Shown: positions 1 through 64,000 of the stretch, piece after piece
Position numbering within the stretch: position 1 is the first letter of the stretch
Layout: the number at the start of each line of letters is the position of its first letter
NCBI RefSeq assembly: GCF_001913155.1
Contig: NZ_CP018760.1
Location: 3,472,001 to 3,536,000, forward strand
Source: Maribacter hydrothermalis
GTDB taxonomy: Bacteria > Bacteroidota > Bacteroidia > Flavobacteriales > Flavobacteriaceae
Length of the DNA stretch: 64,000 nt
Direction of reading: 5' to 3'
Notes under the pieces: generated by a model
What the model was told of the DNA's origin: nothing
The model's input: the letters and a program-made list of their open reading frames with translations, nothing else
The model's database searches: none
Position numbers and translations under genes: made by a program

Positions 1-1766
1 CCCACAAGATTAAAACTACTATTTCTGAAAGCGACCAACTAATACAAGCCAGAAAGGAAGCTTTAAAAAACCACAAAAATAATTCAGATTCTGGTTTCGA
101 ATGGCTTACACAACATAGTCGGGATTTTTTAAATTCGGGTTATTTGACAGAAGGAGTAACACCGGAACAACGTATTCGCGAAATTGCGGACAGAGCTGAA
201 AGTATACTAAAGATTGATGGTTTTTCAGATAAATTCTATGGCTATATGTCAGATGGTTTTTATTCTTTAGCTTCACCGGTTTGGTCTAATTTCGGAAAAG
301 AAAGAGGATTGCCAATTAGTTGTTTTGGCTCACATATAGATGATGATATGGGAAATATTTTATATACCCAGTCAGAAGTTGGTATGATGTCTAAAATGGG
401 AGGGGGAACATCTGGATATTTTGGAAAAATTAGACATAGAGGTGCAGAAGTAAAAAATAATGGTCAAGCTTCTGGAGCGGTACATATTATGCAGCTTTTT
501 GAGTCTATGGTGGATGTTGTGAGTCAAGGTTCTGTTCGTCGTGGCCGTTTTTCTCCTTATTTACCAGTAGAACATCCAGATATATCTGAGTTTTTAGAAA
601 TTGGCACGGAAGGTAATTCTATTCAGGAATTAACACACGGTGTAACCGTAACCAATGAATGGATGCAAGCAATGGTTGATGGTGATGTTGATAAACGAGC
701 TATTTGGGCTAAAGTTTTACAGCGTCGTGGTGAAATGGGCTATCCGTATATATTTTTTAAAGATAACGCTAATAATGGTGCTGCCGATGTTTATAAAGAC
801 AAGCAGCATACAATTTTCGCAAGTAATCTTTGTACCGAGATTATGCTACCATCAAATGATAATTGGTCTTTTGTTTGTGTACTTTCCTCAATAAATGTTA
901 TGCATTTTAATAAATGGAAAAATACAGATGCGGTTGAAACTATGGTCTACTTTTTGGATGCCGTAATTACGGAGTTTCTTGAAAAACTTGAAGTATATCG
1001 CGATTCGGATAAACGAGAGGACAGGCAAACATTTTTGTTCATGGAACGTGCCTATAATTTTGCAAAGGATAACCGAGCTTTAGGTCTAGGAGTTTTAGGA
1101 TGGCATTCACTTTTACAATCAGAAATGCTTCCGTTCAATAGTCAAAAAGCATATGACTTGAACAATGAAATATTTAGAACGATTAAAACAAAATCTTATA
1201 AAGCTTCTGAAGAATTGGCCTCTAAATTTGGTGAGCCAGAAATACTGAAAGGTTACGGTCGCCGTAACACGACATTGAACGCTGTAGCACCAACAACGTC
1301 ATCTGCCTTTATTCTAGGGCAAGTATCACAAGGTATTGAGCCTATTTGGTCAAATATATATGTTAAGGATATAGCAAAGGTAAAGACTACCATTAAAAAT
1401 CCATTTCTGGTAGATTTATTAGAGGAAAAAGGCCAAAACGTTACTGAAGTATGGCGAAGTATTCGCGAGCGAGATGGTTCTGTACAACATTTAGACTTCT
1501 TGTCTGATTTAGAAAAAGATGTATTTAAAACCTATTCAGAGATAGACCAAATGGATATAATTTATCAGGCGGCTAATAGACAAAATCATATTGACCAAGG
1601 TCAATCAGTTAATATTATTGTTCATCCAGAAATGCCTGTGAAAGAAATAAATAAGATTCATGTAACCGCTTGGAAACTTGGTTTAAAATCACTCTATTAC
1701 CAGCATAGTATGAATGCCGCACAAAAATTTAAGCAGAAAAAAGACTGCGCAAGTTGTGAAGCTTAA
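1..1766 (+). CDS. nrdA: Ribonucleoside-diphosphate reductase, alpha (large) subunit, 5' truncated by window edge
   Basis: Class I ribonucleotide reductase catalytic subunit, which reduces NDPs to dNDPs together with the NrdB radical subunit. The frame is open from base 3 with no stop, so the gene begins upstream of the window; a TTG at 144 is internal. Conserved features are visible: PISCFGSH with the first active-site cysteine, SNLCTEI with the thiyl-radical cysteine, SFVCVLS with its redox partner, SLYYQHS with the tyrosine pair of the radical transfer path, and a C-terminal CASC pair that would be re-reduced by thioredoxin or glutaredoxin. The ATP-cone domain of longer NrdA proteins would lie outside the window, if it is present at all. 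nrdB is expected upstream but cannot be seen. The gene is followed by a strong hairpin terminator shared with the convergent mnmE gene. Confidence 0.95.
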   Translation, partial: HKIKTTISESDQLIQARKEALKNHKNNSDSGFEWLTQHSRDFLNSGYLTEGVTPEQRIREIADRAESILKIDGFSDKFYGYMSDGFYSLASPVWSNFGKERGLPISCFGSHIDDDMGNILYTQSEVGMMSKMGGGTSGYFGKIRHRGAEVKNNGQASGAVHIMQLFESMVDVVSQGSVRRGRFSPYLPVEHPDISEFLEIGTEGNSIQELTHGVTVTNEWMQAMVDGDVDKRAIWAKVLQRRGEMGYPYIFFKDNANNGAADVYKDKQHTIFASNLCTEIMLPSNDNWSFVCVLSSINVMHFNKWKNTDAVETMVYFLDAVITEFLEKLEVYRDSDKREDRQTFLFMERAYNFAKDNRALGLGVLGWHSLLQSEMLPFNSQKAYDLNNEIFRTIKTKSYKASEELASKFGEPEILKGYGRRNTTLNAVAPTTSSAFILGQVSQGIEPIWSNIYVKDIAKVKTTIKNPFLVDLLEEKGQNVTEVWRSIRERDGSVQHLDFLSDLEKDVFKTYSEIDQMDIIYQAANRQNHIDQGQSVNIIVHPEMPVKEINKIHVTAWKLGLKSLYYQHSMNAAQKFKQKKDCASCEA

Positions 1767-1800
1767 ATTACTAAAGGAGATATTTACAGTTCAATTTATA

Positions 1801-1839
1801 AAAGTAAAAAGTCGGCTATAAATGCCGACTTTTTACTTT
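1801..1839. terminator. Bidirectional intrinsic terminator between nrdA and mnmE
   Basis: A perfect 16-bp inverted repeat (1801-1816 with 1824-1839) has a 7-base loop and a GTCGGC/GCCGAC core flanked by A and T runs. It lies between two convergent genes, so it can end transcription from both sides. Confidence 0.85.
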
Positions 1840-1959
1840 ATAACAATTTAATCTTCAATTTATGGAGGAATAGTAAAATAAATATGAGTTTTACCTCTTG
1901 AAATAAGCTAACAATTTTTTCAATCTTTTTTACTATTTAATAGATGTAGTTTGGTGAGG

Positions 1960-3357
1960 TTATTTGCCGATACAGAAATTAGCAAAAATATTCCCAAGTA
2001 ATTCATCATTAGTTACTTGTCCTGTAATTTCACCAAGGTGATATAGAGCTTCACGAACGTCAATAGCCATAAGATCGCTAGAGAGGTCTGCTTTCATTCC
2101 AAATTGCACTTTTTCTATTTCTTCTAATGCTTTTAGTAGTGAATTGTAATGACGGGTATTGGTTACAATAGTTTCATTATTGCGTAGTGCACCTGTATTA
2201 ACAAATTCTAATAAACTATTCTGTAATTCTTCTACACCTTCTCCGGTTTTTGCAGATAGATATTTAACGTTATCTAAATAGGTGCCGATTATATTTTTAT
2301 CATCCTCAGAAAGGGTATCTGCTTTATTTACCAATAGGACTAATGGTTTTAGCGGATTCTGATTCTTTATCTTTTCAAAATCAATAACGATATTTTTCAG
2401 TTTTTTATCGTCGGATAATAGCTTAGAGCCATCAACTAAAAGCAAAACTACTTGTGATTGTTCTATTTTTTCAAACGTTCGTTTAATTCCCATGCCCTCT
2501 ACAACATCTTGGGTCTCACGAATACCTGCAGTGTCTATGAACCTGAAACCTATGCCTCCAATAGAAATTTCATCTTCTATGGTATCACGGGTTGTTCCTG
2601 CGATATCGGATACCAATGCCCGTTCTTCATTTAAAAACGCATTTAAAAGGGTAGATTTACCTACGTTGGGCTCACCGACAATAGCTACAGGAATTCCGTT
2701 TTTAATCACATTTCCAACTGCAAAAGAATCTATCAAGCCTTGTAGTACCTTTTGAATTCGAGTAAGCAGTTCTTTAAATTCAGTACGGTCTGCAAACTCT
2801 ACATCTTCTTCAGAAAAATCAAGTTCTAATTCTATTAGGGAAGCAAAATTTAAAAGCTCTGTTCTTAACTGCTTTATTTCATTACTGAATCCGCCACGCA
2901 TTTGTTGCACTGCAATTTGATGACTAGCGGCATTATCGCTAGAAATTAAATCGGCAACCGCTTCAGCCTGACTCAAATCCATCTTACCATTTAAGAAGGC
3001 TCTTAATGTAAATTCTCCAGCATCTGCAGTTCTACAGCCATTTCTAAGGAATAGTTGTATAATTTGTTGTTGTATGTATGGAGAACCATGACAGGATATT
3101 TCAATTACGTTTTCTCCTGTATAGGAATGTGGGTTCTTAAAAATGGAAATAAGTGCCTGATCCAGCAGATTTTCACCGTCTTTTATATATCCTAAATGTA
3201 TAGTGTGACTTTTTTGGTTTTCAAGAATTTTACCTGATACTGATTCAAAATGTTTAGTGGCAATGGTAATTGCATCGGGACCTGAAAGTCTAATAACTGC
3301 AATTGCACCTGCACCTGCAGGAGTTGCTAAGGCTATTATAGTATCTGTTTGAATCAT
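1960..3357 (-). CDS. mnmE: tRNA uridine-5-carboxymethylaminomethyl(34) synthesis GTPase MnmE
   Basis: MnmE works with MnmG to install the (carboxymethyl)aminomethyl group at C5 of wobble U34 in tRNAs, using a tetrahydrofolate one-carbon unit. The 465-residue length is usual for the family. The N-terminal TrmE domain covers about residues 1-120. A helical domain surrounds the inserted Ras-like G domain, which has G1 GEPNVGKS at 228-235, DIAGTTRDT with the G2 threonines, G3 DTAG at 275-278 and G4 NKAD at 344-347. The protein ends in FCIGK with the conserved C-terminal cysteine at residue 462. It is a single gene convergent with nrdA. The start at 3357 gives the usual short N-terminus before the DTI-ALAT-AGAGAI motif. 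Confidence 0.97.
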   Translation of the reverse strand: MIQTDTIIALATPAGAGAIAVIRLSGPDAITIATKHFESVSGKILENQKSHTIHLGYIKDGENLLDQALISIFKNPHSYTGENVIEISCHGSPYIQQQIIQLFLRNGCRTADAGEFTLRAFLNGKMDLSQAEAVADLISSDNAASHQIAVQQMRGGFSNEIKQLRTELLNFASLIELELDFSEEDVEFADRTEFKELLTRIQKVLQGLIDSFAVGNVIKNGIPVAIVGEPNVGKSTLLNAFLNEERALVSDIAGTTRDTIEDEISIGGIGFRFIDTAGIRETQDVVEGMGIKRTFEKIEQSQVVLLLVDGSKLLSDDKKLKNIVIDFEKIKNQNPLKPLVLLVNKADTLSEDDKNIIGTYLDNVKYLSAKTGEGVEELQNSLLEFVNTGALRNNETIVTNTRHYNSLLKALEEIEKVQFGMKADLSSDLMAIDVREALYHLGEITGQVTNDELLGNIFANFCIGK

Positions 3358-3436
3358 TTTGCAAAAATAATCAATTATTAACTGTTGTAGTTTTCTTAAT
3401 TTATTGCAATTTTATTTTAAGTGTTTATTTATATAG

Positions 3437-3444
3437 TAATTTTG
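3437..3444 (+). promoter_or_regulatory. Bacteroidetes -7 promoter box (TAATTTTG) for the 3470 gene
   Basis: TAATTTTG matches the Bacteroidetes sigma-ABfr -7 consensus TAnnTTTG and lies 33 bases before the ATG at 3470. No convincing -33 TTTG was found at the usual distance. Confidence 0.5.
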
Positions 3445-3469
3445 TGCTTTATAAAATTTATAATTTAAA

Positions 3470-3877
3470 ATGAAAAAAGTAATTGTATTGTTTGTTTGTA
3501 TGCTTGTATCTGCTGTGGGAGTTTCACAAAGTAATCTTCCAGCGTCTTCTGAAGATATCTCAATTGAACAGCAAAAGGAGTTTGATGAAGTAAAAAAGAA
3601 GGTTGATAAGAAGGAGGCTAAGGCTAAAAAAGAGAAGAAGGAAGCTGCTGAGAAGAAAAAGGAAGAGAAGTTAAAAAAGCAGATTAAGTCAAAAGAGAAG
3701 TCTATTTCTAGTGAAGAAAAACAAATAGAGAAATTAAGAAGTCAGTTAGAAAAAGGCAAGATAAAAGGTACTCTTTCTCCAGTAGATATTCAGAAAAAGG
3801 AGGATAAAATTGCTAAGTGCCAAATGAAGATTATGAAGCAACAAGAAAAGCTCAAGAAATTGAATAGAAAACTTTAA
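3470..3877 (+). CDS. Small exported Lys/Glu-rich coiled-coil protein, unknown function
   Basis: No family was recognised. The 135-residue protein begins with a clear signal peptide (MKKVIVLFVCMLVSAVGVSQ, cleavage probably near SQ/SN), so it should enter the periplasm or become surface-exposed. The mature part is almost entirely lysine and glutamate in heptad-like runs from about residue 35 to the end, which predicts a long charged helix or coiled coil. Two cysteines lie in or near the signal peptide and one in the mature part. It sits alone behind a TAnnTTTG box and 71 bases before a small DUF4870 membrane gene. Lysine-rich composition can arise by drift, so sequence similarity between such proteins would be weak evidence of function. 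Confidence 0.75.
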   Translation: MKKVIVLFVCMLVSAVGVSQSNLPASSEDISIEQQKEFDEVKKKVDKKEAKAKKEKKEAAEKKKEEKLKKQIKSKEKSISSEEKQIEKLRSQLEKGKIKGTLSPVDIQKKEDKIAKCQMKIMKQQEKLKKLNRKL

Positions 3878-3948
3878 CTATCCTTTATTGTAACATTTAC
3901 GGCGTTTGTGCGTCTTATTTATAGTATTCATCATTAAATCAATCAAAA

Positions 3949-4317
3949 ATGGAACTAGTAAATAATAACGCAGTAGTTGTCCGTGAAGATCGCAATCTTT
4001 TGGTTATAACACATTTGTCTCAATATTTAGATTTTATAACCGGATTTGGTGGACTCGTAGTACCGTTGGTAATTTGGTTAACAACCAAAGATTCTGTTGT
4101 AGGTATGAATGAGCATGGTAAATCCGTGATCAACTTTCAATTAACCTTAATTTTATATTTGATAATAGGTATACCTGGTATATTGCTATTTGGATTCGGA
4201 ATCTTATTATTGATTTTCGCAGGAATCTTATCGATAGTTATGCCAGCTGTAAATGCTATAAAGGCTAGCAACGGAGAATCTCCTAGTTATTTTGGAGCCA
4301 TTCGGTTTATCTCATAA
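3949..4317 (+). CDS. DUF4870 (Tic20-like) small integral membrane protein
   Basis: The 122-residue protein has the pattern of the DUF4870 family: a soluble N-terminus, then THLSQYLDFITGFGGLVVPLVIWL, a polar stretch with H-x-K-x-V-x-NFQ before the second helix, and two more hydrophobic segments ending at about residue 105. Three to four membrane helices are therefore expected in the inner membrane. The biochemical role of the family is not established. It follows the coiled-coil gene and shares a terminator with dnaN, which converges on it. Confidence 0.85.
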   Translation: MELVNNNAVVVREDRNLLVITHLSQYLDFITGFGGLVVPLVIWLTTKDSVVGMNEHGKSVINFQLTLILYLIIGIPGILLFGFGILLLIFAGILSIVMPAVNAIKASNGESPSYFGAIRFIS

Positions 4318-4335
4318 ATATAGTAATGAACAAAA

Positions 4336-4370
4336 AAAAAGGGTCAGTTTAATAACAACTGACCCTTTTT
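4336..4370. terminator. Bidirectional terminator between the DUF4870 gene and dnaN
   Basis: A 14-bp perfect stem (4336-4349 with 4357-4370, core GGGTCAGTT/AACTGACCC) has a 7-base loop. The A and T runs on its two sides suit termination in both directions. Confidence 0.85.
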
Positions 4371-4389
4371 AATTTATAGATTTTTAGTT

Positions 4390-5508
4390 TTAGCTGTTAA
4401 GCATAACAGGCATTACCAACATAGTAACGTATTCACCTTCATCTAAACCGTCTGTAGGAGTAAGGATTCCTGCACGATTTGGTAAACTCATTTCTAAAGA
4501 AACGTCATCTGAACTTAAATTGTTTAACATTTCAGTTAAGAATCTAGAGTTGAAACCAATTTGCATATCATCTCCTTGGTAAGAACAGGTCAATCTTTCC
4601 TCTGCTTTGTTAGAGTAATCAATATCTTCTGCAGAAATATTCAATTCGGCACCAGCAATTTTTAAACGTATTTGGTGCGTTGTTTTATTAGAAAAAATAG
4701 AAACCCTTCTTACTGAACTTAAAAATTGATTTCTAGCTATGGTAAGTTTATTTGGATTCTCTTTTGGTATTACCGCTTCGTAATTTGGGTATTTGCCATC
4801 TATTAGTCTACAGATCAATTCTGTTTCTTCAAAGCTGAACTTTGCATTACTTTCGTTATACTCTATAAGCACATCAGACTCGCTACCTGCTAATATTCCT
4901 TTTAATAAAGTTAAAGGCTTTTTAGGCATAATGAACTCGGCTACTTGAGAAGCGGAAACATCTGTACGTTGATATTTTACCAATTTATGGGCATCTGTAG
5001 CAACAAAAGTTAAGTTTTCTGGTGAGAATTGAAAAAACACACCGCTCATTACTGGCCTTAAATCATCATTACCTGCTGCAAAAATTGTTTTATTTATTGC
5101 GGTAGCTAAAATATCTCCAAGTAAAGTGGTAGAGCTTGGGCTTGATAATTCTACTGCTTTAGGAAATTCTGCTCCATCAGCATATGCCAAAGCATACTTA
5201 CCGTGGTTAGAGCTAATTTCAACGGTATTGTTGTCCTCTACAATAAAAGTAAGGGGTTGTTCAGGAAAAGTTTTCAAGGTTTCTAATAGTAATCTTGCCG
5301 GCACTGCAATAATACCTTCATTATCAGAATCTACCTTAATTACCGAACTCATAGTTGTTTCTAAGTCAGATGCAGAAACAGTTAATTTATCTTTTTGCAA
5401 ATCGAACAGGAAATTATCCAGGATTGGCAATGTATTACTGTTATTAATGACACCTCCTAAAATTTGAAGCTGTTTAAGTAAATAGGTACTTGAAACTATA
5501 AATTTCAT
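4390..5508 (-). CDS. dnaN: DNA polymerase III subunit beta (sliding clamp)
   Basis: DnaN forms the ring-shaped dimer that tethers DNA polymerase III and other partners to DNA. The 372-residue protein has the three repeated clamp domains and starts MKFIVSSTYLLKQLQ, usual for the Bacteroidetes branch. Recognisable stretches are LPILDNFLFDL and SASDLETTM in domain I, FVATDAHKLV in domain II, and a C-terminal VTMLVMPVML that forms part of the partner-binding pocket, where family members usually end in M-P-M or M-P-V-x-L. It is a lone gene, not next to dnaA or recF in this window. Its upstream region carries several hairpin repeats (5535-5633). Confidence 0.97.
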   Translation of the reverse strand: MKFIVSSTYLLKQLQILGGVINNSNTLPILDNFLFDLQKDKLTVSASDLETTMSSVIKVDSDNEGIIAVPARLLLETLKTFPEQPLTFIVEDNNTVEISSNHGKYALAYADGAEFPKAVELSSPSSTTLLGDILATAINKTIFAAGNDDLRPVMSGVFFQFSPENLTFVATDAHKLVKYQRTDVSASQVAEFIMPKKPLTLLKGILAGSESDVLIEYNESNAKFSFEETELICRLIDGKYPNYEAVIPKENPNKLTIARNQFLSSVRRVSIFSNKTTHQIRLKIAGAELNISAEDIDYSNKAEERLTCSYQGDDMQIGFNSRFLTEMLNNLSSDDVSLEMSLPNRAGILTPTDGLDEGEYVTMLVMPVMLNS

Positions 5509-5534
5509 TCTTTAAATTTTATTGATATTATTTA

Positions 5535-5573
5535 CTCGATAATCGAGATTTAAATGCTCCGACGCTTGTGTCG
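5535..5573. repeat. Two short palindromes upstream of dnaN (CTCGATAATCGAG and a CTTG-loop hairpin)
   Basis: CTCGAT-A-ATCGAG occupies 5535-5547. A CGACG-CTTG-TGTCG hairpin occupies 5560-5573. The second has the same CTTG loop as the hairpin at 5602-5622 and those near 45544-45605. The 373-base gap from 5509 to 5881 contains no credible gene; beyond these hairpins it is featureless AT-rich sequence. Confidence 0.6.
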
Positions 5574-5597
5574 AAATATTAATTATGTTTTCAATTC

Positions 5598-5633
5598 AAT
5601 GCCTCGCGGGCTTGTCCCGAGGTTATTTACTAT
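5598..5633. repeat. 36-bp dispersed repeat with CTTG-loop hairpin, copy 1
   Basis: The sequence at 5602-5622 folds as CCTCG, bulged C, GGG, loop CTTG, then TCC and CGAGG. The block 5598-5633 matches 45581-45616 at 32 of 36 positions by direct comparison. The inner G-T pair here is G-C in the second copy, so pairing is kept. It lies in the leader region of dnaN. Confidence 0.7.
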
Positions 5634-5881
5634 TCTAAATAAGAATAATATGTTAAACTACTTACTATTACTAGTTTTAGATAACAACAAAGATATTTTA
5701 ATTGACCTTTTTAAGGAAACAAACTTATTAACAGTTTATATAACCTAATGCTCATGTAGAGCGCTATGTATTACTAGTTAAACCTTGTGAATATAACAAT
5801 TGGGAAATAGTTATTAACTTTTAAGAGATTTGATTGTCGTTTAAAATTAGGGTTTTAAATTAATATTAAATCATTTTTGAT

Positions 5882-6712
5882 TTATTCAAAATCAACCATA
5901 ATCGTATCTCTATAGTCAAGTCCTAGTAGGGTAGAAGCTCCGCCCACAGTGGTTAAATTACTTTTATAAATGGCTAATTCTATATAGTCCGAAGAATTGA
6001 AAATAGCTAGTAAATCGCCAGCGCTTTTTCGCTGTCCTTTTTCTAAACTATAGTCGATAAAATCATTGTACGCATTATGTATTTTGTCAATTTTATGGTT
6101 TCTTGCTAAAAGCTTAAAATCCCTGCCATTTCTATAGGCGTCAAAAAGATTTTTGCGAATATTTGTGATGACATTGCCATAGTTGTCAATATAAATAACA
6201 CTACCTATTATTTTCTTGCCATCTTCGACAATTCTAGGGGCAAACTCCCTTAAATCATTAAGGCCAGAGAAAGGTTTGCCAACAATTTCTAAAGTTCCGC
6301 CACGAGCAATATGGCAAGCTACTTGTATAAATACGTTTAACACTGGAAAAGAATTTGCAATAGAATCCGGTAAATTTATTTCAACAACTTTTTCTGGAGT
6401 CATTTCAGAAGTTATAAGTCCAATGACACCTGTATTTGCACTAATAAAATAATGTCCGTTAACTAGCGCTACTACATGTTTGTTATCTGGTGTTTCTTCC
6501 GAATCTACGCCTACGATATGTATGGTGCCTTTTGGGAAACTTTTGTATGAATTTGATAAAACATATGCACATTCATGAATGTTAAACGGCATAATATCAT
6601 GGGAGATATCAACAATTTTAGCATCGGGTAATTCAGTATATATGGAACCTTTTAATACGGCTACAAAGTGATCTTTTAATCCGAAATCTGTTGTTAGGGT
6701 AATGATTGCCAT
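5882..6712 (-). CDS. SAM hydrolase (adenosine-forming), DUF62 / SAM hydroxide adenosyltransferase family
   Basis: Members of this family hydrolyse S-adenosylmethionine to adenosine and methionine; fluorinases and chlorinases are specialised relatives. The 276-residue protein starts MAIITLTTDFGLKDHFVAVLKG, containing the TDFG-x-x-DxxVxxxKG signature, followed by DISHDI-PFNI and HIVGVDSE. The C-terminal domain has the IDNYGNVITNI motif, which helps to hold the adenosine. It lacks the extra loop of about 23 residues typical of fluorinases, as far as can be judged by eye. It is a single gene with its own promoter, divergent from phoH. Its physiological role is uncertain. Confidence 0.9.
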   Translation of the reverse strand: MAIITLTTDFGLKDHFVAVLKGSIYTELPDAKIVDISHDIMPFNIHECAYVLSNSYKSFPKGTIHIVGVDSEETPDNKHVVALVNGHYFISANTGVIGLITSEMTPEKVVEINLPDSIANSFPVLNVFIQVACHIARGGTLEIVGKPFSGLNDLREFAPRIVEDGKKIIGSVIYIDNYGNVITNIRKNLFDAYRNGRDFKLLARNHKIDKIHNAYNDFIDYSLEKGQRKSAGDLLAIFNSSDYIELAIYKSNLTTVGGASTLLGLDYRDTIMVDFE

Positions 6713-6771
6713 ACAGCAATGTTGATATGTTTTTAGTTAGTCAAACTTAAAATTTGCTTAAATTTGATATA

Positions 6772-6779
6772 CAAAATTA
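6772..6779 (-). promoter_or_regulatory. -7 box (TAATTTTG) for the SAM hydrolase gene
   Basis: Read on the minus strand this is TAATTTTG, about 60 bases before the ATG at 6712, which would give a leader of roughly 55 bases. Confidence 0.5.
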
Positions 6780-6842
6780 AACAAAAAAATAGCGATTAGA
6801 AATTAATCTTCGCTAACTATAAATTATAATAAAACCGATTAT

Positions 6843-7796
6843 TTGAACGAGATAATTCTAGAACTTACCGAAATTAGCCCGAGAGAGTTTTTTGGGCAGC
6901 AAAATGAGCATATTGATTTATTGAAAAAATATTTTCCTAAGTTGAAAATAGTTGCCCGTGGTAATAAAATAAAAGCCTTTGGTGATGAAGAACTTTTAGA
7001 GGAATTCGAAAAACGTTTCGATTTATTGACCCAGCACTTTATAAAGTATAATAAATTAGATGAAAACAGTATTGAAAGGGTGCTGACAAGTTCTGAAGAT
7101 GATGAACTTAAATCTTCAAAAAACAGTGGAGAAACCTTAGTTCATGGGGTTAGTGGTCGTTTAATTAAAGCACAAACGGCTAATCAAAGAAGGTTGGTAG
7201 ACGCTTCTAAAACTAATGATATGGTTTTTGCTATTGGACCTGCGGGTACTGGTAAGACCTATACAGGTGTTGCACTTGCCGTAAAAGCTTTGAAAGAAAA
7301 ACAGGTAAAGAAAATTATTTTAACGAGACCAGCTGTTGAAGCTGGTGAAAATCTAGGTTTTTTACCCGGTGATTTAAAAGAAAAACTTGACCCCTATATG
7401 CAACCTTTATATGATGCACTTAGGGATATGATACCTGCAGAGAAATTGGTGCACTATATTGAAAATGGTACCATACAAATTGCACCTATGGCCTTTATGC
7501 GTGGTAGAACTTTAGATAACGCTTTTGTTATTTTAGATGAGGCGCAGAATACCACTCATGCACAAATGAAAATGTTTTTAACCAGAATGGGAAGAAACGC
7601 TAAATTTCTAATTACGGGAGATCCAGGACAAATAGATTTGCCTAGAAGAACAATTTCAGGATTAAAAGAGGCTTTGTTAATTTTACAGAATGTTGAAGGT
7701 ATAGAAGTCATTTACCTTGATGATAAAGATGTTATTCGTCACAAACTAGTAAAAAAGGTTATTGAAGCTTATAAAACTATTGAACACCACAATTAA
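6843..7796 (+). CDS. PhoH family ATPase (TTG start)
   Basis: PhoH-like proteins are P-loop ATPases linked to RNA metabolism, ribosome assembly and phosphate response in other bacteria. The 317 residues comprise an N-terminal KH-like region (1-100) and the ATPase core with Walker A GPAGTGKT at 132-139, LTRPAVEAGE-LGFLPGDL, MAFMRGRTL and Walker B FVILDEAQN near 228-236, followed by TGDPGQIDLP. The start is TTG: the first in-frame ATG lies inside the ATPase core (MVFAIG), so it would remove conserved sequence, and the L/MNEIILELTEISPREFFG N-terminus looks complete. Only 8 bases separate it from purC, so the two are probably cotranscribed. Confidence 0.93.
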   Translation: MNEIILELTEISPREFFGQQNEHIDLLKKYFPKLKIVARGNKIKAFGDEELLEEFEKRFDLLTQHFIKYNKLDENSIERVLTSSEDDELKSSKNSGETLVHGVSGRLIKAQTANQRRLVDASKTNDMVFAIGPAGTGKTYTGVALAVKALKEKQVKKIILTRPAVEAGENLGFLPGDLKEKLDPYMQPLYDALRDMIPAEKLVHYIENGTIQIAPMAFMRGRTLDNAFVILDEAQNTTHAQMKMFLTRMGRNAKFLITGDPGQIDLPRRTISGLKEALLILQNVEGIEVIYLDDKDVIRHKLVKKVIEAYKTIEHHN

Positions 7797-7804
7797 GAAT
7801 TTAA

Positions 7805-8761
7805 ATGTCAAAGAATACTATTTACGAAACTGAATTTAATTTTCCAGGTCAAAAGAATGTCTATAAGGGCAAAGTGAGATCTGTTTATACTTTAGAGAAC
7901 GATATGTTAGTTATGGTAGCTACAGATAGATTATCTGCTTTTGATGTGGTGATGCCTAAAGGAATCCCCTATAAAGGACAAATCCTAAATCAGATAGCAA
8001 CACAAATGATGGCTTCTACTGCCGATGTTGTACCTAATTGGTTAACTGCTACTCCTGATCCTAATGTGGCCGTGGGTGTGGCTTGCGAGCCTTTTAAAAT
8101 TGAAATGGTTATTCGGGGTTATTTATCTGGTCATGCAGCTAGGGAATATAAAAAAGGAAATAGAATGCTTTGTGGTGTTACTATGCCTGAGGCTATGAAG
8201 GAGAATGACAAATTTCCGAGTCCGATAATTACTCCTGCTACAAAAGCAGAAATGGGTGATCATGATGAAGATATTTCTAAAGCGGATATTCTAAGCAAAG
8301 GAATTGTTTCTGCAGAAGATTATGCACTATTAGAAAAATACACCTATGCTCTTTTTCAAAGAGGAACAGAAATAGCCGCGGATAGAGGATTGATCTTAGT
8401 GGATACTAAATATGAGTTCGGAAAAACTAAGGAAGGCAAAATTGTTTTGATCGATGAAATACATACACCAGATTCTTCAAGATATTTTTATTCTGATGGT
8501 TATCAAGAAAGACAAGATGCCAATGAACCTCAAAAACAACTTTCTAAAGAATTTGTGAGGCAGTGGTTAATTGCCAATGACTTTCAAGGTTTGGAGGGGC
8601 AAACTGTTCCGGAGATGACCGACGAATTTATTGAAACAGTTTCTGAGCGTTATATAGAATTATACGAACATATAACAGGTGAACCATTCCTAAAGGCTGA
8701 TACTACATATATTCACGACAGAATTAATAGAAACGTACTAAGTTATTTAGAGAGCCTTTAA
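7805..8761 (+). CDS. purC: Phosphoribosylaminoimidazole-succinocarboxamide synthase (SAICAR synthetase)
   Basis: PurC joins aspartate to CAIR in an ATP-dependent step of purine synthesis. The 318-residue length is that of the longer, yeast-like form. Visible motifs are YKGKVRSVY (nucleotide binding), [47 protein letters not shown] (CAIR and Mg site), LVDTKYEFG and [12 protein letters not shown]. It follows phoH closely and ends 2 bases before the convergent exonuclease gene, with no obvious terminator between them. Confidence 0.97.
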
Positions 8762-8763
8762 CG

Positions 8764-9420
8764 TTATCTAAGTAAATATTTAAGGGAGAAGTTTTTCTTT
8801 TCCTTTAAACGAGAAATAATTTTTAAAAAGGCGATTGCTGTAATGTAGGCGTCGCCCAATGCAGTGTGTCTATCTTTTCTAGAGATGGAAAATTTCTCTG
8901 CTAATTCATCTAATGTATAATTTGATTTTGGCTGTAACAAATAAGATTTAATGAGTGTTTTCTTATAAATAATCCCTGTATCCAATACAGTGTTTTTAAG
9001 TTTAGGTAAACCATGTCTCTCTAGAGCTCTATTTAACATACCTATATCGAATCCTGCATGGTGCGCAACTATAATGGCATTGCCAACATAGTCTAAAAAC
9101 TGTTCAAGAGCCAAAATTTCACTGATACATTTTCGATTTCCATTTTTTAAAAGTCCGTGAACATGAACAGTATCTTTATTAAACTTTTCTTGCTTTAAAT
9201 AAATTTCAAAAACCTCTTGAACTGAAATGGTTTCGTTTTTGATTTTTACAGCGCCAATAGAGAGTATACGGTCATCTTCAAAACTAAAGCCTGTTGTTTC
9301 AGTATCCAAAACTACAAAAGTTAATTCGTTAAAATTTTTGCTTTTTGCGTCCTTGAAAAGGTTCTCATAGGTTTTCCAATAGTCAGGTAGAATTTTAGGT
9401 GTTCTTTTAAATAGTCCCAT
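8764..9420 (-). CDS. 3'-5' exonuclease of the DnaQ/PolC (DEDDh) family
   Basis: The 218-residue protein contains all motifs of a DEDDh exonuclease: VLDTETTG with D39 and E41 (Exo I), HAGFDIGML with D125 (Exo II), and DRHTALGDA with H185 and D190 (Exo III). The fold matches the epsilon subunit of DNA polymerase III, but the N-terminal 30 residues are different and no epsilon-specific clamp or polymerase contacts can be recognised. Its start overlaps the stop of the upstream cNMP/CBS/DUF294 gene by one base (TAATG), so the two are translationally coupled. This suggests a shared role, perhaps in nucleotide-linked signalling. It could also be a repair exonuclease. Confidence 0.9.
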   Translation of the reverse strand: MGLFKRTPKILPDYWKTYENLFKDAKSKNFNELTFVVLDTETTGFSFEDDRILSIGAVKIKNETISVQEVFEIYLKQEKFNKDTVHVHGLLKNGNRKCISEILALEQFLDYVGNAIIVAHHAGFDIGMLNRALERHGLPKLKNTVLDTGIIYKKTLIKSYLLQPKSNYTLDELAEKFSISRKDRHTALGDAYITAIAFLKIISRLKEKKNFSLKYLLR

Positions 9421-11339
9421 TATCCTAAAATACTAGTCACCTTAAATCGAAGTGTAATCAATTCTTGAATTTCCTTAATAGCATTAAAAGTGCGTTTCAA
9501 TTTCATTTTTTCTTGTTTGCTCAATTGATCTAGTTTAATAAATCTTCCCGAATCATGATTAGCTAATCCTTGTCGCGTTCTAAATTTCAATAATGCCTTT
9601 GTAGCATAGGAGCAAGCCAAATACAACTCTTGGTTGTTGGGCTCAAGTTCCGCTAGCTTTTCATAGCGTTCCCAAGTGTTGCTAATTGCCTTAACGGAAT
9701 GCGATAATATCAAAACACGTGCAGCATCTATCAACGGCCTTAAGGCTCTGCTTTTTAAATCGAATGAATCCTTATGTTGCCCATCTTGTTCAACAACAAA
9801 TTGTCTAAAGAAACCCGTGGGTGACGGACTTTGAAGTGCTCCGTTTGCCAAATGAACTAGAAAAATAGGATATTTCTCAACGGTTTTAAAAATATGGTCA
9901 GACATGTTGTCAAGTAAACTCCGCTCTCCAAAAGCTAAGCTATAATCAAAAAAAATGGAGGACATTAAAACCTCGTTCGGACCTGGATTACTGATCCAAT
10001 AAGAAAGTTTATTTTTCCATTCCTGTAAGCTTAAACACCATTTTGGGTTAGAAGCCATCATGTCTGCAGGGCAGTACTCATATCCTATAATATTTAATCC
10101 TTTGGTTATATGTTTGGAAAGCTTAAGAAAATAAGTGGTGGTCTTAGGTAAATCTTCTTCAGGTACATCTTCAAAAACCAAAGCATTATCTTGGTCTGTG
10201 TGTAACAGTTGTTCACTTCTACCTTGGCTACCTAATGCAAGCCATGCAAATTTAACGGGTGGGGGCGTATCCATCTTTGCAATGGAAATTTCTATTACCT
10301 GCTTAATACATGTATCATTCAGTTCAGAAATTATCTTGGCAATTAAGCCTAAAGGAATGTTTTGTTCTAAGTATCCGGTTAAAAGTACCATCACACTCTT
10401 TCTAATCTGCTTTATTTTCTTAATACGAGAGGTGCGTTTAATTGCTTTTACTAATACGGCAGGGTTGTCGCCTAGGGAAACCATTACATCGTGCTTTGAT
10501 AAAATACCTAATGCAGGAGAATTAGGCGTACCGTCTTCCGTGATGACTAAATGACTAATGTTGCTTTTCATCATTGCCATTTGAGCTTGGGTAATCGTCA
10601 GATTTTTTGGATACGTAATTACCGGTGTGGTCATTATAGATTTCACCGAAGCTGTTATCGGCTGCTCACCCGATATTACTTTATTTCTGAAATCTTTATC
10701 GGTAATAATGCCAACGGGTAAATCTTTACTGGTTACCAATAATGAGCCGATTTTCTTTTTAGACATGATGTCGGCAGCCTTTTTAATGGTAGTTCTCGTA
10801 GAACAAGAAACCAATTTTTTTGAATAGCTGGCTAATTGCAGATCTGGTAGTACCACTTCTTTTGTAACCTTTTCTTCAACTTCGTTGTCATAAAGTTGCC
10901 CTTTTTGATTTTTTGCATATGGATTACGGGTGTTGGAGGCAAAACTCTCCATCAAGAAAATAGTTACTTGGTCATTCTGTTTAGCAATAGGTTTAAATAT
11001 ATCGATAGGAATTCCGTAGAGAATACATTCTTCATGTGCTCTAGCTTCTAACTTATAATTTTCATTGGCAAAAAGCGGGCGTAATCCGAATATATCTCCT
11101 TCATCACAATAGTCAATGATATTAGAACTACTTCGATTAGTAAGGGAAACAGCTCCCTTATGTACCAAATAAAAGTGTGAATGTTGATTCTCATCAACCG
11201 AAAATATGACACTATTCTTTTCTTTATAGACAATTAGAACCTCTTCGGATAAAGCATGTAAGGACTTGGAGTCAAGAATATTAAAAGGGGGGAAGTTTTT
11301 AATAAAATCTGCAACTCTTTCAGAAATAAGGTTTTTCAT
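9420..11339 (-). CDS. cNMP-binding / CBS-pair / DUF294 nucleotidyltransferase-like protein
   Basis: The 639-residue cytosolic protein carries a cyclic-nucleotide-binding fold at about residues 15-130 and a tandem CBS pair at about 165-295 (TIKKAADIMSKKKIGSLLV, then ITQAQMAMMKSNISHLVI). A GlnD-like DUF294 nucleotidyltransferase domain follows, with LALGSQGRSEQ and HTDQDNALVF at 368-388 (the G-S-x9-D-x-D catalytic pattern is intact), and then a DUF294 C-terminal helical domain. Such proteins are thought to sense nucleotides and modify or bind a partner, but the substrate is unknown. It is coupled to the DEDDh exonuclease by a 1-base overlap. In other bacteria this pair is often found near acetate-utilisation genes; none are seen here. 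Confidence 0.9.
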   Translation of the reverse strand: MKNLISERVADFIKNFPPFNILDSKSLHALSEEVLIVYKEKNSVIFSVDENQHSHFYLVHKGAVSLTNRSSSNIIDYCDEGDIFGLRPLFANENYKLEARAHEECILYGIPIDIFKPIAKQNDQVTIFLMESFASNTRNPYAKNQKGQLYDNEVEEKVTKEVVLPDLQLASYSKKLVSCSTRTTIKKAADIMSKKKIGSLLVTSKDLPVGIITDKDFRNKVISGEQPITASVKSIMTTPVITYPKNLTITQAQMAMMKSNISHLVITEDGTPNSPALGILSKHDVMVSLGDNPAVLVKAIKRTSRIKKIKQIRKSVMVLLTGYLEQNIPLGLIAKIISELNDTCIKQVIEISIAKMDTPPPVKFAWLALGSQGRSEQLLHTDQDNALVFEDVPEEDLPKTTTYFLKLSKHITKGLNIIGYEYCPADMMASNPKWCLSLQEWKNKLSYWISNPGPNEVLMSSIFFDYSLAFGERSLLDNMSDHIFKTVEKYPIFLVHLANGALQSPSPTGFFRQFVVEQDGQHKDSFDLKSRALRPLIDAARVLILSHSVKAISNTWERYEKLAELEPNNQELYLACSYATKALLKFRTRQGLANHDSGRFIKLDQLSKQEKMKLKRTFNAIKEIQELITLRFKVTSILG

Positions 11340-11417
11340 ATATTAAAGTTAGAAGAATTTATATAAAAAAATAATGAGAACCTTTTGGTTTAAAAGAATT
11401 TTAATGCGTTTATAAAA

Positions 11418-12848
11418 CTAGCAATCACTTAAAAATACGCCAACCGCTAAACCACCTTCTGATGTTTCTTTATACTTAGAACTCATATCTTTTGCAGTTT
11501 CCCACATGGTTTGTACCACCTTATCTAACGGTACTTTTGCAGCCGATGGGTCAGAGCCTAAAGCTAATTCTGCCGCATTAATTGCTTTTATAGCACCCAT
11601 GGAGTTTCGTTCTATGCATGGTATCTGTACCAACCCACCTATGGGATCACATGTTAAGCCTAAATGATGTTCCATAGCAATTTCTGCAGCCATTAAAACT
11701 TGCTCAGGAGAACCACCTAGTAGTTCGGTAAGTGCACCTGCCGCCATTGCTGAAGAAACACCTATCTCTGCTTGACAACCACCCATTGCTGCTGATATAG
11801 TAGCTCCTTTTTTAAAGATACTTCCAATTTCACCTGCTACTAATAGAAACTGTTTTACATGTTCAAAATTCCCAGCATGGTTTTCTATTACCATGTAATA
11901 CATTAAAACTGCCGGTATTACTCCGGCACTACCATTTGTAGGTGCGGTAACTACACGGCCTAATGAGGCGTTTACTTCATTTACACTTAGTGCAAAGCAG
12001 CTTACCCATTGTAAAATTTGTCTAAACTTTACCTCTGTCTGTCGTATACTTTGTAGCCATTCTTCCGGGGTAGAGTAGGGAAGGTCGCTTTTAAGCTTGT
12101 TGTGCATTTCAAAGGCCCTACGTTTTACATTGAGGCCTCCAGGTAATGTGCCTTCGGTATGACAGCCGGTATACATGCATTCTAACATTGTATTCCAAAT
12201 ACGATTTAGTTGGTAGTCAATTTCTTCATTGCTACGTAACGATTTTTCATTTTCAAGAACAATATCCGAGATTTTTAAATCTTCTTTCTTACAATATTCA
12301 AGTAATTCGGTTCCCTTTTGAATAGGGTATGGGAATTTGTTAAACATGTCAACTTTACGTTTGGCATTTTTACGCTCCTCACTTATGACAAACCCGCCAC
12401 CTATAGAATAATACGTTTTAGAAATTTTTCTGCCAGATTTTAGTATTGCCTGAAACTTTATACCGTTAGCATGAAATGGTAGAAATTTTCTATTAAATAC
12501 AATATTTTTTTTAGGGTCAAATACAATTTTGTATTTACCATTAAGCTTCAATATGTTATTGTCTTTAATACCAGTTATTAATGGGTCAATGTCTGCAATT
12601 GGTATTTGTTCGGGATCAGCACCTAAAAGTCCGAGCATAACCGCATAGTCAGTGGCATGGCCTTTACCAGTTAAAGATAAGGAACCGTATAGGTGAACTT
12701 CTACTTCTTCTACCTTTTCAAGATTTCCTCTAGAGTCAAGACGAGCCAACCATCTTTCAGCAGCACGCCAAGGACCAAGTGTATGGGAGCTAGAAGGGCC
12801 CACACCTATTTTTAGCATATCGAATACACTTATACTTTCTATTTCCAA
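11418..12848 (-). CDS. sdaA: L-serine ammonia-lyase, iron-sulfur type (TTG start)
   Basis: Single-chain L-serine dehydratase, which converts serine to pyruvate and ammonia using a [4Fe-4S] cluster. The 476-residue protein has the beta domain at the N-terminus ([27 protein letters not shown]) and the alpha domain at the C-terminus. Candidate cluster cysteines are in GCQAEIG and [36 protein letters not shown] and [12 protein letters not shown] are also conserved. The first codon is TTG at 12848; the next in-frame ATG (MLKIG) would cut into the conserved N-terminal motif. It is divergent from dnaK across a gap of about 180 bases. Confidence 0.95.
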
Positions 12849-13029
12849 AACGTCTTAATTTTATAAGCTAAGGTACAATGTTTCGGCAACCTTTTACTAT
12901 ACTAAATTGGCATATTTATTTAGGACTAAACGATATTAGTGACATCATGTCAGTTTTTTTGGCTTGGCATATTGTTTGTCAATTACTAATCGATTGTAAA
13001 ATAAAGCACTTAATTTAAAAACATATAAA

Positions 13030-14934
13030 ATGAGTAAGATTATAGGAATAGATTTGGGTACTACCAACTCCTGTGTTTCAGTAATGGAAGGTAATGAACC
13101 AGTAGTAATTCCAAATGCAGAAGGAAAAAGAACAACTCCGTCTGTTATCGCTTTTGTTGAAGGCGGTGAAATTAAAGTTGGTGATCCAGCAAAAAGGCAA
13201 GCAGTGACAAACCCTAACAAAACCATTTATTCTATTAAAAGGTTTATGGGCAATAAATATTCAGAATCTAGTAAAGAGGCTGGTAGAGTACCTTACAAAG
13301 TAGTTAAAGGTGATAATGATACACCAAGAGTTGATATCGATGACCGTTTGTATTCTCCACAAGAATTGTCAGCAATGATTCTTCAGAAAATGAAGAAGAC
13401 TGCTGAAGATTATTTGGGTCAAGAAGTAACTCGTGCAGTAATTACTGTACCTGCTTACTTTAATGACGCGCAAAGACAAGCTACGAAAGAAGCTGGTGAA
13501 ATTGCAGGTTTAACTGTAGAGCGTATTATTAACGAACCTACCGCGGCATCTTTAGCATACGGTATGGATAAAAAAGATACTGATCAAAAAATAGTTGTTT
13601 TTGACTTTGGTGGTGGTACGCATGATGTATCTATCCTTGAGTTGGGTGATGGCGTTTTTGAAGTATTGGCTACCGATGGTGACACTCACTTGGGTGGTGA
13701 TGATGTGGATCAAAAAATTATTGACTGGTTAGCCGAAGAGTTCAAGTCTGAAGAAGATATGGACCTTAGAAAAGATTCAATGGCTCTGCAACGTTTACGT
13801 GAGGCAGCTGAAAAAGCTAAAATTGAATTGTCATCTTCCGCACAAACAGAAATTAACTTACCATATGTTACAGCTACTGCTTCTGGACCTAAGCATTTGG
13901 TGAGAACATTAACGAGATCAAAGTTTGAGCAATTAATTGCCGATTTGGTAAAAAGAACGATAGAGCCTTGTGAGACTGCTATGAAAGCAGCAGGACTTTC
14001 TAAGAGTGATATCGATGAAATTATCTTAGTTGGTGGTTCTACTAGAATACCTGCAGTACAAGAAGCTGTTGAAAAATTCTTTGGTAAGAAACCTTCTAAA
14101 GGCGTAAACCCAGATGAGGTAGTCGCTGTTGGTGCCGCAATCCAAGGTGGTGTTTTAACTGGTGATGTAAAAGATGTATTATTATTAGATGTTACCCCGC
14201 TTTCATTAGGTATTGAAACTATGGGTAGTGTAATGACTAAATTAATTGAGTCTAATACTACGATACCAACTAAAAAGTCTCAGGTATTCTCTACTGCTGC
14301 TGATAACCAACCCTCAGTTGAAATTCACGTATTGCAAGGTGAAAGACCAATGGCAAACGATAACAAAACAATTGGTAGATTCCATTTAGATGGTATTCCA
14401 CCAGCGAAGAGAGGTACTCCTCAAATCGAGGTTACTTTTGATATTGATGCTAACGGTATTATAAAAGTTTCTGCAACTGATAAGGCTACGAACAAAACTC
14501 AGGATATTCGTATCGAAGCTTCTTCTGGTTTAACGGAGGAAGAAATTAAAAAGATGAAAGCTGAAGCAGAAGCAAATGCTGAATCTGATAAAAAAGCAAA
14601 AGAAACTGCGGACAAATTGAATGAAGCAGACGGAATGATTTTCCAAACGGAATCTCAGTTAACTGAATTTGGCGATAAATTATCCGATGATAAGAAAAAA
14701 CCAATTGAAGATGCCTTAGCAGAATTGAAAGCGGCTTATGAAACCAAGGATATCGCAGTAATTACTCCAGCTTTAGATAAAATCAATGAAGCGTGGAAAG
14801 TTGCATCCGAAGAAATGTACAAAGCACAAGCTGATGCTCAAGGTGGCGGTGCTCCTCAAGGAGAGCCAACTGCAAACGGTGCTGCTTCAGAAGGTGATAA
14901 TGTTGAAGACGTAGACTTCGAAGAAGTTAAGTAG
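13030..14934 (+). CDS. dnaK: Molecular chaperone DnaK (Hsp70)
   Basis: ATP-dependent chaperone that folds nascent and stressed proteins with DnaJ and GrpE. The 634 residues show the phosphate-1 loop [10 protein letters not shown] near the start, [14 protein letters not shown], phosphate-2 [11 protein letters not shown], the adenosine motif [13 protein letters not shown], a linker [15 protein letters not shown], the substrate domain and a helical lid ending in EDVDFEEVK. In the phosphate-2 motif the usual aspartate-valine is preceded by histidine (GGGTHDVS), as in many Bacteroidetes. dnaJ and grpE are not adjacent. Codon use is that of a highly expressed gene. No CIRCE element was seen upstream. 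A partly duplicated 3' end lies immediately downstream (see 14911-14981). Confidence 0.98.
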
Positions 14935-14981
14935 CCTGTCTTGAGCGAAGTCGAAAGGTAGACTTCGAAGAGGTTAAATAA
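14911..14981 (+). repeat. Duplicated dnaK 3' end flanking a 23-bp repeat element
   Basis: The last 24 bases of dnaK (14911-14934, encoding VDFEEVK and stop) recur at 14958-14981 at 21 of 24 positions. All three differences fall at third codon positions (GAA/GAG, AAG/AAA, TAG/TAA). The two copies are separated by CCTGTCTTGAGCGAAGTCG plus AAAG (14935-14957), which resembles a short intergenic repeat often seen in flavobacterial genomes. The second copy is beyond the stop and not in frame. Confidence 0.8.
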
Positions 14982-15001
14982 TATAACTATAAGTTATTAT
15001 A

Positions 15002-15031
15002 AAAAAGGGACGGAATTTACCGTCCCTTTTT
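15002..15031 (+). terminator. dnaK intrinsic terminator
   Basis: A perfect 12-bp stem (15002-15013 with 15020-15031, core GGGACGG/CCGTCCC) has a 6-base loop and T-rich tail. It lies just beyond the duplicated dnaK end. Confidence 0.85.
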
Positions 15032-15069
15032 ACTTTTATAGTAATTTTTTAAATCCCAGTATTATAAAG

Positions 15070-15077
15070 TAATTTTG
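15070..15077 (+). promoter_or_regulatory. -7 box (TAATTTTG) 12 bases before the ATG at 15082; probable leaderless start
   Basis: TAATTTTG begins 12 bases before the ATG. With the usual position of this box, transcription would begin at or within a base or two of the start codon. Confidence 0.55.
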
Positions 15078-15081
15078 CATC

Positions 15082-16005
15082 ATGAATAAAAAATACCTAC
15101 TTGTTATTTTATTGGTACCTATGATTTCTATTTTGAAAGGGCAAGAAATTCAGATTTTTACGCGGGCAGATTTTGACCTAAAAGAAAATGTAAAATTTTG
15201 TTTAGTAAGTACGGATTATGGTAAAGAAGAATATGATTTTAATAAAAAAGGGTTACTAACCAAATCAGTAACAAGATACAATGCTACCGATTATGATGTG
15301 GTTTATTATAAATACCTAAATGGCGAATTAGCGGAAAAACGTTCAGAATCTTATCGAAATAATGCATTTGACCCTAGCACTTCTATAGCTCACTTTTACC
15401 AGATTGATTCTACAGAAAATGTAAAAATACAAGAGCGTATATTTTCTTATGACAAAGAGTTTTTAGATGAATATGTTTATGAATATGACAAATCTGGAGA
15501 TTTAACAAGTATTAGAAGAACAAACAATGATGGTATTGACGTTACATTGGTTGAGCATAAAAAATTTAAGGGAGAGTACACAATAACTTATTTGTTAAAT
15601 GGAGCGCCGCTAAAATCTATTCGTACTTCTACACTTAAACCCAAAAATAAGCCAGAACAGAAAATAGTTTTAACTAAAGAGTTTTTAAAGGGAGAAGCGA
15701 ATTATGCCTTTGAAGAAGTATTTAGTTCAAATGGCCGTTTAATGGCACAGCAAGAATTTGAATACAATACAGCTAATGAAAAGTTTGAGCCTACTGTAAG
15801 AACCACTTACATGTATGATGAAAATGACATGTTAGTTGCTGAAATTGCAAAAACTAAACTAGAGACTACAAAAAAAGAATATATCTATCAATACGACCAA
15901 GAAGGTAAGGGCAATTGGATAAAGCAAATTGTTACTCCAGATAACACCTATACTACAAGAAAAATCACCTATTACCCTAAAGAGACAATTGTAGTTGAGG
16001 ATTAA
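15082..16005 (+). CDS. Exported protein of unknown function with YD-repeat-like beta strands
   Basis: The family was not recognised. The 307-residue protein has a signal peptide (hydrophobic residues 5-18, MNKKYLLVILLVPMISILKG, then Q). The mature part is built of short tyrosine/aspartate-rich strands such as YDFNKKGLLTKS, YEYDKSGDLTSIRR, FEYNTANEKFEP and MYDENDMLVAE, spaced roughly like the YD/RHS-type beta repeats of secreted bacterial proteins. It should therefore be an extended beta structure in the periplasm or on the outer membrane. It stands alone behind the dnaK terminator with its own promoter box. The 211 bases after it (16006-16216) show no gene or clear hairpin. Confidence 0.8.
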   Translation: MNKKYLLVILLVPMISILKGQEIQIFTRADFDLKENVKFCLVSTDYGKEEYDFNKKGLLTKSVTRYNATDYDVVYYKYLNGELAEKRSESYRNNAFDPSTSIAHFYQIDSTENVKIQERIFSYDKEFLDEYVYEYDKSGDLTSIRRTNNDGIDVTLVEHKKFKGEYTITYLLNGAPLKSIRTSTLKPKNKPEQKIVLTKEFLKGEANYAFEEVFSSNGRLMAQQEFEYNTANEKFEPTVRTTYMYDENDMLVAEIAKTKLETTKKEYIYQYDQEGKGNWIKQIVTPDNTYTTRKITYYPKETIVVED

Positions 16006-16216
16006 TTTTAATTAGTATTAGCTATCCATTTTTTTGAGTAAGCCATAACATAACTGTAAGTGCTTGTTTTAAACTATTTAATAAATAATATGTACTTTAC
16101 GTATTATAATTTCTAATATACAGCCAATTTTTCTGATGTCAATAGCTTTTAAATATTCTAGGGAAATCTCAACTTAGTTTTAGAACAAGCTGTTATTTCT
16201 ACTTTTGTATGTGTTA

Positions 16217-16855
16217 CTATAATTGATTTATGATCTCTTTTTTTACTTCGTGACCGCCTTCAAAACGTATTTGACGAACTTTATTCCCAAAAAGCATTTT
16301 TAATTTTTTACTTTCATCCACTAATCTGTCAGGCGTTAGATATTCATCTTGGTTACCTAGTATAGAAATAATTTCTGTACGATCACTTAAAAAACTGAAA
16401 TCCGACTTTTTCAATTCTTTTGGTAATCCACCGGCGTAAAGAATTAATTTTGCACATTCTAATTTGGAATAAGCTAAGTACCGCAATGCTATAGAAACAC
16501 CTTGAGAAAAACCAAAGAATACAATTTTGCAATGATCTGGCAAGTTTTCATTTTTTAAAACAGCATCTAAATAATTAAATAGATTTACTGTTTCCTGTAT
16601 TGTATTCTCTTTCGTTAACCAACTGGCCCCAACATGCTTGTACTCATTTTTTAAATAGTATTTAGATGGGGCTTGAGGGGCAATAATGTAATTTTCATTT
16701 TTAGGTAACTCGGTGAAATAGTTAAGGAAAAACCGACTTAAAAAACCTATTCCGTGAAAAACCACCCAAACTCGTTTAGTATCACGATTCAATTCATTTA
16801 AGGTATCATAGGTGTTGGTTGATTTATAAGAGATGTTTTTTATTTGGTTTTCCAT
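16217..16855 (-). CDS. Alpha/beta hydrolase, phospholipase/carboxylesterase-like
   Basis: The 212-residue cytosolic protein has an alpha/beta hydrolase core: VVFHGIG (oxyanion region), a nucleophile elbow GFSQG with the catalytic serine, aspartate in LGNQDEYLTP and histidine in GGHEVKK. The GFSQG elbow and small size fit the carboxylesterase/acyl-protein thioesterase group, so an ester or thioester of a small or lipid substrate is likely. It is divergent from the candidate menI gene, with about 64 bases between them, at the edge of the menaquinone cluster. MenH is also an alpha/beta hydrolase, but its typical elbow is GYSMGGR, so that assignment would be speculative. Confidence 0.85.
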   Translation of the reverse strand: MENQIKNISYKSTNTYDTLNELNRDTKRVWVVFHGIGFLSRFFLNYFTELPKNENYIIAPQAPSKYYLKNEYKHVGASWLTKENTIQETVNLFNYLDAVLKNENLPDHCKIVFFGFSQGVSIALRYLAYSKLECAKLILYAGGLPKELKKSDFSFLSDRTEIISILGNQDEYLTPDRLVDESKKLKMLFGNKVRQIRFEGGHEVKKEIINQL

Positions 16856-16919
16856 AGTTGTTACAAAGTTTTTGAGCTTTCCAGTTGGTAATGTAATGCT
16901 TAATTTTACAAAAAAAAGG

Positions 16920-17342
16920 ATGAACGACTACAAAGAAAAAATTCTAAAGATTTGTAACGAAACTTCTAAGAATACATTAATGGAGACCTTGGATATTGAG
17001 TACATTGATGTAGGAGAGGATTTTTTATTGGCTAAAATGCCGGTTACCCCAAAAGTACATCAGCCAGATGGAGTTTTGCATGGTGGTGCTACTGCGGCAT
17101 TGGCCGAGAGTGTGGGTAGTGCAGCATCTTATGTATTTTTAGACGGAAGTAAGTATTTTGTTAGAGGATTGGAAATTACGGCAAATCATGTTAAAAGTGT
17201 AAAAGAGGGCTTTGTATATGCTAAGGCAATTATTTTACACAAAGGTAGAACTACACAGTTATGGGAAATTAAAATTACCAATGAAGATGATCAATTGGTT
17301 TCACTTTGTAAATTAACTACAATTACATTACCTAAAAACTAA
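16920..17342 (+). CDS. menI: PaaI-type hotdog thioesterase, probable DHNA-CoA thioesterase (MenI)
   Basis: The 140-residue hotdog protein contains the HQPDGVLHGGATAALAESVGS motif of PaaI/YdiI thioesterases, with glutamate on the helix (LAES) as the catalytic residue. It ends one base before menF. In that context it most likely releases 1,4-dihydroxy-2-naphthoate from its CoA thioester in menaquinone synthesis; this function is inferred from position and family. The start is set at the ATG at 16920 (MNDYKEKILKI), preceded by an A-rich stretch. An upstream in-frame extension to 16833 would overlap the divergent hydrolase gene and has no family-like sequence. Confidence 0.85.
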   Translation: MNDYKEKILKICNETSKNTLMETLDIEYIDVGEDFLLAKMPVTPKVHQPDGVLHGGATAALAESVGSAASYVFLDGSKYFVRGLEITANHVKSVKEGFVYAKAIILHKGRTTQLWEIKITNEDDQLVSLCKLTTITLPKN

Positions 17343-17343
17343 C

Positions 17344-18465
17344 ATGGCACAAGAACTATTTAATCGTGCCGAAAATTGTTTTAAGCAGTTACCTTTTGTG
17401 TTATATAGAAAGCCCAATGAAAAAGAATTGGTTGGAGCCTTTCAAAATACCGATGAGGTTTTTAAAGTGAAGGACTTTACTGAATCTGGATTCGTTTTTG
17501 CTCCTTTCGATTTAAATTCTGATACCATTCTTATGAAAATGGACACTGTTTTGAAGGTTGCCTATACTACTAAAAATAAGGATATAGACACTGATATAGA
17601 TAGGAATACAACGCTAAATAACACCATTGAAAAGCCACGATATCTTGAGCTAATTTCAAATGCTATTAAAAAAATTAAACAAAACGATTTTAATAAAGTG
17701 GTACTATCACGAAAGATAGATTTAGAATGGAAGGAGGATTATTTTGATATGTATAATCGGTTATTAAATACATATGAAAAAGCCTTCTGTTATTTCTGGC
17801 ATCACCCAAAAATAGGAACTTGGATGGGAGCCACTCCAGAAATTTTAGTAAAAAGCAGTGGTACGCGATTTACTACTATGTCGTTAGCAGGAACTCAAAA
17901 ATCAATTGATTTAGAGGCTCCAAAATGGTCAGAAAAGGAATTGCATGAACAGCAATTGGTAACAGATTATATTTTTGAAACGTTAAAAGATAAAGTGGTA
18001 TCGCTAAGTAGTTCTAAACGAGAATCTATTAAAGCTGGTCAGCTTTGGCATTTGCGTACCGAGATGAAAGGATCTTTTGCACCCAATAAATTTGGTGAAA
18101 TACTCAGAGCACTTCATCCTACCCCTGCCGTATGTGGTAGTCCATTAGTAAAGGCTAAAAATTTTATTTTGGATAACGAAAACTATAACAGAACTTTCTA
18201 CACAGGTTTTTTAGGGGAACTGAACATAAAATCTGAACTGTCAAGAAATAAAAATCGAAAAAATCAGGAGAATAGCGCGTACAAAAGTATCGTGAAAACT
18301 TCTGAGCTTTTTGTAAACTTACGTTGTATGCAATTGGTAAATGATTTGGTATTTATTTATGTTGGAGGAGGAGTTACAAGTGATTCTAATCCAGAAAGTG
18401 AATGGGAAGAAACTGTATTAAAAAGCAATACAATGTATCGCGTTCTTAACGATAAATTGCACTAA
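17344..18465 (+). CDS. menF: Isochorismate synthase
   Basis: Converts chorismate to isochorismate, the first committed step of menaquinone synthesis. The 373-residue protein has the MST-family core in its C-terminal two thirds: FNKVVLSRKIDLEW with the base lysine, TWMGATPEILV, SLAGTQ, HEQQLVTDYI, HLRTEMKG, LHPTPAVCGSP and RTFYTGFLGE, plus the Mg-binding glutamates in PESEWEETVLKS. It starts one base after the menI stop, so it is cotranscribed with it. An entC-type siderophore role is possible in principle, but the adjacent menD settles the pathway. Confidence 0.95.
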   Translation: MAQELFNRAENCFKQLPFVLYRKPNEKELVGAFQNTDEVFKVKDFTESGFVFAPFDLNSDTILMKMDTVLKVAYTTKNKDIDTDIDRNTTLNNTIEKPRYLELISNAIKKIKQNDFNKVVLSRKIDLEWKEDYFDMYNRLLNTYEKAFCYFWHHPKIGTWMGATPEILVKSSGTRFTTMSLAGTQKSIDLEAPKWSEKELHEQQLVTDYIFETLKDKVVSLSSSKRESIKAGQLWHLRTEMKGSFAPNKFGEILRALHPTPAVCGSPLVKAKNFILDNENYNRTFYTGFLGELNIKSELSRNKNRKNQENSAYKSIVKTSELFVNLRCMQLVNDLVFIYVGGGVTSDSNPESEWEETVLKSNTMYRVLNDKLH

Positions 18466-18469
18466 GACT

Positions 18470-18502
18470 TTTGGGTAATAAGCGGCTTAGTTTGTATTTT
18501 TG
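18470..18502 (+). promoter_or_regulatory. Full Bacteroidetes promoter for menD (TTTG, 21-base spacer, TATTTTTG)
   Basis: A -33 TTTG lies at 18470-18473 and a -7 TATTTTTG at 18495-18502, with a 21-base spacer. The menD ATG is 13 bases from the start of the -7 box, so the mRNA would be nearly leaderless. Confidence 0.65.
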
Positions 18503-18507
18503 AATAC

Positions 18508-20259
18508 ATGAAATATTCGCTAATACCTACAGCCCAAACAGTCGTTCAACATTGCCAGGCTAATGATATTTCTAATATTGTTATTTCACCTGGTTCAAGG
18601 AACGCCCCGTTAACAATAGCATTTGCAGAGAATCCTTTTTTTTCTTGTTTTAGTATAGTTGATGAGCGCTGTGCAGCATTCTTTGCGTTAGGTATGGCGC
18701 AACAATTAAAGAAGCCTGTAGTAGTTTTATGTACTTCGGGTAGTGCACTTTTAAACTATTATCCGGCAATAGCCGAAGCTTATTTTAGTAATATTCCTTT
18801 AATAGTAATTTCTGCGGATAGACCTATTTATAAAGTCGGCATAGGGGATGGGCAAACAATTAATCAAAAAAATGTTTACGAAAATCATATAGGTTACTCT
18901 GCAAATCTTAAGCAAGATGTAACTCATTCTACTGATAAAATTACACAATATAAACCCGATTGGATTAAAAATAGAGATGTACTTACAGTTCAGAATGAAG
19001 TTCAAAAATTTAATGATAATGAACTTAACAATGTTTTAAATACAGCAATCACCGGTAATTACCCTGTACATATTAATGTACCTTTTGAAGAGCCACTTTA
19101 TAAAACAATAGCCAAGTTAACGGTACACCCTAATATTCAACCTATTTATAAAAAGGAAATACAGCTGCCTTCTTTGAATTTTGAGAAGAATATTTGGAAT
19201 ACTTCAAAACGAAAAATGGTACTTGTTGGTGTAAATACCCCAAATAGTATTGCCGAAAATATAATATTGAACCTTGCTAATGACCCAAGTGTAATTGTCT
19301 TAACCGAAACTACGTCAAACTTATATCACCCTAATTTTTTTAATAGTATAGATTCAATTATAGCGCCTATAGAATTGAATGATGCAAATGAAAATTTATT
19401 TGAAAGTTTAAAACCTGACGTGTTAATTACTTTTGGTGGGTTGATAGTTTCTAAGAAGGTAAAAGCATTTTTAAGAACATATTCCCCTAAACATCATTGG
19501 CATATTGACGGGACAAATCCTAATGATACGTTTTTCTGTTTAAAGAAACATATTAAAACATCCGTGAATTCGTTTTTTGGTATAATGTATAACAACTCAG
19601 TTGAAGTAAAGAGTAACTACTTTAGTTTTTGGAACCGAAAAAGAAATTACTATGTCCTAAAAAGAGCTGAATATGTTAATGAAATTCCGTTTTCAGATTT
19701 TGCGGTTTTTAACTCGGTATTGCAGGCCATACCTAATAACTACTTGCTACAATTAGCCAATAGTTCTACCATTAGATACACCCAATTATTCGATTTAAAT
19801 TCGTCATTAACGGTGAATTGCAATAGGGGTACTAGTGGTATTGATGGTAGTACCTCAACAGCTATAGGAGCTTCAATAGTGAGTAAAACACCAACCTTGT
19901 TTATTACAGGCGACCTTAGTTTTTTCTATGATAGTAATGCGCTATGGAACGATTATGTACGAAATGATTTTAGAATAATAGTTATAAATAATAAAGGCGG
20001 AGGTATATTTAGAATTCTTCCAGGTAAAGAAAACAATGAAGTATTTGAAAAGTTTTTTGAAACACGACATAATTTAAATGCACAACAACTTTGCAGCATG
20101 TTCGGTTTTCATTATGCTATGGCAGATTGTGGTGAAAAACTTGATAAGGAAATGACTTTATTTTTTAAGGATTCAGGTCAACCTAAATTGTTAGAAATTG
20201 TGACTCCTTCATTAATAAACGATAAAATTTTGATTGATTATTTTCGTTTTATATCTTAG
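18508..20259 (+). CDS. menD: 2-succinyl-5-enolpyruvyl-6-hydroxy-3-cyclohexene-1-carboxylate synthase
   Basis: ThDP-dependent MenD condenses isochorismate with 2-oxoglutarate. The 583-residue protein shows ISPGSRNAPLTIAF at the N-terminus, VDERCAAFFALGMAQ with the catalytic glutamate, VVLCTSGSALLNYYPAIAEA, RGTSGIDGSTSTAIGA, and the ThDP/Mg motif TGDLSFFYDSNALWN followed by NNKGGGIFRILPG. It has its own promoter downstream of menF. The next gene, DUF2853, is 33 bases downstream and may be read through. Confidence 0.96.
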   Translation: MKYSLIPTAQTVVQHCQANDISNIVISPGSRNAPLTIAFAENPFFSCFSIVDERCAAFFALGMAQQLKKPVVVLCTSGSALLNYYPAIAEAYFSNIPLIVISADRPIYKVGIGDGQTINQKNVYENHIGYSANLKQDVTHSTDKITQYKPDWIKNRDVLTVQNEVQKFNDNELNNVLNTAITGNYPVHINVPFEEPLYKTIAKLTVHPNIQPIYKKEIQLPSLNFEKNIWNTSKRKMVLVGVNTPNSIAENIILNLANDPSVIVLTETTSNLYHPNFFNSIDSIIAPIELNDANENLFESLKPDVLITFGGLIVSKKVKAFLRTYSPKHHWHIDGTNPNDTFFCLKKHIKTSVNSFFGIMYNNSVEVKSNYFSFWNRKRNYYVLKRAEYVNEIPFSDFAVFNSVLQAIPNNYLLQLANSSTIRYTQLFDLNSSLTVNCNRGTSGIDGSTSTAIGASIVSKTPTLFITGDLSFFYDSNALWNDYVRNDFRIIVINNKGGGIFRILPGKENNEVFEKFFETRHNLNAQQLCSMFGFHYAMADCGEKLDKEMTLFFKDSGQPKLLEIVTPSLINDKILIDYFRFIS

Positions 20260-20292
20260 AGGGGTATTAACCATTAATTATAACACATTAAC

Positions 20293-20637
20293 ATGAGTAA
20301 AAGAGATGATTTAATTGAAAAGTATGCTGCCGACATCAAAGATAAGTTTGGTGAGAATGCAGATATGGATTTACTTAAGAAAGTAACTGTAGGCTTAGGG
20401 CCATCAATTTACAATCTAGACGCATCTAAGGTTTCTGGCGGTGACCAAAAAGAATTGGACACTGTTAAGAATAATTACTTGATTAAGAAATTAGGTCTAA
20501 AGGATAGTCCTGAATTAGATGCTGCTATTAAATCGGTTTTGGACAAGTATGGTTCATCTAATAAAAACAAGCATAGAGCGGTAATCTATTATAAGCTATG
20601 CCAACATTTCAAAAAAGCTTCTGTTTACAATAAATAA
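20293..20637 (+). CDS. DUF2853 family small protein
   Basis: The 114-residue soluble protein begins MSKRDDLIEKYAADIKDKFGE and contains the GLGPSIYNLDASKVSGGDQKELDTVKNNYL stretch characteristic of DUF2853, followed by a helical C-terminus (YYKLCQHFKKASVY). The function of this family is unknown. It sits between menD and a terminator, so it is likely expressed with menD. No link to menaquinone chemistry is visible in the sequence. Confidence 0.88.
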   Translation: MSKRDDLIEKYAADIKDKFGENADMDLLKKVTVGLGPSIYNLDASKVSGGDQKELDTVKNNYLIKKLGLKDSPELDAAIKSVLDKYGSSNKNKHRAVIYYKLCQHFKKASVYNK

Positions 20638-20665
20638 GAAGTATTAATTATTAGAATATTGACTA

Positions 20666-20698
20666 GACCGTTACCTTTTTGGTAATGGTCTTTTTTTT
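20666..20698 (+). terminator. Terminator after the menD-DUF2853 unit
   Basis: A 10-bp stem with one G-T pair (20666-20675 with 20681-20690) and a 5-base T loop is followed by eight T residues. Confidence 0.85.
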
Positions 20699-20725
20699 AC
20701 AATTACATATGTAGATTTTAAAATG

Positions 20726-20733
20726 TAATTTTG
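20726..20733 (+). promoter_or_regulatory. -7 box (TAATTTTG) 12 bases before the cvfB ATG; probable leaderless start
   Basis: TAATTTTG followed by TAGC and then ATG, the same 12-base spacing as at 15070. No clear -33 element was found. Confidence 0.55.
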
Positions 20734-20737
20734 TAGC

Positions 20738-21574
20738 ATGATAGAATTAGGACGTATAAATAACCTAGAAATACTAAGAGATACCAGTGTTGGTTTATTT
20801 TTGGGTGATGAAGAGGGAAATGATGTTTTATTACCAAATAAGTATGTGCCAACAACTTATGAAATTGGCGATAAGATAAAGGTATTTTGTTATTTAGATT
20901 ATGATGAGAGACCTGTGGCAACCACCTTAGAACCAGATATTATGCTTGGCGAATTTCGCTTATTGCAAGTGGCTGAAGTAAATGAATTTGGGGCTTTTAT
21001 GCAATGGGGACTTGAAAAACACTTGTTAGTACCTTTTAGAGAGCAAAGGGTGAAAATGAAAGAAGGGCAATGGTATGTTGTTCATTGTTATTTAGACGAG
21101 CGTTCGAGAAGATTAGTTGCATCTAATAAATTAGACAAATTTTTAAGCAATGAAAGTATCGATCTTAAAGAATGGGAGCAAGTAGATTTGGTGGTGACCA
21201 GACAAACAGATTTAGGATGGGAGGTAATTGTCAATGAAAGACATAAAGGGCTGGTTTATTTTAATGAAGTGTTTAAACCAATTAATATTGGTGATGTTAT
21301 ACCAGGATGTATAAAAACAATTAGAAAAGATAATAAGCTAGATATTTCATTACAGCCTTTAGGAGCAAAAGTTCTTGAACCTGCGGCAAAAAAAATTTAT
21401 GAGGTATTAGTTGAAAGTGGAGGTTTTTTAGGGTTGCACGATAAATCCTCACCAGAGGAAATAAGAGATGTTTTTCAAATGAGTAAGAAAACATTTAAGA
21501 AAGGATTAGGTACGCTGTATAAGGATAGAAAAATAAAAATTGAACCTGATGGTATTTCATTAATTGATGATTAA
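20738..21574 (+). CDS. cvfB: CvfB-like S1 RNA-binding protein
   Basis: The 278-residue protein has the layout of CvfB/YitL: an N-terminal S1-like domain (IELGRINNLEILRDTSVGLFLGDEEGNDVLLPNKYVP), a second beta-barrel (LLQVAEVNEFGAFMQWGLEKHLLVPFREQ), a third S1-like repeat (HKGLVYFNEVFKPINIGDVI) and a C-terminal winged helix (SSPEEIRDVFQMSKKTFKKGLGTLYKDRKI). Homologues bind RNA and affect virulence and expression in Staphylococcus; the role here is unknown. It lies inside the menaquinone region but is separated from menD by a terminator and has its own promoter. Confidence 0.9.
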   Translation: MIELGRINNLEILRDTSVGLFLGDEEGNDVLLPNKYVPTTYEIGDKIKVFCYLDYDERPVATTLEPDIMLGEFRLLQVAEVNEFGAFMQWGLEKHLLVPFREQRVKMKEGQWYVVHCYLDERSRRLVASNKLDKFLSNESIDLKEWEQVDLVVTRQTDLGWEVIVNERHKGLVYFNEVFKPINIGDVIPGCIKTIRKDNKLDISLQPLGAKVLEPAAKKIYEVLVESGGFLGLHDKSSPEEIRDVFQMSKKTFKKGLGTLYKDRKIKIEPDGISLIDD

Positions 21575-21638
21575 TTAAATATGACCATAAAAATTTTAAT
21601 TATCTGATTAGCAGAATTATATACTAATTTGGCAGATA

Positions 21639-21646
21639 TAATTTTG
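21639..21646 (+). promoter_or_regulatory. -7 box (TAATTTTG) upstream of the SPOR-like membrane protein gene
   Basis: TAATTTTG lies 107 bases before the ATG at 21746. The leader of about 95 bases has no clear structure. Confidence 0.4.
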
Positions 21647-21745
21647 TTATACTTAGTAATTAATTTTATTTTTGTTGGAATTGAAAAGTTATTAATAAAA
21701 TTTAACTTACATTTAGTTAGAAGTATAATATTTACCCCCTGTAAT

Positions 21746-22354
21746 ATGCCTTTTATAGAAGAGAGTGATTTATTAGAATTACATAAGGATGTTGATAAAG
21801 CTCAAATTATTAATGAACGATTATTAGATCAAATAAAGTTCAAGAACAAAGAATTAAAAAAGAGCAAGATTCAGCGAAACATTTTCGCTGGTATTACTAT
21901 GTTTTTTTTAATTGGTGGTTTAGCATTTACTTCGTTTACGGCAGGTATCTCAAGTTCTGGTGGTTTTAATAGAAATCCAAATAATGATTTACTATTGTCT
22001 TCTATGGATAGTACAGATGCAATTCGTGCTAGACTTGAAAATTTAAAAGAACAGAACGAAGAACTTAGTCTTGTTAAGGAGTTTTATTTGGCCAAGGAGT
22101 TCTTACAAAAAGAAAAAATATATTCTGTTCAAGTAAAATCGTTTGTTGATAATAATGTTACCCTTGCTTCGGAGGCCTTAACAAATACACTTTTTGTAAA
22201 AACAAACCCTTTTTACTCCTATTCATTAGGTAATTTTGAAACCTTACAGGAAGCACAATCTTTTAGAAAACAATTAGTAGATATTGGTTTTGGTGATGCA
22301 TTTGTTGCATCTTATCAAGATGGTAAAAGAATTCAAATAGAAGATCCTTATTAG
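21746..22354 (+). CDS. Single-pass membrane protein with coiled coil and SPOR-like C-terminus
   Basis: The family has no established function. The 202-residue protein begins MPFIEESDLLELHKDVDKAQIINERLLDQ with a cytoplasmic coiled coil and has one membrane helix (about residues 48-70, FAGITMFFLIGGLAFTSFTA). A periplasmic coiled segment follows (DAIRARLENLKEQNEELSLVKEF), then a C-terminal region with the strand-helix-strand pattern of SPOR domains (YSVQVKSF, YSYSLGNFETLQEAQSFRKQLVDIGFGDAFVASYQDGKRI). SPOR-like domains often bind denuded peptidoglycan at division sites. The ATG at 21746 is preferred over an upstream TTG at 21629, because the extra residues look like non-coding AT-rich sequence and overlap a promoter box. 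Its stop overlaps the menA GTG by one base. Confidence 0.8.
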   Translation: MPFIEESDLLELHKDVDKAQIINERLLDQIKFKNKELKKSKIQRNIFAGITMFFLIGGLAFTSFTAGISSSGGFNRNPNNDLLLSSMDSTDAIRARLENLKEQNEELSLVKEFYLAKEFLQKEKIYSVQVKSFVDNNVTLASEALTNTLFVKTNPFYSYSLGNFETLQEAQSFRKQLVDIGFGDAFVASYQDGKRIQIEDPY

Positions 22355-23262
22355 TGACTAAAGTAAGGGCATGGCTCAATGCAGCAAGACTAAGAACCTT
22401 ACCTTTATCTGTATCTGGCATTTTGGTCGGTGCAGGTTTAGCTGCTTCGCAAGGGGTTTCAAATACGGTTATACTACTTTTGGCATTGGTAACAACCGTA
22501 GGACTCCAGATAACTTCAAATTTTGCCAATGACTATGGTGATGGTATAAAAGGTACCGATAATGACGATAGAGTTGGTCCAAAAAGAGCTTTGCAAAGCG
22601 GTATTTTAACAGCCAAACAACTTAAACGAGGAATTTATAGTAGTATTATTATAAATTTTTTATTAATTGTAGTCCTAGTCGTTACTTCTTTTGGAATAAA
22701 ACATATAGTATACCCTGCTATATTTTTGGTTTTAGGCGTATTTGCTATCTGGGCCGCTATTAAATATACGGTAGGGAAATCAGCTTACGGATATAATGGT
22801 TTGGGAGATGTATTTGTATTCATTTTCTTTGGCTTGGTGAGTGTTCTTGGGTCTTTGTTCTTATTTCTTAAGACCATACCAATAAACTCTATTTTACCGG
22901 CTATTTCTATTGGTTTGTTGAGTGTAGGTGTTCTTAATTTAAATAATATGCGAGATGTAAAATCTGATAGTTCTGTGGGTAAAAATACGCTTGTCGTTAA
23001 AATTGGATTACGAAACGCGAAAATTTACCACTATTTTCTACTTATTATTTCTTTTTTATGCTTGTTTTTATTTTTGTTCACAACAAAAGGATTGTCTTTA
23101 CGTTATGTATGTCTTATTGGCTTCGTCCCGGTGTTTATTCATATGAATAAAGTTAGGGTAACAAGCAATGAGGTGGAGCTGGATCCGGAACTTAAAAAAT
23201 TAGCGTTGAGTACTTTTTGTACTGCCTTGCTGTTTTTTATTACTTATTTTTATTTTTTGTAA
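22354..23262 (+). CDS. menA: 1,4-dihydroxy-2-naphthoate polyprenyltransferase (GTG start)
   Basis: UbiA-family integral membrane enzyme that attaches the isoprenoid side chain to DHNA, giving demethylmenaquinone. The 302-residue protein has about eight hydrophobic segments. The two metal and diphosphate binding motifs are NDYGDGIKGTD at 59-69 and NNMRDVKSD near residue 200, followed by GKNTLVVKIG. The GTG start overlaps the preceding stop by one base (TAGTG), which indicates translational coupling to the SPOR-like gene. MTKVRAWLNAARLRTLPLSVSG is a complete N-terminus for the family. Confidence 0.95.
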   Translation: MTKVRAWLNAARLRTLPLSVSGILVGAGLAASQGVSNTVILLLALVTTVGLQITSNFANDYGDGIKGTDNDDRVGPKRALQSGILTAKQLKRGIYSSIIINFLLIVVLVVTSFGIKHIVYPAIFLVLGVFAIWAAIKYTVGKSAYGYNGLGDVFVFIFFGLVSVLGSLFLFLKTIPINSILPAISIGLLSVGVLNLNNMRDVKSDSSVGKNTLVVKIGLRNAKIYHYFLLIISFLCLFLFLFTTKGLSLRYVCLIGFVPVFIHMNKVRVTSNEVELDPELKKLALSTFCTALLFFITYFYFL

Positions 23263-23267
23263 TTTTG
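23260..23267 (+). promoter_or_regulatory. -7 box (TAATTTTG) overlapping the menA stop, for the LytTR regulator
   Basis: The first three bases are the menA stop codon. The box lies 36 bases before the TTG start at 23296, so the regulator can be transcribed apart from menA. Confidence 0.5.
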
Positions 23268-23295
23268 AATATAACCAACTAAATTTTTTTTAAAC

Positions 23296-24057
23296 TTGGA
23301 ACAACCTATTAAAATTCTTATTGTTGAGGACAATGTGATTATCGCTGATGACATGCAGTCCATGTTAGAGGAAATAGGATATGAAATTGTAGATAATGTT
23401 ATAGTTTATGAACAGGCTATTGAAGTATTAAAAACTAAACAAGTTGATTTAGTACTTATTGATATTATTTTAGCTTCTGATAAGACAGGTATAGATTTAG
23501 GTAAGCATATAAGAGATAATTACGATATACCTTTCATTTTTGTTACCTCAAATTCTGACAGGGCTACAGTTGAAAATGCTAAAACGGTAAAACCAAATGG
23601 GTATTTGGTAAAACCTTTTGAGCAACAAGATCTTTATACTTCTATTGAAATTGCACTTTCTAATTTTATCTATGGTAAACAAAATACCGAAAAAGGCTTT
23701 TCAAATGATGAGGTGAATGAAGACGTGCCAATGTCTAATTCAATTTTGAAAGATTCAATTTTTGTTAAAAAACAGCATTTATATTATAGAATACAATTCG
23801 GTGATATTCAGTTTATCAAAGCAGATAACGTTTATTTAGAAGTAAATACAATTGATAAAAAGTTTTTAGTTCGTTCACCATTAAAAGATTATTTGGAAAA
23901 ACTACCTCAAAATAAATTTTATAGAGCGCATAAATCTTATATTGTTAATGTAGATCATATTGATGCTATTAATTCTAAGGATATCATGATTAATGATACC
24001 TTAATTCCTATTTCAAAAGACTTTAAAGAATTTATTATTTCGGCAATGAATTCTTAA
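23296..24057 (+). CDS. LytTR-family response regulator (TTG start)
   Basis: The 253-residue two-component regulator has an N-terminal receiver domain (residues 5-120: acidic pocket EDN, phosphoacceptor D56 in DLVLIDIIL, threonine in FVTSNSD, lysine in LVKPFEQ). The C-terminal LytTR DNA-binding domain (about 155-250) shows IQFIKADNVYLEVNT, KFLVRSPLKDYLEKLP and FYRAHKSYIVNVDHI. The start is TTG at 23296; the first in-frame ATG is at residue 20, inside the receiver fold. It lies directly before a TPR histidine kinase, its probable partner. A 21-bp-spaced direct repeat between the two genes is a candidate binding site. Confidence 0.93.
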   Translation: MEQPIKILIVEDNVIIADDMQSMLEEIGYEIVDNVIVYEQAIEVLKTKQVDLVLIDIILASDKTGIDLGKHIRDNYDIPFIFVTSNSDRATVENAKTVKPNGYLVKPFEQQDLYTSIEIALSNFIYGKQNTEKGFSNDEVNEDVPMSNSILKDSIFVKKQHLYYRIQFGDIQFIKADNVYLEVNTIDKKFLVRSPLKDYLEKLPQNKFYRAHKSYIVNVDHIDAINSKDIMINDTLIPISKDFKEFIISAMNS

Positions 24058-24077
24058 ACATTTTACAATAGATTTAT

Positions 24078-24103
24078 AAAACACCTATTAAGGTGTTTTT
24101 TTT
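24078..24103 (+). terminator. Terminator after the LytTR regulator gene
   Basis: A 9-bp stem AAAACACCT/AGGTGTTTT (24078-24086 with 24091-24099) has a 4-base loop and an eight-base T run. Confidence 0.8.
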
Positions 24104-24129
24104 ACTCCACTAATAGTTGAAAGGCGTTT

Positions 24130-24163
24130 TTTCATCGGTAAAGAGCTTGATTTTATCGGTGAA
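24130..24163 (+). promoter_or_regulatory. Direct repeat TTTCATCGGTAAA / TTTTATCGGTGAA, candidate LytTR operator
   Basis: Two 13-base half-sites (24130-24142 and 24151-24163) match at 11 of 13 positions and are spaced exactly 21 bases apart, two helical turns. LytTR regulators such as AgrA bind direct repeats with this geometry. The site lies between the LytTR regulator and the kinase gene. In the rest of the 24104-24459 gap I see a TAAATTTG box at 24249-24256, the box at 24433 and no gene. Confidence 0.5.
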
Positions 24164-24432
24164 TTGCTATGTAGTCCGTTTGGCTTTACCTTCACAACAA
24201 TAATTGATAGTTACACAACAAATAATGCAAACCTAGTTGTCTAATTTCTAAATTTGTAATAATTAGAAATTTTCAATATTCTTAATTAATTACACTTACT
24301 AGGAGTATTGTTTTAGTTTAATTTTCTAATTCATTTGCATAGTGCGTAGAACACACTTTATGAGTTCCAGGTATTTATAAATCTACCTTTTTTGGCTCAC
24401 AACAAAAATTTAATAGAATCAAGTATAAGTTC

Positions 24433-24440
24433 TATGTTTG
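24433..24440 (+). promoter_or_regulatory. -7 box (TATGTTTG) for the histidine kinase gene
   Basis: TATGTTTG lies 27 bases before the ATG at 24460. No TTTG at the normal -33 spacing was seen. Confidence 0.5.
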
Positions 24441-24459
24441 ATTCTGTTTTTAATATGAT

Positions 24460-26430
24460 ATGGAAAAAATAGCTGTTTTGAGATTTATTATTACTTTCTT
24501 TATAAGTACATTTTCGGTCTGTGTAATAGCGCAAGACAGTTTGTCCTCTCAAAACGAAGATTATTATAAACAATTTCAGGATTTAGAAAACGGCGAGCTA
24601 CGTACATTCTTCTTTTTTAATACGCCCAACCGTTATAATCTAAACTCCCCTTACGATTGGTTAGATACGGTTAAAGTATACCTTAACACCTCCGAAAAAA
24701 CAAAAGATACTACTTCAATTCAAAATTATCAGTTAATTGAATCGCAAATTTATTTTGACCTAGGGGATTATGAAAAAAGTTTAGCAATTGTTAGGTCCTT
24801 GTATGACAATTTTGAGAAGTTAGATAATGATATAAAATTTAATATTTTAGAATTATTAGATGCCAATTTTTCTAAGCTTCAATTGTATAATAAGCAAATA
24901 GAAATAAGAAGGGTAAAACGTGAATTGGGCTATGAGGACAACGTTTCTTTTTATGATATTTATGCTAATCTGGGCCAGTATAGAAAGGCTATGCGCGATT
25001 ATATGACAGAGGAGAAAAAAGAGATAAAGGACGATGATTATTACGGGCTTGCAATTTATAATAATACTATAGGTAATTACTTAAGACTTGATAAATCTAC
25101 TCCTACTGCTCTTAGTTATTTTAAAAAATCAGAAGGACTAATTAGTGTATTTTTAAGTGATGTAACAAATCAAAGAACTGAAAAGGAAATTGCTGATGGT
25201 AGAATTTTAAATGGATTAATTATTGGTAATATAGGTAAATGTCATGTTCAATTAAATGAGTATGAAAAAGCGATTCCATTTCTAGAAGAGAGTATAGGCA
25301 TCATTAAACAATATAATAAAGGTAAGTTTTCATCAGAATATAATGAAAATAAATTAGCGCTTGCTGAATGCTATTTGCAATTGGGCAATTACGAAAAAGC
25401 TACTGATATTTTAAGTGATGGCTTAAACCTTATAAATCTTGATAATATTCTTAAGCAAAATATAATTTATGCAGACTACTATTACAAAACAGGGGATTTT
25501 AAGAACGCTACAGTTTATTTAAAGAAAAATAATAGAATTAGAGATTCTATTGACAACCTTGCATCTGACATTAAGAATCAGCAATTGACGTCAATTGTTG
25601 AACAAGACTTAGAGAATTCTAAAAAAATGATGGAGCAACAAAAAGCTCAGTTAGAAGAATCTAGAAAAGATATAGCTGCTAGAGATGATAAAATTAGTTT
25701 GGTATTCGTATCCTTAATATTTACACTTATTGGTTTTGCTGGCCTGGTATATGCCTATTTAAAAAGTATTAAAAATCAAAGACTAATTGCTGAACAAAAA
25801 TTTATTATTGAAAATGCATTGGTGGAAAAAGATTCGCTTTTAAAGGAAATTCATCATAGAGTAAAAAATAATCTTCAAATGGTTTCTAGTCTATTAAGTT
25901 TACAGACAAAAAATACAAGAAGTAAAGCGGCAATAGAAGCACTGGAAGAGGGTAAAAGTAGAGTTAAGGCAATGGCTTTAATTCATCAAAAATTGTATCA
26001 AAATGACGACCTTTCAGTAATTGAAATGCAAGGATATATTGAAAGCTTAATTAATAGCATACAATCCGTTTACAAAAAAGGTGGCCACAATATTAATATT
26101 ACAATTGACGCTGAAGGCGTTGAGTTGGATATTGATAGAGCTATACCTTTTGGACTTATTTTAAACGAGTTAGTTTCCAATTCATTCAAATATGCATTCC
26201 CTCAAGATGATAGTAGTGGTAAAATTTATATTCATTTACGAAAGATAGTAGGCCAAGAAGGCTTTTTTGAATATACAGATAACGGTATAGGCTTACCAGA
26301 AGATTCTGAGGAAAGAGCAAATTCATCTATGGGTATGCGTCTTATGAATAGATTGGCAAATCAATTACAGACATCGTTAAATACAGATAAAACTACGGAC
26401 GGTGTTCGTTTTTGGTTTAATTTTAAATAG
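24460..26430 (+). CDS. Sensor histidine kinase with TPR sensor region (HisKA_2 type)
   Basis: The 656-residue protein has a signal peptide (1-24) and a periplasmic TPR-like region (about 90-370; repeats such as LIIGNIGKCHVQLNEYEKAIPFLEES and LALAECYLQLGNYEKATDILSD are visible). A coiled coil and one membrane helix follow (about 413-435). The cytoplasmic kinase has the HisKA_2 box EIHHRVKNNLQ (phospho-histidine at 465 or 466) and an HATPase domain with NELVSNSFKYAF (N box), YTDNGIGLP (G1) and GMRLMNRLANQL. It should phosphorylate the LytTR regulator encoded upstream. It ends one base before the convergent SDR stop. Confidence 0.93.
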   Translation: MEKIAVLRFIITFFISTFSVCVIAQDSLSSQNEDYYKQFQDLENGELRTFFFFNTPNRYNLNSPYDWLDTVKVYLNTSEKTKDTTSIQNYQLIESQIYFDLGDYEKSLAIVRSLYDNFEKLDNDIKFNILELLDANFSKLQLYNKQIEIRRVKRELGYEDNVSFYDIYANLGQYRKAMRDYMTEEKKEIKDDDYYGLAIYNNTIGNYLRLDKSTPTALSYFKKSEGLISVFLSDVTNQRTEKEIADGRILNGLIIGNIGKCHVQLNEYEKAIPFLEESIGIIKQYNKGKFSSEYNENKLALAECYLQLGNYEKATDILSDGLNLINLDNILKQNIIYADYYYKTGDFKNATVYLKKNNRIRDSIDNLASDIKNQQLTSIVEQDLENSKKMMEQQKAQLEESRKDIAARDDKISLVFVSLIFTLIGFAGLVYAYLKSIKNQRLIAEQKFIIENALVEKDSLLKEIHHRVKNNLQMVSSLLSLQTKNTRSKAAIEALEEGKSRVKAMALIHQKLYQNDDLSVIEMQGYIESLINSIQSVYKKGGHNINITIDAEGVELDIDRAIPFGLILNELVSNSFKYAFPQDDSSGKIYIHLRKIVGQEGFFEYTDNGIGLPEDSEERANSSMGMRLMNRLANQLQTSLNTDKTTDGVRFWFNFK

Positions 26431-26431
26431 C

Positions 26432-27226
26432 CTATCTAACTTTACTTTTCATAACCACTTTGTGTAGTAGTTTTGGAAAAAACCTTTTTAAGTAAATGCC
26501 AAATATTTCTTTTCCACCTATGTAGGTTTCAAACCGATTCTTTTTAATTGCAGTGATAATTTTTTTGGCGCATTTGTTAACTGGCATGCCATTTTCTGTG
26601 GCGTTATCTTCTTTTTGTAATGCAGAACCATCACCAGTCAATGCATTTTTTGCAACGTTTGTCTGTATAAACCCAGGACATATTATAGAAACATTAATAT
26701 TGTCTTTTTCATGTTCCATACGCAATGTATCAAAGAAGCCATGTAGTGCATGTTTTGCACCACAGTAACCTGATCGATATGGAGATGAAAATTTACCCAT
26801 TAAACTAGTTACGGTAACAAAATGACCGCTTTTTTGAGCTATAAAATAGGGAAGTACATGTTTTGTTAATTTAATGGTACCCAAATAATTAATATCAATC
26901 ATTTGTCGATACACTTCAAAATTGGTGTCAATTATGAGAGAACGTTGACTAAGACCACCATTATTAATTAAAATGTCAATTTTCCCAAATACAGAAATAG
27001 CCTTGCTAGTTATGCTTTCCAAAGAATCAAATTTGGTTAAATCTAAAGGCAGAATAGCTGCATTTTTCTGGAACTTGCAGTTGTTTTGTACTTTCAAAAG
27101 CATATCTTCTCGTCTTGCTGAGAGTATAATTTTTGAGCCAAGTTCATTTAATTGATAGGCTAATGCTTCCCCAATTCCTGAAGAAGCTCCTGTTATCCAA
27201 ATCACCTTATTATTCATACTAGTCAA
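26432..27226 (-). CDS. Short-chain dehydrogenase/reductase (SDR)
   Basis: The 264-residue classical SDR has the cofactor motif TGASSGIG, INNGG (NNAG variant), active-site serine in TVTSLMGK, YxxxK as YCGAKHA, and the PGFIQT motif. The Arg after the second strand (SARRED) suggests NADPH. The C-terminal basic tail and lipid-dehydrogenase-like sequence (SSPYRSGYCGAKHALHG) resemble the DHRS7/ketosphinganine-reductase branch, so a lipid-type ketone is possible. That would suit reduction of 3-ketocapnine by the sulfonolipid pathway at 60026-62444, but this is only a guess. It is inserted, in reverse orientation, between the kinase and menC. Translation may start at 27226 or 27217. Confidence 0.9.
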   Translation of the reverse strand: MTSMNNKVIWITGASSGIGEALAYQLNELGSKIILSARREDMLLKVQNNCKFQKNAAILPLDLTKFDSLESITSKAISVFGKIDILINNGGLSQRSLIIDTNFEVYRQMIDINYLGTIKLTKHVLPYFIAQKSGHFVTVTSLMGKFSSPYRSGYCGAKHALHGFFDTLRMEHEKDNINVSIICPGFIQTNVAKNALTGDGSALQKEDNATENGMPVNKCAKKIITAIKKNRFETYIGGKEIFGIYLKRFFPKLLHKVVMKSKVR

Positions 27227-27254
27227 TCATTCATTATTAAATTTAAAATATACT

Positions 27255-27262
27255 TAAATTTG
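27255..27262 (+). promoter_or_regulatory. -7 box (TAAATTTG) for menC
   Basis: The box lies 17 bases before the ATG at 27272. Its TTG could be misread as an upstream start codon, so it supports the ATG as the real start. Confidence 0.6.
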
Positions 27263-27271
27263 AAGAATTAT

Positions 27272-28315
27272 ATGAAGGCTACGTTTAAAAAGTATCTCTT
27301 AAATTTTAAAAATCCTAGTGGAACTTCTAGAGGAATTTTACGAACCAAAGAAACTTGGTTTCTTTTTTTGGAAGAAAAAGGGAAATGGGGTGTTGGAGAA
27401 TGCGGATTATTTAGAGGCCTAAGTTTTGATGATGTGCCTAATTATGAAGAAAAATGTAATTGGGTAGTAAAAAATAGAAGCTTGGGCGAAACTAAATTGC
27501 TTAAGCAATTACAAAATTTCCCTAGCATTCAATTTGGTATAGAACAGGCTTTAATATCGCTTCGTTCCAAAAATCCATTTCATCTTTTCGATTCCGATTT
27601 TTTAAACAATCAACAACCAATTACTATTAATGGGTTGGTTTGGATGGGAGATAAAGAGTTTATGCACCAACAAATAGAAGACAAGTTACAGCATGGTTTT
27701 TCTTGCATTAAAATGAAAATCGGTGCCATTGATTTCGATACAGAGTTAGCATTGCTAAAATCAATTCGAGAACGTTATTCAAAAGAAGATATTGAATTAC
27801 GTGTTGATGCAAATGGTGCTTTTTCTCCACAAGAGGCTTTATATAAACTAGATATTTTGTCGAAATTCGATTTACACTCTATTGAACAACCTATTAAACA
27901 AGGACAATGGAAAGAAATGCAAAAACTTTGTGCCAACACACCTTTGCCTATTGCATTAGATGAAGAATTAATTGGTGTGGTTAATGTAACTAATAAAGAA
28001 GATTTAATACAAACTATTCAACCACAATATATAATTTTGAAACCAAGTTTGGTAGGTGGTTTTGCAGGAAGTAATGAATGGATTGAAATTGCTAAAAAAA
28101 ATAATATAGGTTGGTGGATTACTAGTGCATTGGAAAGTAATATTGGCTTAAATGCTATTGCCCAATGGACGGCAACGCTCAATAATAAAATGCCACAAGG
28201 GCTAGGAACGGGTTCAATGTTTACCAATAATATTGATAGTCCGTTAGAAGTAACCAATGGAGGTTTGTTTTATAACAAGTCTAAAATATGGAATACTAAT
28301 TTAATTGAAATGTAA
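27272..28315 (+). CDS. menC: o-Succinylbenzoate synthase
   Basis: Enolase-superfamily enzyme that dehydrates SHCHC to o-succinylbenzoate. In 347 residues it shows the N-terminal capping domain (YLLNFKNPSGTSRGILRTKETWFL) and the barrel with catalytic KxK (CIKMKIG), metal ligands in LRVDANGAF, SIEQP and ALDEEL, and the second lysine in YIILKPSLVGG. The ATG at 27272 is chosen because the region upstream is a promoter box. The stop overlaps the next ATG by one base (TAATG), forming a menC-CPBP-menE operon. Confidence 0.93.
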   Translation: MKATFKKYLLNFKNPSGTSRGILRTKETWFLFLEEKGKWGVGECGLFRGLSFDDVPNYEEKCNWVVKNRSLGETKLLKQLQNFPSIQFGIEQALISLRSKNPFHLFDSDFLNNQQPITINGLVWMGDKEFMHQQIEDKLQHGFSCIKMKIGAIDFDTELALLKSIRERYSKEDIELRVDANGAFSPQEALYKLDILSKFDLHSIEQPIKQGQWKEMQKLCANTPLPIALDEELIGVVNVTNKEDLIQTIQPQYIILKPSLVGGFAGSNEWIEIAKKNNIGWWITSALESNIGLNAIAQWTATLNNKMPQGLGTGSMFTNNIDSPLEVTNGGLFYNKSKIWNTNLIEM

Positions 28316-29247
28316 TGTATATAGAACAAGGATATAAGGGTGATTTAGGTTTGTGGAAATATTTAATTATTCCTGGTTGCTTTATAGGGCTAATGGTTGT
28401 TAATTATATCGCTATTTTATTTTCGCCGGTTAGTGTTGAGGATAGTATGGCGCAAATGATTAATGCTCTAGGCTCTAATATAGTTTTAATTCTTGTATTG
28501 GCGCCTTTGGCTGTTGGTCTGTTTGTTGTTTTGGGATGGACAAAATTAGTGCATTCCCAAACTATAACATCCTTAACTACATCTCGAAAAAAGATTGATT
28601 GGAAAAGAGTATTTTTTGCCTTCGCAATATGGGGTTTGGCAACTATTGTATTAACCTTTGTTGGTATTTACTTATCTCCAGAAGACTATGTTTTTAATTT
28701 TAAACTAGTTCCTTTTTTATCTTTAGCGGTTATAGGAATAGTTCTTATACCATTACAAACAAGTTTTGAAGAGTATTTGTTTAGAGGTCATATGATGCAA
28801 GGTCTAGGCATTGCAACAAAAAATAGATGGGTTCCTTTGATTGTTACTTCAGTTTTATTTGGCTTAATGCATTTAGGTAATCCTGAAGTTGAAAAACTAG
28901 GGTATGGAATTATGATTTATTACATAGGTACGGGTTTTTTCTTGGGCATTATTACTTTAATGGATGAAGGTTTAGAGTTGGCTTTAGGTTTTCATGCCGC
29001 TAACAATTTAATTGGAGCACTTTTGCTAACTGCAGATTGGACAGCTTTTCAAACAAATTCTTTATATAGAGATATATCTAACCCTGTATTAGGTTGGGAC
29101 GTCTTAGTTCCAGTATTTATAATTTTCCCTATTCTTTTAATAATTTTTTCTAAAAAATATGGATGGACTGACTGGAAACAAAAGCTTGTAGGGAAAGTGT
29201 TATCTAAAGAAGAATTTTTAATTGAAGAGATTACGCAAAATGGATAG
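28315..29247 (+). CDS. CPBP family intramembrane metalloprotease
   Basis: The 310-residue polytopic membrane protein (about seven to eight hydrophobic segments) has the glutamic-type intramembrane protease motifs: FEEYLFRG (EExxxR), FGLMHLGN (FxxxH) and FHAANNLIG (HxxxN). The substrate is unknown; relatives include CAAX-prenyl proteases and bacteriocin-immunity proteins. It is coupled by a one-base overlap to menC and by an 8-base overlap to menE. It is therefore made with menaquinone enzymes, but a direct role in the pathway is not evident. Confidence 0.92.
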   Translation: MYIEQGYKGDLGLWKYLIIPGCFIGLMVVNYIAILFSPVSVEDSMAQMINALGSNIVLILVLAPLAVGLFVVLGWTKLVHSQTITSLTTSRKKIDWKRVFFAFAIWGLATIVLTFVGIYLSPEDYVFNFKLVPFLSLAVIGIVLIPLQTSFEEYLFRGHMMQGLGIATKNRWVPLIVTSVLFGLMHLGNPEVEKLGYGIMIYYIGTGFFLGIITLMDEGLELALGFHAANNLIGALLLTADWTAFQTNSLYRDISNPVLGWDVLVPVFIIFPILLIIFSKKYGWTDWKQKLVGKVLSKEEFLIEEITQNG

Positions 29248-30310
29248 ACCAGAAATACACCCTTATTTTTCAATACACGGTAGAAAATTATCTTTTGATG
29301 ACCTAGTAGAACTTAGTTATAGTTTTATTAAGGAAGGTGATGATTTTGAAAAACACATTGGTGAGTTCATTTTAGATTGGATAGATGATTCACCCATAAT
29401 TTCAGTACAAACATCAGGCTCAACAGGTGCTCCAAAAATTGTTTCTATTAAAAAGGAACAAATGGTTCAAAGTGCTTTAGCAACTGGCGAGTACTTTAAT
29501 TTGACTCCGAAAAAATCTGTCTTACTTTGTTTATCTGCAGAATTTATTGCCGGGAAAATGATGATTGTAAGAGCTTTGGTTTTAGGACTGGATTTACATT
29601 TGCTTTCACCTACTTCAAGCCCATTACAAAGTGTTAAAAGGACGTTCAGCTTTGGAGCTATGGTCCCTTTACAGGTTGAAAATTCTTTAAGTAAATTAGG
29701 TCAAATTGAAACGTTGATCATAGGAGGGGCACCTATTTCTATTGCGTTAAAAGAAAAATTAAAAGATATAGGTAATACAAGTTATGAAACTTACGGAATG
29801 ACGGAGACCTTAACACATATTGCAGTTAAGCCTTTGAATTATGGGGTAAGTGATCAAACACCTTTTTCTATTTTACCAGGCATTGAAATTTCTATAGATG
29901 AAAGAGGTTGTTTAGTTATTAATGCTCCAAAAATTTCAGATAATCCCGTTATAACCAATGATTTGGTTGATTTAGTTTCTAAGACCGAATTTAAATGGCT
30001 TGGTAGATTTGATAATATAATTAATTCTGGAGGTGTTAAACTTAGGCCTGAGCAAATAGAAGATAAACTATCAAATGTCATAGATCAAAGTTTTTTTATA
30101 GGTTCATTACCAGACCCAAAACTTGGAGAACAGCTAGTGTTGATAATTGAAGGAAAAGCTGATCCCGAATCTTTAATGCAAGATATAGTGGCAAGTACTT
30201 TATTATCCAAGTATGAAATACCAAAGCAAATAAAAATACTTCCTGTTTTCTTACGAACGAATAGTGATAAAATAAAAAGGAAAGAAACAATGGACTTGCT
30301 GAAAGCATAA
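29240..30310 (+). CDS. menE: o-Succinylbenzoate-CoA ligase
   Basis: AMP-forming ligase that activates o-succinylbenzoate with CoA. Key motifs are the P-loop TSGSTGAPKIVS, YGMTETLTH, and the hinge GRFDNIINSGGVKLRPEQIE, with the C-terminal lysine in RTNSDKIKRKET. At 356 residues it is much shorter than the usual 450-490; the N-terminal subdomain before the P-loop is only about 65 residues, as in other Bacteroidetes MenE. The ATG at 29240 overlaps the CPBP stop by 8 bases. An upstream in-frame TTG at 29222 is less likely. menB, the next enzyme of the pathway, is not nearby. Confidence 0.92.
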   Translation: MDRPEIHPYFSIHGRKLSFDDLVELSYSFIKEGDDFEKHIGEFILDWIDDSPIISVQTSGSTGAPKIVSIKKEQMVQSALATGEYFNLTPKKSVLLCLSAEFIAGKMMIVRALVLGLDLHLLSPTSSPLQSVKRTFSFGAMVPLQVENSLSKLGQIETLIIGGAPISIALKEKLKDIGNTSYETYGMTETLTHIAVKPLNYGVSDQTPFSILPGIEISIDERGCLVINAPKISDNPVITNDLVDLVSKTEFKWLGRFDNIINSGGVKLRPEQIEDKLSNVIDQSFFIGSLPDPKLGEQLVLIIEGKADPESLMQDIVASTLLSKYEIPKQIKILPVFLRTNSDKIKRKETMDLLKA

Positions 30311-30403
30311 CTTCCCTCATTGTAAGATACCCTTAGCTCATTTTTTATTTTTAAAAAGCGGCTTTCTTAATAGGTTTAATGCTCAAACTTTAAACCAATT
30401 ATT

Positions 30404-32485
30404 ATGAAAAATGCAACTTTACTATTCTTTCTTCTAAGTAGTATGCTGTTGTCGTCACAACATGTTACTATTAGTGGTACCGTTTCTGACCACCAAGGAA
30501 ATCCTTTGCCTGGTGTAAATGTTATGGAAAAAGGAACGACCAATGGCACACAAACAGATTTTGACGGACACTATACGTTAACAGTATTAAAAGGAGCAGA
30601 ATTATCATTTTCGTATATAGGCTGTAAGAATCTAATTATGAAAGTTAGAGATAAGGTGATTATTGATGTTTCGCTTGAGGAAGACTATCAAGTGCTAGAA
30701 GAGGTCGTAGTTTCGGGGTATGGTATTCAAAAACGTCGTCATGTTACGGGCGCTGTTGCAATGGTTAACATGCAATCTCCTAAAACCAATATTAGTAGAG
30801 CATTACAAGGCAAAGTTAGTGGTGTAACTATCCGTGGCACGGGTTCTGTAGAAAATAAAAATGTAGGAACTAATGCGAAAAGACCTTTATATATAGTTGA
30901 TGGTGTTCCTATAGAGAAGCAATTTAATTTCATTGTTCAAAGCTTAAAAAGCGAAAATATTAATAGTAGAAAAGAACTTAGGGCTTCTGAAGCGCGGCGT
31001 CTGTATGGACAAGATGCCAAGTATGGATGTATTGTAATACATACGATAAAAGGAAATTATAAAATTGAAAATGACGAAAATTATGCCCACATCACTGAAA
31101 ACCAGTTTCAAAATGTAGTTTTCAACCCGTTGTCAACTTTTTCTATAGACGTAGACAAAGCAGCTTATAGTAACATTAGAAGATTCATTAACAATGGCCA
31201 GGATGTTCCTGTAGATGCAGTGAAGATTGAAGAAATGATTAATTACTTTGATTATGACTATCCCCAACCAAAAGATGATCATCCATTTTCTGTAAATACA
31301 GAAGTTGCACAAACCCCTTGGAATATAGATACTAAACTTGTGCGCATTGGTTTGCAGGGAAAAGAATATTTGAATGAAGAATTACCGGCATCTAATTTAA
31401 CTTTTTTGATAGATGTATCTGGGTCCATGTCAGATGAAAACAAATTACCACTACTTAAATCGGCCTTTAAATTATTGGTAAACCAACTTAGGGAAAAGGA
31501 TAAAGTCTCTATTGTAGTTTACGCCGGTGCGGCAGGGATGGTATTAGAACCTACATCTGGTAGTGACAAAGTAAAAATAATGAATGCTTTAAATAACTTA
31601 GAAGCAGGTGGATCCACCGCTGGAGGAGAGGGTATTGAGTTGGCTTATAAGTTGGCAGAAAAACATTTTAAAAAAAATGGGAACAATAGAGTGATATTGG
31701 CAACAGATGGTGATTTTAATGTAGGACTGTCACATGACAAAGACATGGAAAAATTAATTACGGAAAAACGAGAATCAGGTGTTTTTCTTTCGGTCCTTGG
31801 ATTTGGTATGGGGAATTATAAAGACTCTAAATTGGAAACTTTGGCAGATAAAGGAAATGGGAATCATGGTTACATAGATACCATGCAAGAAGCTCAGAAA
31901 TTATTTGGTAAGGAATTCGGTGGGACTTTATTTACAATTGCAAAAGACGTTAAACTGCAGGTAGAGTTTAATCCTGCAAAAGTAAAATCATATCGATTAA
32001 TTGGTTATGAAAATAGATTATTGGCTGATGAAGATTTTATTGATGACACCAAAGATGCAGGTGAATTAGGTAGCGGTCATACAGTAACCGCTTTGTATGA
32101 AATAATTGAAGTAGGTGCCGCATCGGAATATGATAGAGAAATACCAAACTTAAAATATTCTAACAATACTAGTAAGAATGTATTTTCTGATGAACTGTTC
32201 ACCGTAAAATTCAGATATAAAAAACCAGATGGCAATAAGAGCATAGAGATGATTCATGTACAAAATAAGAATACGCAAGAAATGTCAAAAGATTTTAAAT
32301 TCTCTGCTGCGGTGGCATTATTTGGTCAGCAATTACGAAAGTCGGCTTTTATAAATAAAACTTCTTTTAACGATGTAGTTCAACTAGCAGAAACGGGTAG
32401 GGGTGAAGATAAGAATGGATATAGAGCAGAGTTTATTAGGTTGGTTAAAAGCATCAATGAGAAATTGGTGACAGAGAATTATTAA
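30404..32485 (+). CDS. VWA-domain protein (YfbK-like) with N-terminal CarboxypepD and TonB-plug-like domains
   Basis: The 693-residue exported protein has a signal peptide (1-19). A CarboxypepD_reg-like beta-sandwich (20-95: GTVSDHQGNPLPGVNVMEKGTTNG) is followed by a plug-like region (about 96-218: VVVSGYGIQKRRHVTGA, SRALQGKVSGVTIR, PLYIVDGVPI). Then come a von Willebrand N-terminal domain (about 230-320) and a VWA domain with an intact MIDAS (DVSGSMS at 338-344, plus ATDGDFN). The C-terminal domain is DUF3520-like (about 515-690). There is no beta-barrel, so the plug is not part of a transporter. It probably acts in the periplasm as a metal-dependent adhesion or assembly factor. This fusion is known in Bacteroidetes, but its role is not. 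Confidence 0.9.
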   Translation: MKNATLLFFLLSSMLLSSQHVTISGTVSDHQGNPLPGVNVMEKGTTNGTQTDFDGHYTLTVLKGAELSFSYIGCKNLIMKVRDKVIIDVSLEEDYQVLEEVVVSGYGIQKRRHVTGAVAMVNMQSPKTNISRALQGKVSGVTIRGTGSVENKNVGTNAKRPLYIVDGVPIEKQFNFIVQSLKSENINSRKELRASEARRLYGQDAKYGCIVIHTIKGNYKIENDENYAHITENQFQNVVFNPLSTFSIDVDKAAYSNIRRFINNGQDVPVDAVKIEEMINYFDYDYPQPKDDHPFSVNTEVAQTPWNIDTKLVRIGLQGKEYLNEELPASNLTFLIDVSGSMSDENKLPLLKSAFKLLVNQLREKDKVSIVVYAGAAGMVLEPTSGSDKVKIMNALNNLEAGGSTAGGEGIELAYKLAEKHFKKNGNNRVILATDGDFNVGLSHDKDMEKLITEKRESGVFLSVLGFGMGNYKDSKLETLADKGNGNHGYIDTMQEAQKLFGKEFGGTLFTIAKDVKLQVEFNPAKVKSYRLIGYENRLLADEDFIDDTKDAGELGSGHTVTALYEIIEVGAASEYDREIPNLKYSNNTSKNVFSDELFTVKFRYKKPDGNKSIEMIHVQNKNTQEMSKDFKFSAAVALFGQQLRKSAFINKTSFNDVVQLAETGRGEDKNGYRAEFIRLVKSINEKLVTENY

Positions 32486-32573
32486 TATAGTAAAATTCCA
32501 AATAATTTTAAGGAATAGGTTATTTCAAATGTGTGTTATTTTGTATTTTCAAGGCTTATATAAAACAACACTC

Positions 32574-33920
32574 ATGAGAAAACTATTCCTTTTAATTTGC
32601 CTAATTTTTATTGGTTCACTTAATGCCCAACAAATTCTAAATGAAAAAGAAAGAGCACAGGTAATTGATGAAATTTTAGACGACCGTTTTAATAATTTAC
32701 TTCCAAATTTAATGGATGCCGCAGATTTAGATATGTGGGTGGTTATCTCAAGAGAATATAATGAAGACCCTGTTATTAGAACAATGCTACCGGCAACATG
32801 GTTAAACGCTCGCAGAAGAACTATTCTGTTATTTTATAGAGATAAGGCAAAAAACACCATAGAAAAATTGGCCGTAGCCCGCTACAATGTGGGTAAGAAT
32901 ATTGTTTCTGCTTGGGATAAGGAGAAAGAGCCAAACCAATGGGCCAGATTAATGCAATTGATTTCAGAAAGAAACCCGAAAAAAATAGGACTTAATTATT
33001 CTACAGATCACAATATCGCAGATGGCTTGGTAAAGACTGACTACGAAGAATTTATGGCTAATCTGCCTAAAAAATATACTTCAAAAGTGACCTCAGCAGA
33101 GCAACTTGCAGTTCGGTGGATAGAAACGAGAACTGAGCGAGAAATGGTTATATATGACCAACTCGTAGATTTAACCCATGATATTATAGCAGAAGCTTTT
33201 TCAGAAAAAGTTATAACCCCTGGCGTTACAACAACATCAGATGTGGTTTGGTGGATGAGACAAAAAGTAACGGATTTAGGATTGGAAACATGGTTTCACC
33301 CAACCGTGGATGTGCAACGAAGTGAAAAAGACAAAGCCAGTCAATTTTATTCGTTTGCAGACAAGCCAGATGATATGGTCATTTTACCTGGAGACTTAGT
33401 GCATTGCGATTTCGGAATTACGTACTTACGTCTAAACACCGATTGTCAAGAATTGGCATATGTTCTTAAACCGGAAGAAACCGCTGCGCCAAGTTATTTG
33501 GTAAATGGACTAAAAGATGGAAATAGAGTACAAGACTTTTTGACTAGCAATATGATTAAAGGTAGGTCCGGAAACGACATTTTAGCAAAATCTTTAAATG
33601 AGGCTAAAGCTGCCGGATTAAAACCTTCAATTTATACGCATCCACTAGGTATGTACGGACATTCTGCAGGTACCACTATTGGTATGTGGGATTCTCAAGG
33701 TGGTGTTATGCGCGATGATGGCGAAAATTATACCTTAAACCCAAATACAGTGTATGCTATAGAATTAAATACAACGGTTACTATACCTGAGTGGAACAGA
33801 GATATCCGTATTATGCTCGAAGAGGCTGGATTTTACGGTGAAGAAGGTTTTAGATATGTAAATGGTAGACAAACCGAACTTTTATTGATACCAAGGGTAA
33901 AAGAGCATCAAGGGAATTAA
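32574..33920 (+). CDS. Exported M24-family metallopeptidase (Xaa-Pro aminopeptidase-like)
   Basis: The 448-residue protein begins with a signal peptide MRKLFLLICLIFIGSLNAQ, so it acts in the periplasm. An N-terminal creatinase-like domain is followed by the pita-bread fold. Candidate metal ligands are aspartates in VHCDFGITYLRLNTDC, histidine in THPLGMYGHSAG and glutamates in AIELNTTV and MLEEAGFYGEEG. The signal peptide fixes the ATG at 32574; a longer form starting at 32529 would bury it. It lies between the VWA gene and two plug/TPR genes, with short gaps, and may be expressed with them. Confidence 0.88.
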   Translation: MRKLFLLICLIFIGSLNAQQILNEKERAQVIDEILDDRFNNLLPNLMDAADLDMWVVISREYNEDPVIRTMLPATWLNARRRTILLFYRDKAKNTIEKLAVARYNVGKNIVSAWDKEKEPNQWARLMQLISERNPKKIGLNYSTDHNIADGLVKTDYEEFMANLPKKYTSKVTSAEQLAVRWIETRTEREMVIYDQLVDLTHDIIAEAFSEKVITPGVTTTSDVVWWMRQKVTDLGLETWFHPTVDVQRSEKDKASQFYSFADKPDDMVILPGDLVHCDFGITYLRLNTDCQELAYVLKPEETAAPSYLVNGLKDGNRVQDFLTSNMIKGRSGNDILAKSLNEAKAAGLKPSIYTHPLGMYGHSAGTTIGMWDSQGGVMRDDGENYTLNPNTVYAIELNTTVTIPEWNRDIRIMLEEAGFYGEEGFRYVNGRQTELLLIPRVKEHQGN

Positions 33921-33968
33921 GACCTTTGTTTTTATCTGTATTTCAATATCTTAATTTTACTCAGTTTT

Positions 33969-36593
33969 ATGCAATGGAATTCAAATTTTCTTTTGAAAAG
34001 AATCGTAATAATTTTTGCGTGGGTTTGTTTCTTCTTTATGCCAAAAAGTTTGTTTTCCCAAACGGTATTTAAGGGGGTAATATTAGATGCGGATACGGGA
34101 CTCTCATTGCCTTATGTAAATATTGGTTTTATAGATAAAGGTCTAGGTACGGTTTCAGATGAATTCGGTGCATTTAATTTTTTGTTTGATTCCGCTAAAT
34201 TATCAGACTTAGATACCTTAAAAGTTTCTTCTATAGGCTACAAGGAATATAAATTACCATTTCCTATGGTGATTGAAAAGGACATGAAATCAACCAAAAT
34301 AGAATTGGAACCTGATGTTGTTAGCCTTAACGAGGTTGTCTTAACGAGTAGTAAGAGAAAGAAAAGAAGTAAAACCGAAAAAATGGTCGGGTATTCTTTT
34401 GTAGGGCAGTTGAAAAATGGTTCTTGGGAAGGTGATGGTGCTTTAGGGGGTGAGCTGGTAACTAAAATAAATGTCAACAAGAAAAAAAGGGAACTTAATG
34501 CATTCTATTTTTATGTGTTAAAAAATACTTCGGATAGTCTTTTGTTACGGGTAAATGTATATGATGGTACAACAATGGTTCCGGAGAAAAAGCTATCCAA
34601 CAAGAATATAACATATACCCTTAAAACAAAAATAGGGAAGGTAGGTATAGATTTAACTCCATTTAATATTACTGTCGAAAATGATTTTAGTATCGGTATA
34701 GAGTTATTAAAAGTGTACGGAGATAAAATTGACCTTGTGGTTGCTGGTGATGATACGCCTGGGGTCTCGTATCGTAGATATATTAGTCAAGGAGAATGGA
34801 AACGATACTCAAAAGATGCTTTGACCTATTTTGTTAGTACAACCATGCTAGAGGAAGAGGATGAAGAAGATGTTGTGTTGCAAGATGAAAAACTAATAAC
34901 CAATTATACCAATGAACAGCTATTGCAAAGCATGGGTAGAAATGTTGGGGTGGTAAGTGGCTTTGTATTTAAGGATGGCGAAAGGGTAAAAGGAGCTCAA
35001 GTTCAAAATTTATTTTCCAAAGAGGTTACTACAACCGATGAAAATGGGAGATATACCCTAAAAGCCAAGGTGAAAGATGAATTAAAATTTTCATATGCCA
35101 CACTGCAAAGCGAACTTAGAACAGTACTGGAAACCACTTTTGCCATAAATGTAGCTTTAGAGGAACAAGTAACCGAGCTTGAGGAAGTTACAGTAACTGC
35201 TTTAGGAAAGAAAAAAAGAACACAGGAAGAATTGTATAGAGATTTTGCTGATGATAAAGAAATTATAAAAACATCTTTTGGTATTTACAGTAAGGAAACT
35301 TCGGGTTATTCAATGAGTATAATAGATGAGTCAGAATTTGGGAGTACAGCTTCTTCGTTAGGAAATTTATTACGGGGTAAGGTTCCTGGTTTAAGTATGC
35401 TATCCACCGATAAACTTGATGGTTCAACACAAATATTTTTAAGACAGCAAGGTACCAACAATCCTATTCCTGCTGCTTTTGAGGTAGATGGACTATTGGT
35501 CTCAGGTTTTCCTACTTTTCTTGATGTAGCTCAAATAAAACGTATTGCAGTACTATCTGGGTTGGCATCTGTCGCTAAATATGGTACAATGGGTGCTGGT
35601 GGTGTTATCATTATTAATACAAAAGTTGCTAATTTTTCATCTTCGACTTCTGGTTCAACTAAAAAAATGAAGGTGTTTACCCAAGAAATGAACGAAAAGG
35701 TAATTTCAGAAGAGGAAGCCCGTCGAAATTGGCCCGATTTTTTGCAAGAACTTTATGTAAGCGAAAACCTTTTAAAAGCACAAGAGATTTATAATTCTTA
35801 TGAACCCAAATTTGGCACAAATCCTAATTTTAATATTGACGCTACAAATTACTTTCTCGAATTTTGGGGTAGTGAAGCTTTTACATCGGAATTGGTTTCT
35901 AAGAACTTAAGCCGATTTGGGAATAATATCAGTTATTTAAAAGCCTTGGCTTTTGTGTTAGATAAGAATAAAAAGTATGACCAATCTGTAGATTTATACA
36001 AACAAATTTTACTGCTGAAATCTAATTCTGTCGAGTCATATAGAGATTTGGCAAATGCATACGTTAATAACAATCAAAAGGAAAGAGGAGAAAACATTTA
36101 TGCCAGGTATTTCAACTTAACTAAAGAAGGCTTTTTTTCTAAGCAACCCGATGCTTTGCAAAATGTTATTAATACAGAAGTGAAAACCTTATTAGATATT
36201 TCAGAAGATAAATTAGATAGTTCAATATCAAGTTTTATTACTAAAGAGGATACAAAAACAAGAATTGTGTTAGAATGGAACGATGATGATGCAGAATTAA
36301 ATTTTCAGTTTGTATCGCCTGATGATTTTTTAAGTAGTTGGTCAAATAATATGGATGGGGAATTAAGCGAGAGCTTGTTATCTAAAGGGTATACTAGTAA
36401 GGATTTTTTTATATATGGGGACCAAAGTAATTGGCGGATTAATGCGGATTATAAAGGAAATAAAACTGGTTTAGCTACCTATTTAAAGATTACAATTAGT
36501 ACAGATTACGGCACTGAAAATCAAAAAGACATGATTAAAATCTTTAGAATGGATGTTAAGAATGTAAATAGAAACCTTATACAGGTTCCTTAG
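33969..36593 (+). CDS. Exported barrel-less CarboxypepD / TonB-plug / TPR / DUF2135-like protein (paralogue A)
   Basis: The 874-residue protein has a signal peptide (about 1-31), CarboxypepD domain 1 (32-125) and a beta-rich domain (about 135-295). CarboxypepD domain 2 (about 325-400) is followed by a plug-like segment (about 445-552: SLGNLLRGKVPGLSM, PAAFEVDGLLV, IKRIAVLSGLASVAKYG, GAGGVIIINT). TPR-like helices (about 650-720) and a C-terminal DUF2135-like domain (about 760-874: RIVLEWNDDDAELNFQFVSP, ATYLKITISTDYGTENQK) complete it. No beta-barrel is present, so it cannot be a transporter on its own. The DUF2135-TPR end resembles the C-terminus of VIT/VWA proteins. The next gene encodes a shorter paralogue. 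The role is unknown; a structural or binding role at the outer membrane is inferred. Confidence 0.85.
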   Translation: MQWNSNFLLKRIVIIFAWVCFFFMPKSLFSQTVFKGVILDADTGLSLPYVNIGFIDKGLGTVSDEFGAFNFLFDSAKLSDLDTLKVSSIGYKEYKLPFPMVIEKDMKSTKIELEPDVVSLNEVVLTSSKRKKRSKTEKMVGYSFVGQLKNGSWEGDGALGGELVTKINVNKKKRELNAFYFYVLKNTSDSLLLRVNVYDGTTMVPEKKLSNKNITYTLKTKIGKVGIDLTPFNITVENDFSIGIELLKVYGDKIDLVVAGDDTPGVSYRRYISQGEWKRYSKDALTYFVSTTMLEEEDEEDVVLQDEKLITNYTNEQLLQSMGRNVGVVSGFVFKDGERVKGAQVQNLFSKEVTTTDENGRYTLKAKVKDELKFSYATLQSELRTVLETTFAINVALEEQVTELEEVTVTALGKKKRTQEELYRDFADDKEIIKTSFGIYSKETSGYSMSIIDESEFGSTASSLGNLLRGKVPGLSMLSTDKLDGSTQIFLRQQGTNNPIPAAFEVDGLLVSGFPTFLDVAQIKRIAVLSGLASVAKYGTMGAGGVIIINTKVANFSSSTSGSTKKMKVFTQEMNEKVISEEEARRNWPDFLQELYVSENLLKAQEIYNSYEPKFGTNPNFNIDATNYFLEFWGSEAFTSELVSKNLSRFGNNISYLKALAFVLDKNKKYDQSVDLYKQILLLKSNSVESYRDLANAYVNNNQKERGENIYARYFNLTKEGFFSKQPDALQNVINTEVKTLLDISEDKLDSSISSFITKEDTKTRIVLEWNDDDAELNFQFVSPDDFLSSWSNNMDGELSESLLSKGYTSKDFFIYGDQSNWRINADYKGNKTGLATYLKITISTDYGTENQKDMIKIFRMDVKNVNRNLIQVP

Positions 36594-36688
36594 TAAAACT
36601 TATATTTTTTATTATTTTAACTATTAAAGCTTTTCCTAAAGCATTACATTATTTCGTATATTTAGTTAACTGTTAACACTTTAGGTAT

Positions 36689-38449
36689 ATGAAAAACTTA
36701 TCTTTATTTTTTTTCTACAGTCTTTTAATAAATATTGGTTTCGGACAAAACGCCAAAGAAGTTTTTGGTGTAATCTCAGATGATTATGGGCCATTAGAAA
36801 ATGTTAAGGTATTAGTTATTGGTAAAGATGCTTTAACAACTTCTGATATAAATGGAAAATATAAAATTAATGTCCGGGAAGGTGAAATTTTAGGTTTTAA
36901 TATTTTGGGTAAGATTCCTGTAGAAATTAAAGTTGAAGACGTTACCCGTATCCTTAATATAACTATGTACGATAAGGTTGAAAAATTGGTTGAGGTTACA
37001 GTCAAAACTAACCGCTTTAAAAGTCAGGAACAGCGTGCTTTGGAATATGAAAATAATCCGAATATTATAAAAAGCGCCTTTGGTTTCTTGGATAAGGAAA
37101 CTACAGGGTATTCATTAGGTATTTTAAACGAGAAGGATATTGGATCGCAGTTCTTGGATATTGGAACTCTTTTAAACGGAAAATTCGCTGGGGTTATGGC
37201 TCATTGTAATCGGGAGACAGGTTTTATAGAGATTACCGTAAGACAGAATAATACAAGTTATGGTGGAGGTTCTCAGGCAATTTTTGATGTAGATGGTATA
37301 CGTATGGATATGTTGCCCTGTTACCTCATAGATCCCTTAAATATTAAAAGAATCGCTATTATTAGAGGTAAAGGAGGAACGGGGATTTATGGAAGTAATG
37401 CCATGGGCGGTGTTGTTGTAATTAACACCAATTCAGGTACATTTACCCCATTAAAGGAGGATAATTACCAAAAAGCAAAGGCCGAAAGAGAAAAGCATAA
37501 TCTTTATAATGGAGAAGCACTATCAATTTCCGATATAGTGTCAGTTCCTATATACATGGAAAGCTATAAGCGTGTAAATTCGGAAGATGAAGCTATTGAC
37601 GTGTATTACTCAAATCTTGAAAGGTATAATGGATCATTTTATTTTTTATTGGATTCGTACAACTATTTTATTAAGAATTGGAATAACGACAAATTCAATG
37701 AGGCGATCATATCCGATAATTGGAGGGTATTTGAGAATAATCCTATCGCTTTAAAATCGTTGGCATATATCTACGAGGCCAATGGTAATTTTGCAAAAGC
37801 GCAAAATATGTATAAAGAGATCTTTATTTTAAGACCGGAATATGCTCAATCCTATTTTAATTTAGCTAAAAGTTATGTGGACAACAACGAATTTTCTAGG
37901 GCGGCAACATTGTTTACACGTTATGACCATTTAAAGGAAGTAGGTTTTTTGAATGATGCTAAAGGAAACTTTACCGCCTTGATGGATATTGAATTCGAAA
38001 ATCTACTTCGGTTAAAAGGAACTTCATTTTTGTCGGATACGGATCGTAAAATATTTGTTTCTAACAATAGTTTTGATGGTACCCGTTTAGTTTTCGAGTG
38101 GGCCGATAGCGAGGCTGAGTTTGAGCTTCAATATGTAAACCCTGAAAATCGCTTTTTTAGCTGGAATCATACCTTAAAAAGTAATACTGAACGTATTCAG
38201 GATGAAAAAATGATTGGGTACACCACCGAAGCTTACGAATTGGGTAAAAACTACAACGGTACGTGGCAGGTTAATATTAAATATTTGGGCAATAAAAGTT
38301 TAACACCAACTTATTTAAAGGCTACGGTGTATCGTGATTTTGGAACGTCAGCACAACGTAAAGAGATTAAGGTATTTAAACTAAGTTTAAAAAATGTAAA
38401 TCAAAAGTTGTTTACTGTATCCAATACAGTAGGTGTAGCTTTAAACTAA
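36689..38449 (+). CDS. Exported barrel-less CarboxypepD / TonB-plug / TPR / DUF2135-like protein (paralogue B)
   Basis: The 586-residue paralogue of the preceding gene lacks that protein's first CarboxypepD and beta-rich domains. Its layout is signal peptide 1-19, CarboxypepD 20-95, and plug-like 135-250 (IGTLLNGKFAGVMAHC, SQAIFDVDGIRM, IKRIAIIRGKGGTGIYGS, MGGVVVINT). TPR-like helices follow (about 350-420: ALKSLAYIYEANGNFAKAQNMYKEI), then a DUF2135-like C-terminus (460-570: RLVFEWADSEAEFELQYVNP, PTYLKATVYRDFGTSAQRKE). Shared landmarks with paralogue A include KETTGYS/KETSGYS before the plug. Its stop overlaps the convergent acyl-CoA carboxylase gene by 4 bases. A GTTAAC-T-GTTAAC palindrome precedes the gene. 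Confidence 0.85.
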   Translation: MKNLSLFFFYSLLINIGFGQNAKEVFGVISDDYGPLENVKVLVIGKDALTTSDINGKYKINVREGEILGFNILGKIPVEIKVEDVTRILNITMYDKVEKLVEVTVKTNRFKSQEQRALEYENNPNIIKSAFGFLDKETTGYSLGILNEKDIGSQFLDIGTLLNGKFAGVMAHCNRETGFIEITVRQNNTSYGGGSQAIFDVDGIRMDMLPCYLIDPLNIKRIAIIRGKGGTGIYGSNAMGGVVVINTNSGTFTPLKEDNYQKAKAEREKHNLYNGEALSISDIVSVPIYMESYKRVNSEDEAIDVYYSNLERYNGSFYFLLDSYNYFIKNWNNDKFNEAIISDNWRVFENNPIALKSLAYIYEANGNFAKAQNMYKEIFILRPEYAQSYFNLAKSYVDNNEFSRAATLFTRYDHLKEVGFLNDAKGNFTALMDIEFENLLRLKGTSFLSDTDRKIFVSNNSFDGTRLVFEWADSEAEFELQYVNPENRFFSWNHTLKSNTERIQDEKMIGYTTEAYELGKNYNGTWQVNIKYLGNKSLTPTYLKATVYRDFGTSAQRKEIKVFKLSLKNVNQKLFTVSNTVGVALN

Positions 38450-40074
38450 ACCTGCAACACTCCCATATTAAATGGCTTTTCAATTGGCGCATGGTCAGCT
38501 GCTTCTATGCCCATTGAAATCCATTTACGGGTGTCCTTTGGGTCAATTATAGCATCAGTCCATAATCTAGAAGCTGCGTAATACGGAGAAACCTGATTGT
38601 CGTAACGTTGTTTTATCTTATCGAACAGTTCGTTCTCTTTTTTCTCGGTTAGGGCTTCACCTTTCTTTTTTAACGAAGCTTTTTCAATCTGTAATAATAC
38701 TTTAGCAGCAGAATTCCCACTCATTACAGCTAGTTCCGCACTTGGCCACGCAACAATTAATCTTGGGTCATATGCTTTACCGCACATGGCATAATTTCCT
38801 GCTCCGTAGCTATTTCCAACTACAATAGTGAATTTTGGTACAACGGAGTTACTTACTGCATTTACCATTTTAGCTCCATCTTTTATAATACCACCATGTT
38901 CACTTTTACTACCCACCATAAAACCGGTAACATCTTGTAAAAAGACTAACGGAATTTTCTTTTGGTTGCAGTTAGCAATAAAGCGTGTTGATTTATCTGC
39001 AGAGTCGGAATAAATTACTCCGCCAAATTGCATTTCGCCTTTGGCAGTCTTTACTACTTTTCTTTGGTTGGCAACAATACCAACGGCCCATCCGTCTATT
39101 CGTGCATATCCGGTTAAAATGGTTTGTCCGTAGCCAGCTTTATATTCTTCAAATTCAGAATCGTCTACCAATCGCTTAATGATTTCCATCATATCGTATT
39201 GCTCAGCTCTAGAGCTAGGTAGTATTCCGTAAATTTCATCGGGATTTTCCTTTGGCTTCACGCTTTTCTTTCGGTTATATCCTGCTTTAGAGAAATCACC
39301 GATTTTATCCATAATATTCTTTATGGTATCTAAAGCCGCCGCATCATCTTTGGCCTTGTAATCGGTTACTCCGCTAATTTCACAATGCGTAGTTGCTCCA
39401 CCTAAAGTTTCATTGTCAATACTTTCGCCAATAGCGGCTTTTACCAAATAGCTACCTGCCAAGAAAATACTTGCGGTTTTATCTACTATTAATGCTTCAT
39501 CGCTCATAATTGGTAAATAAGCACCACCGGCTACACAACTTCCCATTACTGCAGATATTTGGGTAATTCCCATACTACTCATGATGGCATTATTTCTAAA
39601 TATGCGCCCAAAATGCTCTTTGTCTGGAAAAATTTCATCCTGTAAAGGCAAATAAACTCCTGCACTATCTACTAAATAAATTATTGGAAGTTTATTTTCT
39701 ATAGCAATTTCTTGTGCTCTTAAATTCTTTTTTGCGGTAATTGGGAACCAAGCGCCTGCTTTTACGGTGGCATCATTGGCGACTATAATACATTGTTTGC
39801 CCTTTACGTAACCAATTTTTATAACTACTCCACCAGATGGGCACCCTCCGTGTTCTTCATACATGCCATCGCCAACAAAAGCACCAATTTCAATACGTTC
39901 AGATTTTGGGTCTAAAAGATAATCAATACGTTCTCTAGCGGTCATTTTACCTTGCTCATGTTGCTTGGCAATTTTTGATTTGCCACCACCTAAATGTACC
40001 TTGGAAAGTTTGCGTCTTAAGTCTGATAATAACAACTTATTCCTATCTTCGTTTTGATTGAATTTTAAATCCAT
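38446..40074 (-). CDS. Acyl-CoA carboxylase, beta (carboxyltransferase) subunit, methylcrotonyl-CoA carboxylase type
   Basis: The 542-residue carboxyltransferase transfers CO2 from biotin to an acyl-CoA. N-terminal motifs are LGGGKSKIAKQHEQGKMTARERIDYLLDP and AGAWFPITAKKNLRAQEIA; the C-terminal crotonase-like half has PLVFLQDVTGFMVGSKSEHGGIIKDGAKMV and GNSYGAGNYAMCGKAYDPR. The sequence is closest by eye to the 3-methylcrotonyl-CoA (leucine degradation) branch rather than propionyl-CoA. The biotin-carboxylase/carrier subunit is not in the window. It converges on the plug/TPR paralogue and has a minus-strand promoter that overlaps that of the divergent oxidoreductase gene. Confidence 0.9.
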   Translation of the reverse strand: MDLKFNQNEDRNKLLLSDLRRKLSKVHLGGGKSKIAKQHEQGKMTARERIDYLLDPKSERIEIGAFVGDGMYEEHGGCPSGGVVIKIGYVKGKQCIIVANDATVKAGAWFPITAKKNLRAQEIAIENKLPIIYLVDSAGVYLPLQDEIFPDKEHFGRIFRNNAIMSSMGITQISAVMGSCVAGGAYLPIMSDEALIVDKTASIFLAGSYLVKAAIGESIDNETLGGATTHCEISGVTDYKAKDDAAALDTIKNIMDKIGDFSKAGYNRKKSVKPKENPDEIYGILPSSRAEQYDMMEIIKRLVDDSEFEEYKAGYGQTILTGYARIDGWAVGIVANQRKVVKTAKGEMQFGGVIYSDSADKSTRFIANCNQKKIPLVFLQDVTGFMVGSKSEHGGIIKDGAKMVNAVSNSVVPKFTIVVGNSYGAGNYAMCGKAYDPRLIVAWPSAELAVMSGNSAAKVLLQIEKASLKKKGEALTEKKENELFDKIKQRYDNQVSPYYAASRLWTDAIIDPKDTRKWISMGIEAADHAPIEKPFNMGVLQV

Positions 40075-40111
40075 TCCTTCTATTTTCTTTTCTTCGGATA
40101 AAGATAGGAGT

Positions 40112-40119
40112 TAATTTTG
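40112..40119 (+). promoter_or_regulatory. -7 box (TAATTTTG) for the Gfo/Idh oxidoreductase gene
   Basis: The box lies 34 bases before the ATG at 40146. It is interleaved with the opposing promoter at 40132-40139. Confidence 0.5.
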
Positions 40120-40131
40120 GTGTTCATGCAA

Positions 40132-40139
40132 CAAAAATA
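40132..40139 (-). promoter_or_regulatory. -7 box (TATTTTTG, minus strand) for the acyl-CoA carboxylase gene
   Basis: Read on the minus strand, TATTTTTG lies about 60 bases before the carboxylase ATG at 40074. The two divergent promoters share about 70 bases, so polymerases would interfere. Confidence 0.5.
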
Positions 40140-40145
40140 AAAAGT

Positions 40146-41117
40146 ATGATAAAGTGGGGTATTGTTGGGGCAGGTAACATTGCGCATAGTTTTTCAAAAG
40201 ATTTGGCATTGGTAAATGGAGGCAAGTTGGTATCTGTGGCTTCTAGAAATTTGGAAAAAGCTAAGACTTTTGCAGATGAGTATGGCGCACCAAATGCTTT
40301 TGGCAGTTACGATGAATTGTTTAATAGTAATACGGTAGATGTTATATATATTGCAACACCGCATACAAATCATGCCCAACTAAGTATTGCGGCCATGAAA
40401 GCTGGTAATAATGTACTTTGCGAGAAACCTGCAGGGGTTAATAAAAGTGAGGTAGCGCAAATGGTAAAAGTTGCTAAAGAAAATCAAGTCTTTTTTATGG
40501 AAGCTTTGTGGTCGCGTTTTAATCCTACTATTATTAAAGTAAAAGAATTAGTGGATAATGGTACTATTGGCAACATTGGCTATTTGCATGCGGATTTTGC
40601 TTTTTATGGACTGGATCGTAATGAAAATGGAAGACTTTTGAACCCCGAACTTGCAGGTGGTTCTTTGTTAGATATTGGTATTTATCCTATTTTTTTATCG
40701 TATTTAATGTTAGGTAAGCCAAAGGATATTAAAGCAACCGCTAATTTTTATAAAACGGGCGTTGAGGTTCAAATGAGTATAATTTTTAATTATGAAAATG
40801 CACAGGCAATTTTATATAGCGGACTTAATTCTAACTCAGAAAAGAAAGCAGAAATTGCTGGCAGTAAAGGAACTATTTTTATTCATCCTAGGTGGCATGA
40901 AGCATCGGGTTACACCATAGAGAAAGGGGACGATACGCGTATTAATCAGTTAGTGAAAATAGGAAAAGGCTATACTTATGAAATCGAAGAAGTGCATTCT
41001 TGTTTACGTTCCGGTAAAAAGGAAAGCGAGCTGTGGAGCCATCAAAATAGTTTGGATTTAATTGAGATTATGGATTCTATTCGTAAAAAGACGGGAATCG
41101 TGTTTCCGTTTGAATAA
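40146..41117 (+). CDS. Gfo/Idh/MocA family oxidoreductase
   Basis: The 323-residue NAD(P)-dependent oxidoreductase has a Rossmann domain (IKWGIVGAGNIAHSFSKDL), the catalytic lysine in NVLCEKPAG, and the dimer/substrate domain containing GGSLLDIGIYPIFLSYLMLGKP. The D-G-I-Y stretch resembles trans-dihydrodiol or D-xylose dehydrogenase-type members. The substrate is probably a sugar or related polyol but cannot be fixed from sequence. It is a single gene, divergent from the carboxylase and upstream of the small CAL67264-type membrane gene. Confidence 0.9.
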   Translation: MIKWGIVGAGNIAHSFSKDLALVNGGKLVSVASRNLEKAKTFADEYGAPNAFGSYDELFNSNTVDVIYIATPHTNHAQLSIAAMKAGNNVLCEKPAGVNKSEVAQMVKVAKENQVFFMEALWSRFNPTIIKVKELVDNGTIGNIGYLHADFAFYGLDRNENGRLLNPELAGGSLLDIGIYPIFLSYLMLGKPKDIKATANFYKTGVEVQMSIIFNYENAQAILYSGLNSNSEKKAEIAGSKGTIFIHPRWHEASGYTIEKGDDTRINQLVKIGKGYTYEIEEVHSCLRSGKKESELWSHQNSLDLIEIMDSIRKKTGIVFPFE

Positions 41118-41193
41118 TAGAAGGGGTAATAGTGGGCATATATCTTAAAATTTACGATATTTGATGTTCGCTTAAATTTTAATTGATTCGAAA

Positions 41194-41370
41194 ATGAATA
41201 AGAATACAGTGCTCTCTTGGGCAACTTTTATTATGATTTTTGTAGGGCTAGCCCTAATTGCATTAGGTGCTTTTCGCTATGATGATGTTGCTGGTTGGGG
41301 ATTTGCATCCGTAGGTATAGGATTTTTTGCTATTGCTTGGGTGTTCAACGCACTTAAAGGGAGAGTATAA
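41194..41370 (+). CDS. CAL67264-type small membrane protein
   Basis: The 58-residue protein has two hydrophobic segments (about residues 8-26 and 35-53) separated by the polar turn FRYDDVAGWG, and a basic C-terminus LKGRV. It matches my memory of the CAL67264 family, a conserved flavobacterial membrane protein of this size often located directly before ettA. The reading frame is intact and the spacing to ettA is 66 bases, which suggests cotranscription. It has no known function. It may influence ribosome or membrane state together with EttA, but that is inference. Confidence 0.85.
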   Translation: MNKNTVLSWATFIMIFVGLALIALGAFRYDDVAGWGFASVGIGFFAIAWVFNALKGRV

Positions 41371-41436
41371 TATATTTTTAGAACCGTCAGTGAATTCTTC
41401 TGTTTGGTTTTAATTTTCACTTAACACTATAATTTT

Positions 41437-43128
41437 ATGTCAGACGATAAGAAGGTAATCTTCTCCATGTCAGGAGTTACGAAGACCTATAAAAATGCTA
41501 ATACCCCAGTTTTAAAGAATATATACTTAAGTTTTTTCTACGGTGCCAAAATTGGAATCTTAGGATTAAACGGTTCTGGTAAATCAACCTTATTAAAGAT
41601 TATAGCCGGTGTAGATAAAAACTTTCAAGGTGATGTTGTTTTTTCTCCTGGATACAATGTTGGGTACTTAGAGCAAGAACCAGAATTGGATGAAAACAAA
41701 ACCGTACTAGAAATTGTAAAAGAAGGAGTAGCAGAAACTGTTGCTATTCTTGATGAGTACAATAAGATAAACGATATGTTTGGCCTTCCAGAAGTGTATG
41801 AGAATGCCGACAAAATGCAGAAGTTGATGGATCAACAAGCTGTGTTACAAGATAAGATTGATGCTGCCAACGCTTGGGAACTGGATACCAAGTTAGAAAT
41901 TGCAATGGATGCTTTACGTACACCAGAGCCAGATAAGAAAATTTCAGTACTGTCAGGTGGTGAAAGAAGAAGAGTTGCTTTATGTCGTTTATTACTTCAA
42001 GAACCTGAAATCTTGTTATTAGATGAGCCTACCAACCACTTAGATGCTGAGTCTGTACACTGGTTAGAGCATCATTTAGCACAATATAAAGGAACAGTAA
42101 TTGCCGTAACGCATGATAGATACTTCTTGGATAATGTTGCCGGATGGATTTTAGAATTAGATAGGGGAGAAGGTATTCCTTGGAAAGGAAATTATTCTTC
42201 TTGGTTGGATCAAAAATCTAAGCGTATGGCTCAAGAAAGTAAAACTGTCTCTAAAAGACAAAAAACATTAGAACGAGAGCTGGAGTGGGTTCGTCAAGGA
42301 GCAAAAGGGAGACAGACAAAGCAAAAAGCGCGTCTTAAGAATTACGATAAGTTAATGAGCCAAGATCAGAAGCAGCTCGACGAAAAACTTGAAATCTATA
42401 TTCCTAACGGACCTCGTTTGGGTACTAATGTAATTGAGGCAAAAGGAGTAAGCAAGGCTTATGACGATAAATTGCTTTACGAGGATTTGAACTTTAAATT
42501 ACCACAGGCAGGTATAGTAGGTATTATTGGACCTAATGGTGCTGGTAAAACCACTATTTTTAGAATGATCATGGGTGAGGAAAAACCAGACAAAGGTGAG
42601 TTTGAAACTGGTGAAACGGCTAAAATTGCCTACGTAGATCAAAGTCATTCTAATATAGATCTAGAGAAAACCATTTGGCAGAATTTTAGCGATGAACAAG
42701 AACTAATTATGATGGGTGGCCGTCAAGTAAACTCTAGAGCTTATTTAAGTAGGTTTAACTTCTCTGGTAGTGAACAGAATAAAAAAGTCAGCATGCTTTC
42801 GGGTGGTGAACGTAACCGTTTACATCTTGCCATGACATTAAAAGAAGAAGGTAACGTTCTCTTGTTAGATGAGCCTACCAACGACTTAGATGTTAATACA
42901 CTTCGTGCATTAGAAGAAGGTTTAGAGAATTTTGCCGGTTGTGCTGTTGTAATTTCGCATGATAGATGGTTCTTAGATCGTATTTGCACACATATATTAG
43001 CTTTTGAGGGTGATTCTCAGGTATACTTCTTTGAAGGTTCTTTTTCTGATTATGAAGAGAATAAAAAGAAACGTTTGGGCGGGGATTTAATGCCGAAACG
43101 TATTAAATATAAAAAACTAATTAGATAG
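41437..43128 (+). CDS. ettA: Energy-dependent translational throttle protein EttA (ABC-F)
   Basis: Cytosolic ABC-F ATPase that binds the ribosomal E site and gates early elongation according to the ATP/ADP ratio. The 563-residue protein has two ABC domains: Walker A GLNGSGKST and GPNGAGKTT, signatures LSGGERRRVALCR and LSGGERNRLHLAM, Walker B LLLDEPTNHLDAESV and LLLDEPTNDLDVNTL. A charged linker lies between the domains (RELEWVRQGAKGRQTKQKAR) with the arm region in domain 1. It ends with a basic tail (PKRIKYKKLIR). It is followed by a strong terminator. Confidence 0.97.
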   Translation: MSDDKKVIFSMSGVTKTYKNANTPVLKNIYLSFFYGAKIGILGLNGSGKSTLLKIIAGVDKNFQGDVVFSPGYNVGYLEQEPELDENKTVLEIVKEGVAETVAILDEYNKINDMFGLPEVYENADKMQKLMDQQAVLQDKIDAANAWELDTKLEIAMDALRTPEPDKKISVLSGGERRRVALCRLLLQEPEILLLDEPTNHLDAESVHWLEHHLAQYKGTVIAVTHDRYFLDNVAGWILELDRGEGIPWKGNYSSWLDQKSKRMAQESKTVSKRQKTLERELEWVRQGAKGRQTKQKARLKNYDKLMSQDQKQLDEKLEIYIPNGPRLGTNVIEAKGVSKAYDDKLLYEDLNFKLPQAGIVGIIGPNGAGKTTIFRMIMGEEKPDKGEFETGETAKIAYVDQSHSNIDLEKTIWQNFSDEQELIMMGGRQVNSRAYLSRFNFSGSEQNKKVSMLSGGERNRLHLAMTLKEEGNVLLLDEPTNDLDVNTLRALEEGLENFAGCAVVISHDRWFLDRICTHILAFEGDSQVYFFEGSFSDYEENKKKRLGGDLMPKRIKYKKLIR

Positions 43129-43130
43129 CT

Positions 43131-43156
43131 AAAAAGCCCGCAATGGCGGGCTTTTT
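43131..43156 (+). terminator. ettA terminator
   Basis: An 11-bp stem AAAAAGCCCGC/GCGGGCTTTTT (43131-43141 with 43146-43156) has a 4-base loop. It can also serve the convergent lipoprotein gene. Confidence 0.88.
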
Positions 43157-43178
43157 TATTTTCAACTAAGAACTAACA

Positions 43179-44000
43179 CTAGTATTCTTCATTAGGGTAC
43201 CAATCTAATTGTATTACTTCAATATCTTGATTGGCGGCGTCTACTAATTGTTTAAATTTTGTAATGTCACTTACATCTGGATTGCCTCTATAGTGATATG
43301 GGTATACTTGTTTTGGTTTGAAATCTATTACTGCAGAAGCAGCGCTTTCAACTGTCATGGTGTATGGTAAATTCATACATATAAAGGCTTTGTCGATATT
43401 TTTTAAAGAACGCATTTCAGCAATATCTTCGGTATCACCAGAAAAATAGATTCGTTCCTTTTCGATATTTAGAATATAACCATTGCCACGACCTTTTTCA
43501 TGAAATTTAAGAGCTTCTTTTCGTAGGTTATACATAGGTATGGCTTCAATGGTAATTCCGGCTAATTTTTTGCTACTACCGTTTTCCATAATTTCTAATT
43601 GCGATGCATATTTTTCGGGCAATTCATCGGCAACAGCTTGTGGTACTACAAATATGGTATTTGAAGTGTCCAATGCATTAAGCGTTTCTGTATTTAAATG
43701 ATCACCGTGTATATCAGTGATTAATATTAAAGTCGGATTTTTTTGGCCTTCAAAAGAAGCAGCTCCTCCTGTAGGGTCAATGTATATAACTACATCGTTA
43801 AATTCGATGACAGCGGTAGCATGTTCTATTGGTATAATTTTTATTTCATCGGATTTACGCTCTTTAACGATATCGGTTATTTCCTTATTTTCCTCAATAT
43901 CTACAGTAGAATCAATCTCGGTATCTGATTTCCTAACTTCTTTGCATGAAAAAGTTATTGTTATAGCGAATAGTATAAAAAGCAATTCTTTTATTCTCAT
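43179..44000 (-). CDS. MBL-fold metallohydrolase lipoprotein
   Basis: The 273-residue protein is a lipoprotein: the signal sequence ends in ITFS-C with the lipid-attached cysteine at residue 19, then a charged linker. The metallo-beta-lactamase core has the UlaG-like form: IEHATAVIEF near the start, LITDIHGDHLN (the DHxDH-like metal site) and YFSGDTEDI, with a late histidine in YPYHYRG. Relatives are phosphodiesterases or lactonases of unknown substrate. The lipid anchor puts it on the periplasmic face of a membrane. It lies 10 bases from the upstream GNAT gene in the same direction, so they form a small operon. Confidence 0.9.
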   Translation of the reverse strand: MRIKELLFILFAITITFSCKEVRKSDTEIDSTVDIEENKEITDIVKERKSDEIKIIPIEHATAVIEFNDVVIYIDPTGGAASFEGQKNPTLILITDIHGDHLNTETLNALDTSNTIFVVPQAVADELPEKYASQLEIMENGSSKKLAGITIEAIPMYNLRKEALKFHEKGRGNGYILNIEKERIYFSGDTEDIAEMRSLKNIDKAFICMNLPYTMTVESAASAVIDFKPKQVYPYHYRGNPDVSDITKFKQLVDAANQDIEVIQLDWYPNEEY

Positions 44001-44010
44001 TGTGTTACGT

Positions 44011-44469
44011 TTAAAGTGTTAGTTCCATTTTTATATCTGACCTAAGGTAAATTGTACTCTTTTCTAGCTGAACTTCTTTAAAACCAAATTTTTTATAAAT
44101 GTGAAGGGCGGTATCCAATTTAGTGTTCGAGTATAATTCTATTTTTTTCCAATTTTTACTTTTTGCATAGTCGATGGCATAGGTAAGTAATTTTTGACCA
44201 ATTTTATGTCCATGATGCAATTTATGAACTGCCATTTTCCCTAATTCAAAATTACCTTCCGAAATTTTAATAAGGGCGAAACAACCTACGGGCTCATTAT
44301 CCCATAATCCTATAAATATATATCCGCCTTTATGGATTATAGATGACTCACAATTTTCTAATAGCTCTTTGTCTTTATCCTCAACTATAAAATATTCACT
44401 AATCCAGGCAATATTAAGTTCCTTAAATTTTTGTGCGTATATAGGTTCATAAGGTACTATGCTTAACAT
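44011..44469 (-). CDS. GNAT family N-acetyltransferase
   Basis: The 152-residue acetyltransferase has the acetyl-CoA loop HHGHKIGQKLL (Q/R-x-x-G-x-G/A), strands IFIGLWDNEPVGCFALIKI and FELGKMAVH, and the C-terminal YKKFGFKEV motif. The substrate is unknown. It is the first gene of a two-gene operon with the MBL-fold lipoprotein. No promoter box of the TAnnTTTG type was obvious within 100 bases upstream. Confidence 0.88.
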   Translation of the reverse strand: MLSIVPYEPIYAQKFKELNIAWISEYFIVEDKDKELLENCESSIIHKGGYIFIGLWDNEPVGCFALIKISEGNFELGKMAVHKLHHGHKIGQKLLTYAIDYAKSKNWKKIELYSNTKLDTALHIYKKFGFKEVQLEKSTIYLRSDIKMELTL

Positions 44470-44618
44470 GAATATTATTTTAGTGGGTCGTGGTCTAAAT
44501 TATAATTTTCTAGCTTGTAATTCCTAATGATTTAAATTAATTTAACATCGAATAATCTAAACGTTAAATCCAAACGTATATAACCTGAACAAACAGACAC
44601 TTTATTAAATTAAAAATT

Positions 44619-45506
44619 ATGACTGAAACAAAAAATAACAATGGTTTAAAAGTTTTAACCGCACTTTTAGGGGTTGTTCTCTTAGGAACAATCATTTATA
44701 CCGTTAGTCTTTATCAAGATAAGAAGAAGACAGAAGTTGTACTTACCAAAGAAAAAGAATTGGTTGTAGAAGATTTAAATAGCTTAAAATCTGAATATGA
44801 TAAAGCAATTTTAGAGAGTAATGCAACAAATGAAGAATTGGTTAGTGCAAGAGATAATATTGCAAAATATATTGATTCTGTAAAAACTATGAAAGCTGAC
44901 ATTGGAACTTTGTCTAGATATAGAAGACAAGTTGGTGTGCTTAAAGCAGAAAGAGAGCAATTATTAAGACAAGTTGATTCATTAACTCGTTCTAATACTA
45001 TGATCGCAATGCAAAGAGATAGCACCTATGTAGAGTTAGAAAAACAAACAGTTTTTAATGATTCTTTAGTAGTACAGAATACAAACCTAGCTCAAGTAGT
45101 TGAAAAAGGTTCTGCATTAAATTTATCTAAATTCAATGTTGATGCTGTTAAAGAACGTAATAGCGGTAAATTGGTTTCTACCCAACGTGCAAAAGCTACT
45201 GATAAGTTTAAAATTTGTTTTACTATTGCAGATAACGTTATTGCACAAGCTGGGGATAGAGAGTTTTATTTAGAGGTGTTAGACCCTCAAGGTAATATTC
45301 TTGGTGGTAGCAATTCTAAAACTAATGATAACGGAGCTTCTATAACCTATAGTAAGCAAACAGGTTTTTATTACGAGAATAAAGCTTTAGATGTATGTGA
45401 TTACATCAATAAGCCTTCTGGTGATTTTAAAGATGGAAATTACATGGTGAACGTATATGACGACCAATTAAAATTATTAGGTACTTCTAAATTCATGTTG
45501 AAGTAA
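44619..45506 (+). CDS. Membrane-anchored coiled-coil protein of unknown function
   Basis: No family function is known. The 295-residue protein has a short cytoplasmic N-terminus, one membrane helix (about residues 10-31, LKVLTALLGVVLLGTIIYTVSL) and a long coiled coil (about 35-150) with leucine/isoleucine heptads. A C-terminal beta-rich domain (about 185-295) contains two cysteines (KFKICFTI and ALDVCDYI) that could form a disulfide in the periplasm. The topology (anchor, coiled coil, globular beta head) suits an envelope spacer or an assembly factor. It stands alone before a repeat-rich gap and a terminator shared with fumC. Confidence 0.8.
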   Translation: MTETKNNNGLKVLTALLGVVLLGTIIYTVSLYQDKKKTEVVLTKEKELVVEDLNSLKSEYDKAILESNATNEELVSARDNIAKYIDSVKTMKADIGTLSRYRRQVGVLKAEREQLLRQVDSLTRSNTMIAMQRDSTYVELEKQTVFNDSLVVQNTNLAQVVEKGSALNLSKFNVDAVKERNSGKLVSTQRAKATDKFKICFTIADNVIAQAGDREFYLEVLDPQGNILGGSNSKTNDNGASITYSKQTGFYYENKALDVCDYINKPSGDFKDGNYMVNVYDDQLKLLGTSKFMLK

Positions 45507-45543
45507 GATGACTTTATTGGCACCGCCAAAGGGTATAATACCC

Positions 45544-45616
45544 CGAGGCTTGCCTCGAAATTAAAAGTTCGTTTCGGGCGAATGCCTCGTGGGCTTGCCC
45601 CGAGGTAGTTTACTAT
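45544..45616. repeat. Tandem CTTG-loop hairpins, including copy 2 of the 36-bp repeat
   Basis: CGAGG-CTTG-CCTCG is a perfect hairpin at 45544-45557. A TTCG/CGAA stem lies at about 45568-45582. CCTCG, bulged T, GGG-CTTG-CCC, CGAGG lies at 45585-45605. The block 45581-45616 is the second copy of the repeat at 5598-5633. Confidence 0.7.
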
Positions 45617-45619
45617 AAA

Positions 45620-45650
45620 AAAAATGGCGACCAATTTGGTCGCCATTTTT
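45620..45650. terminator. Bidirectional terminator between the coiled-coil gene and fumC
   Basis: A 14-bp stem with the core TGGCGACCA/TGGTCGCCA (45620-45633 with 45637-45650) has A and T runs at its two ends and a very short loop. Confidence 0.85.
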
Positions 45651-45669
45651 TGTTTTGAACTATTTATTT

Positions 45670-47070
45670 TTAGTCTCTTAAACTACCAACCATATCTTCT
45701 GGTTTTACCCAGTCATCATAATCTTCGGCAGATACATACCCTAAATTAACAGCTTCCTCTTTTAAGGTTGTACCATTTTTATGGGCAGTATTTGCAATTT
45801 CAGCGGCCTTGTAATACCCTATTTTTGTGTTTAAGGCAGTAACCAACATTAAAGAATTATTTAATAATTGTTTAATTACTTCATGGTTAGGTTCAATTCC
45901 TGCAGCGCAATGCTCTTCAAAACTTACACTAGCGTCGCCAATTAACTGTGCCGATTGTAAAATGTTAGCGGCCATCATAGGTTTAAAAACATTTAGTTCA
46001 TAGTGCCCTTGGGTGCCACCAACGCCAATAGCTACGTCATTACCCATTACTTGAGCGCATACCATTGTTAGGGCCTCACATTGCGTAGGGTTTACTTTTC
46101 CTGGCATAATAGAACTACCTGGCTCATTTGCCGGGATAATGATTTCTCCAATTCCTGAACGTGGCCCCGAAGCCATCATTCTAATATCATTGGCAATCTT
46201 ATTCAAAGAAACAGCCAATTGTTTTAATGCACCGTGACTTTCAACAATTGCATCATGTGCTGCAAGTGCTTCAAATTTATTTTCGGCGGTGATGAAAGGT
46301 AAACCAGTAAAATCTGCAATGTACTTAGCAACCAAAACGTCATAACCTTCTGGAGTATTTAATCCGGTACCTACTGCCGTTCCTCCAAGAGCTAATTCAC
46401 TTAAATGAGCAAGTGTATTATTAAGTGCTTTTAAGCCATGGTCTAATTGTGAAACATAACCAGAAAATTCTTGACCCAAGGTTAGGGGAGTGGCATCCAT
46501 AAGATGCGTACGGCCTATTTTAACTACGTTCTTGAATTCTATTGCTTTCTTGTTCAGTGTGTCTCTTAATTGAGTTACTCCTGGTATGGTAACCTCTACA
46601 ATTTTTTTATAAGCTGCAATATGCATGCCTGTTGGGAAAGTATCATTTGAAGACTGGGATTTGTTCACATCATCATTAGGCTGAATGGTTTTTTCTCCTT
46701 CACCAATAACTTTACCGGCAATTTCGTGTGCTCTGTTGGCAACAACTTCATTGACGTTCATGTTGCTTTGCGTGCCCGAACCTGTTTGCCAAATAACTAA
46801 AGGGAATTGATCATCGTGCTTACCTTCTAAAATTTCATCGCAAACTTGCGCAATTAAATCTCTTTTTTCTTGTGCTAAAACCCCTAGCTCGCAATTTGCA
46901 TATGCTGCGGATTTTTTTAAATAAGCAAATCCGTAAACAATGTCTAACGGCATTGATGCAGATGGACCAATTTTAAAATTATTTCTAGAACGCTCAGTTT
47001 GGGCGCCCCAGTATTTATCTTGGGGTACCTCTACATTACCCATGGTGTCTTTCTCGATTCTAAACTTCAT
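45670..47070 (-). CDS. fumC: Class II fumarate hydratase
   Basis: Interconverts fumarate and malate in the TCA cycle without an iron-sulfur cluster. The 466-residue protein has all superfamily regions: [34 protein letters not shown] and the signature [15 protein letters not shown] with the catalytic serine. The N-terminal [26 protein letters not shown] is also typical. It is a single gene with a minus-strand promoter box and a shared terminator. Confidence 0.97.
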
Positions 47071-47116
47071 GCTATTATATTTTAATGAATCTTTGGTTAC
47101 CTTATTTTAATAAGTT

Positions 47117-47124
47117 CAAAAATA
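47117..47124 (-). promoter_or_regulatory. -7 box (TATTTTTG, minus strand) for fumC
   Basis: Lies about 50 bases before the fumC ATG at 47070. Confidence 0.5.
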
Positions 47125-47188
47125 AGGTATACATTTATTTTTATTGTGATAAGATTGTTGAGAATATTGAAATTAATTTTGCAGAACG

Positions 47189-47221
47189 TTTGCAAAAAAT
47201 AATTCGTTTATGGTATCTTTG
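47189..47221 (+). promoter_or_regulatory. Full promoter (TTTG, 21-base spacer, TATCTTTG) for the 57-residue protein gene
   Basis: TTTG at 47189-47192 and TATCTTTG at 47214-47221 match both halves of the Bacteroidetes promoter with the same 21-base spacer as menD. The ATG at 47242 is 28 bases from the -7 box. Confidence 0.65.
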
Positions 47222-47241
47222 CAATATATAAGTTATAAGAT

Positions 47242-47415
47242 ATGTTTGATTTTGACCAATATTTAGGATTTTTAGCTTTTTTAACCATTTTAACAATTGG
47301 TTTTTGGTTAATGATGTTTTTGTTATTATTTGTTGTTCCTTACTGGTTGGGAGGAAACATAATTGAATTGTTAAAAGAAAGACGCGACAAAAAGAAAGCC
47401 GCAAGAGAATCATAA
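47242..47415 (+). CDS. 57-residue single-pass membrane protein
   Basis: A short intact frame encodes a protein with a hydrophobic segment at about residues 9-35 (LGFLAFLTILTIGFWLMMFL and further), then PYWLGGNIIELL and a strongly basic end KERRDKKKAARES. This fits a membrane protein with a cytoplasmic basic tail. A complete promoter lies in front and a terminator begins 13 bases after the stop, so it is a small independent gene. An open frame on the other strand in the same place lacks any such support. Function unknown. Confidence 0.75.
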   Translation: MFDFDQYLGFLAFLTILTIGFWLMMFLLLFVVPYWLGGNIIELLKERRDKKKAARES

Positions 47416-47427
47416 ATAATATAGTAT

Positions 47428-47455
47428 AAAAAAGGAGCCTATTGGCTCCTTTTTT
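47428..47455. terminator. Terminator shared by the 57-residue protein gene and the convergent receptor gene
   Basis: A 12-bp stem (47428-47439 with 47444-47455, core GGAGCC/GGCTCC) has a 4-base loop and A and T runs. Confidence 0.85.
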
Positions 47456-47475
47456 TATGTCTTGCTTTCTGCTTT

Positions 47476-49968
47476 TTATCCTTCAATCTCTTCACCGCCT
47501 TCTTCACCACCATTTCCTCTTGACCCTTTGTTACGTTCTTTTGGTTGGTTAAAACGATATACAAAGCCCATTGTTATTTGACGTCTTCTCCATTGAAACT
47601 CACTGTCCGAAGTAAAAAACTCAGTTTCTGTGTAGGACCTTCTTTTTCTTGTATTCAATAAGTCACTTACATTAAGAGATAATGTACCGTTATCTTTTAA
47701 AATATCTTTACTGAATGCTAAGTTTAAAGAGAATATACCTTTATTATCTGTTTGAGCTGTAGCAGATGGACCTCTGTAGAATGCATTGGTTTGCCAGTCT
47801 ACCTTTGCAGGTAATGACACTTTAGAACTAAACCTTGCAAACCAACTTGTATTGGTTGTGCCGTAATCGACCCCGTTAAATATACCTTCTGTAGAAAATC
47901 TGAAGAAGTTAAAACTTGAATTCAACCTTAACCATTTAGTTGGACTATACATCATACCAGCTTCTAAGCCCAATCTGTCATTGGTAGAAAGATTTATCGG
48001 TATAGTTCTAATAATTTCTATACCGTCCGTGGTTGTTTGTCCAGTTTCTTCTTGTACTCGTTCAAATGAATTCGTTTCTTGCTGGTAGTAGATAGATGAT
48101 GTAAGGGTAATTTTATCCCATCTTTTTAAATAACCTAAATCAAACGCATTTGAAAAAGCAGGATTTAAATCAGGATTTCCTTGAAATATATTTGCTCTAC
48201 TTGATCTTGATGGGAACGGATTAATGAACCAACCTCTAGGTCTATTTATTCTTCTATTGTATCCTAGAGAGATATTTTCACGCTCGCCTAATTCGTAAAT
48301 TAAATTTACCGTTGGGAAAAGACCTAAGTAGTTTTTGTCAAAATTTACATCGACATCTACTCCTAGTTGTTCTTCTAGCTCTGTAGTGTCGAATTCAGAA
48401 TCTAATTGACCTTTAAGCTGAGTGTTTTCTAACCGTAAGCCTAGTAAAAATGAAAATTTTCCAAACTTGTTTCCATACTGTGTATATAATGCATTTACAT
48501 TTTCATTGTAGGTAAACATATTGGTTAGGTTCTGGTTTATATCAAATCGTCCTGTTTCTTGGTTTAAAGAGTCTAATCTATAATCAGTAATATCTTCTTC
48601 AAAAGTCCCCCTGTATCCGATTTCAAATTGTGCATCACCTATTGGCAAAACATAATCTGCCTGAACTAAATATTCATTTTCCGTTTCTGTCTCAAAAACA
48701 TTTTCTAGAATTAATAAATTCTCATTTGGGACAGTATTGTTTTCTTCTATTGTAGAAAATTTGGTTTCTTCTCCTTTAGAGTACTGAAGGTCTACTGTTA
48801 ATTTTTGTCCATCGTCATCAAGGTCATTGACATAATTTAATGAAAACTGGTAATTGGTATCATCTTCATTTTCATCTTCTGTTCTAAAAGTTTCACTATT
48901 CAACAAATTGCTGATGAATCTTTGGTTTGTATTGTCGGTTTCATCTTCACTTTTCGATGTTCTATAAAAAACACTACCCGTTAAGGAGGATTGCTCTGTT
49001 ATAAAATACTCTAAACCTAAGTTGGTGTTAAAACCTTTTCTTAGCCTATTATATTCCCTATCCTCAATTATTCTATCAAAACTTCCTGAAGAGTATGTAT
49101 TGTCAAAATATGCATTTCCTGGTGCATCTCTGTAGTTATAACCTGAGGTGTTAAATAAATTAAATTTATCTGTACGTAAATTGGCATTTATAGAAACACC
49201 ACTATTTACAGGGTGTCCAATGGTGGTATTTACAGAGCCATTGAACCCAAGTGTTTTTTCTTTTTTAAGAATAATGTTTAAAATACCAGCAGAGCCTTCA
49301 GCATCGTAGCGTGCGGATGGACTTGTGATTACCTCTACTTTTTCAATCGCATCGGCAGGTAATTGAGTTAAGGCGTCAGTAGAACCAAAACCTGCAAGGG
49401 CAGACGGTTTTCCGTTTATTAGTATTCTAACATTTTCATTTCCCCTTAGGCTGATAGCACCTTCAATATCAACATTTACAGAAGGAACGTTGTTTAGTGC
49501 ATCCGTAATGGTAGCCCCACTATTGGTTAAATCTTTACCTATATTATAAATCTTTTTATCTAAACGAATCTCTACAGTTGTTTTTTCCCCAACTACTTCA
49601 ACGGCATCTAGTTGAGCAACGTCTAATGAGAGTTTTACGACGCCTAAATCGGTGTTTTTGGTAAGCGTTTGATTTGCTTTTTTATAAGTTTTATAACTGA
49701 TGTACTCAATACTTACATTGTACTGACCTGCAGTGGTTTCAACATTAAATTTACCATCAATATCAGTTATGCCACCAGTAATAATTTCTGGATTGTTTAC
49801 ACTTTGTAGAACAAGTGTAGCATATTCTAAAGGTGCATTGGTTTCTTGATCTAAAACTTGCCCCGAAATAATAATTGGGCTACTTTCCCGGTCTCCTCCC
49901 GGTCTTTGACTAATTGCGTAATTTGTTGATAGTACTAGTAATAGGAGTAACGGGAAAAGTTTTTTCAT
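47476..49968 (-). CDS. TonB-dependent receptor-like outer-membrane beta-barrel protein (OMP_b-brl_3 type)
   Basis: The 830-residue protein has a signal peptide (1-20) and a CarboxypepD_reg domain (about 33-115: ISGQVLDQETNAPLEYATLVL). A plug domain follows (about 130-235: VEVVGEKTTVEIRLDKKIYNI, DALNNVPSVNVDIEGAISLRG, RILINGKPSALAG), then a long beta-barrel with alternating aromatic strands. The family lacks a clear TonB box and the transported substrate is unknown; many members are expressed under metal or stress control. The acidic, glycine-rich tail NKGSRGNGGEEGGEEIEG is unusual after the last strand. A Gly/Tyr-rich exported protein is encoded 4 bases upstream in the same operon. Confidence 0.92.
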   Translation of the reverse strand: MKKLFPLLLLLVLSTNYAISQRPGGDRESSPIIISGQVLDQETNAPLEYATLVLQSVNNPEIITGGITDIDGKFNVETTAGQYNVSIEYISYKTYKKANQTLTKNTDLGVVKLSLDVAQLDAVEVVGEKTTVEIRLDKKIYNIGKDLTNSGATITDALNNVPSVNVDIEGAISLRGNENVRILINGKPSALAGFGSTDALTQLPADAIEKVEVITSPSARYDAEGSAGILNIILKKEKTLGFNGSVNTTIGHPVNSGVSINANLRTDKFNLFNTSGYNYRDAPGNAYFDNTYSSGSFDRIIEDREYNRLRKGFNTNLGLEYFITEQSSLTGSVFYRTSKSEDETDNTNQRFISNLLNSETFRTEDENEDDTNYQFSLNYVNDLDDDGQKLTVDLQYSKGEETKFSTIEENNTVPNENLLILENVFETETENEYLVQADYVLPIGDAQFEIGYRGTFEEDITDYRLDSLNQETGRFDINQNLTNMFTYNENVNALYTQYGNKFGKFSFLLGLRLENTQLKGQLDSEFDTTELEEQLGVDVDVNFDKNYLGLFPTVNLIYELGERENISLGYNRRINRPRGWFINPFPSRSSRANIFQGNPDLNPAFSNAFDLGYLKRWDKITLTSSIYYQQETNSFERVQEETGQTTTDGIEIIRTIPINLSTNDRLGLEAGMMYSPTKWLRLNSSFNFFRFSTEGIFNGVDYGTTNTSWFARFSSKVSLPAKVDWQTNAFYRGPSATAQTDNKGIFSLNLAFSKDILKDNGTLSLNVSDLLNTRKRRSYTETEFFTSDSEFQWRRRQITMGFVYRFNQPKERNKGSRGNGGEEGGEEIEG

Positions 49969-49972
49969 TAAG

Positions 49973-50482
49973 TTAGTTTTTAGATTTTTTTCGTTTTTCT
50001 TTTTTCTTCTTTTTTATGGTTTTTGCAACCCCATCTTGTTGAAGGGCTACAAAAGCTTCATATTTTTCTAAAGGCAAGCCTGCTTTTAATTCTTCATCTT
50101 GCCTTTTGGTAATATTTTCATAAACTTCTCTCATTTTTTCCGGAGGAAGTTTTAAAATTCTAGCTTCTATACGTTCTTGTACATATTTCTTTAATACAGA
50201 GCTTAAAACGGCTTGCTCAAAATCATTTAATCCTAAGGCTTCCGTTATGCCCGGCATTTCTCCATCAACTAGTTGTTCTGCCGTTTTTGGCTCAGGTTCT
50301 TTTTGGGTTTCCTGAGCTTGCGGTATAGCACTGCGTTGTCTGCCATAACCATAATTTCCCCTTCCACCATATCCATAGCCGCTATTACCGTAACCATATT
50401 GCGCGTAAATTTCAGAACTTCCTAATAAAATTATCAGAAGCATAAAAAATTTAACGCCACTGAATTTGATTTTTTTCTTCAT
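49973..50482 (-). CDS. Exported Gly/Tyr-rich protein with basic tail, operon partner of the receptor
   Basis: The family was not recognised. The 169-residue protein has a signal peptide (about 1-27), then YGYGNSGYGYGGRGNYGYGR, a low-complexity Gly/Tyr/Arg stretch, a proline/glutamate-rich linker, and a helical domain (about 70-150: LGLNDFEQAVLSSVLKKYVQERIEARILKLPPEKMREVYENITKRQDEELK). The helical part resembles LTXXQ/Spy-like sensor or chaperone helices only loosely. It ends in KTIKKKKKEKRKKSKN. Just four bases separate it from the downstream receptor gene, so a functional link is likely, for example as a ligand or folding helper of the barrel. Confidence 0.8.
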   Translation of the reverse strand: MKKKIKFSGVKFFMLLIILLGSSEIYAQYGYGNSGYGYGGRGNYGYGRQRSAIPQAQETQKEPEPKTAEQLVDGEMPGITEALGLNDFEQAVLSSVLKKYVQERIEARILKLPPEKMREVYENITKRQDEELKAGLPLEKYEAFVALQQDGVAKTIKKKKKEKRKKSKN

Positions 50483-50567
50483 ATTCTTTGATTAGATAAT
50501 TATAGTTTGGTTTAATTAAGAATGGTTAATTCTTTGTTAATACATTGCATCAATATGTTAACCTAAT

Positions 50568-50909
50568 TTATAAAATTGATTTTATGTTAGATGCTGGCCT
50601 GCCAATAACTGCACTTTTTCCATTTATAATTATAGGTCTTTCTATTAATTTCGGGTAGGTAATCATTGCATCTAACAACTCCTCATCTGATAATGATAAG
50701 TTTTTAAACTTTTCTTTCCAAATTGCTTCAGTTTTACGAACAAGATTAATAGGTTTAATTCCTAGACAACTAATTATATTTCTTAACTCATCCTTTGTTG
50801 GTATGTCTTCTAAATACTTTACTATCTCAAATTTCTTGCCAGAATTTTCTAGTACACTAAGACCTTCCCTAGATTTACTACATCTAGAATTATGGTAAAT
50901 TTTAATCAT
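50568..50909 (-). CDS. ArsC-family (glutaredoxin-type) reductase-like protein
   Basis: The 113-residue thioredoxin-fold protein has the ArsC motif HNSRCSKSREGL with Cys10 as the reactive cysteine. It also has KYLEDIPTKDELRNIISCLG and ERPIIINGKSAVIGRP, the region of the three arginines in arsenate reductase. It could reduce arsenate with glutathione-like thiols, or be a YffB/Spx-like relative of other function; no ars genes are near. A single gene upstream of prfB in the minus direction. Confidence 0.88.
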   Translation of the reverse strand: MIKIYHNSRCSKSREGLSVLENSGKKFEIVKYLEDIPTKDELRNIISCLGIKPINLVRKTEAIWKEKFKNLSLSDEELLDAMITYPKLIERPIIINGKSAVIGRPASNIKSIL

Positions 50910-50965
50910 AATAATTTAAATAATTAGTTTTTCTTATTCTAAATGAAGAATAAGAAAAACTAAGG

Positions 50966-52055
50966 TTAATCTTCTTCTTTTTGTCCCATCATCATAAGGA
51001 ACGCTTTTAGAAATTGGTCTATATCACCATCCATTACATTGTCAACATTGCCCGTTTCTTCACCAGTTCTTACATCTTTTACTAATTTGTATGGATGCAT
51101 AACATAGTTTCTTATTTGTGAACCCCATTCTATCTTCATTTTTGAAGATTCAATTTCTTGTCTCGCTTCCATTTTTTTTCGCAGCTCAATTTCATATAAT
51201 TGAGATTTCAGCATTTTCATTGCTGTTGCCCTATTGTCATGCTGACTTCTACTGTCTGAACAAGAAATTTGAATTCCAGTAGGATGGTGGGTCAATTGAA
51301 CTTTTGTTTCTACCTTATTTACATTTTGACCTCCAGCTCCACTAGATCTAGCAGTAGTTATTGTAATATCTGCAGGGTTGACATCTACTTCTATACTATC
51401 ATCCACTAACGGATATACATAAACTGAAACAAACGAGGTGTGCCTTTTGGCATTGCTGTCGAACGGGGAAATACGGACTAATCGATGTACGCCATTTTCT
51501 CCTTTTAACCAGCCAAAGGCAAATTCACCATCAATTTCTAATGTTACGGTTTTAATGCCTGCAACGTCTCCTTCTTGATAGTTAAGTTCTTTTATTTTAT
51601 AACCGTTCTTTTCTGCCCACATCATATACATGCGCATGAGCATAGCAGCCCAATCACAACTTTCGGTGCCGCCGGCTCCTGCAGTAATTTGCAGTACTGC
51701 CGGTAGTTCATCTCCTTCTTCGGAAAGCATATTTTTAAACTCCATCTTTTCTAGAGTAATTAATGCTTTCTTATAGTGTAGTTCAACCTCTTCTTCAGAA
51801 ACTTCCCCTTCTTGTTGAAATTCTATCAAAACCTCTAATTCTGAAACCAGCATTTGCGCATTATTATAATCATCTACCCATTGCTTTTTAGATTGGATAA
51901 ATTTCATATGTGCCTGTGCTTCTTGGGGATTGTTCCAAAAATCAGGTGCCAAGGTTTTTTCTTGCTCGTTTTCTATTTCTATTAATTTCGCATCGATGTC
52001 AAAGATACCTCCTTAACGCACCAAGGCGATCTATAAGACCTTTGTAATGGTCCAT
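50966..52055 (-). CDS. prfB: Peptide chain release factor 2, translated through a programmed +1 frameshift
   Basis: RF2 recognises UAA and UGA stops. The main frame (stop end at 50966) carries the SPF stop-recognition motif (RISPFDSN) and the catalytic GGQ ([15 protein letters not shown]), plus [12 protein letters not shown]. The N-terminus is in another frame: ATG at 52053-52055 begins [18 protein letters not shown] and then meets TGA at 51999-52001. A +1 shift at CTT-TGA-C continues as [16 protein letters not shown] and then LAPDFWNN. The total is 362 residues, normal for RF2. RF2 scarcity slows termination at this TGA and raises its own synthesis, an autoregulation known from E. coli. A shorter product starting at the TTG at 51952 would lack the N-terminal helices. 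Confidence 0.95.
51998..52013 (-). promoter_or_regulatory. prfB +1 frameshift site (AGGAGG TAT CTT TGA C)
   Basis: On the minus strand the sequence AGGAGGTATCTTTGAC spans 52013 to 51998. The SD-like AGGAGG lies 3 bases before the CTT shift codon and in-frame TGA. This is the classic layout of E. coli prfB. Confidence 0.93.
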
Positions 52056-52140
52056 ACTTACGTTCATACAATTCTTTATTTTAGGTAAAAATAATACTCT
52101 TTTAAATAATTATGGAAGATTATTTAAGTAATACCTATTG

Positions 52141-52931
52141 TTAACTTTGAACTAAAACGGTATCTGAAGGTACATTAGATCCATTTGAATGAATTACACT
52201 TCGTAAAGGGTAACGATCATTATAATCCTTTCCGTGACAAAACTAAATATAGTTGGTATGTACTAAAATATTAGTGGAGGGGTTAAAACTTTACGGCCTA
52301 GTTGTGTACTATGAGTTTGTGCCCAAGAAAACATTTGAGATTCTCTTAAAAGACCATGTTTTTGATTTAAATAACAAGCGACCAAACTTATAGGTCGTCC
52401 ATTTTGTCTTAGTTAATGCAAATTAAATGCGTTATATTTTTGAAAGCCTTACCTGTTTAGCTGTCCTATTATCAAATATTCTTGAATTTACTTGAGGTAA
52501 CATCAGTTTTAAATTATTGTAGGTTAAAATCCCTTTATAATGTTTGACATAATTATCAATGTGGCCCGTATTATTGATGTTGATATCTAATAAATTCTTG
52601 GTATTTCTTGTTGATTATTTTAATAAAATCATTAAAAATGTATTCAATAAATGTTTTAAAGTCTTGCTTAATTTTTTTAACAAATGTAAATTCATAAACT
52701 GCTCTTAGCTTACTATTTTCACTTGTTTATTAACCTAGTCCAAAGAACTCATAATAAACTTTCGCTATTTTTAATTCAATATCAAAAATTCTAAATTAGT
52801 TCATCGTATATTTTTTATAAAGCCTGTGTATCCTATCATAGGATTTTGCACATTATAAAAGTGTAATCCATTAAAAATTTTTCTAAACCTATCACCATCC
52901 TTTCCTTAAGATAAAATTGGATTCTCAAACT
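52141..52931 (-). pseudogene. Decayed gene with several frameshifts and stops, unidentified protein
   Basis: Protein-like segments appear one after another on the minus strand in different frames. From its 5' side they are GKDGDRFRKIFNGLHFYN then VQNPMIGYTGFIKNIR (ending at about 52801), DIELKIAKVYYEFFGLG (52730), RAVYEFTFVKKIKQDFKTFI then EYIFNDFIKIIN (52571), and HIDNYVKHYKGILTYNNLKL then MLPQVNSRIFDN (52432). The last two are GRPISLVACYLNQKHGLLRE then SQMFSWAQTH (52263), and YNDRYPLRSVIHSNG (52141). Each is closed by a stop or shift. The codon use looks coding and the order is collinear, so a single gene of at least 260 codons has decayed. I do not recognise the family. This accounts for most of the gap from 52056 to 53002. 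Confidence 0.65.
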
Positions 52932-53002
52932 TAGAATTTATCATAAGGTTATTTGTTTACTATTCTTAAGATTTTCTATACTTTTAGGAAAAATAATAGA
53001 GA

Positions 53003-55408
53003 ATGAAAAATTATTATGTACTTCTAATTGGTTTGACTTTATTTTCATTAAATATTTTGCAGGCACAGTTTAGCGAGCAGAAAAAGGATTTTAAAAAATA
53101 CGAAGGATTTTATGATTTCTTTTACGACGAGGCAAAGGATAAAATCTATTTAGAAGTAAATACATTAAATAAAGAATTTTTATACGTATACTCTTTAAGT
53201 AGTGGAATTGGTAGTAACGATATTGGTTTAGATCGTGGCCAATTAGGAAACGAACAAGTGGTTTATTTTAAAAAAGCTGGTAACAAGCTTTTGTTGGTTC
53301 AGCCTAACTTAAAATATAGAGCAATTACCGATAATGATTTGGAACGGAAATCAGTTGAGCAGGCCTTTGCAAAATCAGTTTTATTTGGGTTTCCAATAGA
53401 AGAAGATAAAAATGGAATATATACCATTGATATTACCGATTTTTTAATGCAAGATGCACATGGTGTTGCTGAAAGATTGAAAAAATCGCAGCAGGGTTCC
53501 TACAGTTTAGATAAAACAAAAAGTGCTTTTGCCTTAGATAGAACTAAAGCTTTTCCTAAAAATGTGGAATTCGATGTTACCTTGACATTTAAGGGAGAAC
53601 CAACAGGTAGCTATATTAAAAGCGTTACGCCAAATGCAAGTTTGGTAACTGTTGCAGAGCATCATTCATTTATTGAGTTACCGGACAATAAATATAAGAA
53701 GCGAGAATTTGACCCAAGAAGTGGTTCCTACCCTTTCTCTTATTATGATTATGCCACGCCGGTTGAATCACCTATTCTTAAACAATTTATAACAAGACAT
53801 CGATTAGAAAAAAAGAATCCGACAGCGGAAATAAGTGAAGCTGTAGAACCTATTATTTATTATTTGGATAATGGTACACCAGAACCGGTTAGATCTACTC
53901 TTTTGGAAGGAGGACGTTGGTGGAACCAAGCATTTGAAGCAATTGGTTACAAAGATGCTTTTCAATTGGTAATGTTGCCAGATGATGCAGATCCTTTAGA
54001 TGTACGATATAATGTTATACAATGGGTTCACCGTTCAACAAGAGGGTGGAGCTACGGTAGCAGTATTACCGATCCAAGAACAGGAGAGATTATCAAAGGA
54101 CACGTAAGTCTTGGAAGCTTACGTATACGACAAGATATTTTGATTGCCCAAGCGTTAATGAACAAACCTTTTGCTGAACGTGATGATAATTATCAACCTA
54201 TGTTAGAAATGGCAATTGCTCGTATTCGTCAATTATCTGCTCATGAAATAGGACATACTTTGGGTTTTGCGCATAATTACGCAGCGAGTACCACGGATAT
54301 GGCTTCTGTAATGGACTATCCTCATCCGCAATTTTCAATGGTAGATGGTAAAATTGATTTCTCTAAAGCATATGAAACTGGAATAGGGGATTGGGATAAA
54401 GTAACCGTGGCGTATTCTTATCAAGATTTCGCAAAAAATGAAGAAAAAAAAGGGTTGAATGCTATATTGGATAAAGCCAAAGCTGACGGACTTAGATACA
54501 TTACAGATCAAGATGCACGTCCACAGGGTAGTGCGCATGTATTAGCTCATTTATGGGATAATGGTACTAATGTAAGTAAAGAGTTAGATGAGATGTTGAA
54601 TATTCGTAAAACGGCAATTAATAATTTTTCAGTAGATAATATACAAGATGGCACTCCATATTCTGTTTTGGAAGATGTATTTGTGCCTCTATACTTCTTT
54701 CATAGGTATCAAACAGAAGGTGTCGCTAAAATAATTGGAGGATTAGAGTATAATTATGCGGTTAAGGGTGATGGACAACAAACGGTAGAAATTGCCGATA
54801 AAGCTATACAAGAAGAAGCTTTAAAGGCTGTTTTAAAAACCTTAGACGCTAATGAAATTGCAATACCAAAAAATAAATTAAGCTTGTTTCCTCCAAGGGC
54901 TTTTGGTACTCCTAGGACAAGAGAGTCTATTAATGGAAAAACTGGTATTTCTTTTGATGCGTTATCAGCTGTCGAAACTGCATCGGATATGACTTTGTTA
55001 TTTTTATTACATCCTGAGCGTGCCTCTAGACTTATTCAGCAAAAAGCAATTGAAGTAAATAACTTAGGTTTAGATGAGGTTTTGAATGAGTTAATTTCGG
55101 CGACAATTCACAAGAAACATAAAGACACGTATCTAAATGAAGCGCAAACAATTATTAACTTTAGAGTTCTGTTTCATATCATGAATTTGGCTGGTCATAC
55201 AGAAGTTCATCCGCAGGTAAATGCAATTGCTTCTCAGAAATTAAAAGAATTAAGTTTTCAGTTGGTTAAAGATTCTGGCAGCAATGCAATATATGCTGAA
55301 ATGATTAAAAGGATAAAGGAGTTTAATGAACATCCAGAATTGTTTAAAATAATACCATCGCCGCAAATTCCAGATGGCTCACCAATAGGTATGGGTTGTT
55401 TTCATTAA
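53003..55408 (+). CDS. Exported zinc-dependent metalloprotease (DUF5117/DUF4953 type)
   Basis: The 801-residue protein has a signal peptide (about 1-21), an N-terminal DUF5118/DUF5117-like region (about 25-250) and a metzincin-like catalytic domain. The zinc motif HEIGHTLGFAH is at 414-424 and a Met-turn SVMDYP at 435-440. A long helical C-terminal domain follows. In this group the third zinc ligand is histidine, as seen here. The function is extracellular or periplasmic proteolysis, target unknown. A near-consensus box TATACTTTTAGG precedes the start. The threonine aldolase gene follows after 21 bases. Confidence 0.9.
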   Translation: MKNYYVLLIGLTLFSLNILQAQFSEQKKDFKKYEGFYDFFYDEAKDKIYLEVNTLNKEFLYVYSLSSGIGSNDIGLDRGQLGNEQVVYFKKAGNKLLLVQPNLKYRAITDNDLERKSVEQAFAKSVLFGFPIEEDKNGIYTIDITDFLMQDAHGVAERLKKSQQGSYSLDKTKSAFALDRTKAFPKNVEFDVTLTFKGEPTGSYIKSVTPNASLVTVAEHHSFIELPDNKYKKREFDPRSGSYPFSYYDYATPVESPILKQFITRHRLEKKNPTAEISEAVEPIIYYLDNGTPEPVRSTLLEGGRWWNQAFEAIGYKDAFQLVMLPDDADPLDVRYNVIQWVHRSTRGWSYGSSITDPRTGEIIKGHVSLGSLRIRQDILIAQALMNKPFAERDDNYQPMLEMAIARIRQLSAHEIGHTLGFAHNYAASTTDMASVMDYPHPQFSMVDGKIDFSKAYETGIGDWDKVTVAYSYQDFAKNEEKKGLNAILDKAKADGLRYITDQDARPQGSAHVLAHLWDNGTNVSKELDEMLNIRKTAINNFSVDNIQDGTPYSVLEDVFVPLYFFHRYQTEGVAKIIGGLEYNYAVKGDGQQTVEIADKAIQEEALKAVLKTLDANEIAIPKNKLSLFPPRAFGTPRTRESINGKTGISFDALSAVETASDMTLLFLLHPERASRLIQQKAIEVNNLGLDEVLNELISATIHKKHKDTYLNEAQTIINFRVLFHIMNLAGHTEVHPQVNAIASQKLKELSFQLVKDSGSNAIYAEMIKRIKEFNEHPELFKIIPSPQIPDGSPIGMGCFH

Positions 55409-55429
55409 TCTAAAATTTACGTAATAGCA

Positions 55430-56452
55430 ATGCAAATTAATCTCATAAGTGACACAGTAACAAAGCCAACTCCAGGTATGTTAGACGCCATGATGTCAGC
55501 TGTGGTTGGGGACGATGTTTTTAAAGAAGACCCAACAGTAAATGCTTTAGAAGATAAGGCTGCCAAATTATTTGGAATGGAATCTGCTTTATTTTTTCCT
55601 AGCGGAACCATGACAAACCAGACGGCCATTAAATTGCACACACAACCGGGAGAGCAATTGATCTGTGATAAATTCGCACATATTTATAATTATGAAGGTG
55701 GTGGTGTTAGTTTTAATAGTGGTGTTTCTTGTAGGCTTGTAGATGGTAATAGAGGAACTATGACTGCAGAGCAAGTAGCTTCTGTTATAAATCCGCCGGA
55801 TTTTTATCATAGTCCATTAACCTCTTTAGTTTGTATTGAAAATACTGCGAATAAGGGTGGGGGTACGTGTTGGGATTTTAAAGAGCTACAAAAAATTAGA
55901 AAAGTTTGTACCGACCATAAATTAGGTTTTCATTTAGATGGTGCTCGTTTGTGGAATGCTATGGTAGAAAAGAACGAAACTGCCCAACAATATGGATGGT
56001 TATTTGACACTATAAGCATTTGTTTAAGTAAAGGGCTTGGTTGTCCTGTTGGTTCTTTGTTGTTAGGAACAAAGGAGCAAATGGATAAGGCTATACGAAT
56101 TCGTAAAATTTTTGGCGGTGGTATGCGACAGTCTGGCTTTTTGGCTGCTGCTGCAATTTATGCACTAGATAATCATATAGATCGTTTGGCTGAAGATCAT
56201 AAAAAAGCAAAAGAGATAGGTGTAGCATTATCCGCGAAATCCTTTATAAAAAAAGTAGAGCCTATTGAAACCAATATTGTCATTTTTGAAATTGATGAGT
56301 CTTTCATGACTAGTGATCAATTCGTAAACACATTAAAGGAAAAAGATATTTTAATAATAGGAATGGGGCAAGGAAAATTAAGAATGGTTACTCATTTGGA
56401 TTATACAGATAATATGCATGAAGTATTATTGCAACAATTAACATCATTGTAA
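55430..56452 (+). CDS. ltaE: Low-specificity L-threonine aldolase
   Basis: PLP enzyme that splits threonine into glycine and acetaldehyde. The 340-residue protein has INLISDTVTKPTPGM at the start, FFPSGTMTNQTAIK, HLDGARLWNA and the PLP-lysine motif SICLSKGLGCPVGS, followed by RKIFGGGMRQSGFLAAAAIYAL. It may be cotranscribed with the protease gene upstream because the gap is only 21 bases. It converges on the DUF1508 gene 2 bases away. Confidence 0.93.
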   Translation: MQINLISDTVTKPTPGMLDAMMSAVVGDDVFKEDPTVNALEDKAAKLFGMESALFFPSGTMTNQTAIKLHTQPGEQLICDKFAHIYNYEGGGVSFNSGVSCRLVDGNRGTMTAEQVASVINPPDFYHSPLTSLVCIENTANKGGGTCWDFKELQKIRKVCTDHKLGFHLDGARLWNAMVEKNETAQQYGWLFDTISICLSKGLGCPVGSLLLGTKEQMDKAIRIRKIFGGGMRQSGFLAAAAIYALDNHIDRLAEDHKKAKEIGVALSAKSFIKKVEPIETNIVIFEIDESFMTSDQFVNTLKEKDILIIGMGQGKLRMVTHLDYTDNMHEVLLQQLTSL

Positions 56453-56454
56453 TG

Positions 56455-56769
56455 CTATTTAATACCTAATTCTATACTATTAGTGATATTTAATATTCCG
56501 TTTTCCATACCAGCTTCTGAAGAATAAAGGCCACTAGAGCCTACAATTTCTCCAACGGAGTTTTTTAGTTCTACTAAAAACTTGCCATCAGTATTTGTTT
56601 TGCGTTCAAATAATTTTGCCTTAGCACCTTTTAAAGCCTTTATGTCATTAAGTGTATTGTCTAATTTTTCTTTACTCGAAAAAGGAATGCTTTTTAATAG
56701 CGTTCTACCGTTATTTGATTTCAATTTAAATTGAAATAATCCGCCCTTTTTTTTATCAATTTTAATCAT
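56455..56769 (-). CDS. DUF1508 (YegP-like) protein
   Basis: The 104-residue protein has two tandem YegP-type repeats: FQFKLKSNNGRTLLKSIPFSSKEKL and FLVELKNSVGEIVGSSGLYSSEAGM, each with a strand, turn and helix. The function of the family is unknown. The ATG at 56769 is preferred; an extension up to 56820 adds a sequence with no similarity to the family. The 220 bases upstream (56770-56989) hold no gene that I can support. Confidence 0.85.
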   Translation of the reverse strand: MIKIDKKKGGLFQFKLKSNNGRTLLKSIPFSSKEKLDNTLNDIKALKGAKAKLFERKTNTDGKFLVELKNSVGEIVGSSGLYSSEAGMENGILNITNSIELGIK

Positions 56770-56989
56770 ATCCTTAAAGATAAATAATATTTGTTTAGAA
56801 TTTTGGAGACTTCTAAACAAATATTAAGCATTACATAATGAGACTTATGAGGTTTTCGCTAACATTTTTAATTTCAGTAAAGAATTAAGAAATAAAGATT
56901 AGCGTAAGTATACATGTTAGTATATATAACAATTTAAAGCACTTTATTAGTCAAAAAGGCTTACGCATAAATGTAACCCATTTTTATTT

Positions 56990-57412
56990 CTAGATGTTTT
57001 TCTGCAGAATTCCAGTACGAGAATTAAAGACTCTGTTTATACGATATCTATATAACGCATCAATATTCTTTCCCTTAAAATTAAATACCTTTATAAGTGG
57101 CAAACCTTTCTCATTTTATTTGCCAAATAAATCCTTATTTCTGGAGATATCAATACAAATTAAAATGGATTATCAACTTTTATAGTTCATTGTTGAAAAA
57201 AATATCCGTTATCAACATTTTACATAGAAGACACCAATCGCTCCCTAAAGTACATAAGTATATTCTTATCCTGTTTTTTTAAATACAGATAGCTCAGAAT
57301 TGTAATTGTTTAGCCATTTAGTATCGTTTAGGTAATTAAAATCTGTTTGATCAGAGCCAAATAATTAAATCATAAACAAAAAATTAATATGCTTTAGAAT
57401 AAATATTTTAGT
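56990..57412 (-). pseudogene. Second decayed minus-strand gene, unidentified
   Basis: Coding-like pieces are seen in the minus direction: LFGSDQTDFNYLNDTKWLNN then YNSELSVFKKTG followed by stops (about 57366 down to 57270), then GLPLIKVFNFKGKNIDALYR then YRINRVFNSRTGILQKNI ending in a stop at 56990-56992. The pieces are in different frames, with in-frame stops between them. I do not recognise the family. With it the gap 56821-57437 is partly explained; no intact gene is present there. Confidence 0.5.
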
Positions 57413-57437
57413 GCTTATTTTTCATTACTTGTTAAAC

Positions 57438-57764
57438 TTACTTAAATAGCGAATCCATACCAGGAATATTGGGCATTCCTTCTTTTGCAACCGCTGCCAA
57501 TTCAGCTTCATTGACACTTGTTGCCTTTTGTATGGCTTTATTTATAGTCATAATAAGATAATCTTCTAATTGATCTTTATCTTGAAGAATACTGTCATCT
57601 AATTCGATTTTCTTAATTTCTCTATTAGCGGTTATCGTAACTGAAATTAAATTATCATTAGACTTTTCTTCTAGTGTAACAGTATCCAATCTTTTTTTTG
57701 TCGCTTCAACTTTTTGTTGAGTTTCCTTAAGTTTCCCCATCATACCCATCATATCTCCGAACAT
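57438..57764 (-). CDS. YbaB/EbfC nucleoid-associated protein
   Basis: The 108-residue protein begins [20 protein letters not shown], with the central beta region [18 protein letters not shown] and a C-terminal helix. This is the usual YbaB DNA-binding fold, a dimer that binds DNA with little specificity. The start is the ATG at 57764; an in-frame extension to 57845 would add hydrophobic residues not found in the family. It is usually next to dnaX/recR, which are not here. It is divergent from the S9 peptidase gene. Confidence 0.88.
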
Positions 57765-57856
57765 AATTTTATATTTAGAATTAGATTGTAAAAATACTAA
57801 AAATAGGGGCATTTCAGTTTTTAGCCGCAATAAAACGGGGGTCAACGAATTAGCCT

Positions 57857-57864
57857 TATTTTTG
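57857..57864 (+). promoter_or_regulatory. -7 box (TATTTTTG) for the S9 peptidase gene
   Basis: Lies 34 bases before the ATG at 57891 and overlaps a GTG that could be mistaken for an upstream start. Confidence 0.55.
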
Positions 57865-57890
57865 TGTTCTTATTTTATAATGAAGTTTGT

Positions 57891-59948
57891 ATGTCAGTAA
57901 AGCATCCGCCAAAGGCTAAAAAAATTCCAAAGGAATTAGTTATTCATGAAGATGTTCGTTTAGATAATTACTATTGGTTGAACGAAAAGGAAAACAAAGA
58001 GGTTATTTCTTATCTAGAAGCTGAGAATGAATATTATAATGCCTTAACTGCACATACTAAGGATTTTCAAGAAACTTTGTTTCAAGAAATGAAGGGGAGA
58101 ATTAAAGAAGATGACTCTTCTGTACCTTATAGATTGAATGGCTACTGGTATAGTACAAGATATATCATAGGCGGAGAGTATCCTTTGTATTCTAGATTTG
58201 AACATAACTTAGATGCTGCAGAGGAAATCATGTTCAATGGTAATGATATGGCCAAAGGACATGATTATTTTAGTTTAGGCGGTATTGCTATAAGTCCTAA
58301 TAATAGCTTAGCGGCTTTCGGTGTTGATACAGTTTCTAGAAGACAATATACCCTGCAAATTAAAAATTTAGAAACAGGAATTGTTTTAGATGATAAAATT
58401 GAGAATACAACTGGCGGTGGTGTTTGGGCCAATGATAACGAGACATTGTTTTACACTAGAAAAGACCCTGTTACACTTCGTTCAGATAAAATTTATAAGC
58501 ATAAATTAGGAACACCAACTTCTGAAGATATTTTAGTTTTTCATGAGGAAGATGATACCTTTAGTACCTTTATTTATAGAACTAAATCAAAAAAATATTT
58601 AGTTATAGGTTCATTTAGCACATTAACTTCTGAGTTTCAAATTCTTTCTACCAATAATCCTGATGGTGAATTTAAAGTTTTCTCCCCTAGAGAAAGAGGC
58701 TTGGAGTACACTATATTTCATTACGAGGACAGTTTTTATATACTGACAAACAAAGACAAAGCAGAGAATTTTAAACTGATGCGTACCTCCGAAGAAAAAT
58801 CTGGTTCCGAGCATTGGCAAGAGTTTATTCCTCATAGAAAGGAAGTGCTTTTAGAGGACATTGATATTTTTAAAGAATATTATGTGCTTTCGGAACGTGA
58901 GAATGGATTGAATAAAATTAGAATTGTTCGTTGGGATGGTACAGGGGAGTATTTTTTGCCGTTCGATAGTGAAACATATACAGCATATGTAGGTAGTAAT
59001 CCGGATTTTGATACTGAAATTTTGCGGTATTCTTATAACTCAATGGCTACACCTAGTTCAGTTGTCGATTTTAACATGCGTACAAAAGAAAAGGATGTTA
59101 AGAAAGAACAAGAGGTATTGGGAGGTTTATTTCAAAAAGAGAATTATACAGAGCTTCGTTTATGGGCAAATGCTAGAGATGGTGCCAAAATACCTATGTC
59201 TGTCGTTTATAGAAAAGATACTGTTTTAAATGAAAATACTCCAATTTTGCAGTATGCTTATGGTTCATACGGTTCAACTATAGACCCTTATTTTTCAACG
59301 GTAAGATTAAGTTTGTTAGATCGCGGTTTCGTATATGTTATTGCACATATTAGAGGAGGGGAGTATTTAGGGCGCAGATGGTACGAGACTGGAAAACTAT
59401 TGCAAAAAAGAAATACGTTTACAGATTTTATAGATTGTTCTAAATTTTTGGTTGAGAAGGAAATGACAAGTGCCAAGCATTTATATGCTATGGGCGGTTC
59501 TGCAGGAGGATTGCTAATGGGAGCAATTATAAACATGCAACCAGAATTATATAATGGAATCATAGCTGCTGTACCATTTGTTGATGTAGTTACAACAATG
59601 TTAGATGATTCTATTCCGTTAACTACAGGTGAGTATGACGAATGGGGAAATCCAAATGAAAAGCAATATTATGAGTATATGAAGTCTTATTCTCCTTACG
59701 ACAATGTGACCGCACAGGCTTATCCAAATATGTTAGTTACTACAGGATTACATGATTCTCAAGTTCAGTATTTTGAACCGGCAAAATGGGTAGCAAAATT
59801 AAGAGAATTAAAAACAGATAAAAATCAACTAGTACTAAATACAAATATGGAAGCCGGCCATGGTGGTGCATCTGGTAGGTTTGAATCTTTGAGAGAAGTG
59901 GCTAAAGAATACGCCTTTCTTTTAGATTTAGAAGGAAAAATCTCATAG
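57891..59948 (+). CDS. S9 family peptidase, oligopeptidase B-like
   Basis: Serine peptidase of the prolyl-oligopeptidase family. The 685-residue protein begins MSVKHPPKAKKIPKELVIHEDVRLDNYYWL, with a beta-propeller in the N-terminal two thirds. The catalytic domain has GGSAGGLLMG (Ser), TGLHDSQVQYFEPAKW (Asp) and NMEAGHGGASGRF (His), and upstream VIAHIRGGEYLGRRWYETGKLLQKRNTFTDF. This matches protease II, which cuts after basic residues in short peptides. No signal peptide was seen, so it is probably cytoplasmic. Single gene. Confidence 0.93.
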   Translation: MSVKHPPKAKKIPKELVIHEDVRLDNYYWLNEKENKEVISYLEAENEYYNALTAHTKDFQETLFQEMKGRIKEDDSSVPYRLNGYWYSTRYIIGGEYPLYSRFEHNLDAAEEIMFNGNDMAKGHDYFSLGGIAISPNNSLAAFGVDTVSRRQYTLQIKNLETGIVLDDKIENTTGGGVWANDNETLFYTRKDPVTLRSDKIYKHKLGTPTSEDILVFHEEDDTFSTFIYRTKSKKYLVIGSFSTLTSEFQILSTNNPDGEFKVFSPRERGLEYTIFHYEDSFYILTNKDKAENFKLMRTSEEKSGSEHWQEFIPHRKEVLLEDIDIFKEYYVLSERENGLNKIRIVRWDGTGEYFLPFDSETYTAYVGSNPDFDTEILRYSYNSMATPSSVVDFNMRTKEKDVKKEQEVLGGLFQKENYTELRLWANARDGAKIPMSVVYRKDTVLNENTPILQYAYGSYGSTIDPYFSTVRLSLLDRGFVYVIAHIRGGEYLGRRWYETGKLLQKRNTFTDFIDCSKFLVEKEMTSAKHLYAMGGSAGGLLMGAIINMQPELYNGIIAAVPFVDVVTTMLDDSIPLTTGEYDEWGNPNEKQYYEYMKSYSPYDNVTAQAYPNMLVTTGLHDSQVQYFEPAKWVAKLRELKTDKNQLVLNTNMEAGHGGASGRFESLREVAKEYAFLLDLEGKIS

Positions 59949-59962
59949 TGGAAAAAAAATAG

Positions 59963-59970
59963 TAGCTTTG
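59963..59970 (+). promoter_or_regulatory. -7 box (TAGCTTTG) for the cysteate synthase-like gene
   Basis: The box is followed by CATCAG and lies 63 bases before the ATG at 60026. Confidence 0.55.
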
Positions 59971-60025
59971 CATCAGAAATTTAAACAAATTTCGATTTAT
60001 AAATAACTTAACATTGATCCCCCTT

Positions 60026-61066
60026 ATGAAAAATGAGATCAGGGCTTACAACAATATATTAGAACTAGTTGGCAATACACCGCTAGTTAAATTAAATAAA
60101 ATAGCAGAAAACCTTACCGGTAATTATTACGCTAAGGTTGAAGCTTTTAATCCCGGACATTCTTCGAAAGATAGAATTGCTTTACATATTATTGAGCAGG
60201 CTGAAAAAGCAGGTATCCTTACCGAAGGCAGTACAATAATAGAAACAACCTCTGGTAACACTGGTTTTAGTATTGCTATGGCCAGTATTATTAAAGGCTA
60301 CGATTGTATATTAGCAGTTAGTTCAAAATCATCTCCAGATAAAATTGATATGTTGCGCTCTATGGGCGCAAAAGTATATGTTTGTCCAGCTCACGTAAGT
60401 GCAGATGATCCTAGGTCTTATTACGAGGTTGCTAAAAGACTACATAAAGAAACAAAAGGCTCCATTTATATTAATCAGTATTTTAATAAACTGAATATGG
60501 ATGCACACTATAAGTCTACTGGTCCTGAAATTTGGGAACAAACCGGCGGACAAATAACGCATTTAATTGCTTGTAGCGGTACGGGTGGAACAATTTCTGG
60601 TACGGCTCGTTTTCTAAAAGAACAGAACCCTAATATAAAAGTTATTGCGGTAGATGCTTTTGGTTCGGTACTTAAAAAATACCATGAAACAGGAAAATTA
60701 GACACAAATGAAATCTACCCATACAGAATAGAAGGTTTAGGTAAGAATTTGATACCTGGGGCTACTGATTTTAGTATTATAGATGAGTTTATTAAAGTAA
60801 CCGATGCTGAAAGTGCGCATACAGCTAGGGAAATTTCTAGAACAGAAGGTATTTTTGTTGGGTATACGAGTGGAGCAGTAATGCAAGCTATTAAACAATT
60901 AGATGAACTAAATACATTTAATATGAATAGCAATGTTGTTGCAATATTTCCAGATCATGGTTCTCGCTATATGAGCAAAATATATAGTGATCAGTGGATG
61001 GAAGATCAGGGATTCTTAAACACAGAAACCGTAGAAGAGACACAAGAGGTTCAATATATAAAGTAA
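60026..61066 (+). CDS. PLP-dependent cysteine-synthase-family enzyme, probable cysteate synthase of sulfonolipid synthesis
   Basis: The 346-residue fold-type II PLP enzyme has [15 protein letters not shown], the PLP lysine K48 in [36 protein letters not shown] and the C-terminal [12 protein letters not shown]. It differs from ordinary CysK in lacking a strict TSGNTGI-x-LA context. Together with the following gene it matches the pair that makes cysteate and capnine in Bacteroidetes. It would use sulfite and a serine derivative; this is inferred from family and position. The start at 60026 ([10 protein letters not shown]) is preferred over a TTG 12 bases upstream. A plain cysteine synthase is the alternative. 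Confidence 0.8.
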
Positions 61067-61090
61067 TTTATACGATAAAAAAATTTAATT

Positions 61091-61115
61091 AAAAGTGGGT
61101 TTATAGCCCACTTTT
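61091..61115 (+). terminator. Terminator between the cysteate synthase-like and acyltransferase genes
   Basis: A 9-bp stem AAAAGTGGG/CCCACTTTT (61091-61099 with 61107-61115) is followed by further T residues. It makes two transcription units possible. Confidence 0.8.
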
Positions 61116-61155
61116 TTGTGTTGTAAATAATTTATGAATTTTTATCAAAATTATT

Positions 61156-61163
61156 TACTTTTG
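61156..61163 (+). promoter_or_regulatory. -7 box (TACTTTTG) for the acyltransferase gene
   Basis: Lies 29 bases before the ATG at 61185 and just after a terminator, so the acyltransferase can be made separately. Confidence 0.55.
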
Positions 61164-61184
61164 CAGACAGATCCAAATTAAACA

Positions 61185-62444
61185 ATGAAAGACTTATTTG
61201 ATAGAATTTTAGCGAATAAAGGCCCTTTAGGTAAATGGGCTTCACAAGCAGAGGGGTACTTTGTGTTCCCTAAATTGGAAGGTCCTATTTCTAATAGAAT
61301 GAAATTTCAAGGGAAAGATGTTATCACCTGGAGTATCAATGACTATTTAGGCTTAGCAAATCTTCCTGAAATTAAAAAGGTGGATGGTGATGCAGCTGCT
61401 GAATATGGAGCGGCATACCCTATGGGAGCTAGAATGATGAGTGGGCATACTGATTTTCATGAACAGTTAGAGAAAGAATGTGCGGCTTTTGTTGAAAAAG
61501 AAGCAGCTTATTTGTTGAATTTTGGATATCAAGGTTTTATGTCTGTTATAGATGCCCTTGTTACTAAAGATGATATTATCGTTTATGATGTAGATTGTCA
61601 CGCTTGTATTATTGATGGTGTACGTTTACATATGGGCAAACGTTTTACGTTTGTACATAATAATCCTGAGAGTCTTGAAAAGAACTTAGAGCGTGCTACT
61701 AAAATGGCAGAACAGACAGGCGGAGGTATATTAGTTATCTCTGAAGGTGTTTTTGGAATGAGGGGTGAGCAAGGTATATTAAAGGAAATTGTTGCGCTAA
61801 AAGAAAAATTCAACTTCCGTTTATTAGTGGATGATGCTCACGGATTTGGAACTTTAGGAAAAACAGGAGCTGGCGCTGGGCAAGAGCAAGGTGTTCAGGA
61901 CGGGATTGATGTTTACTTAGCTACTTTTGCTAAATCAATGGCTAGTATTGGTGCATTCGTTGCTGCTGAACAAGGTATTATCGATTATTTAAAATATAAC
62001 TTACGTTCACAAATGTTCGCTAAATCATTACCAATGGTATATGTAAAGGGAGCATTAAAACGTTTAGATATGTTACGTACGCAACCAGAGCTTAAAGCTA
62101 AACTTTGGGAGAATGTAAACGCGTTACAAAACGGATTAAAAGAAAAAGGTTTTGATATTGGAACAACTACTAGTTGTGTAACTCCAGTTTATCTTAATGG
62201 TAGCATCCCAGAGGCAATGGCATTAGTAAAAGATTTACGTGAAAATCACGGTATATTCTGTTCTATTGTTGTATATCCTGTAATACCTAAGGGGCTTATC
62301 CTTCTACGTTTAATACCAACTGCTACACACACGTTGCAAGATGTCGAGGAAACATTGGCGGCATTCTCAGCTATTAGAGAGCGCTTGCAGAATGGTACTT
62401 ATAAAAGATTATCAGCTGCAGTTGCAGCCGCAATGGGAGAATAA
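61185..62444 (+). CDS. Alpha-oxoamine synthase-family PLP enzyme, probable cysteate acyltransferase (capnine synthesis)
   Basis: The 419-residue fold-type I PLP enzyme is related to 2-amino-3-ketobutyrate CoA ligase and serine palmitoyltransferase. Conserved sites are NDYLGLANLP, HACIIDG with His139, LLVDDAHGFGTLG at 214-226 and the PLP lysine Lys250 in ATFAKSMASIG. The family includes the known CapB/SulA enzymes that join cysteate with a fatty acyl thioester to give a keto-capnine, the base of sulfonolipids that flavobacteria use in their outer membrane and for gliding. The PLP-dependent cysteine-synthase-like gene directly upstream supports that assignment. Codon use is that of a highly expressed gene. 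Glycine C-acetyltransferase is the less likely alternative. Confidence 0.82.
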   Translation: MKDLFDRILANKGPLGKWASQAEGYFVFPKLEGPISNRMKFQGKDVITWSINDYLGLANLPEIKKVDGDAAAEYGAAYPMGARMMSGHTDFHEQLEKECAAFVEKEAAYLLNFGYQGFMSVIDALVTKDDIIVYDVDCHACIIDGVRLHMGKRFTFVHNNPESLEKNLERATKMAEQTGGGILVISEGVFGMRGEQGILKEIVALKEKFNFRLLVDDAHGFGTLGKTGAGAGQEQGVQDGIDVYLATFAKSMASIGAFVAAEQGIIDYLKYNLRSQMFAKSLPMVYVKGALKRLDMLRTQPELKAKLWENVNALQNGLKEKGFDIGTTTSCVTPVYLNGSIPEAMALVKDLRENHGIFCSIVVYPVIPKGLILLRLIPTATHTLQDVEETLAAFSAIRERLQNGTYKRLSAAVAAAMGE

Positions 62445-62467
62445 TCTCTTATTTAATACTATTAAAA

Positions 62468-62499
62468 AAAGCCCGAAATCATAATTGACTTTGGGCTTT
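62468..62499. terminator. Terminator between the acyltransferase and the convergent GNAT-like gene
   Basis: AAAGCCCGAAATC at 62468-62480 pairs with GACTTTGGGCTTT at 62487-62499 (11 of 13 pairs plus one possible G-T). It can serve both strands. Confidence 0.75.
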
Positions 62500-62515
62500 A
62501 TAGTTTTGCTAATAT

Positions 62516-63634
62516 TTAAAGCGATTTTCTATACGTTCTTCTTCGCTTATAAACAACGGGGTCAAAATGCTTCCACATTTGTTTAATGGCTAAGTTCTCT
62601 TCTAATTCTGGAGTTCTATAACACATATCTATTCCTTTTTCATTGAACGTTTTATAATATTCATTGAAAATTACAGCGGTAACACCCTTGTTTTGATAAT
62701 CTGGGTGTATGCCTATTAAATAGAAAATAACATCTTTACTATTTTTCTTAGCATTTAACAGATGGAATAAACCGAATGGAAACAGCTTTCCTTTTGCTTT
62801 TTGTAAAGCTTCGGAGAATGATGGCATCACTATGGCAAAAGCGATTAGTTTATCTTCCTTGTCCTTTATGAACTTAATGTACTCAGGGTTGATGAAGCTA
62901 ATATATTTTTTCTTGAAATAAGCTTTCTGTATTTCTGTGATAGGTACAAAAGATGATAGGCTAGCATACGTTTCATTAAAAAGGTCAAACATTTCATCCG
63001 CCAAAGGCATAACTTCTTTTGTCTTTGTGAAGTTTACCTCTTTTAAACCGTAACGTCTTTTTACTAGATCATTCAATTTTGTAAAAAGAGCAGGATCTGC
63101 ATTTTTGGCAGGAAATTTATTTTCCATATATTCCTTTTCCTTTACAAAACCTAAATTTTCATAATGGTTTTTGTAATAAGGATGGTTGTACCAAGTAATC
63201 ATTGTCCCAATATGGTCAAAACCCTCCACTAAAACACCTACTTTGTCTAGGTTAGAAAAACCAACAGGGCCTTCCATATATTCTAAGTTGTTTTCATTAC
63301 CTATTTCAGCGACTTTCTCTAAAAGGGCTTTTGAGACTGCTGGATCATCAATAAAATCGAACCAGCCAAAACGCATTTTTTTAACATGCTGCTCATTTAT
63401 TTCAAGATGATTGATGACTGCGGCTACACGCCCTACAATTTTCTCTCCATCCATAGCAAGAAAAAACCATGCTTCGGCATCCTTAAAAACCGGATTTTTA
63501 TCCTTGTCAAAACTTTCCAGTTCATCATTAATAATGGGGGGCACCCAATATTTATTGTTTTTGTAAAGTGAGAAAGGAAATGTTACAAAGCGTTTTAAGT
63601 CTTGCTTTGTTTTAGCTTCATGTAGTGTAATCAT
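62516..63634 (-). CDS. GNAT-superfamily acyltransferase-like protein of about 370 residues
   Basis: The 372-residue protein carries two weak GNAT-like halves: an N-terminal one (FPFSLYKNNKYWVPPIINDE, VGRVAAVINHLEINE, GFFDFIDDP-like region and GPVGFSNLD) and a C-terminal one (LIAFAIVMPSFSEALQKAKG, IGIHPDYQNKGVTAVIFNEYY, with the acetyl-CoA-type loop QNKGV). Members are widespread in Bacteroidetes and their substrate is not known. It converges on the capnine-type acyltransferase gene, so a role in N-acylating the sulfonolipid base is a reasonable hypothesis, but sequence alone does not show it. Confidence 0.75.
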   Translation of the reverse strand: MITLHEAKTKQDLKRFVTFPFSLYKNNKYWVPPIINDELESFDKDKNPVFKDAEAWFFLAMDGEKIVGRVAAVINHLEINEQHVKKMRFGWFDFIDDPAVSKALLEKVAEIGNENNLEYMEGPVGFSNLDKVGVLVEGFDHIGTMITWYNHPYYKNHYENLGFVKEKEYMENKFPAKNADPALFTKLNDLVKRRYGLKEVNFTKTKEVMPLADEMFDLFNETYASLSSFVPITEIQKAYFKKKYISFINPEYIKFIKDKEDKLIAFAIVMPSFSEALQKAKGKLFPFGLFHLLNAKKNSKDVIFYLIGIHPDYQNKGVTAVIFNEYYKTFNEKGIDMCYRTPELEENLAIKQMWKHFDPVVYKRRRTYRKSL

Positions 63635-63721
63635 TGAACTTCTTTAGAAGTATCAATATTAGGGATATTAATCAACAAAGTAAAGTTGAAGGATATGAAA
63701 ATTATGTAATTAAGATAAGTA

Positions 63722-64000
63722 TTAGAAATCTATCTCGCTACTATCTTTCTTTTTCTTCTTTTCGGCCTTTTTTAATTTTTTTAATTGTTTTTTTGAAGGA
63801 CCTAAATCAATATCTTCAGCGCCACTTCCTTTATTTTTCCTCTTTTTATCTATCTTCATGGCATCTTTGTCAATTGCGCCGCCATTTTGGTCTGCTTCCT
63901 GATCCTCAATTGGCTTTAGACTATCTTTATGGAAATCCATTCTATAAGATCCTCCAATGCCAAAAAAAATGCGCGATGGCGTATTTTTTAAACTTGCACC
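63722..64000 (-). CDS. C-terminal part of an outer-membrane-like protein with Lys-rich tail; 5' end outside window
   Basis: The frame is open from the window edge (64000) to the stop at 63722. The first visible residues, NTPSRIFFGIGGSYRMDF, look like the last strands of a beta-barrel. They are followed by an acidic/polar stretch (HKDSLKPIEDQEADQNGG) and a tail very rich in lysine (KKQLKKLKKAEKKKKKDSSEIDF). A methionine at 63940 is internal. The family is not recognised. A charged, lysine-rich tail after a barrel would be on the periplasmic side, or the domain may not be a barrel at all. Confidence 0.65.
   Translation of the reverse strand, partial: GASLKNTPSRIFFGIGGSYRMDFHKDSLKPIEDQEADQNGGAIDKDAMKIDKKRKNKGSGAEDIDLGPSKKQLKKLKKAEKKKKKDSSEIDF

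Follow-up and report, generated by a model that had tools for sequence, protein, structure and literature searches.

Two tandem genes downstream of a peptidase gene

The window analysed here is a 64,000-nt stretch of the Maribacter hydrothermalis genome (GCF_001913155.1, NZ_CP018760.1, positions 3,472,001–3,536,000, forward strand), and all coordinates refer to it. It carries two adjacent genes, A and B, each joining the N-terminal modules of a SusC-type transporter to a half made of TPR helices and a DUF2135-like sandwich (Table 1). The original prediction of two neighbouring proteins with CarboxypepD (CPD), plug, TPR and DUF2135-like domains but no β-barrel was borne out by the domain map of both proteins.

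Table 1 Features of the locus (positions in the 64,000-nt window; residues are those of the encoded protein).
Feature	Position	Strand	Remarks
CPD-plug-VWA-YfbK_C protein	30404..32485	+	distinct family of plug proteins without a barrel, frequently found at this locus
M24-type peptidase	32529..33920	+	recurrent upstream neighbour; signal-peptide-like start by eye
Gene A, 874 aa	33969..36593	+	signal peptide, CPD, lectin-like jelly roll, CPD (NTE), TonB-box-like motif, plug, TPR, DUF2135-like tail
A, CPD no. 1, residues 31-128	34059..34352	+	Pfam 35-124
A, lectin-like jelly roll, residues 132-294	34362..34850	+	
A, CPD no. 2 / SusC-type NTE, residues 325-403	34941..35177	+	
A, TonB-box-like motif LEEVTV, residues 404-409	35178..35195	+	aligned with the VDEVVV region of 5t3r; pLDDT <50
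A, TonB-plug, residues 432-552	35262..35624	+	
A, TPR helices, residues 582-742	35712..36194	+	
A, DUF2135-like β-sandwich, residues 760-874	36246..36590	+	without D-x-D-L, without GxGPE
Gene B, 586 aa	36689..38449	+	signal peptide, CPD (NTE), TonB-box-like motif, plug, TPR, DUF2135-like tail
B, NTE domain, residues 21-99	36749..36985	+	
B, TonB-box-like motif LVEVTV, residues 100-105	36986..37003	+	pLDDT <50
B, TonB-plug fold, residues 134-249	37088..37435	+	
B, TPR helices, residues 285-440	37541..38008	+	
B, DUF2135-like sandwich, residues 460-578	38066..38422	+	best-conserved domain of the B family alignment

Relatives of A with 61–89% identity over almost the full length were found in eight genomes of the same genus (one with an internal stop), which, together with low dN/dS, rules out that A is a broken SusC gene or an artefact of sequencing. 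The lectin-like domain of A occupies the place held by the VWA domain in some close relatives. Since a free-standing CPD-lectin-CPD gene occurs at six same-genus loci (L221–L225 and L227), beside plug-only genes, A looks like a fusion of neighbouring genes, with the free-standing gene probably being either the donor or a product of that fusion. Compared with its 89% identical relative L197, the lectin-like part of A (34353–34853) is identical in protein with a DNA dS of 0.11, the second CPD part has a dS of 1.19, and the pair looks like a recombination mosaic.

A transporter N-terminus without a barrel

SusC/RagA-type transporters consist of an NTE (PF13715), a TonB box, a plug (PF07715) and a barrel. 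A and B share the order of NTE, box region and plug, and the NTE and plug of both match solved SusC structures in fold, upholding the expectation of a genuine plug in each; the structure matches listed were mostly TPR and jelly-roll proteins, and families beyond those listed may also match. In contrast to the transporters, A and B lack a barrel and have the TPR and DUF2135-like half in its place. Approximately 333 and 351 residues follow the plug in A and B, respectively, and are modelled as TPR helices and a sandwich, while in all 81 mapped plug-bearing proteins the distance from plug to C-terminus is 301–362 residues and therefore too short for a barrel. Both sequence length and structure models indicate that the 22-strand barrel is absent from A and B, and their scores against TIGR04056 (117.6 and 68.4) are far under the cut-off of 368.25. 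The alternative that homologues all retain a barrel that was lost only here is ruled out by the same 81 proteins, every one of which is barrel-less. Work by Oke in 2004 reportedly studied a plug without its barrel.

The plug of A is under purifying selection, with dN/dS values of 0.059, 0.071 and 0.113 against relatives of 89, 79 and 75% identity, and in the closest pair its value lies near that of the TPR part (0.066). For the 31 codons of box and linker, dN/dS is higher than for the plug in the two computable pairs (0.174 and 0.109; the third pair was not computable). Across 78 aligned relatives of B, mean entropy is 1.00 in the DUF2135-like domain, and the plug (1.78) is not better conserved than the NTE (1.84). 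In the B family, plug residues R185, D202, G203, Y234 and G241 are invariant, and G235 and G240 are conserved in at least 90%.

Plug domains were also noted at two further sites in the same genome. At ~1.266 Mb, a SusC-type gene (L143:3198-6401) is split by an in-frame stop into ORFs of 253 aa (NTE-plug) and 813 aa, through either natural decay or sequencing error. At ~2.236 Mb (L171), an ORF of 151 aa, which starts like a lipoprotein (SSC), encodes scarcely more than a plug-like domain.

Distribution and architectures of the family

Protein searches at E 0.001, which scored ~8,000 candidates for each query, returned 41 matches for A, the weak end of which includes barrel-bearing transporters, and 427 for B, 120 of them listed; a contig scan with B as query gave no loci. 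In the genus, the protein family is present in 30 of 36 genomes (26 of the 30 good ones). Among 149 genomes sampled from the bacterial family, 40 matched the B alignment (E 1e-40), whose plug-bearing rows favour plug-bearing matches, and 47 matched the tail alone (E 1e-12), a search independent of the plug. At phylum level, 43 of 247 genomes passed 1e-8 with the tail and 26 had a match below 1e-50, the weak matches being mostly to the TPR part alone.

For the survey of tail architectures, 92 loci were fetched (those of the family-level tail search in part) and domains were assigned with profiles built from few members. This gave 109 tail ORFs including those of the window; seven of these, truncated at the end of a contig or stretch, were set aside. 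In the 102 uncut proteins, VWA and plug occurred together in 39, the plug without VWA in 42, and VIT-VWA without a plug in 20, with none of these domains detected in one; VIT was present in 35. The commonest forms were CPD-plug (33), VIT-VWA (15), VWA-CPD-plug (15) and VIT-VWA-CPD-plug (14), followed by CPD1-lectin-VWA-CPD-plug (7), CPD1-CPD-plug (7), VIT-VWA-CPD (4) and VWA-plug (2), with single cases of VIT-VWA-plug, VIT-VWA-TonB_C, A itself, plug only and none. Seven representatives were scanned with Pfam: all five with VIT were called for VIT and DUF2135, all five with a plug for the plug, and L124 for TonB_C, but VWA was called only in L053, L124 and L086; VWA in L061, L090, L125 and L128 is a match to our own profile.

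The C-terminal half of A and B is homologous to that of the VIT/VWA-TPR-DUF2135 proteins of Bacteroidota, with tails aligning over ~300 residues, as the predicted kinship of the TPR-DUF2135 end to VIT/VWA proteins had it, and intermediate forms combine VIT, VWA, plug and DUF2135. Unlike these proteins, A and B lack the D-x-D-L and GxGPE motifs, and domain scans detected neither VIT nor VWA in them. Pfam DUF2135 scored above the cut-off in five of the seven relatives scanned, all five with VIT, and below it in A and B. The GxGPE motif occurs in 34 of 35 VIT members versus 2 of 67 others (L133 and L134), and this joint occurrence suggests that VIT and the DUF2135 motif may co-operate.

In L124:9741-12980 and P0035, VIT-VWA-TPR-DUF2135 proteins carry a TonB C-terminal domain in the linker, at the position of the plug in relatives. 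Linker content also varies among the close VIT-VWA relatives L112, L113, L114 and L116, and some linkers hold plug-like fragments only. Such variation would be expected if the plug were a mere structural spacer, left over from gene fusion and without a docking role. We consider this reading unlikely, as the plug of A is constrained like its TPR part in the closest pair and the plug without VWA is so frequent a form. Some same-genus copies (G400, G403, G410 and G390) contain internal stops, which suggests local decay of the tandem genes.

A recurrent chromosomal site

The recurring gene order around the family is CPBP – menE-like – (YfbK-plug) – M24 – X – carboxylase – oxidoreductase – ABC-F, and at this one site, between the M24 peptidase and acyl-CoA carboxylase genes, different genera carry VIT-VWA-plug, VWA-plug or plug-only forms. 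A tail ORF was assigned to the locus when the fetched stretch held an upstream same-strand M24 gene, or a carboxylase gene, matching a window gene by blastp at 30% identity or more. Among the 109 ORFs, this applied to 17/33 CPD-plug, 15/16 VWA-CPD-plug (the sixteenth, L071, is cut), 3/14 VIT-VWA-CPD-plug (in a fourth, L088, the order of menE and M24 differs), 2/4 plug-only and 1/2 VWA-plug forms and to A itself (1/1), and to none of the CPD1-type (0/14), plug-less VIT-VWA (0/15) or VIT-VWA-CPD (0/4) forms. Of the 29 other genomes of the genus that gave matches, 20 had their locus fetched, and in all 20, as in the window, family genes lie between M24 and carboxylase. In these 20 loci, the gene that immediately follows M24 is of the A type in 10 (as in the window), the VWA form in five, plug-only in four and a separate CPD-lectin ORF in one.

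The CPD-plug-VWA-YfbK_C gene occurs at 9 of 93 loci and at 10 of 20 same-genus loci. Its product resembles A and B in having a barrel-less CPD-plug and in sharing their locus, but its plug precedes VWA and YfbK_C and it lacks the TPR-DUF2135 tail. A terminator-like site lies at 33909–33928, although sites of this kind occur no more often than chance predicts, and counts of promoter- and terminator-like signals of an operon do not exceed those of shuffles. The M24 protein has no solved relative by sequence at E 0.01 or better; its five metal ligands appear present by eye.

Order of events

In the tree of tails, all 35 VIT members fall within one clade of 38 (support 84), together with L132, L133 and L134. 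Every one of the 15 members found elsewhere in the phylum, outside the bacterial family, belongs to this clade, and linker content switches back and forth within it, while the VWA-plug members and the remaining plug-only members lie outside. Scores against a SusC-plug profile built from this genome fall along the series, from a median of 150.7 bits in VIT-VWA-CPD-plug (n = 14) through 85.5 in VWA-CPD-plug (n = 15) to 36.6 in CPD-plug proteins (n = 33), the trend that capture as the first step would predict; plug-only scores range from 4.1 to 155, the highest being that of L132 from the VIT clade.

It had been proposed that the plug replaced the VWA part. This is not supported and was rejected, as 39 of the 102 proteins carry both domains, many at the syntenic site of plug-only forms, and intermediate forms occupy that same site; capture of the plug first, with VIT and VWA lost afterwards, fits instead. 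The tail tree, plug divergence and synteny support an order in which a SusC N-terminus (NTE, TonB-box region and plug) would have entered the linker of a VIT-VWA-TPR-DUF2135 protein, followed by loss of VIT and then of VWA. The order depends on rooting the tree at the VIT-VWA clade, because the midpoint root falls among the plug-only branches, which are long.

The plug could also act in trans, entering SusC-type barrels whose own plug is displaced and sealing or inhibiting them. Closed SusC complexes without plugs are described from in vitro work in part of PMC7782687, where the authors regard them as likely non-physiological, and the five invariant plug residues of the B family would suit such a role. 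However, these residues may serve the fold only, plug-only forms have drifted far from SusC, as their median score indicates, and a bulky TPR half is attached to the plug, making this explanation very unlikely.

The TonB-box-like motif

In both A and B, the motif behind the NTE matches the SusC TonB box in sequence and position, that of A aligning with VDEVVV of the SusC homologue 5t3r. Among the 78 relatives of B, positions L100 and V103 show no variation, V105 is conserved in 94%, and the mean entropy of positions 100–105 is 0.69 versus 1.79 in the remaining linker. Sections of PMC7782687, which treats the NTE, TonB box and plug ejection, identify VDEVVV as the mutated TonB box of BT1763, separate from the NTE body, and report that its deletion or mutation causes a growth defect on levan equal to that of SusD loss.

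A tight motif, picked after the linkers were inspected, was present in the linkers of 14/14 VIT-VWA-CPD-plug, 7/15 VWA-CPD-plug, 19/33 CPD-plug and 5/15 plug-less VIT-VWA proteins, the last versus a shuffle mean of 0.10 and a maximum of 1 in 300. A loose motif also gave 5/15 in plug-less VIT-VWA linkers, not above shuffles (maximum 5). A stricter motif built solely from 11 SusC boxes of this genome was found in 11/14, 11/15 and 8/33 of the three plug-bearing forms, respectively (shuffle maximum 1), and in 1/15 plug-less VIT-VWA linkers. Consequently 14 of 33 CPD-plug members lack the tight motif and 25 of 33 the SusC-derived one.

The motif also extends beyond plug-bearing proteins. Two adjacent plug-less BamP-like CPD ORFs at ~0.878 Mb of the same genome (L007:1063-2569) carry LDEVTV and LDEVVI after the domain, and the first CPD of A likewise has such a motif behind it. 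Because these BamP-like ORFs lack a plug, an LDEVxV-like sequence may be a general trailer of CPD. BamP, a component of the BAM complex of Flavobacterium johnsoniae treated in the portion of PMC12611786 seen, shares a CPD-type domain with A and B. BamP has neither plug nor TPR half, and A and B themselves are ruled out as BamP by scores of 37.4 and 21.5 bits against a cut-off of 230 (NF053692). A role as a BAM-associated, BamP-like factor whose CPD and following loop would bind BamA or BamD appears highly improbable.

A Ton-powered soluble machine would be a further reading, in which TonB binds the box and pulls the barrel-less plug, and motor force remodels a client bound to the TPR half. The transporter order of NTE, TonB-box region and plug, the conserved box in the low-confidence linker of B and the BT1763 phenotype in the sections of PMC7782687 cited above are in line with it. 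So are the excerpts of PMC12204202 on force-transducing vWA proteins and the CP domain, which propose motor-coupled vWA proteins and a connection of the CP-domain protein PorE to TonB/TolA; in these vWA proteins an N-terminal transmembrane helix carrying an SHLS motif precedes the vWA fold, and A and B differ in lacking VWA. Against it, the motif occurs in BamP-like proteins and is missing from many members, and no outer-membrane anchor is seen, leaving force without a counter-hold. We regard this reading as rather improbable. A bolder version, which we hold to be equally improbable, makes the plug the TonB-gripped part of a soluble periplasmic machine and sees in the VIT-VWA-TPR-DUF2135 linker a recurrent slot for Ton docking, occupied in different lineages by a plug, by a TonB C-terminal domain or by a TonB box alone. 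Its standing drops slightly because 1/15 plug-less VIT-VWA linkers matches the SusC-derived motif, versus 5/15 for the motif picked after inspection.

Putative periplasmic adaptors

By a simple rule, the N-terminus is hydrophobic in all 33 CPD-plug members and a lipobox is present in none; this, and the lack of an anchor, suggests a soluble periplasmic protein. Export is likely, in agreement with the periplasmic or surface system first envisaged. We consider there to be about an even chance that A and B are exported, probably periplasmic adaptors that use a transporter N-terminus as a docking module and the TPR-DUF2135 part as a client half, and we infer the location, docking and partner. Under this adaptor model, the two proteins would belong to a Bacteroidota family, most likely periplasmic, in which a SusC-type NTE, TonB-box region and plug were taken up into the linker that separates VWA from TPR and retained through the loss of VIT and later of VWA. 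Docking would proceed via the exposed TonB-box-like strand, to the TonB C-terminal domain, and/or via the plug surface, to an outer-membrane partner, while the TPR and DUF2135-like half would hold a client. The leading candidate for that client is the M24 peptidase encoded at the same site, the link being one of co-location only. The terminator-like site and the absence of the locus from CPD1-type and plug-less VIT-VWA forms speak against this link.

A literature search, mostly outside subscription journals, found no paper on barrel-less plug-TPR-DUF2135 proteins, and the portions of PMC12611786, PMC12204202, PMC7782687 and PMC12419801 consulted do not describe them. The known role of a plug is to gate the barrel of its own protein. 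Here a conserved family keeps the gate without any barrel, making TonB action on soluble proteins testable. The VIT-VWA-plug, VWA-plug and plug-only forms provide a natural series at one chromosomal site, and tie bacterial VIT/VWA proteins, DUF2135 and barrel-less plugs, all little known, into one evolutionary unit that often lies near a peptidase gene.
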